Below are positions 1-64,000 of a stretch of DNA of 64,000 bases, piece after piece. Positions within the stretch are counted from its first letter, which is position 1; each line of letters opens with the position of its first letter. This DNA is from Melanopsichium pennsylvanicum. Taxonomy: Eukaryota > Basidiomycota > Ustilaginomycetes > Ustilaginales. The notes beneath the pieces are model-generated. The model saw nothing but the letters and a program-made list of their open reading frames with translations, was not told the DNA's origin and searched no databases. The position numbers and the translations under genes were made by a program. The DNA lies in contig OAPG01000012.1 in NCBI GenBank assembly GCA_900208305.1, positions 1-64,000 of the forward strand, given 5' to 3'.

Positions 1-29
1 TAACCCTAACCCTAACCCTAACCCTAACC

Positions 30-70
<41 letters not shown>

Positions 71-146
71 CCCTAACCCTAACCCTAACCCTAACCCTAA
101 CCCTAACCCTAACCCTAACCCTAACCCCCTAACCCTAACCCTAACC
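1..146 (+). repeat. Telomere, CCCTAA repeats
   Basis: Uninterrupted tandem CCCTAA hexamers (TTAGGG on the other strand) run from base 1 to base 146. The C-rich strand reads 5' to 3' into the chromosome, as expected for a left end. Two units are irregular: an extra A near 51 and two extra Cs near 125-130. The array stops abruptly against LTR-derived DNA at 147, with no telomere-associated helicase gene between. Confidence 0.98.
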
Positions 147-1120
147 GGAGATCTGGTGGATATTGGTGGGCTCATGGGATTTAAGGTTAGCGCAGAACCG
201 AGAAGTTGAATCGGACGAAATCCGGTGAGAGAGCAGGCCTCGACGGATCTCACGGAAATTCGGCGAGTGGCAGTGACTTGCCGGATATTGAAGGTATCGA
301 TGGCAAGGGGGGTATCTGCGACAGCAGTGGCAGTGACTCGCCGGATATCGAAGTTATTGATGGCAAGGGGAGTATCTGCGACGGCGGCGACCAACGCCAC
401 GCCGGAACAACACGTGGGCCAATCGACGCCAAGGGGGCAACAGAGAGAGAGCACGCGGGCGTGCTCGGAAGCACCCTGCCAAGGGACTAGGGGCAGTCTT
501 ATTGTGCGGGGGTCCAAGCTTGACGCACGCAGGTTGTACAGTACCAATGGACCTCGCGCACGATACATATATATAAATACTCTGTTCCCCGCTATTGGAT
601 GAGCGGAAGCTCATCCACTCTATCTTATATCTCAGTCACACATAGTTATCAGTACGTTGTACTTATCATACTCTTCACACGTCGCACATCGCAATACCAT
701 TTATTGCAATCCATATAGTCTGTGTCCCCGTCGGTGAACGGAGAACAACGTATAGACGTTGTCAACACCTCAATCAACGCTGTAGCACCTCAACTACAGG
801 CGGAACCTCAACCGCGGGCCTGGCACCACAACCAGTCCCTCATATCTCCACCGGCAACGACGGCTGAGGTCTAACCCAGCCGCCAGCAGTATCCTGTCGG
901 CGTCGTGACACTTGCGTCGACCGAGTACCCCGTCCAAGCTTGCTGCGTTACCTCTGTACGGAGTGTCACCAGCGGTCAGCCGATATCCGTCGAGAGATTG
1001 CCACTCACAGGATTCTCTTCGATATCTGTTGAGGCCAAGCTTAGGCGCCGGAACTCACTGAAATCCGGCGAGTCGAGATTTCTCACGGGAAGTTGGATCT
1101 CTGGCACGCAACCGCTGACA
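147..1120 (-). mobile_element. Truncated solo LTR, family C, capped by the telomere
   Basis: On the minus strand this matches most of the 1.3-kb LTR at 32303-33616 with scattered substitutions. Its 5' end is intact: read on the minus strand it begins TGTCAGCGG at 1120. Its 3' end is missing, because the telomere array begins inside the LTR about 100 bases before the expected CCCGTGACA terminus. It lacks the 306-bp duplication of the internal copy but has a small duplication of about 70 bases near 263-385. It appears to be inserted in an LTR of family A, whose remainder begins at about 1121. No coding potential. Confidence 0.8.
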
Positions 1121-1560
1121 ACGTAGTCCAAAGAGTGGGCGCTCGGCCCTCCTCCTGATGGAGCAACCGTTGCGGTCAAGCCACAACCAATCCTCTCTGG
1201 ATCCCTTGCAGAGGAGCGGTTGGCCTAACACAACCCTCCTACCGTCCAACCGCGGCTGGCCCCTCCATAAGCAGAATACGGCCGTCGGCAATCTAACATT
1301 GTAGCGCTGTGGTGGGAGGCAGTTACCGCAGTTGGCACGGGGGGTGGTCGATAGTTCTTGGACCTTACCACCCTGCCCCCGCCTGACATGAGGTTGCCTC
1401 CGGACCTGGTTGCATGTATTACTTAGTTAGCTCTATAGCAACGCAGTAGTGTGCTCTGACCCCAACTGCCTGTGTCGCCTACGCCTACAACCTCTCCGTA
1501 CCCGTAGACCCTGTTCTGGCTGTAGCCGCCCAGCAGTATCTAGACCCTACGGCCTTAACA
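1121..1560 (+). mobile_element. Degenerate gypsy LTR (family A relic 1)
   Basis: Base-by-base similarity to the 430-bp LTRs of the gypsy element at 34561-34990, lacking about the first 17 bases, where the family C LTR cut in, and ending with the same CCTTAACA terminus. Many differences from the young LTR are CG to TG or CA changes, for example where the young copy has CTCGCAGCGG. This is an old solo or fragmentary LTR. No internal gypsy sequence is left beside it. Confidence 0.85.
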
Positions 1561-2660
1561 GGGGCTGATGTGCCTAACTCAGGGTTCTGTTTAATATCCA
1601 ATGGAATCTGATGAAATCTGGGGTTGATTTGTGTTCCAAAATGAAACCTGCAGGAACTGTTCTGAGTTGACTAGCCCCTGTGAACACTCTGCTCAGCGGT
1701 AGTGCGGCTTGTCAAGATGATTGTGTGAGCTGCGCTACACACAAGTGTCCTAAATGCATGCGTCGGTTGATGTCTACAACGTCTCCTGCAAACTTGGGAG
1801 CCGTTGTTGCTGTCTGATAAAGCTATGGTGTGGGTTCTGTTGCCGCAGTTGAGGTTCCGCCTACAGTGGAGGTGCTGTAGTGTCAGTAGAGGTGCTGACA
1901 GTTGTTGAGTGTGTTTGGTTTCTCCAATGAGGTGGACACAAACACTTTAAGGCTGCAATACTTGGTGATTGGAGCGGAGACAAGAAGTAGATACTGAGAA
2001 ATTTATAACATATGACTGTTAGTGCCCCACCAACCATAGTCCAAAGAGCGGGCGCTTGGCCCCCCGCCCAATCAAGCAATCGTCGCGATCGAGCCCCAAC
2101 CAACCCTCTCCGGACCCCTTGCAGAGGAGCGGTTGGCCTAACACGACCCTCCTACCGTCCAACTGCGGCTGGCCCCTCCGTAAGCAGAATACGGCTGTTG
2201 GCAATCTAACATTGTAGCGCTGCGGTGGGAGGTGGCCAATAGCTCTTGGACCTTACCACCCCGCCCCTGCCTGACATGAGGTTGCCTCCGGACCTTGTTG
2301 CATGTATTACTTAGTTAGCTCTATAGCAACGCAGTAGTGTGCTCTGACCCCAACTGCCTGTGTCGCCTACGCCTACAACCTCTCCGTACCCATAGACCCT
2401 ATTCCAGCTGTAGCCACCCAGCGGTACCTAGACCCTACAGCCTTAACACAAATCCTACTGAGCCTGTTATCTGGGCCCTCTGTACCTGCTGGAGATTCCT
2501 CCAACTCTTGTAGCGGCTGCCTATGTCCTCTGGTACCTGTTCACAGCTTCCGGCAAGTGTCCAACCAAAATTGGCTGGAAACCCACCTTTTACTGGGACT
2601 CAATACAAAACCCAATAAAAACAAGGGTTTCATCTGGACTCATTCTGAGTACCTGTAACA
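1556..2660 (+). mobile_element. LTR family B copy 1, interrupted by a gypsy LTR
   Basis: The head (about 1556-2016) and tail (2449-2660) match the family B copies at 31595-33752, 33802-34560 plus 43191-43321, and 37703-38690. The copy ends in CCTGTAACA. Its middle holds a second family A LTR (2017-2448), and about 165 bases present in the 31-33 kb copy are absent. The first bases overlap the TAACA end of the preceding LTR, so the 5' border may be a recombination joint. Non-coding. Confidence 0.7.
2017..2448 (+). mobile_element. Degenerate gypsy solo LTR (family A relic 2)
   Basis: Starts TGTTAGTGCC and ends CCTTAACA exactly as the LTRs of the element at 34561-43190, and is close to the same length (432 against 430). 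It is diverged, mostly by CG to TG or CA transitions. The flanking pentamers (ATGAC and CAAAT) do not match, and adjoining family B sequence is missing. The solo LTR therefore probably arose with a deletion or inter-element recombination rather than simple LTR-LTR recombination. Confidence 0.85.
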
Positions 2661-3552
2661 ATGTGCACCAGTTGAGTGCAGTGCACTATACAAGTCATTT
2701 TTGAGTACCAATGCTTGTGTGTACTGCCTTTGGACCCAATGGGAGAGCCAAGCAAGCCAACTTGTCAGGCGCTGTACCATGCTTAGTAATTGATTTTATG
2801 CTTAGTCAGCCAATGAGTGATTGCAATGAAGCTGTTTCTCATTGTCTATGACAGCATATGCTCAAAGATGTCATAGTCTATGAGAAATGTATCATACACT
2901 CATCATCTCCTATGATACATCAACTCATGGCCAATGTATCTTACAATGGGTTAGTTTTGGAGACAAAATAGAAATGAGAATGAGCTCAGCTTGGCTAAAG
3001 GTGGATGCAGAACTGAGCTCATTGTTTATGGTGTTTTGAAATCACAATGAGAGCAAGATTGCTTGGGACTTGACTTTGAACTTCTGAGAAAATTTTGGAC
3101 ACATCTTGTGATCACCTTTACTCAAGTACTGCATATTCATCATATAGATTGTTTGGTCCATGTTCCAGTGTGTATTATTGTGATGCCACTTGATGTTGAC
3201 ATATTCTGCTGCTCCAAGTCTTTGCAGCCATGAACACTTAGGACAAGCTTTGTCCAAGCATGCAATGAAGTGAGTTGGTAAAGGCAGAGCATTGTCTTGC
3301 ATTTTGATTGTAAATGGAATGGTATTGATATGGACAAGGTAGTTACATGACACAACTGCAACAACAATAACAAGATCTGGCCCATCACACATGTCAGTTG
3401 GCAAACACATCTCACATCAGCTCCATGATTTCTCTCTGCCAAAGATTACAGGGATGAGATGACTTTATGCAGGGTCATGCAGAAGTTCTACCAAACTCAT
3501 TTGCCAAGGCTGAACTCAATGCCTAAATCAAACTCATAGCATCTCAAAAACC
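2661..3552. other. CpG-depleted AT-rich relic, no gene recognised
   Basis: In these roughly 890 bases I find one CG dinucleotide (2770), while the sequence just after 3553 is rich in CG. TG and CA dinucleotides are abundant. The composition fits an old repeat that has lost methylated CpG by deamination. A 122-codon open frame on the minus strand (3042-3410, no recognisable domain) and a shorter overlapping one are not convincing genes. The parent element cannot be named from the sequence. Confidence 0.7.
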
Positions 3553-7188
<3,636 letters not shown>

Positions 7189-7766
7189 GTTTTTTCGCTC
7201 ATGTACATGTAGTCTCTCATTCACGATTACCCCGCCTCGCCGCTGAAATATAAATACTGTTGGGCCGATTGTGTTGTTCACGCCAGACACTCTGTTGTTT
7301 GCAAACGGTGTGGATTTGGAATTGATTTCAATGTGAGAACAAACTATGTGATCCTATCTATATACAAACGTCTTTGTGTGTTTGGCGGCATGCGAGATTC
7401 TGGGCTTGGATGTTTTGTTTGCTCTTCTAAAGACATGGTGCGCCCCAACATTTGGGTGCAATGAATTTGTTTTTTTTCACAGATTGTTCTCGATGCCTGT
7501 CTTGGGCCACGCTGTGTTTTTCGTCCCGATTGACTGTGCTGGTGCTGGCCATTCTGACAGGACGCATTGTGCGAGCAAGCGTAGTGTGATGATGGACACG
7601 GATAGACATGGACGGGCAATATTGGTTGCGATACGTTTGCGGCTCCATCGGAGCGATAAAGACGGATATACATACAGAAGGAAGAGCCAACGTTCTGCTC
7701 CAACACAGGAACTGAAACAATCCACAAAGAAGAATACTACGGCAACAATCTGGCGCTGGCCGCGTT
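7189..7766. other. Convergent intergenic region, katG and hydrolase
   Basis: 578 bases between two convergent genes, holding both 3' untranslated regions. Overlapping open frames on both strands have no recognisable domain. No repeat seen. Confidence 0.5.
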
Positions 7767-8975
7767 TTATGCGGAAGCATAAGCAGCATGGACCTGAGGT
7801 TCGATCTGAGCCAAAATACCGAGTGTGCCCATATCCAGGAAGGGCCCAATTTGACTTTGAATCATCCCACAAGTTCCATCCTTGAAGTCGCACCACCAAA
7901 AACTGTTCTGGATACCGCACCAGAACAAGCTCTTGTCGCTTCTCTTGAACATGGGGTGCTCAACCTGCAGTCTCAATCCACCCAAGGCCCAGGTTTTGGG
8001 GACGCCCTTGACCGTGCAGCCTTCGAAATAGTTTGAAATATCCGGGTCTGTGTTGGGGAACTCTCGGTCCATATCCTCTTGAAGCTTTCCGGTGAGCTGC
8101 CCTTTGACGAGTTCGTCGACAGACTCGGGGTTGAGGATCTTGCCTCCGCTTTTGGGATGAGTTCCGCCATTGAGCAGAGCTACTAGAATTTGACAGTATT
8201 CGGCGGCGTTGGCCCAGAGGCCGGCACCACCGTATTGCACATCGATCTTAGACTCGTCATGCTGCATCCAGTGCGAGTTGGGCGAGATGATTCCTTGTTT
8301 GTTACGATGGTGCGAGCCTACCAGCTTGTCGCTTAGGCCAGCCTTATGAGGAAGGAAGCTCGCATGCTTGATACCGAGCGGTTTAAAAATGGCTTCATGG
8401 AAGTAATCGTTTAAGCTCTTACCCGATACCTTTTCGACTACCTGACCAGCCCAGTCAATACCCACGCCGTATTCCCACTCGGATCCGGGCTCAGTCACGT
8501 ATGGCCCCATGATGCTGTGCTTAGAAGCGTCGAAGCTGTCGATGACCTTTCTGCCTTGCTCAGCCTCAAGATCTTTGAGTGTACGGTTGAAGAACGAGTA
8601 GCCCAAGCCACAGGTATGGGTCAGACAATTCCAGATGGTGGCAACATTCTTTGGCTTGCTTCCATCCACCATGGTCACCTTCTCCATCTCGGGCACATAC
8701 TTTGTGACAGGGTCCTGAAGACTGATCTTGCTTTGCTCAACCAGCTGAAGACACGCAATGGCAGTGATAAGCTTGGTACAGCTGGCAATCCAGAAGACGG
8801 AATCCTTGGTCATAGGTTCCGACTTTCCAGCTTGTCGAACGCCAGAAGAGGCCCAAGCAACCTGTTTGCCCGACTTGTCAGCAATGTACATGACCGCGCC
8901 GGGGACAGCGTTGGGCTGGGAGAGGTCGGCGGTGGCGGTGTCGAGCGCTTTCTGGACGGTCTGTTGGATCGACAT
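7767..8975 (-). CDS. Serine beta-lactamase-fold hydrolase / esterase
   Basis: 402 residues from the first ATG (8975). Penicillin-binding-protein/class C beta-lactamase fold, as in esterase EstB and the LovD transesterase. The SxxK nucleophile motif is SCTK (Ser65, Lys68) in FWIASCTKLITA, and the catalytic Tyr is probably Tyr169 in SEWEYGVGIDWAG. The fold-typical stretches VSGKSLNDYFHEAIFKPLG and, near the C-terminus, a Trp-rich segment before GMIQSQIGPFLD are present. No signal peptide or membrane segment, so probably an intracellular carboxylesterase or acyltransferase. The natural substrate cannot be told from sequence, and true beta-lactam resistance is unlikely to be its role. It converges with katG and is tandem with the MFS gene 1.1 kb upstream. 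Confidence 0.88.
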   Translation of the reverse strand: MSIQQTVQKALDTATADLSQPNAVPGAVMYIADKSGKQVAWASSGVRQAGKSEPMTKDSVFWIASCTKLITAIACLQLVEQSKISLQDPVTKYVPEMEKVTMVDGSKPKNVATIWNCLTHTCGLGYSFFNRTLKDLEAEQGRKVIDSFDASKHSIMGPYVTEPGSEWEYGVGIDWAGQVVEKVSGKSLNDYFHEAIFKPLGIKHASFLPHKAGLSDKLVGSHHRNKQGIISPNSHWMQHDESKIDVQYGGAGLWANAAEYCQILVALLNGGTHPKSGGKILNPESVDELVKGQLTGKLQEDMDREFPNTDPDISNYFEGCTVKGVPKTWALGGLRLQVEHPMFKRSDKSLFWCGIQNSFWWCDFKDGTCGMIQSQIGPFLDMGTLGILAQIEPQVHAAYASA

Positions 8976-10074
8976 GACTATGATCAAGTCAGATTGAATG
9001 GGAAGGAGATGTGGATGAGAGGAAGCTTAGGGGGTAAGCGAATTTGGAGGGCGACCTCGGGGGGGGGTTTTTTTTTTTATAAGCAGTGCGAGATGTACTG
9101 GTGGCGATTGAGGGTGTCTGAAACGCAAATGCACTCAAGTTGAGGAAAGACAAGCGACTTTCCTCGAGCAGACACTACGAGTTGGTGAAGGTCTCATGAC
9201 CATTTTGAAATGCCCAACGCATTCGCGAAATCGGAGACGACAAGCCGATGTGCAGCAATACCATGACACAAGTAAATTACATTAGGTTTCCTGTATAGCA
9301 GGTGCAAGCACGAGCCTGTCTGATTTAGGCGCTAAAGAATGCAAGTGACACGCGACCTCGCATAAACCGATAAAGCCCGCTTCTTGCCAGATTGGACGTT
9401 TGACGCTGTCGTTTGCTTCAGCCAAAATCCATATGTGGGACATAACGTTTGGTCAGAAAGTGCGGGGAAAACTCAAAACGCACGGTATAGGAGGCCAACT
9501 TGATCGATTTTGGTGGCTTATCCTTGTGGGTAATCCCAGAGAGACGTGAATATTTTACCACGAACGATAAGATGACTAAGCTGCGGGGAGACATGGAGCT
9601 TTCTAAAAACTGCTCACTAATGGTACAGTGGCAGTCACGTGCCATGCCGGTGTGACATTGTGATAAAAATACAGTACCGCATTTTTTCAAACGCTGTAAT
9701 ATTGTGTCATATGACTTTGATGACATCAAGATTTTTGACTTGTGATTGAGAAGATATGAGTGTCTCGAGTCCATGTGTGCTTGCCGTGAAAGTTGCCAGC
9801 GCACCAGACAGTATGTCAGGGCTGCGAGGAGCTAGGCATACATACACAGTTTGAGGTACCTTTTGAGCGATATTTATATATAGTTTGTGGTCCCGTTTTG
9901 CCATGAAATTGATCATCATGCAAGGATTGAACATACATTCGATGCTCATGAAAGAGACAATTAGACCGTAATCGAGTGTTCATCCGCCCACACATGGAAC
10001 AACTTCACAGATGGGGACAATCAAGGAAAGTCGCATGTACTGTACCAGCTTTTGAGATGTGGTGTAGAGATCTA
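8976..10074. other. Intergenic region upstream of the hydrolase gene
   Basis: 1.1 kb holding the hydrolase promoter (a G9 then T10 homopolymer pair lies near 9061-9079) and the 3' flank of the MFS gene. No open frame with recognisable content, no repeat and no RNA gene seen. Confidence 0.45.
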
Positions 10075-11421
10075 TTACTTTACAGCTGAAAAGGCAGCCA
10101 GCAATCCCAAATCGTAGGCGGTCTTCAAGGCACCAGCCACATGGAACGCCCATCCCATGCTACGCTTGTCTGTCAGCCAGCCCGTCAGTGTCGGTCCGCC
10201 TGATTGTGCTAACGTTTTGACTGTGTTGACAAGACCCAGCACTCTTGTGCGATGGTGCGATGGCACGAATGCGGACAAAAATGCTGATCGAGGAGCCTGA
10301 TCCATCGAAGACGTGGCTGCGCGCGCAATTATGAGTGCTGAAGTTGCAGTCAAACTAGTAGGTAGCGGTGTCAAAGCGAGAATGATGCTGGATGGCATAT
10401 GGGTGAGCACCATTGTCGGGACCAATCCAAGATGCTTTGCGAGGCGGGCGGAAAAGAGATTCGAGAAGGATGAAACCAACAGAGCGGCTGAAAGAATGGC
10501 GCCGAGAGAAGGAAGCTCAACATGGAACTTGCGCGAGAGAAACCAAGATTGTAGCGTTTGAGAGACCATTCCGCTTCCAAGAGAGTCGATCGCAAAGAGC
10601 ACACAGAGGCCTACGAATCTGCTGCGGCCGAATGTCTCTTCTGCAGCTTGGATTTCGGCAGCGGGCGTATTGGTGGAATCGGGTGAGGGCAAGAGTGGAT
10701 CGCACTCATTTGCCACCGAGTCCGAGTGGCCTTGCGTAGGGTTGGCTTGGCATGGCACTGTCCTTGCTGGACGTTCGCAACGCTTACTTAGCGCAAGCGA
10801 TAGCATCAATTTGATGAAACCGAGCACCGAATAGACTACAAATACCAGCCTGTAGTAACGCATCAAGTCTGCTCTGGCGTCTGCTTTAGCGCTGATGCCG
10901 ATCCAATTGTTCATAAAGCCTCCGAGCCACGTAGCCAAGCTAGCAGCTAGCGAGCCCGTAACGACATACCACCCGAACAGACTGGGCCGATGCTGCTTAT
11001 GTACCAACTCGGCAAGAATACTCTCCTCTACCGCTCTGAAGGGCCCAATCTCGTTACCAGATGGACTGATGACACCAAATATAGCCGCAATCAGGAGGAG
11101 GTGACGGTTTTGCGTCGTTGCAAAGACCAGACCCGATATGAGCATGGACAGCGCGCCAAGACGCAAGGTGTTTCGTCGACCGAGTACCGAATCAGCTATG
11201 AATGTGAGCACTAGCGATAGGAGGAAGTCGCCGATCAGAGTCAAAGTAAGAAAACGTCCGACTTGAATGGGCTTTTGACCAAGACCGGTAAGGAAGAGGG
11301 CAAGAATCAGCGACGATGACCCGAAAGCAAGCATGCGTACAAAGCGAGCCGCCAGCAAAAGCCAGACATCTTGACTCCAAGAGACATGTTCGAATGTATT
11401 TTGATTTGAAGTGGAAGGCAT
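10075..11421 (-). CDS. MFS transporter
   Basis: 448 residues from the first ATG (11421); the frame continues 23 codons upstream without ATG. Hydrophobic segments alternate with short loops in a 6+6 pattern, with a long polar central loop (roughly residues 210-250, rich in charged, Pro and Ser residues) between the halves. The loop between helices 2 and 3 holds DSVLGRRNTLRLG, matching the MFS signature of Asp-Arg/Gly-Arg-Arg type. Expected in the plasma membrane as a secondary transporter; the substrate is unknown. Nothing specifically identifies it as a sugar or drug carrier. No cluster partner is evident, although a regulator and a lipase follow within 4 kb. Confidence 0.85.
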   Translation of the reverse strand: MPSTSNQNTFEHVSWSQDVWLLLAARFVRMLAFGSSSLILALFLTGLGQKPIQVGRFLTLTLIGDFLLSLVLTFIADSVLGRRNTLRLGALSMLISGLVFATTQNRHLLLIAAIFGVISPSGNEIGPFRAVEESILAELVHKQHRPSLFGWYVVTGSLAASLATWLGGFMNNWIGISAKADARADLMRYYRLVFVVYSVLGFIKLMLSLALSKRCERPARTVPCQANPTQGHSDSVANECDPLLPSPDSTNTPAAEIQAAEETFGRSRFVGLCVLFAIDSLGSGMVSQTLQSWFLSRKFHVELPSLGAILSAALLVSSFSNLFSARLAKHLGLVPTMVLTHMPSSIILALTPLPTSLTATSALIIARAATSSMDQAPRSAFLSAFVPSHHRTRVLGLVNTVKTLAQSGGPTLTGWLTDKRSMGWAFHVAGALKTAYDLGLLAAFSAVK

Positions 11422-12967
11422 GCTTGATGAGTGTACCGTAGGATGTACTAGGTCAATTGCTTCTATAAGACCTTTGCTGAGTTCCTCCACTTTTTACACT
11501 CTGTTTACATCTATGAGCGGGTGAGTGAGTGAGCGGGTTGTGTTTGTGTATAATTGTGTGTATTGGTGAATTTGGGTCTGATTTGTGCATCCTTAGTGTT
11601 TAGGTACTACCGATTTGCTTGGGCGAAAATCCGATTTTTCAAGCATCGAAATGAGCCAAAAATGGGTCGAGACGCACTCACAACTGCATGCTATTTGCAA
11701 ATCGGCGATTGTTACATAGCTTTCAAGGTCGCCAGCTGTGTTGGCTACTCGGCTGGATGCAATGCAACAGAGGATCATTTCCATGTTATTAAGCGGTCGA
11801 GCTGTGGTAACCTCGCCCAAATTGCCGGCTGCTGGCTTATTTCCGAGGGCTGTATGCTTCTTGAGCCTTTTCCTTGTGCGGGGCCCCAGAGAAGGGAAGC
11901 ACGCCACCGATGCCGCCGGACGGCCGAGTTAGTGGGACGAAAGAAATGATTTAGCCATCGAGTTTCTGTGCTGTTTTGTAGGAAGAGATGCGGAAGTGAC
12001 GGCCAGGAGCAGACTTTGACGAGTGTGAGACCTTGTCACGAGACAGTTTTACTAGGCTCATTTTGAAAGTGAAGTTTTGGATGCTAAAGTCAGCGCGAGC
12101 CCCACAAAAGTGTATGCGGTAGATGACAGGTATGGTGCGTCGAATGAATGATGGTGTGTAGCTTGAGTATCAAACTGCTCACTTTGTACAGTTTCTTGCT
12201 CAAAGCTCTAACCGAGCAAAGGCGCGTGAAAGTATTCACACAAACTCCTATTCGAGGTCAACTGAGAGGTATTAGGAGGTATTGTTAATTGCGTGTTAAC
12301 CTAGCTTTCTCGTCTAATAATAATAACAACACTCACAATATGCAAAGCAAGCTACTGTAAGGTGAGGCAAAGGCAAGGGCAAAAAAATAAATAAAACTCT
12401 GCCGAATTCCCTTCCCCCTGCCTCGGTTCCGTGCGTCGGTTCCGTGTGTCGGTTCCGTGCGTCGGGCTTCTGAAATATAGCCGAAAGCTGCAAGTTTGAT
12501 CGAATTGATTTACTGTAATAAAAACATTTTGGTTTTGATCCGCAATTTTCAAACCAATTTCGATAGTGTCTTCTCTCGAGCCGACAGGCGAACAACTCTA
12601 AGAGCCGAAATGTAAATTAACCTGAACTGATCTCGCCTAGACATAGACATGATCAGCCGTGCATATTGCGTGGTTTAACCACCATAGCACATTTCTGCAG
12701 CAAAGTCACAAAGTTACAAAGTGGCCCAAAAAGCGCAAAGAGGTGTATAATATGAAGCGAGGGCGCCACCGCAAGCTGTCAATTTACTTCCGAGGTTTGG
12801 CTATACAGTGTTTACCGTACTGTAATGGTTGTAAAGGAATGCTTCCACTTATGGCCCCGTATCCACTTGTCGTAGTGTGCCCTGCTTCGTGAGAGCAAGA
12901 GCGAGTACAATGCTTTCCTTGCTCAAACGTGCTGCTACTCCATCCGACGCCGACGACACCAGCAGCC
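11422..12967. other. Long divergent intergenic region, MFS and lipase
   Basis: About 1.5 kb between divergently transcribed genes, presumably holding both promoters. It contains a 13-bp tandem repeat (12424-12463). Overlapping short open frames around 11554-11949 and 12314-12892 show no domain and no consistent codon use, so they are not called. Confidence 0.5.
12424..12463. repeat. 13-bp tandem repeat, three copies
   Basis: Three head-to-tail copies of CGGTTCCGTGCGT, the middle one with one change, followed by a partial fourth. It is in the shared upstream region of the MFS and lipase genes. It could be a set of binding sites for a regulator or a simple minisatellite; the sequence alone does not decide. 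Confidence 0.75.
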
Positions 12968-12973
12968 TATAAA
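12968..12973 (+). promoter_or_regulatory. TATA box of the secreted lipase gene
   Basis: TATAAA in the context CCTATAAAGCCC, 117 bases before the lipase ATG, followed by a pyrimidine-rich leader. A well-placed core promoter element. Confidence 0.55.
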
Positions 12974-13089
12974 GCCCAGCTTGTAATCACTAGTCTCTTA
13001 CGACATGTTCCCACATCTATCAGTCCCTCTCCTACCCCACTCCTCTCCACGCTCCCTTTCCGATTTCCACTTGGAATTTCAGTCTCACC

Positions 13090-14674
13090 ATGAGGTTCTT
13101 CTCTCGAGCAGTCATTGGACTGGCTGCAGTAGCCACTGCTGCAATCGCCATGCCCACGCACAAGCGTGCTGCTTTCCCTGATCCCAATGACGATTCCTTC
13201 TACCAGAATCCCGCCAACATCGCCACTTACGCAAACGGTCAAATCATCCAGTCGCGCAACGTCGTTACCGACATTGGCAACAACAATAAGGCCGACTCGT
13301 TCCAACTTTCCTACCGCACCACCAACACCCAAAAAGACGCCGTTGCTAACGTAGCCACCATTTTCATCCCCAGCAAGCCCGCCTCTCCTCCCAAGATCTT
13401 CTCGTACCAGGTGTACGAAGACTCGACTCAGCTGAATTGTGCACCCAGCTACAATTACCTCACTGGCTTCGATGAGCCCAACAAGGTTACCACGTCTCTA
13501 GACACACCCATCATCATCAGTTGGGCCCTCAATCAAGGCTACTACGTCGTCTCCTCTGATGCCGAGGGACAACGCTCCGCTTTCATTGCTGGTTACGAAG
13601 AGGGTATGGCCATCCTTGACGCAATTCGTGCACTTAAGAATTACAAGTCTTTGCCCAAAGACACCGAGACCGCCTTATATGGCTATAGTGGTGGAGCCCA
13701 CGCAACCGCCTGGGCTGTTAGCCTTTCCGCATCGTACGCTCCTGACATCAACATCATCGGTGCTGCCTATGGAGGTACACCCACCAGCGCCAAGGACACT
13801 TTCAATTACCTCAACAAGGGCCTCTTTGCTGGCTTCGCTGTTTCTGGTGTCTCAGGTCTCGCCCTTGCTCACCCGGATATGGAGAGTTTTATCGAGCCTC
13901 GCCTCAATGCCGTGGGTCAGCAGGTCTTCCAGAAGGTCCGAAGCCGCGGTTACTGTATCGTTCAGGTTTCGACCAACAACAATTTACGCGACGTCTACAC
14001 GCTTGTCAACGACACCAATTTGCTCAACGAGGAACCCATCAAGAGCATTCTTGCGCTCGAGACGCTGGTTCAGGCTGAGGCTAGCTACACAGTGCCAGTC
14101 CCAAAGTTCCCGAGGTTCATGTGGTAAGTTTTCTGATACATGCACAATTTCTTTTCTATCTACCACAACATTCCTAACCCATCTTTGATTCATGCCTTAC
14201 AATTAATCTATACAGGCACGCTTTGCCTGACGAAATTGTGCCATTCCAGCCTGCTGCTGACTACGTCCAGGAACAGTGCTCGAAAGGAGCCAACATCAAT
14301 TGGAATGTGGGTATCTGATCATCATCCGATCCTTCCAAGTATCCTTATAAGATAAAGCTGACGACGTGTATCGGACGGACTAACAAACCTCATCCTCCCT
14401 CGTCTCCTTGCTTCTATTTTCATAGGTGTATCCTATTGCTGAGCACGTCACAGCTGAGATCTTCGGTATCATCCCCGCCCTCGACTGGCTCGGCAAGGTC
14501 TACAGCGGTAATGCGCCAAAGGTGGCCTGCGGGGGCGGTGTTCCAGGTATTGCTGGTGTTACAACTCCCCCTGCCAACGACGTGCTCGGTTCTGCGCTTG
14601 CTCAGCAGCTTGGCAACCTTAGCGGTAAGACGTCGGCATTCGGGAAGCCTTTCGGCACCATCACGCCTTCTTAA
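13090..14674 (+). CDS. Secreted lipase, CALA type (LIP family), 3 exons
   Basis: Exons 13090-14123, 14216-14306 and 14426-14674. Introns of 92 and 119 bases have GTAAGT/CAG and GTGGGT/TAG borders and CTAAC branch sites. The product is 457 residues with a secretion signal (about residues 1-20, AVATAAIA then a KR site near 25-26). The nucleophile elbow is GYSGG with Ser200. Asp350 lies in HALPDEIVPF and His382 in PIAEHVTAEIFG. The spacing Ser+150 and Ser+182 is identical to the Ser184/Asp334/His366 triad of Candida antarctica lipase A, and much of the sequence resembles CALA as I recall it. Expected activity is hydrolysis of triacylglycerols or other esters outside the cell. The second donor (GTGGGT) is weaker, but this join keeps the family-typical AEH region in frame. 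Confidence 0.95.
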
Positions 14675-15160
14675 GCTCGAAAGAAGGTATCAAGATCAGA
14701 TGAGTCTGACCTTATCGCATGCAGTATCACTTGCTGCTTTGTAATCTCTCTTAAGAGGCACCCTTTGTCGCACTTGTTTCTTATTTAGTCGCTGAAATGG
14801 ATTCCTTGTCTAAACCTTGGCATTCTGTGATGGATGGCTGCGATAATGAGTGTTCGTCGGTTGACCATAAGACATTGCTAACCAGAACTGTTCGATCTAA
14901 CCCCAACGCTGAACGGATCACCAGCAATATCAAGAGGTGTCTTGTCCACACAATCACGTGGAAAGAATGCTCCGCCAGCGCAAAGACAAAAGGGGGAAAG
15001 AAAACTTGCCGATAGCTCAGAAGTGTCTGTGTTGACAACACCGCCGTGTGCGTGGCTCTGAGTTGTTTTTTTGTGCATTTATTTAATCAATAAGATTTGG
15101 TTACAAATAACAACGGAGATAATCATTCCCATCATACTGTATCACCTTTGAATCTTTGCC
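14675..15160. other. Intergenic region, lipase to regulator
   Basis: 486 bases containing the 3' end of the lipase gene and the leader of the next gene. The last 80 bases are AT-rich, as is usual before a start codon. No gene or repeat seen. Confidence 0.45.
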
Positions 15161-17905
15161 ATGCGACCAGCACATGATCAAGTTGTAGCTCCAGCCAGCT
15201 CCGTTCACACGCCACCAAAACGATCCGCTTTGGCATGCTTACCTTGTCGCACGGCCAAGAACAAGTGCGATGGCGTCCCACCACCACTCATCGCCAAACT
15301 CTCATCGCATCTCGACACAAAGATACCCAATCCTGCAGGTCAGCACCTTCAACTCAGGTCTGAACAGTCCTGTACTCGATGCGCGAGGCTTCATCTTGAG
15401 TGTATCTGGCAACCATCACATCGTACTGGTCGGCCAAGGAAGCGCGCTTGTGTACAGGAAGCTTCCATAGGTGCACCGCAGCTCGCCCCGTACAATGTAC
15501 ACATCGCTTCCAGCACCAGCGTACGTGACGATATCGCAAGTGAAACCAAGGATGCTGCCGCCTCCTCGCAGCATAGTACGCCATTTGACCAAACAACAAT
15601 AACGATGATGGACCTTCTCGAACACAGCCAGGCGCAAACCCAAGCGGATAATTTCTTCTCCGAGTCCATGTGTTCTTTTCACCTTTCGGAATCGGCACTC
15701 ATCTCTTTGCTCAATCAGTCACCGTTCGACTCAAGCAGAGCCGCTATCGAACAGAATGATTGGTCGATGACTCCCGAGGCACAGTCACAAGACTTCCAAT
15801 CGCCTATCCAGACAGATCAACTGATCACCTCCCTCGATGAAATCTTTCCTCCGTCGTCTTCTCCTCAGCCGAGCCTGCGACACACACTACAGGATCCGAC
15901 CACGCAAAGAGTTCCTGCGCTCAGTCCCGTCGGCGCCTCTTCGGAAGCGCGCAGTCAGCTCTCAGCGCTACGAGCCCGCCTCAACCCAGTCTCGCATTCT
16001 CCTCTTCCAACAGCCCCGAGTCCCTCGATCGAAGCTTCTTCCAGTATCATTCATCTCGGTGAGGCGAAAGAAGCGCTGCTCTGCTACATCCGTCGGATCC
16101 ACTCGGATCCTTCCTTGGATGACAACATCGACACTGCTGTGCTCGATTTCGGCTGCAAGCTTTACTTCTCTAGCTTTGCCAAGACTGTGCCTCTGCTGGG
16201 AGACATGACCGATTTCGAAACAACCATCTTGAATGCATTCCCCCGTCAAAACTGTGCAACAAGGCTTCTCAGACGAATCGTCGCAACTCTTGGCTATCGT
16301 GTCTCAATTGCGAACCTCGTTTCGGAGCACGACCGAAACGTCTTGTTGCAACGACTTCGAATCGAAGCTCGCAATCTGTTGAGTGCTTGCTTTGATCGCA
16401 TCTTGACGCAGCCATTCGTACGTTTGAACGACGTTGAAGCCCTGGCACTTGTCCAAGCGCTCCTTTTGTTCGCATACGACAGCTACGGACAGAATCAGCT
16501 GTCTGAAGCAGAATCCAACATGAGCGCAGCAGTCAACCTTGCCCTCAAGATGCGATTGAACCAGATCGACGCTCCATCCAAGCCCGCCGGTCACGACCTG
16601 AACGCAAACCACAACAATGCTTTCGGTGCGAGATCAGCGCTATCGCAATCGCATGCAGAATCGCTAAGGAGAGCGTTTTGGGAGCTCTACTTGTGCGATC
16701 TCATGCTCAACGTCACCACCAGCGGCAGGATTGCGCGATGCATCGATATGAGCACTCTCGAAATCGCTGTTCATACACCGCTCGATCCAGGTCTCACTAC
16801 GACGTTGGATGGGCAGAGCGATGCGCTCGAATCAGACAACTTTGATACGGACCGTGATCGTCAGGCTCTCTCACAGTCGTATGATGTGCGCGTACGCTCA
16901 TGTGCCTTGATTCACGAGTGCGTCAAACCTCCCGAGAATCCGGATGAGCCAGATTTTGAACGTATCCGAGCGATAGATACGATGCTCAGCAACATCATGG
17001 TCGTCGCTCAGCGTCACTGGGCGAGTGCCAGCACGGCTAACAGTATCCATTCCGGTGACGCAGTCAGTGAATGCACAAGGTGGGCCAACGATACTCGGAT
17101 CGAATTGTTGTTTACGGCAATGACTATGCTTCACGCAAGCCGAATCCATCTGCACCGCTTAGCATGGTTCCATGATCTTACCATGGATTTCTCTTCATGT
17201 TCGTTCAAGAAGTTCAACGAGGCCTCAAACGTTGCTGTCGGCACAACCGCTTTGCGCACCTCTCCTGGCCCTGTTTCGCAAGAAACGTTGTCGAGGCGAC
17301 AGGCCATGCTTTCCAATAGCGTCACCCGTATCGTTTCATCGGCAGATGCGATTATGCGTCTTATTCGACTCGATCAACGTCTTGCCTCTCCTTCAACCTG
17401 GACTATCGAAGATACAACGGAGACATATGTTGCACGAAGGGTGGCTGTACATTGGCCGTTTTTGGGATGTTGCAATATGGTTGCTGCTTTTGGATACGTT
17501 GTGGCCGTTGCTGCGAGCAATGAATCCAACCTACCTACATATCGAGATGAAATTCGTCTCTTCGATCAACATGCTCCACTCTTTAACACCAACTACTCCT
17601 CTAACGTTGCTTTTTCACATCCATCTTCACCACAATACTTCCCATCATTGCATACATTCCCAAACAACCATCCTGATCCCGTCTTAAGCACAACACCACC
17701 ACCAATAACAACAACAAATAGATCCAATACCACACATCGCAACGCAATCATTTGGAAAATTAGAGCCGCTATTAGTAACATCCTCTTCGCTCAATCCACT
17801 TTGGCTCATTATGCAATCATTTGGCCCATCTGCACAATCTATCAAAATCAAGTAGCAATGTGTCGTACCGCCATCGATTCCACTGGTCCGACTGGTCTGC
17901 AGTAA
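15161..17905 (+). CDS. Zn2Cys6 transcription factor with a long zinc-cluster loop
   Basis: 914 residues, single open frame, start at the first ATG. The N-terminal cysteine cluster is Cys26-x2-Cys29-x6-Cys36, then a 34-residue loop, then Cys71-x2-Cys74-x6-Cys81, followed by the basic stretch HRTGRPRKR. This is the Gal4-type DNA-binding motif of fungal regulators, but the loop is much longer than the usual 5-12 residues. No clean GT-AG intron would remove it. Residues of about 300-750 look like the fungal-specific regulatory (middle homology) domain, with FWELYLCDLMLN a typical core segment. The first 300 residues after the cluster are Ser/Gln/Pro-rich. Presumably nuclear. The adjacent lipase is a possible target by position only. 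Confidence 0.88.
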   Translation: MRPAHDQVVAPASSVHTPPKRSALACLPCRTAKNKCDGVPPPLIAKLSSHLDTKIPNPAGQHLQLRSEQSCTRCARLHLECIWQPSHRTGRPRKRACVQEASIGAPQLAPYNVHIASSTSVRDDIASETKDAAASSQHSTPFDQTTITMMDLLEHSQAQTQADNFFSESMCSFHLSESALISLLNQSPFDSSRAAIEQNDWSMTPEAQSQDFQSPIQTDQLITSLDEIFPPSSSPQPSLRHTLQDPTTQRVPALSPVGASSEARSQLSALRARLNPVSHSPLPTAPSPSIEASSSIIHLGEAKEALLCYIRRIHSDPSLDDNIDTAVLDFGCKLYFSSFAKTVPLLGDMTDFETTILNAFPRQNCATRLLRRIVATLGYRVSIANLVSEHDRNVLLQRLRIEARNLLSACFDRILTQPFVRLNDVEALALVQALLLFAYDSYGQNQLSEAESNMSAAVNLALKMRLNQIDAPSKPAGHDLNANHNNAFGARSALSQSHAESLRRAFWELYLCDLMLNVTTSGRIARCIDMSTLEIAVHTPLDPGLTTTLDGQSDALESDNFDTDRDRQALSQSYDVRVRSCALIHECVKPPENPDEPDFERIRAIDTMLSNIMVVAQRHWASASTANSIHSGDAVSECTRWANDTRIELLFTAMTMLHASRIHLHRLAWFHDLTMDFSSCSFKKFNEASNVAVGTTALRTSPGPVSQETLSRRQAMLSNSVTRIVSSADAIMRLIRLDQRLASPSTWTIEDTTETYVARRVAVHWPFLGCCNMVAAFGYVVAVAASNESNLPTYRDEIRLFDQHAPLFNTNYSSNVAFSHPSSPQYFPSLHTFPNNHPDPVLSTTPPPITTTNRSNTTHRNAIIWKIRAAISNILFAQSTLAHYAIIWPICTIYQNQVAMCRTAIDSTGPTGLQ

Positions 17906-18288
17906 ACATTTTACAGACCCTGTCATCCATCTACATATCTACCCTGGAACGCAACCAATCACAATTCGCAATCCCTACGCTGGCCGACAAACCGGCTGAG
18001 TGCATTCAAAAATTCTTGATTTTTGTGGCACACTGTCGTAACACACACCACACCAATGACGGAATTCAACCTTTGCATTCGAACGAGCGACCAAGAAAAC
18101 ACGAGACAGCCAAACGGACAAGCCTCTTTGACGTGAAAAGGACAACATACGAGAAACTTTCGAGCGCGGTACATACGAGTCGATCACAATCAACAAGACT
18201 GCTACTACACTTCAAATGGACGGCTGAGACAAGATGAACCACAAGCCATGAGCATTGAGGCCAACGAAACCACCGCAGTCGCACCTGA
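17906..18288. other. Convergent 3' flanks, regulator and F-box gene
   Basis: 383 bases between converging stop codons. Nothing beyond presumed 3' untranslated sequence is seen. Confidence 0.4.
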
Positions 18289-20793
18289 TCAATAGTACGC
18301 CCTTCCGTGGTGGCCCCCAATGTACCCTTCGAATTGCTTCGTGGTGTCAACCTCGACGGTGGCAAAGACGAGCTGAGTGATCAGTGATCCTTCCATCAAG
18401 TTCCTGCTCATACCTCGCGTGACGATGAGCTTGGGAAGCACCGCGGTGAACGTCTCGCGTTTGTTTCCGTCGACAGTGGTGAAGACGCCCGTGTAGCACA
18501 AAGATGAGGCGGCTGCGGCTGCCGAACCATTCATCAACTTTTTCTTCTGCGCCTTAGTGTATCCAATGCAAGCTTTGTCATACCCAACTAGGGCCGCTTC
18601 CGTGCGCGATTTGGCTTCCTTGAGGCTACAGCCTTGCGTCAGGTAGAATCGCAACAGCAAAAACTCGCCGAGATCACGCTCTAGCTCTCGATCTTGGCGC
18701 GCGGGGACCAGGCGTGAGCACAGGCGAAGCGTATGGAGGCCAGGAAGAATCATCTTGCCGGGTACTTGATTATCAATAACCGCTTTCTGCAATGTCACCA
18801 GCTTCTGCAAAGTTAGAGAGCCCACGGACCAAAGCCCGAGTTCCTCAAGATTCTTGAGATCGCCGATGGCACTAAAGATATGATCTTGCGCCGTGATACC
18901 GGTGGGCAAGAGCACGTCCAGCTTCTTGAGTGAAGGACTCCTAAGAACAACGGTGGCAATGCGTGACTGCTCATGCTGATTAGCAACATGGCCGAGCGAC
19001 GAAGGACCTCGCAACGAGTTCAGTCTCGCTTCTTCCAGAGCTGGGAATTCGCAATCGATAAAGTGCTCTGACCAAAGACCGGAAAGCTTGACCAACTTGG
19101 GGAAGACGATGGGCTTCTTGGGCAGCTGCTCGGGGCCGGCTCCGTAGTCTCCGAGCACTATAGTGGTGAAGTCCCACTTCTCCTCTGCTTCGTCTCGCCA
19201 TTCAATCAGAGTCGGAGCTGCGCGTGCAATGGCTTCGATGAAGTTGAGCTGCTTCTGCCTCGAGTATCTAAACCCGTGGATCACCTCGATGCCCTCCATG
19301 TAAGGCGCGATTTCTCCGCAGTCGATGTTCTGGCTGCTAATGAAGGTCTTCAGCTTGAAACCAAGCTTTCCGGCAGATGGGAAAAGGGTCGATGCTCGAT
19401 CATAGGTCAAAGACGAACCAAGCTCATTGGAATCGACGTACACACGGATATCGATGCCTTCGAGATTCCTACAGCGCTTGTAGAGCTGTGTATAGCACTG
19501 CTTTTGGTCTGCTGTCGGAATGCCGAGGTACTTGAGCGAGGAGCTACTCGGTTGAAGGGCTTCAAGCACTCGGCCGACAACGTGAGTCGTCATGAGGCCT
19601 TTGAGTACGACGCAAGAGAGTATACCGCGAGATCGTCGTTGACAAGTCTCGATCGCAGTGATGCAGGCATCAATGGTGTCACGGTTCCAACCTTTGGCGT
19701 TGGTGTTCTTGATTCGCCTAAACTCGAGGGATCGCCAGAGCTCGGGAATGCACCTCCAATCTTGACGAGTGTTTGCCAAGCTGATGCGGTCGATCGAACT
19801 CAGTTGATCTGCAATGAGCAGGATGATCTCGACAGGAAGCTGGGCGATTTTGGAGGTTCTTCGAAGGAGGAATTGGTTGCCACCCTTCGTGCGCTTGACG
19901 AGAATGCCTCCAAGAGTATCCGTAGCCAAGCGTTTTTCGCCACGATACGCATCCCAATCGATAGACTCAGAGGTGGACGAAATCGAAGCTGGCGCTTGAG
20001 GAGCTGCGACGGGGAGCAGATTGTCGTCTACCTCTACATCCACGTCGCTGCCAAACTTGGCGATGAGATCCAAGATGCGCTTGGCATCGACGACAGCCAG
20101 CGTGTTGAGTCCCATGGTCTCGTACGCTATAAAGCGGTACCTGAGGGCCGCACACAGCTCTCTAGTACCGTCGACATCGAATTGGGCTGGAGCGCTGGAC
20201 AAACGTTCGATCAACTTGGACGCGAGCTGAACTGCGATTTCAAAGCTACCTTGAGTCCATGCCGTGCGTAGATCCGAGGGTTTTTTGGGAGATGCATGGG
20301 CGATCGGGATCCTCGCCAATTCGATCGCTGTATCTTCGAACTTGTTGTGCCTGCGACCGGCTGCCATTACGTTCTTGGGTCTCCAACGAAGTTCAAAATT
20401 CGCGGAACGACGCTTTTCGGATGCTTTGAGGACCCAGCTGATCCAGTTGGCGCGATCGCGAGCTTGTTTCGTATCGTTCTCGGCTCCTTCGGGATCGGAC
20501 TGAATGTCAACGTCAAAGTGAGGATCAAGTTCGAAGTCAAGGGAGTCGCCGTAGTCGCGTTCGAGATCAGGAACGTAGTCGCGATCGAGGTCACGATTGA
20601 GAAAGAAATTGACGTCGAATCGGAATCCAGGGGCAAGGATGTCGTCAATCTCTTGGAATACGAGCTGAGTCGTTTCTAGCTGGTGAATTGACTGCGGTTC
20701 AGCGATCCTAGCGTTCCTCACAAGCTCTTCGTCTTCTTCTTGGTCTTGGTGGGTGTGCTCAGATCCGTGGTCTGGATCAAAATAGTCGAAATT
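18289..20793 (-). CDS. F-box protein, 5' end unresolved
   Basis: The open frame ends at 18289 and is open back to 20793. An F-box is seen as IAQLPVEIILLIADQL and the following LANTRQDWRCIPELWRSL. It is preceded by a helical, TPR-like region (RTAWTQGSFEIAVQLASKL) and followed by some 450 residues with leucine-rich-repeat character (LKNLEELGLWSVGSLTLQKL). The layout resembles Pof3/Dia2-type F-box proteins of SCF ubiquitin ligases; substrate unknown. The start is a problem. The first ATG within the frame is at 20367 (692 residues). A better-placed ATG at 20844 in the same frame is cut off after 16 codons by TAA at 20794-20796. Either translation starts at 20367, an upstream exon was missed, or the gene carries a nonsense change. 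Confidence 0.75.
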   Translation of the reverse strand, partial: NFDYFDPDHGSEHTHQDQEEDEELVRNARIAEPQSIHQLETTQLVFQEIDDILAPGFRFDVNFFLNRDLDRDYVPDLERDYGDSLDFELDPHFDVDIQSDPEGAENDTKQARDRANWISWVLKASEKRRSANFELRWRPKNVMAAGRRHNKFEDTAIELARIPIAHASPKKPSDLRTAWTQGSFEIAVQLASKLIERLSSAPAQFDVDGTRELCAALRYRFIAYETMGLNTLAVVDAKRILDLIAKFGSDVDVEVDDNLLPVAAPQAPASISSTSESIDWDAYRGEKRLATDTLGGILVKRTKGGNQFLLRRTSKIAQLPVEIILLIADQLSSIDRISLANTRQDWRCIPELWRSLEFRRIKNTNAKGWNRDTIDACITAIETCQRRSRGILSCVVLKGLMTTHVVGRVLEALQPSSSSLKYLGIPTADQKQCYTQLYKRCRNLEGIDIRVYVDSNELGSSLTYDRASTLFPSAGKLGFKLKTFISSQNIDCGEIAPYMEGIEVIHGFRYSRQKQLNFIEAIARAAPTLIEWRDEAEEKWDFTTIVLGDYGAGPEQLPKKPIVFPKLVKLSGLWSEHFIDCEFPALEEARLNSLRGPSSLGHVANQHEQSRIATVVLRSPSLKKLDVLLPTGITAQDHIFSAIGDLKNLEELGLWSVGSLTLQKLVTLQKAVIDNQVPGKMILPGLHTLRLCSRLVPARQDRELERDLGEFLLLRFYLTQGCSLKEAKSRTEAALVGYDKACIGYTKAQKKKLMNGSAAAAASSLCYTGVFTTVDGNKRETFTAVLPKLIVTRGMSRNLMEGSLITQLVFATVEVDTTKQFEGYIGGHHGRAYY

Positions 20794-20844
20794 TTAATCA
20801 AAGTCGTAGTTGATAGTGGAGTCCCTGATATAATACGAGACCAT

Positions 20845-21851
20845 AACGGAGAGGTAAGATGGTGAGGGCTAGAGGGAAGAAAATGGAACCGAGAAACCTT
20901 AGCATCAGAGAACATCAAGCATTGAGTCCTTCCTGCCTGTCTGACTTGACTGAGCCTTTCCAGGGTATCGTCGCATGTATTCATGATTTGGCCAGGCTGA
21001 GCCTTTTTTTTTTTAAATGAACTGCGAAGCTTGTGTGTGTGCCAGTTGCTTGGTACTGGATCTGAGCAGTCGCGCGCTGACTGACCCAACGTTGCGCCCA
21101 TTCGACTGACTATACATGCTCTCTGATAGAACATGTCACCATCCCAACTCGGCCATCCAAACTCGGCCATCCGAACTCGGCCAACAAACTTTTCGCGACG
21201 CTCGGACCCCTTCCGGTGCGTGTGAGGAAGAGGCCCACGCACTGCGCACATCCGCTAAACCCCCCACATAGCCACATCTGGAATGCACCAAATAAGAAGC
21301 CATAGCGTGAGAAAGGAGAGCCCTTCCGATAGCTTAAGCTTTCTCTTTCATGAAATCACATTTGAGTGTGACTGTGAAGGTGGACAGATGAAGTCGCCCG
21401 CCTGCTCACCTACGCATATACGGTAGAAGCGCTTCTCGACCGTCGTTCCGAAGGTGCACGTAGAGACGCGAAACTTGAAATCTCGGTGACATATTTGTCA
21501 ATTAACGCGAGTGACGTGCTATAAAAGGTCATTCTTTACAACAACAGATCCATGCGCTTTAACACTTGGCATTTGCACGTCGATACCAAACACATGCCTA
21601 TTGCCTTGGCTTTCAGAGACCGTGTTGAGAGCATAAGAGAAAAGACCGACGTTGGTTGTAGTGATAAGCTTCCGGCTTGAGAAGGCGCAGTATGTCAATC
21701 CACCGCCATGAGGCTTGAAGCTGCCAAGTTGACAGATATCGAATTCCGAAATTTGCGCTTCTTGAATGTCTTCTTTTCTATCTTACATTCAGCAGATTGG
21801 CCTGCTTCCTTTCAACTTGCCTGAAAGGCATCATATTCTAGAGTAAGGTGC
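20845..21851. other. Intergenic region with a 14-bp tandem repeat
   Basis: 1.0 kb upstream of the F-box gene and downstream of the dead xylanase. Overlapping frames near 20718-21251 run antisense into the F-box leader and are not convincing. The only structure noticed is the tandem repeat at 21141-21182. Confidence 0.45.
21141..21182. repeat. 14-bp tandem repeat, three copies
   Basis: Three contiguous copies of ATCCNAACTCGGCC differing only at the N (C, A, G). Minisatellite-like, in the upstream flank of the F-box gene. A role as an operator is possible but unsupported. Confidence 0.75.
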
Positions 21852-22821
21852 TCAAGAGTGGTTCAGAGTGCTCAGCACAGCAGAGTAGGCCGCCTTTTTC
21901 TGGTAATTGCTGTCCCAAAGCAGTCGAGTCGTGTCGCTCCTCCACCTCAAGTTGTCACAAATATCCCGTCACTAATATCCCAGACGGTGATACCAACGCA
22001 ATCAGTCTGGTAGAAACACGCCTGCGTTGCTTCCTGGTACTGATCCGCGCCAGCGCCTGCGATATCGAGCTCGGCCATAGGGCGTTCAGGAGATGCAGAG
22101 CAAGTTGCCTGCATGGCAGCTCCAACACCAGAAGCATCGCCGAACTGACCAGTATAGTTCAGATGGGACTGGGAACCGATGCCGTCGATCGGGATGCCCT
22201 GGTAGCGTCACTGTTTGACTTTGTTCAACATTATTTACAGATTGGGATAGCTGTCCGAGTCAAGGATATTAGACGTACGCTGTCAGTCTCTGTGAAAAAG
22301 CAGCTTGCTCAACTGCACGGTAATTATTTGTAGTCATTGATGTACAGCTTGGCATTGCAATTCTGACAAACTTCTCACCCAAAACGTTGTAAATCACACT
22401 CTGTTGCATAGTGCCGTCCTCGTTGAAGATCTCTTTGACCGCATGCCATGCGTAGAGCTTGCCCTGGAAGCGGCCCATAACAGTTGCAATCCTGTTCTTG
22501 ATCACGTTGGCCAGATCAGTAGGATTAGTGATGTCTTGGACCCAGCTCGGCAGCCTCGAGTGCCACACGAGCGTATGACCTCGTATCATCTTGCGGTTAC
22601 TCTGGGCGTAGTCGACGAGAGCCTCAGCACCACCGGAGGAGAACTGGCCCAGTAGCGGTATCGATATAGCGTTTGCCATCAGCTCGAACCCCGGCATTGA
22701 GGGTGGACGGGGCTCGTACAGAGAGATTTTGGGCCTCTTAGGAGGACGGAATGAGAGAAGCAGTCACAGCCGAGCCAGCGACGGGAAGATTGGAGAGCAG
22801 AGTGAGTAAATTGGTCTTCAT
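21852..22821 (-). pseudogene. GH10 endo-1,4-beta-xylanase pseudogene
   Basis: Minus-strand remains of a secreted family 10 xylanase. A start ATG at 22821 opens a signal-peptide-like stretch (MKTNLLTLLSNLPVAGSAV) that meets TAA after about 27 codons. The family-typical segments RGHTLVWHSRLPSW, EIFNEDGTMQQS, NAKLYINDYN, IDGIGSQSH and CVGITVW follow, but in different frames. The C-terminal end terminates at 21852. Most of the N-terminal barrel before RGHTLVWH is missing. In the acid/base region the conserved Asn before Glu is Lys (AVKEIFNED). The GSQSH and TELDIA-like parts, which carry the nucleophile region, are in another frame. The family is clear, and so is the loss of function; part of the apparent frame changes could be former introns. 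Confidence 0.85.
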
Positions 22822-24171
22822 CACGGAAATGGTCGTGAGTGTGCGTTCAAGAAAAGTGGACGAGTTCGATGAGTGGTTTGGCGGGATCACATGGTCGAGA
22901 GAGACCTCCATTTATGCTTTGTTGACTTCATAGGGAGCGAAAGCTTTTGGAAACTTTTTGCTTCGACGTACACAATGCAGGATGCCACACTAGCTGTCAG
23001 AGTCCTTGCTGTGAGTGCTCTGCGCGAAAGCTTTCGAGGACACGAAGATTGCTTACATAGCTCGAAAGAAGGAGTGGATCGCAGGTACCGAGCATGCTTG
23101 GCTTGACCGGCAGTCTATCTGGAGCCTGCAACATGGTACTATGTGCTTTCGCTGCTGCGTGTAGTTGTTATGCCATCGCCAAGTCTTTCTGCTGCTTGTA
23201 ACATCACCCAGACCATTCACTGGCCTCAATGAGCTTCAGCCGGCAGCTTTTGAAGCTATACTCGGCAGAGTGTGCGGTAGTCGACAGATCGAGACGATCG
23301 TACGACCGGCGAGCTTGTCGCCTGTGTGTGCAGTTTTACAACAACACAAGCAATGAAAGAATGGCTAGCGTCGAAACATATTCATCGATCCATAGCGCGG
23401 TTTAGGTTTAGGGGGTTGAACGAGCAAAAAAGACGGGTCCAATGTTGGGTTGGAATCTTGTATGATGCACTCTTCACAGCTTTCTATACCACCGTACGTA
23501 TGCTCACCGGCGCGATCTTGTTCTTTTTTTCCGTCCTGCGATCAGCTAGAGGTGTTGAAGCAAAATGCAGGGCAACATTTCAGCCCCGTTATCGAACCGA
23601 AACATCGTTGTGTCCCCTTTAGCCCCTGTTCCGGCTATAAACTGTTTGCCGTTATGGAGAGAATGCTGGTTCGCCCATCCGTCTACCGCCTCCGAATATA
23701 GCGATGTTCTTATCACACGTCTGCATGATATTATGGACTTCAAAGCAACGTTTTGCGGAGGGAAGCAAGGGGTCTCAAGGCTACTGACCTAACCCAGCAG
23801 CGTTTACCCAGACCTCGAATTCGAGGCGATTGATCGCGCTGTGCGGAGTGTGGCGGACATTGCGTGCTTTTTCGCAGATATCTTTGGACGATGTTGTTGT
23901 GACGCCTTTGTGCACCTGCTTGCATACCGTCACTTGTTGCAAGGCTTGCGCTCGCGCACTGGATACGCCGCGTTGGATCTCCCTCATACTCGAGTCTGTT
24001 TGACTCATCTCGAGCGCTCATTTTGCGAATCGGCTTTTTGGTATTGCATCAGACAGTGGCAATTCAGCTTGCGGCTCTATGATTCGCTTGTATGCCTCTT
24101 GCAAATCTAGCAGAGCTTGACAATCTTGGTCCCACTCATTCATCCTTGAGACAGAGAAATGCAAGCTAGAA
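22822..24171. other. Gene-free stretch upstream of the dead xylanase
   Basis: 1.35 kb with only short overlapping open frames, none resembling a known family on either strand. It holds the former xylanase promoter and the 3' flank of the hot-dog protein gene. It could contain another decayed gene that I cannot recognise. Confidence 0.4.
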
Positions 24172-25281
24172 TTACAAACGTCCAACAGATCCGGACACAT
24201 ACACCTTATCGTCCTTGTCACCGATACATCTCCACCTTTTGCCATCCAGCTTATCGCTTTGCGCGGTGAGCTGGATTGGAAGCACCATCGGGCGCTTGAA
24301 TTCCGTTTCCACCCACCATCCTTTCTCAATCTTTGTGTGAGATGTCAGATGGTGCAGCACTTTAGCAACAACGTGATTTCCGTGGGCAATTTTGCCTCGG
24401 AAACCAAACAATCTCGCCAACAGTGACGAAACGTGAATTGGGTTATAATCACCACATACGGCACTCCATCGAGCAGGGGCACTTAAGGGCATTTCCACTT
24501 TCCCGATCTCTTCGAAATGTCCGTTCGATTCCTGGGTGTTTGCTTTTGTAGAGGGTGGTGGGACCTTAGTTTTGCAATGAGCAAGGATAGTGATCATCTG
24601 CCGCAGGACGAGAGTGCTGCTGGAATTCGTTTGAGAAACGTCGATGTGAATATCGAATTCGATCCCGCGCCGAGTTACACGGCCGAGGTTATCTTTGCCG
24701 CCAAGAAAGGCGTGGGCAGTGAGAGATCTAGTGAGGTCCAAAGGATGTTGGTGACACTCGATACGGTTGCGCACATTCACAGCCCCTAACGGTGAGACTG
24801 GTAATCCAGGATGAACCACCAACAGTAGCATCATTTGATTCGTCAGTGTTGCTAGCAAGAACGATCCAGCCATACTACCCGCATCCACTTTCGACATGTC
24901 CTTCTGATCGTGTGTGAGAGCTTTGTTGTACAGCTCGTATTGTTCGTCCGCGACTTCAACTGGACACCGAAGGTTCATACTCGGCAACTCAACACTTTCT
25001 TGCCCCTTGACAATCCTCAACCCACCCCCAAAAAGGCCGCGTACAGTCTTGTTCAGCACCCCAGCAACCAGGAAAAAGACCCGATCCGCCCATCCAATCT
25101 CGCTCGGCTCGAAGTCCAAATTCCATCCATCTTTGCCAGGCTTTCGAAAGAAATACGAAAACAGACTTCGAAAGTGGAGACTGTTCAGAGAGTAGACGGT
25201 TGCACTGAGACCGATGCCGAGCCCAACTTGAGGCAGGAATCGGTATAGCTCGGATGAGCTATAATCGCCAAGACTGAGCAT
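24172..25281 (-). CDS. MaoC-like hot-dog dehydratase-domain protein
   Basis: 369 residues from the first ATG (25281). The C-terminal half has the R-specific hydratase/MaoC signature: WSAVCGDYNPIHVS and then FRGKIAHGNHV, where the Asp and His of DYNPIH are the catalytic pair that adds water to a trans-2-enoyl thioester. The N-terminal third has a hydrophobic stretch (about residues 10-35) and a degenerate first hot-dog-like region, so it may be a double hot-dog protein. The likely substrate class is acyl-CoA or acyl carrier protein esters, in lipid or secondary metabolism. No peroxisomal C-terminal tripeptide (it ends GRL). It lies just downstream of acetate kinase, co-oriented; a metabolic link is not evident. 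Confidence 0.82.
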   Translation of the reverse strand: MLSLGDYSSSELYRFLPQVGLGIGLSATVYSLNSLHFRSLFSYFFRKPGKDGWNLDFEPSEIGWADRVFFLVAGVLNKTVRGLFGGGLRIVKGQESVELPSMNLRCPVEVADEQYELYNKALTHDQKDMSKVDAGSMAGSFLLATLTNQMMLLLVVHPGLPVSPLGAVNVRNRIECHQHPLDLTRSLTAHAFLGGKDNLGRVTRRGIEFDIHIDVSQTNSSSTLVLRQMITILAHCKTKVPPPSTKANTQESNGHFEEIGKVEMPLSAPARWSAVCGDYNPIHVSSLLARLFGFRGKIAHGNHVVAKVLHHLTSHTKIEKGWWVETEFKRPMVLPIQLTAQSDKLDGKRWRCIGDKDDKVYVSGSVGRL

Positions 25282-25508
25282 GCCGATGGCGACAAAACAA
25301 GTTGAAGATGGTGATGATGGTGGTGTTGGTGGGACAATGAATTGAAAGTTCAAGAAAAAGATGCGTACCCAAGTCGGTTGTCGGGTTCAAATGGATTGCC
25401 GATCCCGGGTTCGGAATTCATCACCCATTTGGTTACACACCGTGCATAGATGTGTAAGAGATTCACACAAGGCTATTTGACACTTGGGAACCAGACAAGA
25501 GATCACCA

Positions 25509-27094
25509 CTACTGGCCGGTGGATGCGACAAATACTTGCTTTGCCATCTCTCCTTCTTCGTCAGTCTAGAAAAACAGCATTCAGCGCAAGAGAGAACAAG
25601 TTGATGTCAGTATCATGCACTCATACTCGTCCTTGTCTCTGTTGAGGCTACTTACCTTGCACACGAACCATGGCACATTCTGACCACTCGCAAGTGTCTG
25701 ATTAGTACCTCTGAGCCCCAACTCATCCCGCTTCAGCTGCCAGCAATTTTCTCCTTTCCCTTTCATCACATTCTCACTCGCTGGCGACAAAGAACTCGAA
25801 TTCAACTGCTTTGCCAGCTCAGTGTGCAACTCTGAACTCGCCTCACCAATCCCTCCCGAAAACACTACTGCATGCACGCCTCCCCTTGAACTCATCTTGA
25901 TCATATAATTCCCCATATATCCCACGATTCTATCCACAAAAATGTCAAACGCCAAGGTCGCATCCCTATACAAATCCGTCTCTTCATCTTTCACTTTGTT
26001 CAATGCCTTTCCCCGCAAGAATTCTGTCCTGCGTTGAGTCACTTGTTGGAAATCGCTCGTGCCGGCAACAGATTTAAATCCGCTGTTCTTGTTCAGCACC
26101 AACTCGGCATGCGAGACTCTGATCCCATCGGCAACCTCGACTGTGCTGAAAGGATCTGTTGCTTCTCCTTCTTTGCCCAGCTGTGCAGCAGAAATATGCA
26201 GCGGAAGCACAGGATCGACGCTTCCACTCCTTGTCGCACCTGGCAAACCTTCGAGAGGTGTCAAACCCATGGTGGTATCGAAACTTTTCCCCTTCACCAC
26301 ACCGCACATCGAGCTCCCGCTACCCAGGTGACAGATAATGACGTTCAGCATACTCCTCTCCTTCCCCAGCTCGCTAGACAGAGTGTTGAGGATCGAGTTG
26401 TAAGAAAGGCCGTGGAAACCCCACTTGCGCAACTCCATACCACCCGGTAGCGTCTCACCAGCCAGGCAAGGATCTACCATATACCTACTCCTAACACCAT
26501 CCAAACTCGAGTGAAACGCCGTATCGAAGCAACACACATTCTCATGTTCCTCGGGTAGATCTTCCGAGTTGAGACATGCTTTGATGAGCTGGACGGAAAC
26601 GGCGTTGTGCAAAGGAGCAAATTCGGCCAAGAATTGGAGTGTCTTTAGATGGTGTTGATCGGAACGAGTGATTGAGACACATTGATCGAGGTGTGCACCG
26701 TGAACGACGCGATGTACGACTGTACGGACGTCGAGGTTGTCGTTCGAGTCAAGGAGTTTGAAGATGTGGGTAAGGAGGAAGGAAAGTATCTCACCGGATG
26801 CGATGTCGGTCCAATCCTTTGTTTCGCTGTGAGACTTGCCATCGCGGTGGTTGAGCTCCACGTTTGCTTGGTTCGACTTGAGCTTGACAGAGCCACTGAC
26901 GATGGGTGTCAGGCCTTGAAGGCTACAAGTTGCATCGAAGAGCTTGAATTTGAGCGACGAGGAACCACTGGAGGTCATTCAATGTTCACATCAACGAGCA
27001 TAGAGAGAAAAATGATGGTCAGAACATCGTTTTCCAAGGCACAGTCAGTTAGTTTGGTAAAAGCGATATATACTCACGCATTCAAGCAGAGCAT
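25509..27094 (-). CDS. Acetate kinase, 3 exons
   Basis: Exons on the minus strand: 27094-27078, 26967-25656 and 25565-25509; 461 residues. The first exon is only 17 bases. Joined through a 110-base intron (GTGAGT, CTAAC, CAG) it restores the family N-terminus LNAGSSSLKF, which an ATG at 26978 would destroy. The last exon, after a 90-base intron (GTAAGT, CTAG), gives the typical C-terminal TDEEGEMAKQV. Other signatures: HLGSGSS, the second family signature GLTPLEGLPGATRSGS, and FSGGIGE near the nucleotide site. It interconverts acetyl phosphate plus ADP and acetate plus ATP, probably in the cytosol. The phosphoketolase gene lies 540 bases upstream in the same direction and would supply acetyl phosphate. 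Confidence 0.95.
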
Positions 27095-27634
27095 TTTACC
27101 CTGTCTCCTCGACTGGCCTTGGCCTGATCCCTTCTCTACGTGGATAATGTTCTCCATCGGTGCTGATGCGAACTTTGTGGGCTTGAAAGGCCAACTAGTC
27201 GTTTGCGTCGGTGATGGTTGTGGTGGCCAAAAAACAAGCCTGCCCTTTCGCTGATGATTCCTTTAATCACGGCTAGGCTCCCCAGGCGAAGTCACTCATG
27301 ACTCAGCCTCATACTCGCACAGACCAGAATCCCGCCTCCCTTCTAAGCGCTTCCATGCTCGCTCTTGCCTTATAAGCACTTTGAAAGCATTCAGAGGCAC
27401 CGGATATGATCATACACAAGGTCAGCACGAGATTAGCAAAACGCGGGAATCTTTGTCAAGAGCAGACTGCATTGCGTACAGCAGACCACCTGTTCAGCTA
27501 CAAGAACAGTGAAAGAAGCTTCGATCCGATCATTTCATGTATAAAAGAAGTTCAAAAAACCACTTGCGAGCACAAAAGTGAAACGATTCCAACAAAAAAT
27601 TAAGTTAAGACGGACAGTGAGGAGCTACGGCTGC
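27095..27634. other. Spacer between phosphoketolase and acetate kinase
   Basis: 540 bases holding the phosphoketolase 3' flank and the acetate kinase promoter. No open frame of note. The distance is too large for a bicistronic unit, so separate transcripts are expected. Confidence 0.45.
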
Positions 27635-30289
27635 TTATGATGCCTCAATCTCTGGAGGATCCCTGCCGTTCTCATCAATAAACCTCTGCCATTCCTCTCG
27701 CTTCTCCTGCAGCTCCCTGGCCAAGTTGTCAAGCTTCTGCCCTTCGACGAGCTTCTGCACCCTCTCGTTCATCTTGGCACCTCTCTGCTTCTTGAGATCG
27801 AGATCCTTCTTGACCAACTCCATCGCTTTGCAAGCCACAGTGAATCTGTCCACGCCATTGAGCTTGAGCATGTTCCAAGCGGTTGTCGTAGAACCTTCCT
27901 CGATGAAGCCGAGGATCGCCATAGGGCGACGACCCATCTCACCAGACAGCCGGTCCCCGAGCAAGCCCTTGACAGCAGTGGTGTAGCCATGAAAATTGAA
28001 CAAGATAGGCACGTCGCGAGTGAAGAGTCCATCAAACGCTTCGTCGTTCAGCGCGTGAGGGTGAACAGAGCCCTCGCTGAGGATCATCAGGTCCGTGATG
28101 TTGATAAAGCGAACACGTAGCTTCTCCTCGGAGCTACCGTTGACGCCCTCTTTGTGCTTATAGCGGAGCAGCTCGGTCGCGGCAATAGCCTCGGCAGTGG
28201 TTTCGGTACCGATACCTACAATGACGATGTCCGGGTCGTTGCCGCCGTCGGTGGAGTAAGCATGCCAGATCGAGCCTCCGGCCTTGCAGTGCGCGTTCGC
28301 TTCATCTTCACTGAGATAGACACGATTCTGATGCTTGCTGCCCACGATGAGGTTGACATAGTTGCGGCTGCGAAGGCAGTGCGACAAGGTCGACAACGCG
28401 CAGTTGGCGTCGGGAGGCAAATAGACACGAGCCACATTGTGCGGTAAGTCCAGGACAGAGTTGATGAGACCTGGCTGCTGGTGACTGGCGCCATTGTGTT
28501 CTTGCCTCCAGAGCGTCGAACTCATGACGTAAGTGATCGAAGGCACCGGTGGTCGGAAGTCGGTGGACCTGGCAACTTTTAGAAACTTGGCGAATTGCGC
28601 AATCATGGTGGTCACGATGCCCAAGAACGATTCATAGCTAGGGAACAGGCTGATACGACCCGTCAAAGCGTATCCTTGGGCGAATCCTTGAAGTGTGTGC
28701 TCGCTGAGCAACTCGATGACTCGCCCTGATCGTGTGCCATTATTGCGTTCCTCGGCGGAAACGAAGCTTTCCGAGTCATGTTCGAATTTGCGAGCTTTGA
28801 AGCCCTCAACGGACAGCGTCGCATCCAGCTTGTTGGACACGAGCTCGTCCGGACTAAAGATGAGGAAACGGTCCGAGTTCTTGGGGATCAATGCAGCGAG
28901 GTATTGACCGCATTGTTGCATCGCCGAAGCCTGAGCCTTTTCGCCCTTGCCCGACGTCTCTGAAGCCACCATGTACGGACTCGTGCTGACGTCTTCTAGG
29001 GGCTGACTTTTTTCGTAGATTTCGCGCACCTGGCCCATTCTGAGCTTGTTGCTGGGAAGCATGCGGGTGACGACCTCGCTGAGCTGCAGCTCACCGGACT
29101 TGATCTCGAAGCATGTGTGAGGATCATACGAGCCCATCCACTTCTCTAAGAGCTCTAGATGCTCATTGCGGCCGCAAGAAGGGTCGACCTTGATCGGCAC
29201 CTGATGACTCCGGAACGTGCCCTCAATTTGTTGACCGTCCACTATCGTGGGACCCCCCCAACCCTTGGGAGATGAAAGGATGATCATGGGCCAGCGCGGC
29301 TTCTTGATCGGTGCACCGCCGCGTGCTGCCTTTTGAATGTCCCGGATTTCACCATAGGCCCAGTCGAGGCTGACTGCCATATCAACATCGAAAGCGGCCG
29401 CAGCGCGATCGCCGGGGACAGTGTGTCGATGTCCGAGATGCTGGTAATAGTCGACGAATCTCACCTGATAGCCAAATCCGGTGAAAAGGGATACGAGCTC
29501 GATACGATCCATTGCACCGTAGATGGTTTTCTCGCTAATCTTGAAGCGATTGAGGTGGAGAATTGGTAGAACTGCTCCGGACTCGGCAGGGCTGATGAAC
29601 TTGTGCGAGTGCCAAGCAGCAGCTGTCGGACCGGTCTCGGCCTCGCCGTCTCCGATCATAGCAAAGGCAATCAGGTCTGGCTTGTCCATCACAGCGCCGT
29701 GAGCGACAGACAATGCATATCCGAGTTCGCCGCCTTCGTGGATAGCACCTGGAGTCGTGGCTGTGACATGCGAAGGGCGGACAGTGTTAGGCCAGCTGAA
29801 ATTTTTGATGAACGTGCGAAAGCCCCTTACCGAGAGGGACTCGTCTGGGTAAAACTTGGAAATGGACCCCTCCAGGTAGAGACAGCCCAGAATTGCCGGA
29901 GCGCCATGACCCGGACCTGTAACGAAAATACCTCTGGACTGCTGGGCCTCGTTGCCATTGGCTACGTTCTTCTCGATGCGGGCCAGAAGAGCGGTGGCAT
30001 GAGTGTAAGCAAAGACGAGGCCGGGTACAGTGCCAAAATGGCCTAGAAGCCTCTTTTTGACATGAGCGTCATAATCGAGCGGTTTGTCGAGAAGCACATT
30101 GTCTTGCAGGTAAATTTGGGCGACGGCAAGGTAATTGGCAGCTCTCTGGAATGCTTGAACGGAGTTGAGATCGTATCGCTCTTGGCCCTCTTCGTGATCG
30201 GGCAGAACCAGATAAACCTCTTCGTCGCAGAGTCGCTGCTTGGAACCGATGCGCGAAGGGATGAGATGGAAGTCAAACGGAGCTGTCAT
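27635..30289 (-). CDS. Phosphoketolase (Xfp)
   Basis: 884 residues from the first ATG (30289). Thiamine-diphosphate enzyme that splits xylulose-5-phosphate (and usually fructose-6-phosphate) with phosphate to acetyl phosphate plus glyceraldehyde-3-phosphate or erythrose-4-phosphate. Motifs in order: LLGHFGTVPGL (about 81-91), TGPGHGAPA (about 124-132), GDGEAETGP (about 213-221, cofactor binding), HLNRFKISEKT, SPKGWGGP, then the C-terminal domain ending in a long charged helix. The length is slightly above the 790-830 usual for bacterial enzymes. No targeting signal is obvious. Together with the downstream acetate kinase it forms the known fungal Xfp-Ack pathway, yielding acetate and ATP from pentose or hexose phosphates. 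Confidence 0.95.
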   Translation of the reverse strand: MTAPFDFHLIPSRIGSKQRLCDEEVYLVLPDHEEGQERYDLNSVQAFQRAANYLAVAQIYLQDNVLLDKPLDYDAHVKKRLLGHFGTVPGLVFAYTHATALLARIEKNVANGNEAQQSRGIFVTGPGHGAPAILGCLYLEGSISKFYPDESLSVRGFRTFIKNFSWPNTVRPSHVTATTPGAIHEGGELGYALSVAHGAVMDKPDLIAFAMIGDGEAETGPTAAAWHSHKFISPAESGAVLPILHLNRFKISEKTIYGAMDRIELVSLFTGFGYQVRFVDYYQHLGHRHTVPGDRAAAAFDVDMAVSLDWAYGEIRDIQKAARGGAPIKKPRWPMIILSSPKGWGGPTIVDGQQIEGTFRSHQVPIKVDPSCGRNEHLELLEKWMGSYDPHTCFEIKSGELQLSEVVTRMLPSNKLRMGQVREIYEKSQPLEDVSTSPYMVASETSGKGEKAQASAMQQCGQYLAALIPKNSDRFLIFSPDELVSNKLDATLSVEGFKARKFEHDSESFVSAEERNNGTRSGRVIELLSEHTLQGFAQGYALTGRISLFPSYESFLGIVTTMIAQFAKFLKVARSTDFRPPVPSITYVMSSTLWRQEHNGASHQQPGLINSVLDLPHNVARVYLPPDANCALSTLSHCLRSRNYVNLIVGSKHQNRVYLSEDEANAHCKAGGSIWHAYSTDGGNDPDIVIVGIGTETTAEAIAATELLRYKHKEGVNGSSEEKLRVRFINITDLMILSEGSVHPHALNDEAFDGLFTRDVPILFNFHGYTTAVKGLLGDRLSGEMGRRPMAILGFIEEGSTTTAWNMLKLNGVDRFTVACKAMELVKKDLDLKKQRGAKMNERVQKLVEGQKLDNLARELQEKREEWQRFIDENGRDPPEIEAS

Positions 30290-30920
30290 GGCGGATATCA
30301 GGGCTGAAGCCACAAAGACTGTGGACCTCAATTGTGGTAGTGGTGATTGTGGTGATGAAAGCGAAGAGGTGTCGATGGTGACGAGCAGACAAGGTCGTTC
30401 TTGTCTCTGCTGCCGGGAAGGATACCCTTTTTATCCAACTCAACATGGCTGAGTCTCTTCGATTCGACAAGTCACTCGATTCGCAGTTGAGCAAAGGTTG
30501 TCGATCTGCATCTTGTTCGGTGAAGACATTGTCAAGTTGAGCTCAGCTCCCTGTTTCTGTTTCTGTCTTTCCCTCTCGTGTCTTGCAAAAGGAAGCCAAA
30601 AACAAGGGAAACAAGTGACTGAGGCCATGACTGATCCTATTTATGGCTGAGTGAGTGACTGATATAGTAAAGTCGGGCCAAGAGACGTACTCATTTGGGA
30701 GCAGGAGTGATTTCGAGGAACACAATGATTGGTGAATCAGCTGTGCAGTTGAAAAGTTGACTGCGGATAGAACACTGTAACGTCAGTTACTACACTCTTC
30801 TGTCTTGATCCTTATGCGATCCTGGACACCTGTCTTTTGCCCTTCTGCAAAACATTGGGCATTTCGCCACCTGTGTTAGGCAGTTTTTGGCCTGTCATTA
30901 TCTGGGTCTGTTGGAGCTCG
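30290..30920. other. Phosphoketolase upstream region
   Basis: 630 bases of promoter and leader with normal CG frequency that drops toward the right as the repeat relic begins. No gene or clear TATA box is called. Confidence 0.4.
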
Positions 30921-31594
30921 CTTATGCAGTAATTCAAAGACATTGCATATCTAATCCAAATTGCATTGTGTGTGCCTTGGTTCATTGTATGGGTTGATGG
31001 CTCTATATAGAGTCAACCCAGATGATGTAGCAACAAGTTGTCTGGGTCAGAGAGTCTCAGAGTGTTGGTACCAAGAATATGATGGTATTTGTGTTGAGAA
31101 ATCTGGCCTGTATGGAGTATTTAGTTGCCATCAAGGCTTGATATGAATATTCACACCATCTCAATCCCTGTTGTGACTTGCATGCACTGTAGCTAGTAAT
31201 AACTTTTCTTGGTCTATCAGGCCATGTGAGCCTAACTTATGCAGCCTGCTCATGATTGCTCCTGCAGGAATACCACCACTTTTGCCACTCACCTCACTCA
31301 TCTGCATTGCTTTTGGCATGACATGGTGACAAGAGTGGTATGTCCAATACATTCACTTTCAAACCTTCTGACTCCTTGCCACACTGGTGGCTTCCTGCAA
31401 CCCCTCTCCTCACTTCAAACTGCAATGCTGCATTGTTTCCTATCGCTTTTTTCCATCCTGCCAACCTGATTGCCTACCCAAACCTACCATTTGTTTGCTC
31501 CACACACCACTGAATCTGTCCATTCTGGTCTACAAGCATAACTTTACAGGGAGTCAGAAAAGATCTGGATGGAATCCTTTGTTTTATTGGGCTT
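30921..31594. other. CpG-depleted relic 2
   Basis: Between 30921 and 31668 I find a single CG dinucleotide (31444), against many in the genes on the left. TG/CA-rich, with short open frames and no recognisable protein. Like 2661-3552 this looks like an ancient methylated repeat. The two islands do not obviously match each other. Confidence 0.65.
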
Positions 31595-32302
31595 CACATT
31601 GACTTCCATTTAATATCCAAAGAAACCTGGGGTTTTATTGTGTTTCAAAATGAAACCTGCTGGAAATGCGTTCTCTATCCAATTTCACTCTGAGACCCGC
31701 TGGAACCGTTCCCAAGTTGACTAGCCCCTGTGAACACTCCGTTCAGCGGTAGTGCAGCTTGTTTAGATGATTGTGTGACCTGCGCTGCACACAAGTGTCC
31801 TTAATGCATGCACCAGTCAATGTCTACAACGTCTCCTGCAAACTTGGGAGCTGTTGTTGCTGTCTGATAAAGCTACAGTGTGGGTTCTGTTGCCGCAGTT
31901 GAGGTTCTGCCTACAGTGGAGGTGCTGCAGTGTCAGTAGAGGTGCTGATGGTTGTCAAGTGTGTTTGGCTTCTCCAATGAGGAAAACACAAACACTGTAA
32001 TGCTGCAATACCTGGTGATTGCAGCTGAGACAAGAAATAGATACTGAGAAACTTATAACGTATGACTAAGGTAATGAATGATATAGTGGATGAGCCCCAC
32101 CCCTCCACAATTGAAACAAATGCCCTCTTGTATATATCAAGCCCTGCTTGAAGTTCTTATCAGGATCCCTCTAATCAGGGCCCTGTGCTTATCAGTGCTG
32201 GCTACCAGAGCCAGTATCTGCTTATCACCTGACCCCAAATCCTTCCAAGCCAGTTATCTGGACGCTCTGTACCTGCTGGAGATCCTTCCAACCCTTGTAG
32301 CT

Positions 32303-33616
32303 TGTCAGCGGTCGCGTGCCAGAGATCCAAATTCCCGTGAGAAAACGCGACTCGCCGGATTTCAGTGAGTTCCGGCGGTTAAGCGTGGCCTCAACGGATA
32401 TCGAAGAGAATCCCGCGAGTGGCGATCTCTCGACGGATATCGGCTGACCGCTGGTGACACTCCGTACAGAGGTAACGCGGCAAGCTCGGACGGGGTACTC
32501 GGTCGACGCGAGTGTCACGACGTTGACAGGATACTGCTGGTGGCTGGTTAGACCTCAGCCGTCGTTGCTGGTGGGGATATGAGGGACTGGTTGTGGTGCC
32601 AGGCCCGCGGTTGAGATTCCGCCTGTAGTTGAAGTGCTACAGCGTCGATTGGGGTGTCGACGACGTCTATATGTTGTTCTCCGTTCACCGACGGGGACAC
32701 AGACTATATGGATCGCAATGAATGGTATTGCGATGTGCGACGTGTGAAGAGTATGATAAGTACGACGTACTGATAACTATGTGTGACTGAGATATAAGAT
32801 AGAGTGGATGAGCTTCCGCTCATCCGATAGCGGGGAACAGAGTATTTATATATATGTATTGTGTGCGAGGTCCATCGGTACTGTACGACCTGCGTGCGTC
32901 AAGCTTGGACCCCCGCACGATAAGACTGCCCCTAGTCCTTTGGCAGGGTGCTTCCGAGCACGCCCGCGTGCTCTCTCTCCGTTGCCCCCTGGGCGTCGGT
33001 CGGCCCACGTGTCGCTCCGGCTGGCGTTGGTCGCCGCCGTCGCAGATGCTTCCCTTGCCATCGATACCTTCGATATCCGGCGAGTCACTGCCACTCGCCG
33101 AATTTCCGTGAGATCCGTCGAGACCTGCTCTCTCACTGGATTTTGTCCAATTCAACTTCTCGGTTCTGCGCTAACCTTAAATCCCATGAGCCCACCAATA
33201 TCCACCAGATCTCCCTGAGATCCGTCAAGACATGCTCTCCCACCGGATCTCAGCCGATTCAACATCTCTGGTCTGCGCAGACCTCTTCCTTGGGACCCAC
33301 TCCCGTGACACACGTGTCGTTCCGGCGTGGCGTTGGTCGCCGCCATCGCAGATGCTCCCCTTGCCATCGATACCTTTGATATCCGGCGAGTCACTGCCAC
33401 TTGCCGAATTTCCGTGAGATCCGTTGAGACCTGCTCTCTCACCGGATTTTGTCCGATTCAACTTCTTGGTCCTGCGCTAACCTTAAATCCCATGAGCCCA
33501 CCAATATCCACCAGATCTCCCTGAGATCCGTCGAGACATGCTCTCCCACCGGATCTCAGCCGATTCAACATCTCTGGTCTGCGCAGACCTCTTCCTTGGG
33601 ACCCACTCCCGTGACA
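32303..33616 (+). mobile_element. Family C solo LTR with TAGCT target duplication
   Basis: 1314 bases beginning TGTCAGCGGTCGCG and ending CCCGTGACA, with the 5-bp direct repeat TAGCT on both sides (32298-32302 and 33617-33621). TG/CA ends plus a 5-bp duplication identify an LTR insertion; no internal coding region or second LTR is present, so it is a solo LTR. It contains a TATA-like run near 32846 and a 305/306-bp tandem duplication in its 3' half. It matches the inverted, telomere-truncated copy at 147-1120. Confidence 0.85.
33006..33616 (+). repeat. 305/306-bp tandem duplication inside LTR C
   Basis: Two head-to-tail copies (33006-33310 and 33311-33616) with only a few differences. Both end in the LTR terminus sequence TCCCGTGACA, so the LTR end occurs twice. 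It could come from unequal recombination or strand slippage during reverse transcription. Confidence 0.85.
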
Positions 33617-33801
33617 TAGCTCTGGTTCCTGTTAACAGCTTCTGGCAAGTGTCCAACCAAAATTGGCTGAAAACCCACCTTTTACTGGGACTCAATACAA
33701 AACCCAATAAAACCAAGGGTTTCATCCGGACTCATTCTGAGTCCCTGTAACAGTAATCACACAATAGCGTCAATTGAATCCAAATGCCTGCAGGTTCTGC
33801 C

Positions 33802-34560
33802 TGTCAGGGACTGGTATGCCAAACCCAAGTACTGGTTTGTGGTCCTATTGTAATTCAGTATGAGAGCCAATGAAACACATGGCTCTATGCAATTTTGTCT
33901 GAGATCTGATGGAACAATACCAAGCTGACTATTTATTGTGAACACTCTGTTCAGAGGTAATGTAGCGCATCTGGATATTGTACAACTTTGACATTGCACA
34001 AGTGTTCTTGATGCAGGTATTGGTCACAGGGCAAGACTTCTTCTGAGAGCCCAGAAGCTGTTGTTGCTGTTGCAGATGGCTACAGTGGAGGTTCTGTTGC
34101 TGTGGTTGAGGTGCCGCCTACAGTTGAGATGCTGTCATGTCAGTAGAGGTGCTGACAATTGTTGATGATGTCTAACTCCTTCAGATGAGGAGCACACAGG
34201 CACTGGGAAGCTGCAATACCATATGGTTGCAGCAATTGACAATATACAGGATGCAGAGATGTTAGGAAAAAAACTTGTACAGTAAAGACTAAAGGTATGA
34301 ATAGTAGAGTAGATGAGTCCTGCTCCTCCACTACTGGACAACTATGCCCTTATATACTATGGCTGTCTTGCTCCTTATCTTCCTCCTAATTCCTCTTATT
34401 GCACTGTACTCAGCTCTGGGCCCTGTGCTTATCAGTACTGACTCCCAGAGGCAGTGACTGACAGCATCTGGGCCTCTTACAAGCTATGCCATCTGACCAG
34501 GCCTTCCAGTCCAGCTGGAGGCCCAGCATCCCCTACAAAGGTTCTTGATGGTCCCTGTTC
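33802..34560 (+). mobile_element. LTR family B copy 3, left part
   Basis: Begins TGTCAGGGACTGGTATGCC, matching the start of copy 4 at 37703, and follows it collinearly to 34560, where the gypsy element is inserted. The remainder resumes at 43191. The flanking pentamers CTGCC (33797-33801) and CAGCC (43322-43326) differ at one base, consistent with an old target duplication. CpG-poor and diverged. No gene. Confidence 0.75.
34556..34560 (+). repeat. Target site duplication, left (TGTTC)
   Basis: TGTTC directly before the gypsy 5' LTR, repeated exactly at 43191-43195 directly after the 3' LTR. This fixes the ends of the element. Confidence 0.97.
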
Positions 34561-34990
34561 TGTTAGTGCCTACCAACCGGAGTCCAAAGAGGGGGTGCTC
34601 GGCCCCCCTCCCGATTGAGCGATCGTCGTGATCGGGCCCCGACCGACCCTCTCCGGACCCCTCGCAGCGGAGCGGTCGGCCTGACACGATCCTCCTACCG
34701 CCCAACCGCGGCTGGCCCCTCCGTACGTAGGATACGACCGTCGGCAACCTAACATTGTAACGCCGCGGTGGGAAGTGACCGATAGTTCCTGTACCTTACC
34801 ACCCCGCCCCCGCCTGACATGAGGTTGCCTCCGGACCTCGTCGCATGTATTACTTAGTTAGCTCTATAGCAACGCAGTAGTGTGCTCTGACCCCCGACCG
34901 CCTGTGTCGCCCCGCCTACGACCTCTCCGTACCCGTAGCCTCCATCCTGGCTGTAGCCGCCCGCGGTATCTAGACCCTACAGCCTTAACA
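34561..34990 (+). repeat. Gypsy 5' LTR
   Basis: 430 bases, TGTTAGTGCC to GCCTTAACA. It differs from the 3' LTR at three positions, all C/T or G/A changes at CG dinucleotides. If the self-priming reading is right, the transcript and R region start near 34840 (GTCGCATGTA). No clear TATA box is seen upstream of that point. Confidence 0.97.
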
Positions 34991-34991
34991 T

Positions 34992-35001
34992 TACATGCGA
35001 C
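34992..35001 (+). promoter_or_regulatory. Self-priming primer-binding site
   Basis: One base after the LTR, TACATGCGAC is the exact reverse complement of GTCGCATGTA at 34840-34849 inside the LTR. No TGG-starting tRNA complement is found at the normal primer-binding position. In Tf1-type elements the 5' end of the RNA folds back on such a site to prime reverse transcription. A 10-base match at exactly this position is strong but not conclusive. Confidence 0.65.
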
Positions 35002-35029
35002 CTCCCCACGGGACGACGTCGTAACCAAG

Positions 35030-36265
35030 ATGAGTACACGCTCCAACCAACGAAACCAAACGGACGCCTCCCCCCAAGCGGAGGGAGACGCTCCCACCAT
35101 CTCCCCCAACGGAGACGAGCCCGCCAGCGTCGTTGCACCCTCGGGCAAACCGCCCGCCGCCCTGACCACCTTGGTCCAAGGGCAAGTGGATATCCTGGCG
35201 CTTCTGCGTGAAACCTCTGAACAACAGCGGCGCATTACCGCTCTGCTAGAGGCCGCCTTCTTCCCCAGGGAGGATCAACCTAGACCGGAGTCTTCCCAGC
35301 ACTACCAAGGAGCAACCGCTGCCCAGGTCCCCCCGCCAACCGTAGCCCCCGTCTACGTGGAGGCCGCGCCCCGCGAGCCAGAGATTCGACTCCAGGCTCC
35401 GGAATGGGACGGCAGCCAAGACAAACTGGAGGACTTCTTGGATCAATGCAAACTCAACTTCGAGGCTAATCCCTCCAAGTTTCCGACGGATGCCCGTCGC
35501 ATCATGTTTGCCATCGGCAACATGACGGGCAAACCACGAACCCGCATTCGCAATGTGCGACAACAGGAGGGGGAGGATCCGCCCTGGATGAGCTCCTGGA
35601 GGGCCTTTTGCGCCGACCTCCGTCGCGTCCATGGCGATCCCGACCCCAGCTACACCGCACGCCTCCAACTGAATGCCCTCCGCCAGAAGGGATCAGTATC
35701 GGAGCACGCGGCGGAGTTCATGTCGCTGACGGCCAAATCGCACCTGACCGACCAGCAGCAGGCGTTGATGCTGTTTGAACAAAGCCTCCGGCCGCGCCTA
35801 CGGGAAAAGCTCACCCACGTGCCAATGACCGACATCCGTGACTTCATCAACGCCGCCATTGTCACGGAGCGCCGGATGCAGGTGATACAGGAGGCCACGA
35901 CAAGACCCACGGAGTCACAGCTGCGACACCGACCGCCCCTCCCAGCCGTGACGGCCAAACAAGAGCCCCCGGAGGGACCCCGCAAAATGGAACGACCTCC
36001 ACTACCGGCCAAGGACCCTACGCGTGATGCGGCAGAACGCCTCCGCCAGCACCGACGGACCAACGGGCAGTGCTTTGGCTGCGGTGGCAGCGACCATTTG
36101 GCCCGTGACTGCCCGAAGGCGCCCCAAACACAAAATCTCCGGGCACACGCTATTTCATTCGACAACAATTCCGGGACTATACTCGTCAACCCCATGGATG
36201 ACGGGTCAGCCTCCAACCCCGACAGTGACCTATCGGATTCGGAGGATCCCCCGGAGGGAAACTAA
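35030..36265 (+). CDS. gag: Gypsy gag
   Basis: 411 residues from the ATG at 35030, the first after the LTR; the frame also reads back into the LTR. A capsid-type retrotransposon gag domain occupies the middle (EWDGSQDKLEDFLDQCKLNF and following helices). A CCHC zinc knuckle (CFGCGGSDHLARDCP) for RNA binding is near the C-terminus. It ends in an acidic tail and a TAA (36263-36265) that directly follows the slippery heptamer. It forms the particle shell in the cytoplasm; most ribosomes would stop here. Confidence 0.95.
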   Translation: MSTRSNQRNQTDASPQAEGDAPTISPNGDEPASVVAPSGKPPAALTTLVQGQVDILALLRETSEQQRRITALLEAAFFPREDQPRPESSQHYQGATAAQVPPPTVAPVYVEAAPREPEIRLQAPEWDGSQDKLEDFLDQCKLNFEANPSKFPTDARRIMFAIGNMTGKPRTRIRNVRQQEGEDPPWMSSWRAFCADLRRVHGDPDPSYTARLQLNALRQKGSVSEHAAEFMSLTAKSHLTDQQQALMLFEQSLRPRLREKLTHVPMTDIRDFINAAIVTERRMQVIQEATTRPTESQLRHRPPLPAVTAKQEPPEGPRKMERPPLPAKDPTRDAAERLRQHRRTNGQCFGCGGSDHLARDCPKAPQTQNLRAHAISFDNNSGTILVNPMDDGSASNPDSDLSDSEDPPEGN

Positions 36266-36300
36266 GGGTCGATGGGTTCCTTCGGTCCGAACCCATCGAC
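36256..36300 (+). promoter_or_regulatory. -1 ribosomal frameshift signal between gag and pol
   Basis: GGGAAAC at 36256-36262, read as G GGA AAC in the gag frame, directly before the gag stop. Then 5 bases, then a perfect 12-base-pair hairpin (36268-36279 with 36289-36300) with a 9-base loop. Loop bases TCGGTCC (36282-36288) can pair with GGACCGA at 36350-36356, allowing a pseudoknot. The pol frame is open from 36229 and overlaps gag by 37 bases in the -1 frame. The same heptamer is used by sushi-ichi/PEG10-type gag-pol genes. Confidence 0.9.
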
Positions 36301-37702
36301 AACCTAAGCCAGCTCCGGGTGCTCGCCGCAGCATTCTGGGCAGCCCACCGGACCGACACTCCCGTCGTGGAGCAAGAGGGATCCGTTCTCCGGATCCATC
36401 GACACCCTACCTTACCAACCTACGAATGCTTGGTAAGCGTCGGCGACACGCAAGGCCTTGCCTTGCTCGATACCGGCGCCACCGCCTCTTTCATTACTCC
36501 CGAAATGGTCGCAACGGCCAACATTCCTACCCACTCCCTCCGTAAATCCGTCCACGCCACATTCCTCCAGGGCATGTCGGCCGCCATCAGTCGCCACGCG
36601 GCGGTGGATATCATCATCAACAACCACTGCATCACCTCACGCCACCGACTCTTCATCACCCCCATGACCTCCCACGACGTGCTGTTGGGGATGGATTGGA
36701 TCGAGGCCGCCAGGCCGGAGCCAAACTATACCCTCCGTACGTGGGACCTCCGGGTCCCCCACACCGTCACGGTGCCCTCCAACCCCAAAATCGAAAAGAA
36801 CGAACTCCACAACTTGGTCGGCCGGCGACAGCTGGTCTCCACTGAGGAGGACCTGCTGGTCCTCCCAGAACCGGAAGAGGAGCTACTGCCCCTCCGAGCT
36901 TTCGCGACCGACCTCGCCGTCCTACCGCCAGAGTACCGCGAGTACGCCGACGTCTTCGACGCCGAGAGGGCCGACCAATTGCCTCCCCACCGCCCACACG
37001 ACCACGAGATCAACCTGGAGGCTGGCAAAACCCCTCCCTACGGCGCACTCTACTCCCTGTCGCACCGCAAACAAGAGGAGCTCCGGAACTACCTCCGGAA
37101 GATGCAGGCCATTGGCTTCATCCGACCGTCAAGTAGCCAAGCTGCCGCGCCCCTCCTTTTTGTACCAAAGAAGGACGGTCGTCTCCGGCTGTGTGTGGAC
37201 TACCGCGCCCTCAATGCCATCACCGTCAAGGATCGCTACCCGATCCCCCTCATCTCCGAACACCTTGATCGGCTGGCGACGGCCAAGATCTTCACTAAAT
37301 TCGACCTGAAGGGTGCCTACAACCTCCTCCGGATCGCCCCCGGCCACGAATGGAAGACCGCATTCCGCACGCGCTACGGCAGCTACAAATACCTCGTCAT
37401 GCCGTTTGGCCTCTGCAACGCTCCGGCGACCTTCCAACGGCTCATGAACCACGTGCTGTTGGATCTCTTAGACGTGTCCGTCATCGTATATCTGGACGAC
37501 ATCCTAGTCTTCTCCGACAACGAGGCCGACCACCACCACCACGTCTGCCAAGTGTTGGATCGATTACGGAAGCATCAGCTGTATTGCGCTCCGGACAAAT
37601 GCGAATTCCACACCGACTCCGTCGAGTTCCTCGGCTACCTTGTCAGTCCCGACGGCCTCTCCATGGACCCGACCAAGGTCAGTACAGTCTTGGAGTGGCC
37701 GC

Positions 37703-38690
37703 TGTCAGGGGGCGTTGTGCCAAACTCAAGCTTCGCGCCGAGATCCGCTGAAACCGTCTGTTTTAGCGTGTTTGAGATTGAGACCTGATAAGCAGGCTGG
37801 TTCTATTGTGTTTCGCTATGAGACCTGCTGCGCAACTCTTGAGCTGACTGACCACTGTGAACACTCCGTTCAGAGGTAATGCGGCTTGTCTGTGTGTTGT
37901 AAGACCTTCACGATGCACGAGTGCTCTTGATGCAAGTGTTGGTCACCGTCAGGGACTGCTTCGGATGGTCTTGAAGCTGTCGTGATAATGAATTGGCTAC
38001 GGTGGAGGTTCCGTGACCGCGGTTGAGGTTCCGCCTACAGTTGAGGTGCTGTAGTGTCAGTGATGGTGCTGACAATCGTCGATGAAGCTTGTCTCCTTAT
38101 ACTGAGGAGAACACAGACACTGGATAGCTGCAATACCGTATGATTGCAGCTGCTGACGAGAACTATATACTGAGTAACTGATAACGACTTGTAAAGTAAA
38201 GACTGGGTTAATATAAAGTAGAGTGGATGAGTCCCGCTCCTCCACGACTGTAAAGACTGTGTTCTTATATACCTATGGCCCTCCAGGGGCTCCCCTTTGT
38301 CCGCTATGACCCTGGTACACCAGAGTACCAATGGCCACCAGAGTTTCGACGTGTCCGCGAGCTTGGGCCCCGTGCTAATCAATGCCGACTGTCATCAACT
38401 ATGACAACCACGAGCTTGGACCCCGTGTTAAACAATACCAACTGCCAGCAACCATGTCGCCCTTGAGCTTGGGCCCCGTGCTAACCAGTGCTGGCTGTCA
38501 GCAACCATGACACACACAGCGGACGGTCCTACATCATGTTGCACCCTTCCATCAGGCCTCCTGTACCAGGCGGAGGCTGTCAGAGGGCGTTGCACTGATA
38601 TCGGATGAAACCACGTGTTCTAGCGGATGTCAACCTGAAACCCGATAGAACACAGTGTTTCACCGGGTTTGAAATCCACCTCCGGTAACA
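37703..38690 (+). mobile_element. LTR family B copy 4, inserted in gypsy pol
   Basis: 988 bases, TGTCAGGGGGCG to CCGGTAACA, flanked by the exact 5-base duplication GCCGC (37698-37702 and 38691-38695). The interior is collinear with copies 1-3. A second TGTCAGAGGGCGTT start-like sequence at 38578 weakly resembles the first 100 bases, so it may be a small element with short, diverged terminal repeats rather than a plain solo LTR. CG-rich compared with copy 3, hence younger. No coding frame. Confidence 0.9.
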
Positions 38691-41001
38691 GCCGCCACCA
38701 CAGTCGATCCGACAGATCCAAGTCTTCCTCGGATTCGCCAACTTCTACCGTCGCTTCATCCGCCACTATTCTCGTGTAGCGGCCCCCCTCACCAACCTCC
38801 TGAAAGGAGGAGCCTCCGGAAAGGTAGATCTGCCCCCGGAAGCAACGGCAGCCTTCAACCGGCTGAAAGAAGCGTTCACCTCTGCCCCTATCCTCCGGCA
38901 CTTCTCCCCAACGCTCTACACCGTCGTCGAAACAGACGCGAGCGATGCTGTGGTAGCCGCCGTGCTGTTGCAGTGGCACCCACAGCCGGGCGCCGACGCG
39001 AGCGCCGAGCCCAACAGCCGCTCGCATACCCTCCATCCTGTGGCATACTGGTCGCGAAAGATGATCCCGGCGGAGAGTAACTACAAAATCCACGACAAGG
39101 AACTCCTGGCTATCGTAGACGCCTGCGGCGCTTGGAGACACTACCTCCATGGCCTCACCCGACCGTTCCTCATTTACACCGACCACCAGGCGCTCCAGTA
39201 TTTTCAGACGAAGCGACAACTCAACCGTCGCCAAGCCCGCTGGCAAGCCGACCTGGCTGAGTTCGACTTCGTCCTCCACTACCGTCCGGGTAAGGAGGCC
39301 GTCCGCCCCAACGCTCTGAGTCGCCGGCACGACTTGTTCCCCGACGGACCGTCGCGCCCAGACCCCGCCAACCAAGCCACTCTCCTCCCTGCAAACTTGT
39401 TTGCAAGGGCAGCCGGCGTACACTCCTCGGACCCCCTGCCTACGGAGTGGATCGAAACCCTCCGGAAAGCGGCCAACCTCCCCCCAAACGTTGCCGTCCG
39501 CGATGGTGTCCCGTACACCACAGAGGGTCACGTCTACCTGCCACCCCAATTACGGGACAAGGCACTCCACCTACTGCACGACCACCCTACGGCGGGACAT
39601 CCTGGCCGCAAGACGACCCTCCATCTCATGCGTCAACGTTTTTACTGGCCAACCATGGTGCAGGACACCGACAGCTATGTCGCCTCTTGCGCGGCCTGCC
39701 GAAGGGCAAAACACCCCCGTCACAAACCCCACGGCTACCTTCTCCCGTCGGTCCCTCCCGATCGGCCGTGGTCCACTATTACCATGGACCACATCACTGA
39801 CCTCCCGCCCTCCCTTGCCAACGGCACCACCTACAACTCCATTCTCGTAATCGTTGACCGCCTCACCAAGTTTGTGGTCTTCATTCCTGCAAACAAAACC
39901 GATACGGCGGAGACTTTGGCGTACCAGCTCCACCGCTACGTCTTTTCATACTTTGGCCTCCCGGACACCATTGTATCTGACCGAGGAACCACGTTTGTAG
40001 CTTCCGTTTGGACGGAACTCCTCCGGGCCCTCCGGATTAAAGGGTCTTACTCGTCGGCCTACCACCCTCAAACAAATGGCCAGACCGAGCGAGCCAACCA
40101 GACGCTAGAGTTGTTCCTCCGCTTCTATACGGCCTACGACCACAGCGACTGGGCAACCCTCCTGCCGACAGCCCAGCTCGCGCTGAACCAAAGACCGTCG
40201 GCGACCACAACCATCGCCCCGGCTATAGCTTGCTTCACATTTGCCCCTCGGGCACACCCCTCCATCCCCCCGGCCACCTCCAACGTTCCGTCGGCGGATA
40301 AAGTGCGGGTGTGCCAGGACGCCATCGCCAAAGCCAACCTTGCCGTCGCAAAGTGGTTTAACCGTCGCAGGAGCGACGTCTCGTTCCGCCGGGGGGACCT
40401 GGTGCTCCTCCGTACCAAGCACCTCCGCAGCGACCGACCCTCCCACAAGCTCTCCAACCCCCTCGCCGGCCCGTTCAAAGTCGACAAGGTGATTAGCGAC
40501 CGAGCCTACCGACTCCTCCTGCCTCCGTCGTGGAAGGTCCATCCCGTCTTTCACGTACAGATGCTGGAGCCATACCCCGACGGAGTCAGGGAGTCCAGCG
40601 ACGCCCCCCAACCAACTACTCTGGAGGACGACTACGCCAATTTCGAAGTCGAGGGCGTATTGGACTCCCGCCGCCGCGCCGGACGCCTACAGTACAAGGT
40701 CTCCTGGGTAGGGTACCCCCCAAGCTGGGTCCCGGCGGAAGACGTGGACCGCGCCCCGGATCTGGTCGCTGCGTACCACGCCGCAAACCCGACCAAGCCG
40801 GCCCCTACCCGGCGTTAGGCACGGATACGAGCGACGGTCGCCGTCAGGAGACCCCCCCGCCGGAGCCAAAACCCCTCCGGTCCCCGACCTCTGGGGTAGG
40901 AGACCCGGTCGGGCTCCCCTCACCCCCACTCCCACACACGGACACACACACACGCAAGCAACAGAAAAGAAAACAAGTGCATTCGAGGAGGGGCCCCGGG
41001 G

Positions 41002-42457
41002 CTAGTCCCTCAGGAAGCCCTCCAACCACGCCCAGACCACGTCCACCTGCTGTCGCGTGTTCTGCAACAGTTGCTGGATCTCGCTGATCCGGCGGAGCTC
41101 TCGCTCGCCGCCGGTCCTCAGCGACTCTGTCAGCAACAGCGCAGCCACGTCGGCCAGCCCCTGTTGAAATAACTCAGTCCCCTCCTGCACCCCGTGGAAG
41201 AGGGAATCGGCACGCCTTACGGCCGCACCCAGGTCCCCCAGGCCCGTAGCGGACTCCCCCGGCTGGCCTTGGGCCCGCGCCCAAGTGCGGCGCCGCTCTC
41301 GGGCAGCCTCGGCTGGACGGTCGGGGCGAGACCTAGCTCGCTTGCGAGCCGCCTCCCGCTCCCGACCCACCGCGCCCACCCGAGCCACCTCCTCCCTCAG
41401 TTCCTCCTCCTCCTCCGGGATCTCGCCAAGTGTCCTCAGCGACAACCTGACGTTGGGGTGGGGGCGGCGACGCCGACCGACCCCTCCGGACCTCCACCTC
41501 TCAAGCAAGCACGCGTAAACCCTCATTCGGAGGGGACCTTGGGCGCCGCCAAGTGGTGGGACTGTCGAGGAAAACAAAAGGAGGAACAAGAGTCAGCCGA
41601 CCACCCAGGACATCGCGACAGACGCCCGACGGAAATACTTACCGCGCATATCCGCGTCGCAGGGTTGCCCGTGCTGCCCCTGACACCGACGGCAGCGGAG
41701 ATCGCCTCCCGCCCGCTCACAGGCAACGCCGGCGCATACGCAGCCGTAGCAATCGCCCCACGTCTCGGCCCATAGCGGGGCAAGGTCTGTCGTATCGGCC
41801 ACGGAAACACAAACGTCAGTAGCGATCCCAATCAACACAGCAATGGAACAAATACTTACCATCACCAACGAGTTCCGGAGTGATCTCGATGGGAACCGAA
41901 GGACGCGACCACGGCATCGAATTCCGGGGCGCCAGGACGAGGGAAGTGTTGGTCGATGCAGAGGAAGGAATGGCCGACGGATCGGCAGACTGTTGACGCA
42001 CGGCGCGCTCGCGACGGCCCGAGTTGGCCCCCCGGGAAAGGTGAGCACGCGGGGAACGGCGCACCCCCCGGATGGGACCAGCGGAGGTCTCCGACGGCCG
42101 ATCTGTTGTAATCGAAACAAGGGGGAGGGAACAAATGTCAGTAACCCATTCCATGGCACCGACCGGTGGTTGTCAGACCCTCTGGGCCCCCCATCCACAA
42201 CCGAATCACAACGGAACCACGATCGACTCACCTCCGGAAGCGGGTAACGGTGTTGTTGTTGTTGGTGCTGTTGTTGTTGTTGCTGCTGCTGCTGTTGCCG
42301 ACGCTGCCGCCGTCGCGGACGTAGGCGATGGAGGGGGAACGGTACTGACACCGGCCGACGGGTTGTCGGCCGGGGAGTCCATGGAAGCGTCTGCTGGTGA
42401 CGACGACATTGCAAAAAAAAGACACTCCATGGAAGCGTCTGCTGGTGACGACGACAT
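41002..42457 (-). CDS. Antisense Zn2Cys6-like gene inside the gypsy element, 4 exons
   Basis: Exons on the minus strand: 42457-42232, 42102-41860, 41786-41643 and 41561-41002, giving exactly 391 codons (390 residues plus TAG). The three introns of 129, 73 and 81 bases are all phase 1, with GTGAGT, GTAAGT and GTAAGT donors, a CTGAC branch site and a CAG acceptor each. Exon 1 encodes a Ser/Ala/Thr/Pro-rich tract. Exon 3 encodes a cysteine cluster, Cys169-x2-Cys172-x6-Cys179-x8-Cys188-x2-Cys191-x7-Cys199, which fits the fungal Zn2Cys6 spacing rule. Exon 4 encodes an Arg/Glu-rich helical, coiled-coil-like tail. A TATA-like GGATATAAG lies about 65 bases upstream on the same strand. It is convergent with pol (183 bases between the stops). 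The function is unknown; a DNA-binding regulator carried by the element is the best guess. Confidence 0.8.
42410..42457 (-). repeat. 48-base duplication repeating the start codon of the antisense gene
   Basis: The sequence around the ATG of the antisense gene (MSSSPADASM) occurs twice in tandem, giving in-frame start codons at 42457 and 42409. Either could be used; both give the same downstream protein. Confidence 0.85.
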
Positions 42458-42519
42458 TGCGAAGAAAAAGAATGGGGAAGAATGGGGAAAATCGAGAAGG
42501 AAGACCCGTCGACCCCCAT

Positions 42520-42528
42520 CCTTATATC
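42520..42528 (-). promoter_or_regulatory. TATA-like element of the antisense gene
   Basis: On the minus strand GGATATAAG lies 63-71 bases before the first ATG of the antisense gene, inside the element and 230 bases from the 3' LTR. It suggests the gene brings its own promoter rather than using the LTR. Confidence 0.4.
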
Positions 42529-42760
42529 CCTCCTCGATAGCTACGCACGAGCAATGGCGCACAGTCAATTCCGCCGGTCCAAGGCATTGTGGGTGGTATT
42601 GCCTCATTGCTGCGCATCCGCGATTAAATTGCCGAGACGAGCGTCGCAACTTGTACAGAGAGGCGCCCCTGGCGCGGATTAAGGTTGAGGGAGTACAACC
42701 CCCCTCGCCCTCCCGTCCTATCAGCCGCCTGGGGACCAGTCGGCCTGAACCAGGGGGTAA

Positions 42761-43190
42761 TGTTAGTGCCTACCAACCGGAGTCCAAAGAGGGGGTGCTC
42801 GGCCCCCCTCCCGATTGAGCGATCGTTGTGATCGGGCCCCGACCAACCCTCTCCGGACCCCTCGCAGCGGAGCGGTCGGCCTGACACGATCCTCCTACCG
42901 CCCAACCGCGGCTGGCCCCTCCGTACGTAGGATACGACCGTCGGCAACCTAACATTGTAACGCCGCGGTGGGAAGTGACCGATAGTTCCTGTACCTTACC
43001 ACCCCGCCCCCGCCTGACATGAGGTTGCCTCCGGACCTCGTCGCATGTATTACTTAGTTAGCTCTATAGCAACGCAGTAGTGTGCTCTGACCCCCGACCG
43101 CCTGTGTCGCCCCGCCTACGACCTCTCCGTACCCGTAGCCTCCATCCCGGCTGTAGCCGCCCGCGGTATCTAGACCCTACAGCCTTAACA
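42761..43190 (+). repeat. Gypsy 3' LTR
   Basis: 430 bases, same ends as the 5' LTR and 427/430 identical by direct comparison. A short purine run (AGGGGG) three bases before it is the candidate polypurine tract. Followed directly by the TGTTC target duplication at 43191-43195. Confidence 0.97.
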
Positions 43191-43321
43191 TGTTCACTAT
43201 CTATAGCTTCTGGTGGTTCCACAGCCAAACTTGGCTCAAATTCCCTGTTTTGTTGTGAGTCAAATTAAAACCCAATAAAACTAAGGATTTTATCCAGTTT
43301 GGTGATTTGCGCCCTGTAACA
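43191..43321 (+). mobile_element. LTR family B copy 3, right part
   Basis: Continuation of the element that starts at 33802. It matches the last 120 bases of copy 2 (AGCTTCTGG..., AACCCAATAAAAC..., ending CCCTGTAACA). It begins with the TGTTC target duplication of the gypsy element. Confidence 0.8.
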
Positions 43322-44780
43322 CAGCCCAGCATTGCAAGCATGGTAGCCTACCAGCACTGCCAGTTCCTCACAACTGTGACACCAAAACATAAAGAAGGCA
43401 AGAGGTTCTAGCTTTTCATTTTTCAACAGTGTCTTTTGAGTCTTGAAGTGGATTTATTTTCATCTGTTGAGTTTTATGTTATTTTTAATTTTTTTTACCT
43501 TCGTTATTGGGACTGCAGCTTTGTTCACTGCCTGCCCTCTGTCTCTGCATGACTGTCCACCTTTCTCTGCGATTTGCCATTCCGCGTGTGAGACCCGCTT
43601 CTCAGCCCAGCAAAAGATAGAGTAGAAAATTCGCTAACAGCACTTCTCGTCTCTACAGTATCTCACTCTCACAGACGGCCGCTGCCCGGGTCTAGCCTCT
43701 GTCGCTCTCAGTGATGTGCCTTTGCGGGGGCCGGCCCTTTCCTCTTTCCCATGGCCTTCGGCTGCTTTCAGACGACAATTACAATTAGCGTAGATGTGCA
43801 GTTTTAGAGTGTTTCGTGCGACGACCCACTTTCTTGGGATGCCCCTTACTTTTCGCACAGAGTGGGTGCCACACATCGTCAGCACAGCCAAGAGCCGTTT
43901 CCACAGAATTATTATTATTCAGGGTTCAGCCCCACTCGATGCGCACTGCGGCGATTCGAAACTGTATCTTACTGCACAGTATCTCTATCCCCAAAAGTGA
44001 CTAACTTTTGTATCTTTATTTGATCACAGCAGAATTCCCACTCTATCCTTGCATGTCCTCGCATCGAGAGCCTACAGACCCTCCTACACACTAACTGAGC
44101 CTGCAATGCAATACGACTCTGACAAGTCTCGAGTCTTTGTCTCTCTTTTGCCCCAAAGTTGGCATGAGCTCCACACGCACACACCCTGTTCTACTCTGCA
44201 CATACCGACTTCTATCATACTTCTCGATACGCCCCTTCTCCTTAGCTTTCATCATTTATTCATTTTTTTCTGAACAACGACAAGCCTGGTCATCACGGTA
44301 CATCACTGCACCGCACTACGCTACACTACACTGATACTGGCACTGATTCTGCCACAATCTAGAAAGGCAGAGGCATTGACAGTCCCTTCCACCATCATCT
44401 CTGACTATAGTTTCGCATCATCGGCATCGCCGCTCGAATTCCCGGTCCCTCTTCTCATCTCTTAGCCTGCTCTATTACTGCCATTTTCTTTTCTTTCAAG
44501 TTTCAGACCGGCACTTGCCCCCAACAGCAGTCGCGTCACCGGCGATCCCAACTTTGCGTTCATCCTATCCATATAGGCGACTTGACACGCTTCGGGTGAT
44601 CCGATCTCGGCCTGATCAGCCGATTAGCCCAGCTTGCCTAGTTTGCCTAGCTTGCCTAGCTTGCCTAGCGAGACCCAACCACTCACATTAGTCATCTCGC
44701 CGACGGAGCCATCGAGCTTAGCATCTCGTCTCCCATCGACACTTGCGTTCTCGCCATCATCAAAGTTTGCAGCTCTGGAG
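43322..44780. other. Boundary between transposon block and core genes
   Basis: 1.46 kb. The first 250 bases are AT-rich and CpG-poor like the repeat relics; the rest is a pyrimidine-rich promoter and leader. A 9-bp tandem repeat (unit GCCTAGCTT, about four copies) lies at 44633-44670 in the presumed leader of the next gene. No convincing open frame or RNA gene. Confidence 0.5.
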
Positions 44781-47700
44781 ATGCTGACGACCACCAGCAC
44801 TGCGCCCGTATTGCAACACACCAACGAGTTCAACGTACCCCATGCCATCCGATCTGCATCTTCCCCATCCGCCAGCTTTGCTACCGTCAACCGTGCTCGA
44901 GCCACCAGTCTAGATCTCGACCCTGGCTCCCAGAATCATAGCCTCTCCATATCCCCATCCTTTCCCTCGCAACTCTACCCACGCTCTTCCATCCTCATCA
45001 ATTCGCGCAAGCGTCCCTATTCAGGTGTCATCTTCGCCAACCCTGTTGTTGTGGCAGGCTCCTCGACCGCAGCCGCGCCCGTCGTCACACATATCCCTGC
45101 AGTGCCATCTCGCAAGGAACGTGAAAAGGAGCGAGAACGTGCTCGAGAACAGGAAAAGGAACGTGAGCGCGAACGAGCGAAAGCGAAAAGCAAGGATGAC
45201 GAAAAGATTTGGGGAATTCCCAAGAAGGCCTTACTTTTGGGACTGGGCGACCTCAATTTTAATGCACAGATGGCCATGATGGCAGGCTGGGGTCATGGCA
45301 GTGGCGGTGTTTCCATTCTTCCGAGCACAGTCGTCCCAACCAACGAACGCAAACGCATTCGACCCTCTTCGTCCGCAGAATTGCAAAGGTCAACTGCTTC
45401 CTCGATATCTTCCAGACGCTCGGTAAAAGACAGCGATAATGAGGATGAAGGTACCAACAAAGAGCGTCAGCGAGACAGCAGCTCTTCGCTTCGGTGCTCG
45501 CGCAGCAATGCATCCATAGCAAGTAGCGATGGAGGGCACACAGCCTCCAACAAGAAGTCTGCTTCTCAGGCTGACGGCAGCAGTGTCAGCCCTTCGCCCA
45601 CTGACGAGCCTATGGACCCCGAAGAACTCGCTGCGCTCAATGCGATCATCAATACTCGTCGCAGTATGGCCGCCGCACAAGCTCTCGTCAGCGGCACCAT
45701 CAGCATCACAGCACCGCGCATCCTTCGCGGCTCCAGCTACGGCAGCTCTTCACAAGACCTCACCCGACCTCAGCTGGAAGAAAAACGGTTCGAGTCGCAG
45801 GACTCCGTGCCCAGCATGAGCTCCGTCGCGCATTCCGCAGCCAGCTTGAGCAGCAGCAATCTGCCCATCTCGCCCTACGAGAAGACATTGCAGCCGTCTG
45901 CGCTTGTAGCTTCGAACACTGGATCCACGATCCTCGAAGCAGCCGACGTCAAGTCTCCACGAATTCGTTTCGCGCCATTACCAACTCCGACGTCAGCGCC
46001 TCCCATGCTTGGTGGTGGTGGTGGTGTCAACGGTTCGGCCCTGATTGAAGATTCGGACGAGTTGGATGCTACCGATTCCGGTTTCGATAGCGAGGACGAC
46101 TCCAAATCCATGAAGGGCAAATGGTACTTGATGGGTATGCCCTCTGCCCTCTTCAAGCCACAGTACTACACCAACAAGAACAACCGACGCCGTCACTCCA
46201 GAGGCAATAGCATCAGCGGTCACTCTGTAGGCGATGCCGACGACCGATCGGAGGACGGAAACAGCTTCCGACGCAAAAGCACGGGCAGTTTGTCTGACGG
46301 TTTCGGCACAGACGTGGGACGCAGAGCACCCTCTGAGAACGACGAGGAGGAGCGCGGTCGGGCAGAAGCTTCAGGCTCAAAATCCAGACGCAAGCCTACC
46401 CATGCTCGTCGACGCTCTCGCAGCCGCACAGGCGCCATGAGCTCTGGCGACGAGGACGAACGAGCACGCAAGAGGGAACTTATCCGTCTTGCACGCCCAG
46501 GAGGCACTGGAATGGTCACGCTGCCAGATGGCACCAAGATACGTGCCAGACGAGTCAACGATCTGCCAACTCAAGAAGAGCCCGAGTTCATCGAATGGGG
46601 CTTCGCCGGGCTGGCTCGAGAAGCATCTCGCCGCAGTCTTGGTGGAAGTGGCCCACCCTCGCTGGCCACTACGCCCAACCATTCTGAGCACAAAGGTCTT
46701 GCCGTATATATGGAAGGAGAAGAAGACGAGGAGGACGATGGCTCTGGCATGGCTTGGGTCCGTCGTCGTAGACGAGAGAGGGAAGCCAAGGCGCGTTTGG
46801 AGCGCGACCAGGCAGCAGCCGATGCGGCGGAAGCAGCAAAGAACCCCGCCAGCGCCCCTGCGTCGATTGTGCCCGATGCGCATGACTCGAGTACCGTCGA
46901 AGGAGACGCAAGCATCACTGCAGACGCTACGACCACCAAAGTCGTTGCCGTCCCGAGCACCGCTGTTGCATCTCTTCCGACCGACCCGGCGATTGAAGCC
47001 GGCGCTGATGAGCCCATGCCTCTGATCTGTGACGAGGCGGTGGAGCCCAACACTATTGCCGTCGCAGTAACAAGCAGGCGCCAGTCACACCTGTCCGCGA
47101 TTGACACTTCGCGTCCTCCCCACGACGTGTTTGGCGAAGCCAACACATTCGTAAGCTCGCCCACCGAGGAAGAGCCGCCTGCCGGTCTCGAAGCATCCAT
47201 GCTGTCCGAAATACGTCAAGGCGATTCGGCGATGGGCGGAAGTCGAATTTTGGCCAGGTCAGCCCGGGGCTCAGCCTCCGAGCAAGTTGCTGCACCCGGT
47301 GACAGCACGCCTCGACAAAACACAGGGTTGGGCCTCACTGCGGTCAAGGCGGAAGAGATCCGTCGACGACACGAAGATGAAGTGGCAGCACTCGGTGCCG
47401 AAGTACTTGCTCAGACACGTCGCAATAATCAGCGTCGACAGGCCAGCTCGTCTGGCCGAGGCGTCGCCTCTCCCCATCTTGGCGAAGACTCTGCTGGAGA
47501 GCAGCAACACGCTTCGCCCACGACCAAAAGTAGTCACCGTGTCAGCCAGGCCTCGGTTGCTTCACCACCCACGCTTGCGAGTTCGTCGATGCTGGTCAAG
47601 TCGACCTCCCGCGATTCTGGTTATGAAAAGAAGTCGATCTCGCGCACAGTTGGCTCAATCATGCGAAAGGCGACCAACGACAGTGACAAGACGATGCGGT

Positions 47701-48893
47701 ACTCTGGTCTTGGTGCCCTCACGCCATCGCACGAAGACGGCGATCGAAAGAAGCAAGAAGTTTCCTTCTCTCAGACGCAGGGCTCTGCCGAGCGAAAGCA
47801 GCACGAGGTGTTTGCAGCGACAGTTGTCGGTGGTGGACCGCAGCTCGCTCCCAACGCACACGTTGCTCAAACGTCCAACCTCGTTTCCGCACGGAGCGCC
47901 TCACCCGAAAGCACACTTTCCCTCAAGTCTTCGGCAGTCGGCGGCTACTCTGCTTCCTCGGCCAGCAAGTCTGTTTCCTCGCTTCACGGCGCGAGCGGCT
48001 CTCTTGCTCCTTCTCCCATGTCAACCAAGCGTATCCCGCTCGACCCCAGCGTCAGCACCCCTGCCCCCTCGCCCTGGCTGCCACGACGACCAGATGCACG
48101 AGGCGTATCCGTCGTACCGCTTCCACAACTCGGTGTTCGTCCCGAACGACCTCGAGAAGGCCGTGTTTGGCAATACGACGATTCAGATGCTTCCGACGCT
48201 GGCAAGGATGCTGCATCCGACCATGAGGAGGAAGAAGAGGAAGAAGGGTCGGATCTCGACGCGGAAGAGTTGGAGGAAGAGGAGCGGAAGACGGCAATGC
48301 AAAAGAAGCGTGCCACCACTCGTGCTGCAGGTCAAGAGGTCGTGCATGCTCGGCTGGGCAACAAAGCTTCGGGGCGGGCACTCTCTGATTTGACTGCATC
48401 GTATGATGATATGGCGCTTGGATCTTCTTTACGTCAACAAAAACAACAACGCTCTGGCCGAGACGCTTACCGCAGAAGCAGTATTGATCCGCGCGTTCCG
48501 GGCAACTCTTCCCGTTCCCCAACCGCTCCACGTAAGGCTCCACCTCGTCTCATAAAAAGCCATCGATCTACCCAGTCGATGAAGAGCGCGGAGGGTGACG
48601 ATGATGAAGACGAGACAGATCTTTGGCCAGCTGCTTCGGCAACGTCAAGATCGGGTACAACTCGACCTCGACACATTTTAGTGAACCTGCCTGGTGGACC
48701 AGGGATTTGGGACAGCAAAAAGGGAGGAGGAAGAAACGCTGTAGCGGCGATCAATTCGGTAGCGGCGGCAAGAGCAAAGGCGATTAAGAAAAGGGCCAAA
48801 GATCGAAGGACGAGTTTCGAGTTGCCGCCTGGCTGGGACGATGAAATGATGGATTATGGGTGGCCAAGAAGTCTGAAGGGTTCGCTGTACTAA
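44781..48893 (+). CDS. Large disordered Ser-rich protein, unknown function
   Basis: 1370 residues from the first ATG (44781), single exon; the frame is open 49 codons further upstream without ATG. No known domain recognised. Mostly low-complexity Ser/Ala/Arg/Glu sequence with many potential phosphorylation sites. A strongly charged helical stretch near residues 110-150 (RKEREKERERAREQEKERER) runs into the ordered-looking IWGIPKKALLLGLGDL. Other ordered islands: GKWYLMGMPSALFKPQYYT (about 440-460), TLPDGTKIRARRVNDLP, and the C-terminal ELPPGWDDEMMDYGWPRSL. Such a pattern suits a scaffold or regulatory protein, but nothing assigns a process. Codon use and length argue for a real gene. Confidence 0.82.
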   Translation: MLTTTSTAPVLQHTNEFNVPHAIRSASSPSASFATVNRARATSLDLDPGSQNHSLSISPSFPSQLYPRSSILINSRKRPYSGVIFANPVVVAGSSTAAAPVVTHIPAVPSRKEREKERERAREQEKERERERAKAKSKDDEKIWGIPKKALLLGLGDLNFNAQMAMMAGWGHGSGGVSILPSTVVPTNERKRIRPSSSAELQRSTASSISSRRSVKDSDNEDEGTNKERQRDSSSSLRCSRSNASIASSDGGHTASNKKSASQADGSSVSPSPTDEPMDPEELAALNAIINTRRSMAAAQALVSGTISITAPRILRGSSYGSSSQDLTRPQLEEKRFESQDSVPSMSSVAHSAASLSSSNLPISPYEKTLQPSALVASNTGSTILEAADVKSPRIRFAPLPTPTSAPPMLGGGGGVNGSALIEDSDELDATDSGFDSEDDSKSMKGKWYLMGMPSALFKPQYYTNKNNRRRHSRGNSISGHSVGDADDRSEDGNSFRRKSTGSLSDGFGTDVGRRAPSENDEEERGRAEASGSKSRRKPTHARRRSRSRTGAMSSGDEDERARKRELIRLARPGGTGMVTLPDGTKIRARRVNDLPTQEEPEFIEWGFAGLAREASRRSLGGSGPPSLATTPNHSEHKGLAVYMEGEEDEEDDGSGMAWVRRRRREREAKARLERDQAAADAAEAAKNPASAPASIVPDAHDSSTVEGDASITADATTTKVVAVPSTAVASLPTDPAIEAGADEPMPLICDEAVEPNTIAVAVTSRRQSHLSAIDTSRPPHDVFGEANTFVSSPTEEEPPAGLEASMLSEIRQGDSAMGGSRILARSARGSASEQVAAPGDSTPRQNTGLGLTAVKAEEIRRRHEDEVAALGAEVLAQTRRNNQRRQASSSGRGVASPHLGEDSAGEQQHASPTTKSSHRVSQASVASPPTLASSSMLVKSTSRDSGYEKKSISRTVGSIMRKATNDSDKTMRYSGLGALTPSHEDGDRKKQEVSFSQTQGSAERKQHEVFAATVVGGGPQLAPNAHVAQTSNLVSARSASPESTLSLKSSAVGGYSASSASKSVSSLHGASGSLAPSPMSTKRIPLDPSVSTPAPSPWLPRRPDARGVSVVPLPQLGVRPERPREGRVWQYDDSDASDAGKDAASDHEEEEEEEGSDLDAEELEEEERKTAMQKKRATTRAAGQEVVHARLGNKASGRALSDLTASYDDMALGSSLRQQKQQRSGRDAYRRSSIDPRVPGNSSRSPTAPRKAPPRLIKSHRSTQSMKSAEGDDDEDETDLWPAASATSRSGTTRPRHILVNLPGGPGIWDSKKGGGRNAVAAINSVAAARAKAIKKRAKDRRTSFELPPGWDDEMMDYGWPRSLKGSLY

Positions 48894-49501
48894 AAAAACA
48901 CACATTCATACCCGGCAGTGCTAGCTCGGACTGTTTCTCTTTTGCAATCTCCGGATCATTGTCACCCTTTTTATATAATTCACGCTCTACAGTATGTGTG
49001 GGTTGGTATTCTACGTGAACTCAGGCCGTACAGGGGGCGGTCTGTAACAAGCTGATTCGATGGTTGATGAGAAACAGACTCGGTAATGATGGTGAACCAG
49101 ATAAGATTGCATGGTAGCATGCGGGCCTGAGATCTGATTGTCTAGCCTTGGTGGTCTGCAGGATAGCCGAATGCTTACATCCGAGCAAATAGAGAGAAAA
49201 CCAACGTAGAGGCAAGCAGAGTCCGTCGGCTGTATGCACTCAGTCTATCCTCAAAGAGAGAAAATAATAAGTACAAAAGAAAATACAAAAGAAAAGAGGG
49301 TAAAATATTGTGTGCCGGCAATGCTTCGCCTTGAAGCCATCCGGTGCTGCCCTTCCTTGTGTTGAAACTCTTCTTCTTCTTCCTTCGATCATCTTTTAAT
49401 CGCCTTTGCTTCCATTCTCTCAAAGCAGAACTTTCGCCATCCGATAACATACGCAGTACGGTGTATAAGGGAAACGACGCTATCGGCTCTGGTCTCTGGA
49501 C

Positions 49502-49535
<34 letters not shown>

Positions 49536-49713
49536 TTTTCTCCCATGGCTCGCTGAAAGCGGGGCATTCCGCGGTCCGCATTGCTACGCCGTTCCATCGC
49601 TGGTCGTATCCGCAAGCTCCATTCTTTCTCCCATCGCTGCCATCGCTGATAAAGGAAACACTTCAACATCTCATGATCTGACCAGCTCCAAAGACGAAGA
49701 GCAGTTGTCCTGA
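48894..49713. other. Intergenic region with CT microsatellite
   Basis: 820 bases. A CT-rich microsatellite (49501-49540) lies in the presumed leader of the next gene. A 229-codon frame on the minus strand here is antisense to that leader and low-complexity, so it is not called. Confidence 0.5.
49501..49540 (+). repeat. CT microsatellite
   Basis: Nearly pure CT dinucleotides, about 20 units with a few T interruptions, some 175 bases upstream of the next start codon. Confidence 0.9.
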
Positions 49714-52700
49714 ATGCCTTCAGCCATGATTGGAAACCGACAAGCATCTGCCCACGCTGGTCCTTCGTCGGGATCATATGGCCCATCGTTTCAAGAAGAC
49801 CTGCCGCTTGCGTCTGTTTTGCACCACAAACTTTCGCTGGCTTCAACAACCCGCTCGATCTCATCTGCTTCGGGTGCCTCCTCTACATCCCACAGAAGCT
49901 ACCCCAATGCGAATCACAGTCATCATTACAACCAATCCTCAGCATCCCTTTCTTCCCGAAAGCACGTGCAGACCGCAAATCTCCATCAGCTACCTTCACA
50001 ACTTCGGAAAGACTGCAAGCGGATACCTTTGTACGTTCGCATCGTTCCCAAGGACACCTATCTTCGGCTTCATATCAGTCCCGATCAGACCATACGAAGC
50101 ATCAAAGATGCCGCCCTCAACCGAGCAGGTGTGCCTGAATTCGATCCAACTTTGAGCCACAGATTCTTCCAGGATGCCATCAACGCCAATGCCCAGGCCA
50201 AATTGGCTAGCGTAAGCAGCGTCGATAAGGTTCTCAAAAATCGAAGTCATGCTTTGCCTAGGATTTTCAACGGTCGTGCCCCAGATTTGGGTGACGCTGG
50301 CGGGCTGGTGGCTACCTCTGTGGCTGGTGCGAGACGGCGTTCAAGCAAAGGATTGCGCACTAGTGCAATGCAGGCGAAACAGGCCGAAGTCCCATCGGTA
50401 CCGAAACTTCCCGAGTTTGAACTTAGGGACAGTGATCCCGGTGCGGAGGCAAGTTATGGCTCCCGACACCCAGTCTTGCAGGGTCATGAAGATGCTGTGA
50501 GCCCTTCCCCAGGATCAAGCGCAACCTACGCTACACTGTCACGCAACGCCGGCGAAAGCCTCGCCTCAACTTATTCCAATTCCAACGATGGCCTCCTGTC
50601 TTCTTTCGCACAAGTAACTCGACAGGTGTCTCACTCAACCCTCGCAACCTCGCCATCATCCGCACAATCCGACATCACACACAGCATCACAAGCGCCAGT
50701 GCAAATAGCGACACCACATCTCATTCGCATTCAAACGGAGCATTGGCTGACGTGGCCATCAGACTACACTCGGGTCTCATCACCGGGGATAGGGATGCTA
50801 AGGCTGAAGAGCAAAGGGCGCTATTGAGAATGTCGCAGTGGAATATCTTCCGCACTTTGTCCTCGATCAACGCTAGTGCTTCAACAGAGATCAAAAGCCC
50901 AATTCAGAGCTTCAATTCGACCCCGACAACTTACTCTGGTGGTGACTTTGACAGCTCCCCGCATCTCAGACCGTCTTCTCCGCACTTGGATGCCACTACG
51001 ACTTCCAATACGCAAGGGCACGCACAAAGCCAAAGGATGGACTCCCCAACAACACCACCTCCAAATCACAAAGCTGCGGGAAGTGCAACCACAGCAAGTT
51101 TCTACACAACTCCGGGAGCGAGCGAAAGCTTCAACTCGCTGGCAAGCCTCTCTTCAGCTTCGGAGGATGAATTAGTAACTAAGATGGACGATGATGAAAA
51201 GGGCGTCTTGGACTGGGGAAGTTTGGCTGAAGGACCGCTTTCGAGCCCTTCGAGAACGCTTGCTTCAACGTCCACTTCGCCGCCGTCAAGTCCATCACGA
51301 AGCCTACTAAGCACATCAGCAGCAACAGCAACAGGAGCAAGCGGACAGGTCCTCGGTGCACAATCTCTGTCTTCCATGAGCGCTGTTTCAGCGTCTCTTT
51401 TGGCCACCAATTCGGCCACCACAACTTCGCCCCGAGCTGATCCAAAATCTGCCTCTCTCTCCATCTCATCTTCACCGAACCGTCCGAGGAGCAGAACAAT
51501 CACAGTCGCTTCGTTCATCCAATCCCGCTCACGCACCGCCAATTCTGCTTCTTCCCCATCCTCACCTCCACTGCCGACGCCAATTTTGGGAAGCGTTGCC
51601 AGTCCGACGCGAAAGTCGTCGTTACCCAAGGTAGTGCCTCAAAGTCGGCCTAAGATGGTTGCCGAATCCTCTCAACGCCGAGCTGTCCCAACAGACTTTT
51701 TGGACCTTCTCAAAGCTTCACCTAATTCTCTTTCCCAATCTTGTTCTCGCTTCGACAACACTGCTGGGACTGATGATGAGGTTGAGCAAAAGTCCACCGC
51801 GCCCTTGCCACAGAACCTTTCTCGCTCTTCGGCAGCTGCCAGCTTCTCCTCTCTTTCATCTGCCCCTTCTTCGTCGGGTAGAACACCATCGATCAACACC
51901 AACACCAACGCCAACGCCAACATCAACACGGCCGTGGAAAGGTGCACCTCCGGCATTTATCGCGACCCAGCAACCTCGTTCAAAGGACGGGATAACTCGC
52001 ATGCACTCTCTGTCAAGTTTGCCGTCATCTCCACCGCAAATGGATGCGAATTGGAAGATTGGCAAACAGCGTCGAATTGCACCCTGCGACCATACGAACT
52101 GCTCCTGTTGCAGTGGAGTATTCCAACCGAACGAGTTTATATCCCACCCGTATCGCTTCATGACATGATTCGACCTTCGAGCTTTGCGCTTACCGCCAAA
52201 AGTGGTGACAGGGGAGTTTTAAGACATGCGGGCGGACCCAGTGAGGACTGTATTGGATTGGACAGTTATTGGGAAGGTTGGGTGTACGTTTTCAAACCCG
52301 ACAAGGGATCGTCGTTATCCTCTTCTTCTTCTCCTTCGACTACTACTAGGAAAGAGGGAAAGTGGAAATTGCACTATGTGACTATCAAGGGATGGAGGAT
52401 TGATTTGTATAGAAAGAAAACTAGAGCTGGTGAAGCAGCTTTACCCGTAGCCGACTTTATCTACCCACTGCGCAATGTGCAGTTTGTAGTTGAATCGCAC
52501 GATGCAGGTATTCCAACAAATGCTGCTTTGCCAGCGTTAGACACTTTGCCTCCCAGTTGCATTTCAGTGACGTTCGCTCCTCAGAACGGGACAACAATAT
52601 ACACGAGCGATTCGACAGAATCGACGTTGACATTGAGGTGTGTTACGTCTTTCGACCATGATTCGTTGTATCATTTGCTGGTTCGCGCTTGGCATCGTGC

Positions 52701-53955
52701 ATCAGACTCACTTCCACCACCAACAAGAACACCAACAAACGCAACAACAGCAACAGCGATTGATCTGTGGAGAAGAAAAGCGCTGTGGAGAAGTACAATT
52801 GCCGGACGTGGCGGAACGGTAGATCCAGGAAGTGTGGGTCGTGAAGGAGGGAAAGGTAGAAACGCAAGGTCAAGGTGCAGATTACGTCCTTCCGGTTGGG
52901 ACAAGAATTGGGAAGATGCGGATGCTTGGAGTAGCGAAAGTGAGGTTGAAAATTGGGATGTTCTTGCACCGAAGGGGTTGGACAATGTTTCAGGTCAAGG
53001 TTGGGTTGGCGATAGGAGGGGCACTGTCAGCCCATTCTCGACTGGAGTCAATGATGGCGGTGGTTTGAACATTGACAGTAATGTGGAAACGTTACGGAAG
53101 AGAGGGGAAAATTTGGGTATAAGATTGAATGCGATAGAAGGCGACAAAGTGGTAGCGAGGGATGGAGAAAAAGGGAAGGGCGAGAATGGAGTGGGAAGCA
53201 ATGAAAGAGTTATTGTGCCCGGTGGACTTCACGCGGCGCTTTTAGGGAGGTCCAGCGGTAAAGGTGGTGATGCTGTGGTATCATCAGCCACCCGAACAGA
53301 TGGATTTGGTCAAGATCCTTCTTCGCCTCACCACTACAGCAGCAGTTTTACCAACACCAACACCGATAGTCACAACAAGAATGTCAGCAGCAGTCGACGT
53401 AACTTGACCCAATCACCTCCGCCTTCTATCCCGAACTTTGAACCAGGGCTAATGCTCGGTGCACAGACCCTGAGTCGTTACCCTAATATTACTCTTGGTC
53501 AGGGTTGGGATCGTGTTCGAAGTCGAAGTGGATCCTTCACACGTTCTCCGCCTCCATCACAATCCACACAATCACCTTTGTCTCAAGCTTTGTTATTGTC
53601 GAATGATGCAGCTGCTAGCATGCGATCTTTGACACTCTCCCAGTCGCACACCGCCAACAACAACGATGAATCACAAGGTCCACAAGAACAGTATCAAAGA
53701 GGTCGAACCTCGGCATCTAGTAGTACGAATGTTAGTCGTGAAACATCCCCCCTACCCTTACGTCAAAATTCGTCTTCAACTTGGAATTTGTCTTTGATCA
53801 AGTCAAAGACGGTAACGATGAAAAAGGGAGAAATGTCATCCGCACCAATTGTTCCGGGATCAGTTCCGACCACGGTTATTATGGGTGCTTCTAAAAACTT
53901 GTTGTTGTTGAAAAAATATCATCTTCAGCAGCAGCAAAGTCAGAAGCGCACATAA
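49714..53955 (+). CDS. Large Ser-rich protein with PH-like region
   Basis: 1413 residues, single exon, ATG at 49714. Two ordered regions stand out in otherwise Ser/Thr/Asn-rich sequence. The first is near residues 105-165: KRIPLYVRIVPKDTYLRLHI and SIKDAALNRAGV, reminiscent of a ubiquitin-like or Ras-association fold. The second, near residues 845-1000, starts SYWEGWVYVFKPDKG, continues KWKLHYVTIKGWRIDLYRKK and ends in a helix HDSLYHLLVRAWHRAS, the layout of a pleckstrin-homology domain with an inserted Ser-rich loop. A PH-type lipid- or protein-binding signalling adaptor is plausible; both fold readings are inferences. The C-terminal 400 residues are disordered, with Gln-rich ends. Confidence 0.82.
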   Translation: MPSAMIGNRQASAHAGPSSGSYGPSFQEDLPLASVLHHKLSLASTTRSISSASGASSTSHRSYPNANHSHHYNQSSASLSSRKHVQTANLHQLPSQLRKDCKRIPLYVRIVPKDTYLRLHISPDQTIRSIKDAALNRAGVPEFDPTLSHRFFQDAINANAQAKLASVSSVDKVLKNRSHALPRIFNGRAPDLGDAGGLVATSVAGARRRSSKGLRTSAMQAKQAEVPSVPKLPEFELRDSDPGAEASYGSRHPVLQGHEDAVSPSPGSSATYATLSRNAGESLASTYSNSNDGLLSSFAQVTRQVSHSTLATSPSSAQSDITHSITSASANSDTTSHSHSNGALADVAIRLHSGLITGDRDAKAEEQRALLRMSQWNIFRTLSSINASASTEIKSPIQSFNSTPTTYSGGDFDSSPHLRPSSPHLDATTTSNTQGHAQSQRMDSPTTPPPNHKAAGSATTASFYTTPGASESFNSLASLSSASEDELVTKMDDDEKGVLDWGSLAEGPLSSPSRTLASTSTSPPSSPSRSLLSTSAATATGASGQVLGAQSLSSMSAVSASLLATNSATTTSPRADPKSASLSISSSPNRPRSRTITVASFIQSRSRTANSASSPSSPPLPTPILGSVASPTRKSSLPKVVPQSRPKMVAESSQRRAVPTDFLDLLKASPNSLSQSCSRFDNTAGTDDEVEQKSTAPLPQNLSRSSAAASFSSLSSAPSSSGRTPSINTNTNANANINTAVERCTSGIYRDPATSFKGRDNSHALSVKFAVISTANGCELEDWQTASNCTLRPYELLLLQWSIPTERVYIPPVSLHDMIRPSSFALTAKSGDRGVLRHAGGPSEDCIGLDSYWEGWVYVFKPDKGSSLSSSSSPSTTTRKEGKWKLHYVTIKGWRIDLYRKKTRAGEAALPVADFIYPLRNVQFVVESHDAGIPTNAALPALDTLPPSCISVTFAPQNGTTIYTSDSTESTLTLRCVTSFDHDSLYHLLVRAWHRASDSLPPPTRTPTNATTATAIDLWRRKALWRSTIAGRGGTVDPGSVGREGGKGRNARSRCRLRPSGWDKNWEDADAWSSESEVENWDVLAPKGLDNVSGQGWVGDRRGTVSPFSTGVNDGGGLNIDSNVETLRKRGENLGIRLNAIEGDKVVARDGEKGKGENGVGSNERVIVPGGLHAALLGRSSGKGGDAVVSSATRTDGFGQDPSSPHHYSSSFTNTNTDSHNKNVSSSRRNLTQSPPPSIPNFEPGLMLGAQTLSRYPNITLGQGWDRVRSRSGSFTRSPPPSQSTQSPLSQALLLSNDAAASMRSLTLSQSHTANNNDESQGPQEQYQRGRTSASSSTNVSRETSPLPLRQNSSSTWNLSLIKSKTVTMKKGEMSSAPIVPGSVPTTVIMGASKNLLLLKKYHLQQQQSQKRT

Positions 53956-53969
53956 ATTATCCCTGGCAA

Positions 53970-54036
53970 GAAAAAAAAAAAAAGGAGGAAAAAAAAAAAA
54001 AGGAGGAAAAAAAAAAGAGAGAAAGAGAGAGAGAGA
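53970..54036 (+). repeat. A-tract / GGAGG and GA repeat
   Basis: Three runs of 10-14 A separated by GGAGG, then GA dinucleotides, starting 14 bases after the stop codon of the PH-like gene, within its 3' untranslated region. Confidence 0.85.
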
Positions 54037-54384
54037 ATAGCAGCGATATAGTTATTTTCTTTTGGTAAAGAGCAGAAGGGATGCAAGTGGTTATTAGTAT
54101 GTGAATATTTTAATTGATTTCTACTGTACCCTATATGTGTTTTTTTAAAGTACCTTAGAGTTAAAATTTATTAAAAGTATATCAGTTTTGTTTCTGATCC
54201 CAAAAAAAACACAAACACAAACACACCTAAACACAAGTTACACCCATATCAACTTGCACTCTGATTCAACCTTCAAAAGATCCCCCCCCCTAAAGGTCTA
54301 CTCTCTCTTCGTTTCACAATTCTTACAATTTCTCAAACAGAGAAATACAGTCAACTTGAAGAATTGTCCATTGCAAATAAAAGT

Positions 54385-54416
54385 TAATAAATAAATAAAT
54401 AAATAAATAAATAAAA
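54385..54416 (+). repeat. TAAA microsatellite
   Basis: About seven tandem AATA/TAAA tetranucleotides. Confidence 0.9.
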
Positions 54417-54564
54417 ATCACGTTCGAAACCTACACCCAAACTTGATCCCATCCCTCACCCCCACCACCTCCCTCTCTCCAACACATACACACACACCTT
54501 GAACCACATCCACTACGCTATACCCGCCAAGAGAAGAAGGGAAGGGAAGGGAAGGTGGGTAATT

Positions 54565-55905
54565 TCACTGATACGTTTGTAGAGTAAACGGACAAACAAC
54601 ATTACCCAATTGAGTATTTGTCACCTTAGTCCCAATCAAGCCACTGATCTTCATACTCAACTTAATCGCCAAGTTCAAAGTGGGCCTTACCACACCGTCA
54701 TAATTCGGTCCGCATGCCTTATAAAAGTCTTGGAAAGTTGCATCCCCACTAGTGTTGAGCGAAACGTAACTAAATTCAACTGGGAATTGAAACAAGGTAT
54801 TCCCCCTCTGTTGAAACGAAATGGAATCCAATTCACCCTTGCCCACCTTTTGGTAAGTATTCAGATCGGTAACTTCCATGTTGAGATGGGTTGCGTGCGA
54901 CGGAATCCAACCGTTCAAATTGCTCGCGCGAAGGTTGAAACCCATCTGCATGGAGAAATTGGTAGGAGAGTGATTGACTTGCATAGAAGCTCCGTTTGGG
55001 ATGGCGACGACAGGGTTGGTGGAAAGGAAAGCAAAAGTGGGCACTCGAGGGATGACAAAGAACAACATGACGCCCAAAGCGACGAGGATGAAAAAAGCGA
55101 TAAAGACGGCAACACGAGGACTGAGCCAACCCCAAAGGTGGTCTTGTCCCGAAACCCAAAGATGACAACGTCTCTTGCGGTTGGAACGTTTCTTGCGACG
55201 TTTAGCCGTGCGTGTCATTTCGCGCAATTCTTCCTTTGTGTATTCGTTACCGAGCGCGGGTACGGTGATGAGTTCGATTCCCGTGGTCGAATCGGCATGC
55301 TGTGGACCCATACCGGAAACAGCAGTACCATTGGTGGTTTGGGCAGTGGAGAATTGGGAGTGACGGTTTGGATTTTTGATCATGTTGTTGTTGTTGTTGT
55401 TGTTGGATTGGATGATGGAGCGACGAGGATCTGCATTGCGAACGTCGAAGCCAAACGCTTCGGAGGTTAAAAGACTCTTGCGATTGCCCGGAGTGTCGGA
55501 GTAGGGTGTCTCAAGGAGCGAAGGTTTGCTGGCGTCCCAGTATGCATCGTTCTGGGAGGCGAGGCCGGAGGTGGAGGTACGATGAGGCATGGGACGAGTC
55601 ATGTTGAAATCATCGTACACGTTCCAATCTTCGTCTTGGTTATCGTCATCGTCATCGTCGTCGTCGTCATGTTCATCGTGATCATGAGCGGGTGCTTGGG
55701 AGTAGCCGTACGAATTGGTCGCGGCGGTGGTATCGTATGCGCCTCTACCTGCGATGGGGAGCGAGGAAGGGTTAAGAGGCGATTCAAGGGATGCGCGAAC
55801 TGGATAGTCGAACGGTGATTCAGCAGTAGCAGCATTGGAATGGTGGTTGTTGGGAGCACTGCTATAGGCATCAGCAGCTGATGTGAAATGGTAAGGATCC
55901 GACAT
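54565..55905 (-). CDS. LEA2-like single-pass membrane protein
   Basis: 446 residues from the first in-frame ATG (55905). The N-terminal half is disordered and acidic, with a run of Asp (HDDDDDDDDDN type) and Asn. A basic patch (RTAKRRKKRSNRKRR) precedes one transmembrane helix (VAVFIAFFILVALGVMLFFVI, about residues 272-292). The outside half resembles the LEA2/water-stress fold seen in fungal membrane proteins of this layout: NPVVAIPNG, FSMQMGFNLRASNLNGW, FPVEFSYVS. Topology: cytosolic N-terminus, lumenal or extracellular C-terminus. Possible vacuolar or plasma-membrane lipid-interacting role; the assignment to LEA2 is by pattern only. Confidence 0.78.
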   Translation of the reverse strand: MSDPYHFTSAADAYSSAPNNHHSNAATAESPFDYPVRASLESPLNPSSLPIAGRGAYDTTAATNSYGYSQAPAHDHDEHDDDDDDDDDNQDEDWNVYDDFNMTRPMPHRTSTSGLASQNDAYWDASKPSLLETPYSDTPGNRKSLLTSEAFGFDVRNADPRRSIIQSNNNNNNNMIKNPNRHSQFSTAQTTNGTAVSGMGPQHADSTTGIELITVPALGNEYTKEELREMTRTAKRRKKRSNRKRRCHLWVSGQDHLWGWLSPRVAVFIAFFILVALGVMLFFVIPRVPTFAFLSTNPVVAIPNGASMQVNHSPTNFSMQMGFNLRASNLNGWIPSHATHLNMEVTDLNTYQKVGKGELDSISFQQRGNTLFQFPVEFSYVSLNTSGDATFQDFYKACGPNYDGVVRPTLNLAIKLSMKISGLIGTKVTNTQLGNVVCPFTLQTYQ

Positions 55906-56594
55906 GGTTGCAAGACGACGAGCCTGCTGGATCCAAGCGTATCTGTGTGAGTTTTTACCGAGACGATTAAGGAGGCCCAAAGAGTGGTGAATCAATGATG
56001 ATGATGCTGGTTAGTGGTGGGTGGTGGTGGGTGGTGGTGCTGGTGTGATTGAAATAGGAGAGGAATGTAACTTTACAGTCGACCTTTCCCCACACACGCA
56101 CACACATATCTTACGACCCCTCAGCTCAATCGAGTTGAAATTTCAGTCGAATTGTGTGTTCTGTAATTGTGCGCGGCGGCACAGCAAACCCACGCTTTTC
56201 CGGCGCGCGCTCACATTTTTTTAAAAATCTAACACCCTTTTTTCGTTTTTCTTTGTTTGAACCCTTCTTTTTTTGATTTCATCACACACACTGATCCAAC
56301 GCCTCGACATTCCTCGGATCGCTCACACTTGTTTTGGGACGCTCTAACACATGTCAATCTGGCGAGGCACGCTCACTTGACCATCTTTTGTACTGTCAAT
56401 AATCTATCATAGAGATCATATCCGCAGATATATGCTCGATTCAAAGCTGTCTTTCAAAGCCTCATCATAAGTTGAACGCCCTTCTGACTATGTGATACCG
56501 AGTCGAGATGCAATGTAATTCATTTTACTGTATTGTACTGTAAGAATGTCATTTGTTGCTGGCAACAAAACCAACTTGCTTTTGGGTTTCGGTA
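55906..56594. other. Promoter of the LEA2-like gene and NOC3 3' flank
   Basis: 689 bases containing GGT/GGTGGT-type short repeats near 56010-56040 and a CA run near 56090-56106. No gene seen. Confidence 0.45.
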
Positions 56595-58125
56595 TCATTG
56601 CGAGCTATCCTTCAACGCCCAAACTCGATTCGCTTCGGCCTTGACATCGCCATTACCCATCCTGCTCAACAGATCCAACTCCCACAATATGGTCTGTCCG
56701 CTCTCCAACACTCCACTTGTATTTAAATTCTTGCCCTCGATCTGATACGTTCCGTTCCTCGACCTATCCTCCAGATCTAACAAGGCCAACTGACTATCCG
56801 CCGAAGCACTCGTCGACTGCTTCATCAATAGGTGCGCGATCAAACCCAAAACCTTCCTCGGTCCCGAAGTTGCCGATACTGGCAAATGTAAACAGATCAT
56901 CGCCAGACGCTTTGCAAACCCAGCCAAGATGTGCGGTGCAAACCTGGTTCGACTTCGAATCAGAATCGCATACAAAGAGTCGAGCGCAAGATCCACTACC
57001 CAACTACTCGAACTAGAGCTCGACGAGGTCGAAAGCTGCAAGTGCGTCTCGTTGACAAAGGGCAAGAAGAACAATGTGTAGTAGAAATCGCCGAGCAGGT
57101 CCGTAAGGTCGAGGTTGAGGATCGATCCTTCCATCTGCCCTAGGAAGAGGTCAAACGTGGTTTTGAGCGCGACAATAATGTGTCGAATAGTTTTGCTGAG
57201 TGTGGTTTGATCCAAAAGCACATTCTCCTCTTGGTCATTGTTGTCGTCATCATGGTCCGAATCGCGTCCTTCGTCATCGTCATCATCATCATCATCATCA
57301 TCCGATGCCCGCGCTTGTGCAGAATCTTGCAACATGACGGCGTTGATAGCAACGTGTTGCTTGAGAACGTTGAGCAAATCGCGGAAAAAGTCAACGTTGA
57401 CCCGATGCGCGTATAGACTCAATCCACCCAGCGTGCTCTCCAGTACACCAAGTGCAACCGATCCCACCCGGGATTTCAACACGGTAAAGTAAAGAACGAA
57501 AACCAGCTTCAACGTCTCTGTCTGATTCCTCTCTCTTTCTTCCAGATCCACCGTCGCTTCCGCCTCCTTCATCTCTTCCTCAATCGCTTTGAGTTCCTTT
57601 TGCTTCTTGACCTGTTTCTTACTCAAATGCGTCGCCAATCCTTTTCGCACTTCTTTGGCATTACTACCCTTTCCACCTCCTTTGCCCTTTTTCTTGGCCT
57701 CACGCGCCTTCATCGCTGCACGCCTCTCTTCCGCCTCCCGTCTTGCTTTCGCAGCTTCTGCATCAGGATCCGTCGTGTTCGTCGTGGATGATCGTTTGTT
57801 ACCCAACTCATCTCGAAGTCGAAGATGAAGAAGAATGTCCAACACTTTCGAATTCACCTTGTACCGCCTCTCTTTCGTCATACGATGAATCAACCTCACA
57901 ACCTCCAGTGACACCTCTCCCGTTAAGTCGTCCAACACTACACTCTTGATCGCATCGTAACACTCTTTCTCATCAACGCCCCACGTCCTTCTCGACATCC
58001 TCGCGATCACCACGCCCAAGATGTTCTGGCGGAAATTAAAGTGTGTCGCTCTGGTGGCTAGGGTGGTGAACACTTTGATCGATGGTTTTTCCAATTCACT
58101 TACATGGGGAGGAGCAGAAGCTTTC

Positions 58126-58172
<47 letters not shown>

Positions 58173-60002
58173 ATTGGATCGCTTTGAAATGGTGTCCATA
58201 CTACTTGCGTTTTGGAGTGCCGAAGCGGCTTTAAGCTCTGCTTCGCACATTTCCAAATAGTCACGATAAACCGAAACTAAGCCAGCTTCAAACTCTCTCC
58301 TCCTCGCCACATCCTGTCCCACTTTTTCCTCCTGTTCCTTTTCGGTCAGACTTCGAATGCGATACCCTGGAAGAATATCCACAAACACGGCGAGCATGGA
58401 TAGCATTGCCAACTGACGTATACCAGCCGCAACTTGAATTTTGATCGGTCTCGCCGTGCTTCGGCCCGTCTTATCCGCTTTCGCAGCCAATTGCTCCGCA
58501 CGAATCTCGGGGATCTTTTCAGGTGGAGCAGAGATGGTGGGAGACGCAAAAACGGCAAGTCGACGAAGTAGGCCTAGATTCACTTCTGGATCGGCTACGA
58601 TTTGGGAAGAGAGTGAAGCGATTTGGTTTCGTGCCAACAAGAGCGTCTGCTTGGCCGCGTTGGCAAGCGTGATCTTGTACGCCATAGTCGCCTTGCGATT
58701 CGAAGCAGGTGGTACAGGGGGGAGACGGCATGCATGCGAAGTCAATAAAATCTCGTAAGGCGCGGTCAGGTTGAATCGACTCGAGTGAGTGATGGATGAC
58801 AGAGGAGCCAAAGGCGCAGCAGCTTGCTTGGCAAGATCTTGTTCCGAGTCACTCTCTTGAGCAGCTCGAGGGATGGGTTTGTGCACAGCTCGACTGGTAG
58901 GTTTCGAAATCGAAACTTTTTTCTCCTCTTCATCTTGCTCGAAATCAGAGACATCCGAGATGGAACCAAAATCGTCGGAGCCAAGACCTTCTGCTTCACT
59001 GTCTTGCCGATCACCCTGCTCTTGTTGATCCATCTCAGACATGTCTTGATCATCGCTGCTATTGGCGTCACCAGAAGAAACTTCACCTTCCAGCTTGCGA
59101 ACAGGCAGCTTGGCGTTGATTCGTTGCTTTCGTTCCAGTTCCTGTTCGTATACCTGTCGAGCTTTTCGTTTGGTTAGACGTTCGAGGTATGTTGCTTCGG
59201 TATCTTGATTCTCCTCTGTACCTTTTGCTTTGATGGTCTTGTTTTGTTGCTTGGCTTTGAATTTCAGTGCTGACACTTGATCTTGGTCGGATGACGTACC
59301 AACCTCTTCACCTTCGGAAACATCGCTGTACTCTTGATACTTTTTGGTCTCTCCAATTTTGCCCAAGTCAATTTGATCCTCCTCCTCTTCCTCGCTCAGG
59401 TCTTCGTCCGAAAATTCTTGATCATCAAAATCATCTTCACTCTCTGAAGATAAGGGACGTGTCAACTTGGCCTTCTTCTCTGCAGCAACCCTTTTGCGAG
59501 CTTCCTCAAACTCGTTTCGGTCGGATCGTTTGAGGCGTTTCGCGTTTTGCTTTGCATCTTTTTGCGACACATTGATGGCCTTATTCCTGTCCAACCCTTC
59601 TAAGAAGGCCAAATTCGCTGCCGAGACGGTCTTTACCTTAGCTGTCTTTGGGTTTTCATCTTGAGTATCAGAGTGATCATCCTCGTCAGAGGACGAAGGG
59701 GCCACTTGAGATGCTTCGTCCGACTCTGGCTCGTATTCCTCTTCCACATCGATCGATGCAGGAAAACGTGAGCGTTTTGAGGAAAAGGGTGCAAGTTGGG
59801 TTTGGTTTTGGTAGTCGTCATCATCATGGGAGAAGTCTGATACTTGATCATCAGAACGGCGAATGTACATGTCTAGTTGTTGAGCCAGCTTTGGAATTTT
59901 GCGTGGTGCCGGTTTGGTAGCGCGTTTCTTGTTAGCAGCTTTGTTGAAAGTAGGCCTATTGCTGCTTCCGGAAGCTGGCGCTGATTTGCGTTTGGGTGGC
60001 AT
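56595..60002 (-). CDS. NOC3: Nucleolar complex protein 3 (Noc3)
   Basis: 1135 residues, ATG at 60002, single exon. Noc3 with Noc2 drives maturation and export of pre-60S ribosomal particles, and in yeast it also has a role in replication licensing. The N-terminal 400 residues are Lys/Arg and Asp/Glu rich, with nucleolar-type basic stretches (MPPKRKSAPASG). The NOC3 domain is seen as RQLAMLSMLAVFVDILPGYRI and SLTEKEQEEKV, and the CBF/Mak21-type domain as LKLVFVLYFTVLKS and GLSLYAHRVNVDFF. It is longer than yeast Noc3 (663 residues) through acidic and homopolymer insertions: about 16 Asn from a GTT repeat and a run of about 10 Asp near the C-terminus. An essential core gene; it marks the end of the subtelomeric zone. 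Confidence 0.95.
58126..58172 (-). repeat. Trinucleotide repeat coding poly-Asn in NOC3
   Basis: About 15 GTT units on the plus strand, read AAC on the coding strand, giving an Asn run between a Ser/Lys linker and KKASAPP. Likely length-polymorphic between strains. Confidence 0.95.
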
Positions 60003-60441
60003 GGTGGTGTGCGATACTCTTCCCTTTCTTAAGCGATGGTGAAGCAGAGAAGAGGCGAATGGATGAAATGACGGTCAAGTCGAGCGGATGTTGCAAATGG
60101 GTTAACACAAGAAAAGATATTTTTTAGGACCCTGACTGAGTTAAAGTCTATGCTAAAAACAATAGACTGAGCTATAGCCAACCTAAAGAAAAAGAAAAAG
60201 AAGAAAAAGTTGAAGGATGAAGCGATGCGATAAAGATTCAACTTTACGCGACGAAGACCTAACAGAACCAACCGCTACTGGCCCGACTGACGCATAGTTC
60301 TTAGACTGACCAATGAGATTCGATAGCTCGGGGCTGAGACTCCCTGCTAGTTCAGGACTCCCGGCTAGCTCAGTTATTAGATTAAGCAAAGCCGATACTC
60401 ATGCATATAGCATACCACGAACAAATACAATACTTAACAGT
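60003..60441. other. NOC3 promoter region
   Basis: 439 bases between the NOC3 start and the copia LTR. Contains degenerate 18-bp direct repeats around 60325-60375 (CTCCCTGCTAGTTCAGGA-like). No gene. Confidence 0.45.
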
Positions 60442-60591
60442 TGAAGGTTGTTATTCTTGGTTCTTATTTGCTTGATTTTTCTGACTATTTACATGCTGAA
60501 TCTTCGGGTTTATATACCTTCGTCGCGGCCCCCAAAATTCGGCAAAGACAGGGTAATCTTGTCAAGTATCGTTCGCTATACACGTATTACA
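60442..60591 (-). repeat. Candidate copia 3' LTR
   Basis: Read on the minus strand: a purine tract (AATAAGAGGGAAA) is followed by TGTAATACGTG, a TATA-like GGTATATAAACC about 75 bases in, and a possible end AACAACCTTCA. The 150-base size and layout suit a Ty1/copia LTR. The matching 5' LTR is outside the window, so the borders are provisional. Confidence 0.45.
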
Positions 60592-60610
60592 ATATTTCCC
60601 TCTTATTAAT

Positions 60611-60677
60611 GTCAGGGGTTCGAGCCCCCTATTGGGAGCCATGAATGTCGTGGGTTCGAGCCCCCTATTGGGAGCCA
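60611..60677. repeat. Two tandem tRNA-Lys-like 3' ends including CCA
   Basis: 60611-60641 and 60647-60677 are 31-base near-identical units, 36 bases apart. On the plus strand each reads like the T-arm and 3' acceptor half of a lysine tRNA (GGTTCGAGCCCCCT, then ATTGGGAG), followed by CCA, which nuclear tRNA genes do not encode. There is no matching 5' half upstream, so this is not a tRNA gene. On the minus strand, the direction of the copia element, each unit starts TGGCTCCC like a tRNA primer-binding site. They lie between the copia stop codon and its candidate 3' LTR. Confidence 0.7.
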
Positions 60678-60729
60678 TCGCCTTCAGTTTCTTCGCTTTG
60701 TCCGCATTCAGCTTTATTCGCCTCATGCC

Positions 60730-63700
60730 TTAATTCATCTGCCCATCTAATTCGGTCGGCGCAATATCTTCAACTCCCCCCCTCGCCGGCCGTACCATAT
60801 TTATCCCGTTACACGTTCGCATAATGATTGCCTTTGGTACTGGTTTGGTCAACATGTCCGCCAAATTTTCTTCGGTCCTGATATGCTTGATTTCCAGCGA
60901 TCCGGATTGCACATTATCCCTAATGAAATGGTACCGAGTATCAATGTGTTTGAGTTTCCAATGTTTCGCCGCGTCTTTGCTGACTTGGACGCATCCCATG
61001 CTATCGGTCAACATTAACGGTTTTTCTTCGGAAACCCCCAAATCTCGCAGCAAATATTTGAAAAATAATGCCTCCCTCGCCGCGTCTGATGCTGCCACGA
61101 ATTCTGCTTCCACCGCCGATAGCGACACGCATTTCTGTACCTGCGATTTCCAACTGACCAAATTCCCGAAAATGAACGTCGTGGATCCTGAGGTACTCCT
61201 TCTGTTCGTCGCCCTCTCTGAAGCCCAATTCGCATCTGTGTACGTTGTTATTGGATGCTTATTTTCCTCTTTATTTTCGTATCGCAAAGTGTTTTCGGCT
61301 GTCTGATTTAAATACTTTAATACCTGACTAGCTGCTTCCCAAGCTCCTTCCCTCGGTTTCGACATGTACCTCGCCAATGACCCAACGGCGAAGCTTATGT
61401 CTGGTCGCACTGTATTTGATACCCATAATAGTTGACCAACCAATTCCTGATAATTCTTCGATTTTTCCCCAATTATTTCTTCTGTTTCTTCTGCGTCCAG
61501 TGGGCATATCATTGGTCGCCATGATTTCTCGCCGTTTGGTAGCCACTTACTGATCATTTTCTTGATGTATGCTGCTAGATCTAGATCGAGGATTTTCTTG
61601 TATCTGTCTCTGGTAATTTTTATACCCAAAAATTCGGTTACGAGTCCATTGTCCTCAATTTCCCATTTTCGCCTTATGTCGTCTTTTACTTTGTTTACTT
61701 CTCGTTTGTCTGGAGAAATTATCAGCATATCGTCAACATAGGTGGTGATAATTACCATTTTATCGCCTTGTCCTTTGAGGTAGATGCACGGCGCACAAGG
61801 TAGTCCCTTAAAACCTATGTCTTTCAAATGTTGATCCAATATTTTATTCCATTCTCGCCCAGATTGCTTGAGCCCATAAAGTCCTTTCTTTAATTTGTAA
61901 ACCTTACCTTCCGGTACTTGTGTAATCTGCGGGGGCTTGAGGTACACCTCGTGATGCAATTCTGAGTTCAAGTATGCTTGAACCACATCAATGCAATCAA
62001 TTTCCCAATCATTGAACGCCGCTATCGCGAGCACAGCTCGTATTGCTTCCATAGGTGCAACCGGCGCAAATATTTCGTCATAGTCAATTCCTTGCTGTTG
62101 TGTGAATCCTCGTGCTACCAGTCTTGCCTTGTATTTTGTTGGTTTCATATTTGCATCCGTCTTGATCTTGAGTACTAATTTGGAATCAACCAGCCTTACG
62201 TTTAATGGTCTGTCAACAATTTCCCATGTCCCTTTCTTTTCTAATCCCTCGACTTCTTTCATTATCGCTTCTCTCCACTTTTGTGCATCTTCGCGTGCCA
62301 TCGCCTCTTTGACCGTGGGCATCAAATCTAGCGTCTCTACTTTGGGATTACCGATGAGAGCGTATTTTCGCCTATCATTTGATGATTTTCTTGCTTTATT
62401 CTCGCTTTCATCGATTTTGGCTCCTGTTGACGAATTAGGGATTTCCTCGCGCTGAAGCTCTTCAGATGGAATCTCCTCCTGAATTTCTCCTTGGTTTTCT
62501 GGGAAATCATCATCCACTAGGTGTTTTAGGGCATCCTCGTAATCTTCGTAATTCGCGTCTTGATCCTCGTATCCTAGATCTGGAATTTCTGCATTGTCAA
62601 CCGGTGCTTTTGGCGGATAGATTTTTAATGGGAGGAACTCTGTTCTATCTTGCCAACTTTGTTGTTCGAGGAATTTAGCCGAATTACTCCAGAATAAATC
62701 CGGTTTGTAGTTTGGACTGTAAAATAGCCAACTTTTCCTTGTCAGACTGTATCCAAGCAGTACCGCCGCAACAGCTCGAGCATCGATTTTGCCGTGTTCC
62801 CGCCTTCCTTTAGGAATAAATACCCATGCAAGACAACCAAATACCCTGAGTAGTTGGACAAATCGATCCGGTTTCCGTTTAAATGCCTTTTCGTACGGTG
62901 TGAGTCCATGTTGGTCTGGAGTGAGGTTAATGGTGAAAGCCGCTGCTTGGACTGCAAATGGCCACAGGTTTGCTGGTAATTCTCGTTGGCTAAGCAGCGC
63001 TCGCACTCTCTCCATGAGTGTGCGATTCATCCTCTCTACACGCCCATTCTGAGTACTGGTGTATGGCGAGGTCTTTTCCCAAAGAATTCCTTCATTCGCG
63101 CTCCATTGATCTGCTAGAGTGCTGGCCCATTCTCCACCATTATCTGACCTGATTCTTTTGACCTTGTTGCCTGTTTGATTTTCCATGAATTTCGTCCAAT
63201 TTTGTAGGCACCCGAGTGCATCGCTTTTCTTGAAAATTGGCGTAGCCAATATGTACCCGCTATGGTCATCAACAGCTACAAGGATGTTCCGATATTCAGA
63301 TGTCCCTGATAAATCTGTAATTAAATCGACGTGAATTAATCCGAGTACTTCGCTGTCCCTTTCTCCACTGCCCTTTCCCATTCTTGCCTGTGTGCTTTTG
63401 GCAGCGATGCACTCGTGACAATCCAATGAATCTTCAGGGTCCAATTTGACTTCGCTTGATTCACTAAATCTCTTGATGATTGCTCTAGCTTTATCTCGGC
63501 CTGGGTGGCCGAGCCTTTCGTGCCATAGGTGTTCCTTGGATACTTTTCTGCTCGGTTCGCGAATTTGCATTTTTTCTGGTAGGCATTCGAATAATTCTTC
63601 TGTCTGATGTAGCCCATAATTCTCACGCTGGTTGGTACGAATTTCCAACCAATTTCTCTCAACATTTTCTTTTACTCCAATAATCACACCATCTGGGAAA

Positions 63701-64000
63701 TAAATCTTTCCTCCTGAATTTTCAAAAATCACTCGTGCACCACTCTCTTTCATCAAGGCAATAACAGATAATAATTTTATATTCGCTTTTGGAACATATA
63801 ATACATTACGCAGGTGAACTTGCATAATGCCTACATGAGCGAATATATCTCCAATTGCTTTGATCTCCAATGATCCTTCTCCGGCCGTGTGAACTTGGCC
63901 TGAAAAAGGTTTTGGGTCAACGAGCAATGAGAAATCATTTACCATATGCATGCTCGCACCAGAGTCCACAACCCAAGTATCTGGGTTAATTTCTTTGTGC
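60730..64000 (-). CDS. Ty1/copia pol polyprotein (partial, runs off the window)
   Basis: Open from the right edge to TAA at 60730-60732, about 1090 residues visible without a break. Order, N to C: protease with WVVDSGASMHM at the window edge; the pre-integrase zinc region LWHERLGHPG (about 63520); the integrase core with HVDLITD, RSDNGGEW and NGRVERMNRT (Asp, Asp, Glu); reverse transcriptase with KARLVARGFTQQQGIDY and catalytic YVDDMLII (about 61730); RNase H with TYTDANWASER. Integrase before reverse transcriptase is the Ty1/copia order. Gag and the 5' LTR are beyond 64000. The intact frame suggests a recent, possibly active element. It is transcribed toward NOC3. Confidence 0.95.
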   Translation of the reverse strand, partial: HKEINPDTWVVDSGASMHMVNDFSLLVDPKPFSGQVHTAGEGSLEIKAIGDIFAHVGIMQVHLRNVLYVPKANIKLLSVIALMKESGARVIFENSGGKIYFPDGVIIGVKENVERNWLEIRTNQRENYGLHQTEELFECLPEKMQIREPSRKVSKEHLWHERLGHPGRDKARAIIKRFSESSEVKLDPEDSLDCHECIAAKSTQARMGKGSGERDSEVLGLIHVDLITDLSGTSEYRNILVAVDDHSGYILATPIFKKSDALGCLQNWTKFMENQTGNKVKRIRSDNGGEWASTLADQWSANEGILWEKTSPYTSTQNGRVERMNRTLMERVRALLSQRELPANLWPFAVQAAAFTINLTPDQHGLTPYEKAFKRKPDRFVQLLRVFGCLAWVFIPKGRREHGKIDARAVAAVLLGYSLTRKSWLFYSPNYKPDLFWSNSAKFLEQQSWQDRTEFLPLKIYPPKAPVDNAEIPDLGYEDQDANYEDYEDALKHLVDDDFPENQGEIQEEIPSEELQREEIPNSSTGAKIDESENKARKSSNDRRKYALIGNPKVETLDLMPTVKEAMAREDAQKWREAIMKEVEGLEKKGTWEIVDRPLNVRLVDSKLVLKIKTDANMKPTKYKARLVARGFTQQQGIDYDEIFAPVAPMEAIRAVLAIAAFNDWEIDCIDVVQAYLNSELHHEVYLKPPQITQVPEGKVYKLKKGLYGLKQSGREWNKILDQHLKDIGFKGLPCAPCIYLKGQGDKMVIITTYVDDMLIISPDKREVNKVKDDIRRKWEIEDNGLVTEFLGIKITRDRYKKILDLDLAAYIKKMISKWLPNGEKSWRPMICPLDAEETEEIIGEKSKNYQELVGQLLWVSNTVRPDISFAVGSLARYMSKPREGAWEAASQVLKYLNQTAENTLRYENKEENKHPITTYTDANWASERATNRRSTSGSTTFIFGNLVSWKSQVQKCVSLSAVEAEFVAASDAAREALFFKYLLRDLGVSEEKPLMLTDSMGCVQVSKDAAKHWKLKHIDTRYHFIRDNVQSGSLEIKHIRTEENLADMLTKPVPKAIIMRTCNGINMVRPARGGVEDIAPTELDGQMN

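Follow-up and report, generated by a model that had tools for sequence, protein, structure and literature searches.

A conserved antisense gene with three predicted introns and a zinc-cluster-like protein in a chromovirus of the smut Melanopsichium pennsylvanicum

The window analysed here, 64,000 nucleotides from the start of contig OAPG01000012.1 of Melanopsichium pennsylvanicum (assembly GCA_900208305.1), contains a Ty3/gypsy retroelement at positions 34561-43191, with LTRs of 431 bp that show three mismatches and with TGTTC on each side (Table 1). Its open frames encode, in gypsy order, the capsid, protease, RVT_1, RT_RNaseH, rve, SH3_Tf2-1 and Chromo domains, all above their Pfam cut-offs. 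Because these domains include the C-terminal chromodomain (31.6 bits against a cut-off of 25.1), we identify the element as a chromovirus; we refer to it and its close copies as family A. The window copy carries an insertion in pol, at 37703-38690, that contains 53-bp tandem repeats, and the element copy in L053 is without it at the corresponding site. Elsewhere the inserted sequence adjoins the gag (L053) and the pol (L057) of another gypsy family, family C, and since it flanks both genes there it is probably the LTR of that family. Just upstream of the element, at 33022-33627, lie two 300-bp direct repeats that are 95% identical, with starts 306 bp apart.

Table 1. Positions of the features of the family A element and its antisense gene in the window, with the model of the family B antisense gene from copy L058.
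Feature	Position	Strand	Details
5' LTR	34561..34991	+	TGTTC (target-site duplication) directly before
Open frame with gag	34862..36265	+	Pfam Ty3_capsid and Retrotrans_gag; a zf-CCHC match falls just short of the cut-off
pol, first part: protease and reverse transcriptase	36229..37788	+	Pfam; frame continues into the insertion
Insertion in pol of the window copy	37703..38690	+	matches probable LTR of gypsy family C
pol, last part: RNase H, integrase, Tf2-1-like SH3, chromodomain	38689..40818	+	Pfam; stop at 40818
Antisense gene, exon 4	41002..41561	-	560 nt; charged tail
Antisense gene, intron 3	41562..41642	-	GTAAGT...CTGAC...CAG, phase 1
Antisense gene, exon 3 (cysteine exon)	41643..41786	-	144 nt; C-X2-C-X6-C-X8-C-X2-C-X7-C
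Antisense gene, intron 2	41787..41859	-	GTAAGT...CTGAC...CAG, phase 1
Antisense gene, exon 2	41860..42102	-	243 nt; basic stretch VRRSPRAHLSRG
Antisense gene, intron 1	42103..42231	-	GTGAGT...CTGAC...CAG, phase 1
Antisense gene, exon 1	42232..42457	-	226 nt; Ser/Thr/Ala/Pro-rich N-terminus
Predicted TATA box of the antisense gene	42518..42529	-	GGATATAAGGAT; putative function
3' LTR	42761..43191	+	3 mismatches to the 5' LTR; TGTTC directly after
Family B antisense gene (L058)	exon 1 2244-1652; intron 1651-1581; exon 2 1580-1124	antisense to element	two-exon model

Between the stop of pol and the 3' LTR, the minus strand carries a further gene, at 41002-42457. An earlier note on this DNA had described it as four exons that join into 391 codons, separated by three phase 1 introns, each with a consensus donor, a CTGAC box and a CAG acceptor, and our reconstruction agrees with that description exactly. 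The exons (226+243+144+560) add up to 1173 nt, that is, 390 amino acids and a stop codon; the introns measure 129, 73 and 81 nt, and CTGAC begins 39, 33 and 35 nt from the 3' ends of introns 1, 2 and 3, respectively. The first ATG falls in a 48-bp tandem duplication, and the start region is 36 or 38 nt shorter in 12 of the 35 family A copies described below. A predicted TATA box (GGATATAAGGAT), identical in all 35 copies, precedes the ATG by about 70 nt and is not part of the LTR; among the six invariant runs of at least 12 in the upstream stretch it is the shortest, the five others being longer.

A search of the genome with the antisense gene gave at least 44 matches, pieces included. We fetched 40 stretches, most of which match pol and the LTR on the two flanks, and aligned 35 of them over the whole region, leaving out L046-L048 (partial or rearranged) and L044 and L045 (rearranged, not aligned). 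Over the aligned region L017 and L018 do not differ, and L018 was dropped from the permutation test described below and from the counts of near-fixed differences and indels. Both L018 and L028 were dropped from the counts of open pol, and the pol control comprised 27 of the 35 copies, or 26 without L018. Around G000:C8:509-520 kb (L047, L020 and L028) there is an inverted pair of family A elements, and fragments of the antisense gene occur there in either orientation. The stretch at C8:506408-506541 was considered as a diverged cousin and rejected, because it proved to be a fragment of a normal family A element beside other insertions.

Among the 35 aligned copies, 33 have an open spliced frame, with stops in the other two, L024 and L031. 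The donor GT is present in 34 copies for intron 1 and in all 35 for introns 2 and 3, and the CAG acceptors and CTGAC boxes of all three introns are present throughout. Variation in the donors is confined to three positions, in L011 and L021; the GT of donor 1 is missing from L011, an open copy, and another open copy, L035, is without the usual first ATG. Variable columns make up 3 of 42 in the splice signals against 63 of 241 in the rest of the introns (one-sided Fisher P=0.0035). Indels come in multiples of three in 7 of 8 exon events, the exception lying in the broken copy L024, and in 0 of 4 intron events (P=0.010); this count excludes the 36/38-nt difference in length at the duplicated start. 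Exon 4 has no indel in any of the aligned copies, and when it was used in a protein search of the fungus's own genome, 36 of 38 full-length matches were free of stops, with four more partial matches. The spacing CX2CX6CX8CX2CX7C given in the earlier note is as described, with one extra cysteine within the first X6, and both this six-cysteine spacing and all seven cysteines are intact in every one of the 35 copies, even though 14 of the 47 complete residues of the cysteine exon vary.

These copies also bear on the proposal, made in the earlier note, that a spliced gene is retained here through retrotransposition: all three introns are kept in the 35 aligned copies. Since the copies were picked for matching the full intron-bearing region, an intron-less copy would be missed by the alignment; no match split at the introns appears among the at least 44 genome matches listed. 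Free accumulation of stops while pol stays open, which the same note had named as the pattern that would speak against the gene, is absent: among the 27 copies with the full 3' part of pol, the antisense frame is open in 25 and the pol part in 20.

Could an open frame of this kind be fortuitous, a long antisense frame produced by high G+C content and a pol-like codon phase and stitched together into a gene? Because family A is young, few stops are expected under neutrality, about 5 where 3 are seen, and to this extent the open frame fits such an origin. However, the five other frames average between 2.3 and 7.1 stops per copy across exons 2-4, the shifted frames of the gene's own strand having 7.0 and 6.4, compared with 0.06 premature stops in the real frame. 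The conservation of the splice signals and the separate result for family B, given below, also argue against chance, as does the annotation: six annotated M. pennsylvanicum records match the family A protein, and four of them share the intron 1 junction and the start of exon 4 as we modelled them. We therefore regard a fortuitous frame as very improbable, and treat the frame as that of a gene.

To measure selection on this frame, we added a permutation test matched by mutation class, because the Nei-Gojobori dN/dS was by itself too weak (omega 0.73, 0.52-1.04, for the family A antisense gene). Nonsynonymous (N) and synonymous (S) changes were compared with 2000 random placements matched by mutation type, with the antisense gene read from codon 26. 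The real antisense frame has 130 N and 87 S changes (omega 0.70, P=0.008), while its shifted frames give 1.01 and 1.49, so that the synonymous excess is peculiar to the real frame; pol, the positive control, gives an omega of 0.55. When the changes are divided by frequency, those found in a single copy give an omega of 0.52 in the antisense frame and 0.66 in pol, and those shared by several copies 0.98 and 0.44, respectively. Near-fixed differences between two subgroups of family A number 5 N and 5 S. The dN/dS below 1 that the earlier note had suggested looking for is thus found in family A overall and, as shown below, far more markedly in family B (0.37). The shared changes of family A look neutral, for which relaxed or shifting selection between subfamilies is a possible explanation.

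Searching the genome with the RNase H region of the window returned, besides its own family, related gypsy families with full-length matches of 54-58% identity. Two of these were read beyond pol: family B, from 5 of 29 near-full-length matches (L058-L062), and family C, from one copy (L057). The RNase H region of family B is 55-57% identical to that of the window, and an antisense gene lies in the corresponding place. Its two-exon model (Table 1) encodes 356 amino acids in the copies without the 21-nt deletion of L058, and the four other copies are 86-91% identical to L058. The cysteine pattern C-X2-C-X6-C-X20-C-X2-C-X7-C occurs in four of the five copies, L059 being without the fourth cysteine. 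With 88 N and 106 S changes over the five copies, the spliced frame has an omega of 0.37, which was reached by none of 4000 permutations, and the shifted frames give 1.30 and 2.28. The mirrored plus-strand frame has an omega of 0.42 but contains 2-5 stops in every copy, and the five other frames contain 2-8 stops per copy. The exons have one indel, of 21 nt, and the intron has indels of 18, 1 and 4-5 nt; one premature stop each is found in two of the five copies, L059 among them.

The antisense genes of families A and B are alike in position, orientation, intron signals, cysteine layout and basic stretches, and in both a TATA-like box lies 65-70 nt before the ATG (in family B, in the four copies that reach that far). 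Profile comparison detected no homology between the two proteins, and because its probabilities are so low (0.2, 0.1 and 3.5 percent) we do not claim a common origin for them. Family C, read from its single copy, has only about 455 bases from pol to LTR. This leaves no room for an antisense gene, and the trait may therefore be gained or lost among close relatives.

Relatives in other species were found for one of the two proteins. Among the candidates scored in our protein searches, the family A protein has no relative outside M. pennsylvanicum, and none of the B-type proteins of Ustilago surfaced as one. A profile of three family B proteins, in turn, matched 35 records among 7998 candidates scored: 24 from M. 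pennsylvanicum, ten under Ustilago names and one without a species name. MEPE_05597 agrees with the two-exon model in its length of 356 amino acids, with 90% identity over 100%. Eleven relatives have E values from 1e-53 to 2e-14, and ten of these bear the names of U. hordei, U. nuda, U. tritici or Ustilago sp. UG-2017a. The Ustilago proteins (UDID_06351, UDID_18130, NDA18_001093, UHO2_03171 and others, all uncharacterized) are clear homologs of family B, with E values down to 1e-53, and have in common with it a core around EGCMPWPSWQC..C..L and CF.SAF. Of the 16 rows that we aligned, five come from M. pennsylvanicum; cysteines 1 and 2 are present in 15 of 15 covering rows, cysteines 3-5 in 13 of 13 and cysteine 6 in 12 of 13. 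P0032 stands for 75 member sequences, which is consistent with a repeat, although several assemblies may contribute to that number. Three records, P0039-P0041, end at 'GIP' or 'GTP', where read-through of the Melanopsichium donor (CCG TAA) would stop, which suggests that Ustilago has the corresponding intron. Annotation of U. hordei genomes is described as guided by M. pennsylvanicum proteins (PMC9603552); guide proteins of this sort can shape gene models but not sequence.

The annotated records of M. pennsylvanicum itself are less uniform. The cysteine exon is absent from MEPE_05065, MEPE_05912, MEPE_04496 and MEPE_00722 (P0001-P0004), P0005 spans only part of exon 4, and P0006 contains the cysteine exon. 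In family B, P0011 and P0012 omit approximately residues 154-205, which include the first half of the cluster. These omissions (P0001-P0004, P0011 and P0012) could result from alternative splicing or from predictor error. P0006 is MEPE_01710 (L054, G000:C3:503500-510500), in which family A exons 2-3 are fused to a protein with Tudor and SNase domains; this is probably a chimera that annotation produced where a family A fragment lies, or possibly a case of an exonised element exon. P0030 (MEPE_05452) combines family B exon 1 with the family A chromodomain and likely reflects nested elements.

The absence of the cysteine exon from four of the six family A records, together with the neutral omega (0.98) of the shared changes in family A and the presence of RNAi genes in the host, would fit a model in which the functional product is the antisense transcript, and a captured gene has left the coding signal as a relic. 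We find this improbable: it does not account for indels that keep the frame, for invariant cysteines and conserved splice signals, or for the strong protein-level constraint in family B and its relatives in Ustilago. We take the product to be more probably the protein. The structure of the gene, its conservation among copies, the retention of its introns in the aligned copies, and the family B gene with its Ustilago relatives are shown by the sequences themselves.

What kind of protein is this? Zn2Cys6 proteins follow the spacing rule CX2CX6C ... CX2CX6-8C, and their clusters usually have basic residues between the second and third cysteines. The cysteine spacing of Zn2Cys6 proteins (PF00172) is alike in both families A and B, but the basic residues between Cys2 and Cys3 are missing here, and family B has a 20-residue loop as well as an intron just before Cys3. 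The family A protein of the window has no match at all in Pfam, Zn_clus (PF00172) included. The family B protein scores 8.8 bits against Zn_clus when whole and 16.3 bits as a 75-residue fragment, below the cut-off of 21, with the match confined to a 12-residue stretch, and no Zn_clus match at E<=1 was found among 16 B-type proteins, some of which are without part of the cluster. Sequence searches of Pfam and the PDB gave no useful match to a known family. The AlphaFold models are of low confidence, with mean pLDDT values of 43 for family B (P0007 with 16 sequences) and 52 for the family A cysteine exon alone, and the low-confidence B model matched no PDB fold in Foldseek at E<=0.001. The fit to Zn2Cys6 proposed in the earlier note thus agrees with the spacing in both families, but is borne out neither by Pfam nor by the fold models. 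Because the Zn_clus scores lie below the cut-off and the structures are of low confidence, we describe the proteins as zinc-cluster-like and do not file them in Zn2Cys6; the low confidence of the models also means that it is the motif by itself that suggests binding of zinc and of nucleic acid.

Retroelements are normally unable to keep introns in genes that are copied through their own RNA. How, then, could a gene with three introns persist in a chromovirus? The introns of this gene are on the strand opposite to the one represented in the genomic RNA, so that packaging and reverse transcription would copy them unspliced and the gene would survive each round. Once the element is integrated, minus-strand transcription would start from the predicted TATA promoter, located just inside the 3' LTR, and the transcript would be spliced by the host. 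With its cysteine cluster and basic stretches, the resulting protein could attach to host chromatin or to the DNA or RNA of the element, and in this way might tune sense transcription or silencing, as HBZ does in HTLV-1. The family A gene would accordingly be one that is transcribed and spliced, with a product that presumably binds zinc, is located in the nucleus and regulates. Reading the sequence in this way, we think it reasonably probable that the locus is a conserved protein-coding antisense gene with three predicted introns whose product is a likely nuclear, zinc-binding regulator of its own element. Its likely role is that of an HBZ-like self-regulator made from its own promoter.

The host genome contains a Piwi-domain gene and RNA-dependent RNA polymerase genes, so that antisense RNA could feed silencing and a counter-silencing role is possible. 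This bears on a somewhat unlikely but still credible alternative, that the antisense protein, instead of regulating transcription, acts on the RNA or the particle of the element, for instance by chaperoning RNA or by suppressing RNAi or heterochromatin silencing. In a host with these genes, sense and antisense transcripts that converge could be fed into RNAi, so counter-defence would pay, and cysteine clusters with basic stretches are suited to RNA binding too. Against it, Gag already has a match to a CCHC knuckle, just below the cut-off, and the Pfam and PDB sequence searches yielded no useful known-family match. We continue to favour a regulator of the element's transcription or silencing.

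A wider and more tentative reading, to which we give slightly less than an even chance, is that smut chromoviruses run an intron-bearing, HBZ-like, counter-transcribed regulator whose introns sit on the strand that is not packaged, that its proteins form two new cysteine-cluster families, one of them spanning Melanopsichium and Ustilago, and that this is the first spliced antisense regulator in a fungal retroelement. If this is true, the HBZ principle extends to fungal chromoviruses, and the function of an antisense accessory gene becomes testable in laboratory yeasts. The repeated 'uncharacterized proteins' in smut proteomes may likewise be retrotransposon genes, which matters for annotation.

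It is instructive to compare this gene with antisense genes known from other elements. The earlier note knew of additional antisense ORFs in plant LTR elements but of no arrangement like this one. Among the papers listed by our searches of the open-licence literature we found no report of an antisense element gene in fungi, but the arrangement stands less alone than the note supposed, in view of the spliced hbz gene and the plant antisense genes. HTLV-1 hbz is an antisense gene that is spliced and encodes a bZIP regulator, and HBZ and APH-2, -3 and -4 (HTLV-1 to -4) are all described as products of a spliced antisense transcript at the 3' end of an integrated retroelement (PMC10186651). The same account places HBZ and APH-2 in the nucleus and has HBZ repress the 5' LTR (PMC10186651). 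HBZ is of the bZIP type and is expressed from a promoter in the 3' LTR, whereas the protein described here has a cysteine cluster, and its predicted TATA promoter lies outside the LTR; it also differs from the HTLV genes in its three predicted introns, its fungal host and its chromovirus element. In plants, Retand (TRP28), Grande and RIRE2 have antisense genes between pol and the 3' LTR (PMC11963269). The Retand gene is reported in nearly all clusters, TRP28 is predicted to bind DNA, and the Grande antisense protein is nuclear, with its own promoter driving transcription (PMC11963269). Retand belongs to a non-chromovirus plant lineage, and the main text of PMC11963269 never mentions introns, whereas the gene described here is multi-exon, lies in a basidiomycete chromovirus and, in family A, encodes a protein without a Pfam match. 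Thus antisense accessory genes and spliced regulators are already known from plants and retroviruses, whereas a multi-intron antisense gene with a cysteine cluster in a fungal chromovirus is not among the reports listed by our searches of the open-licence literature.
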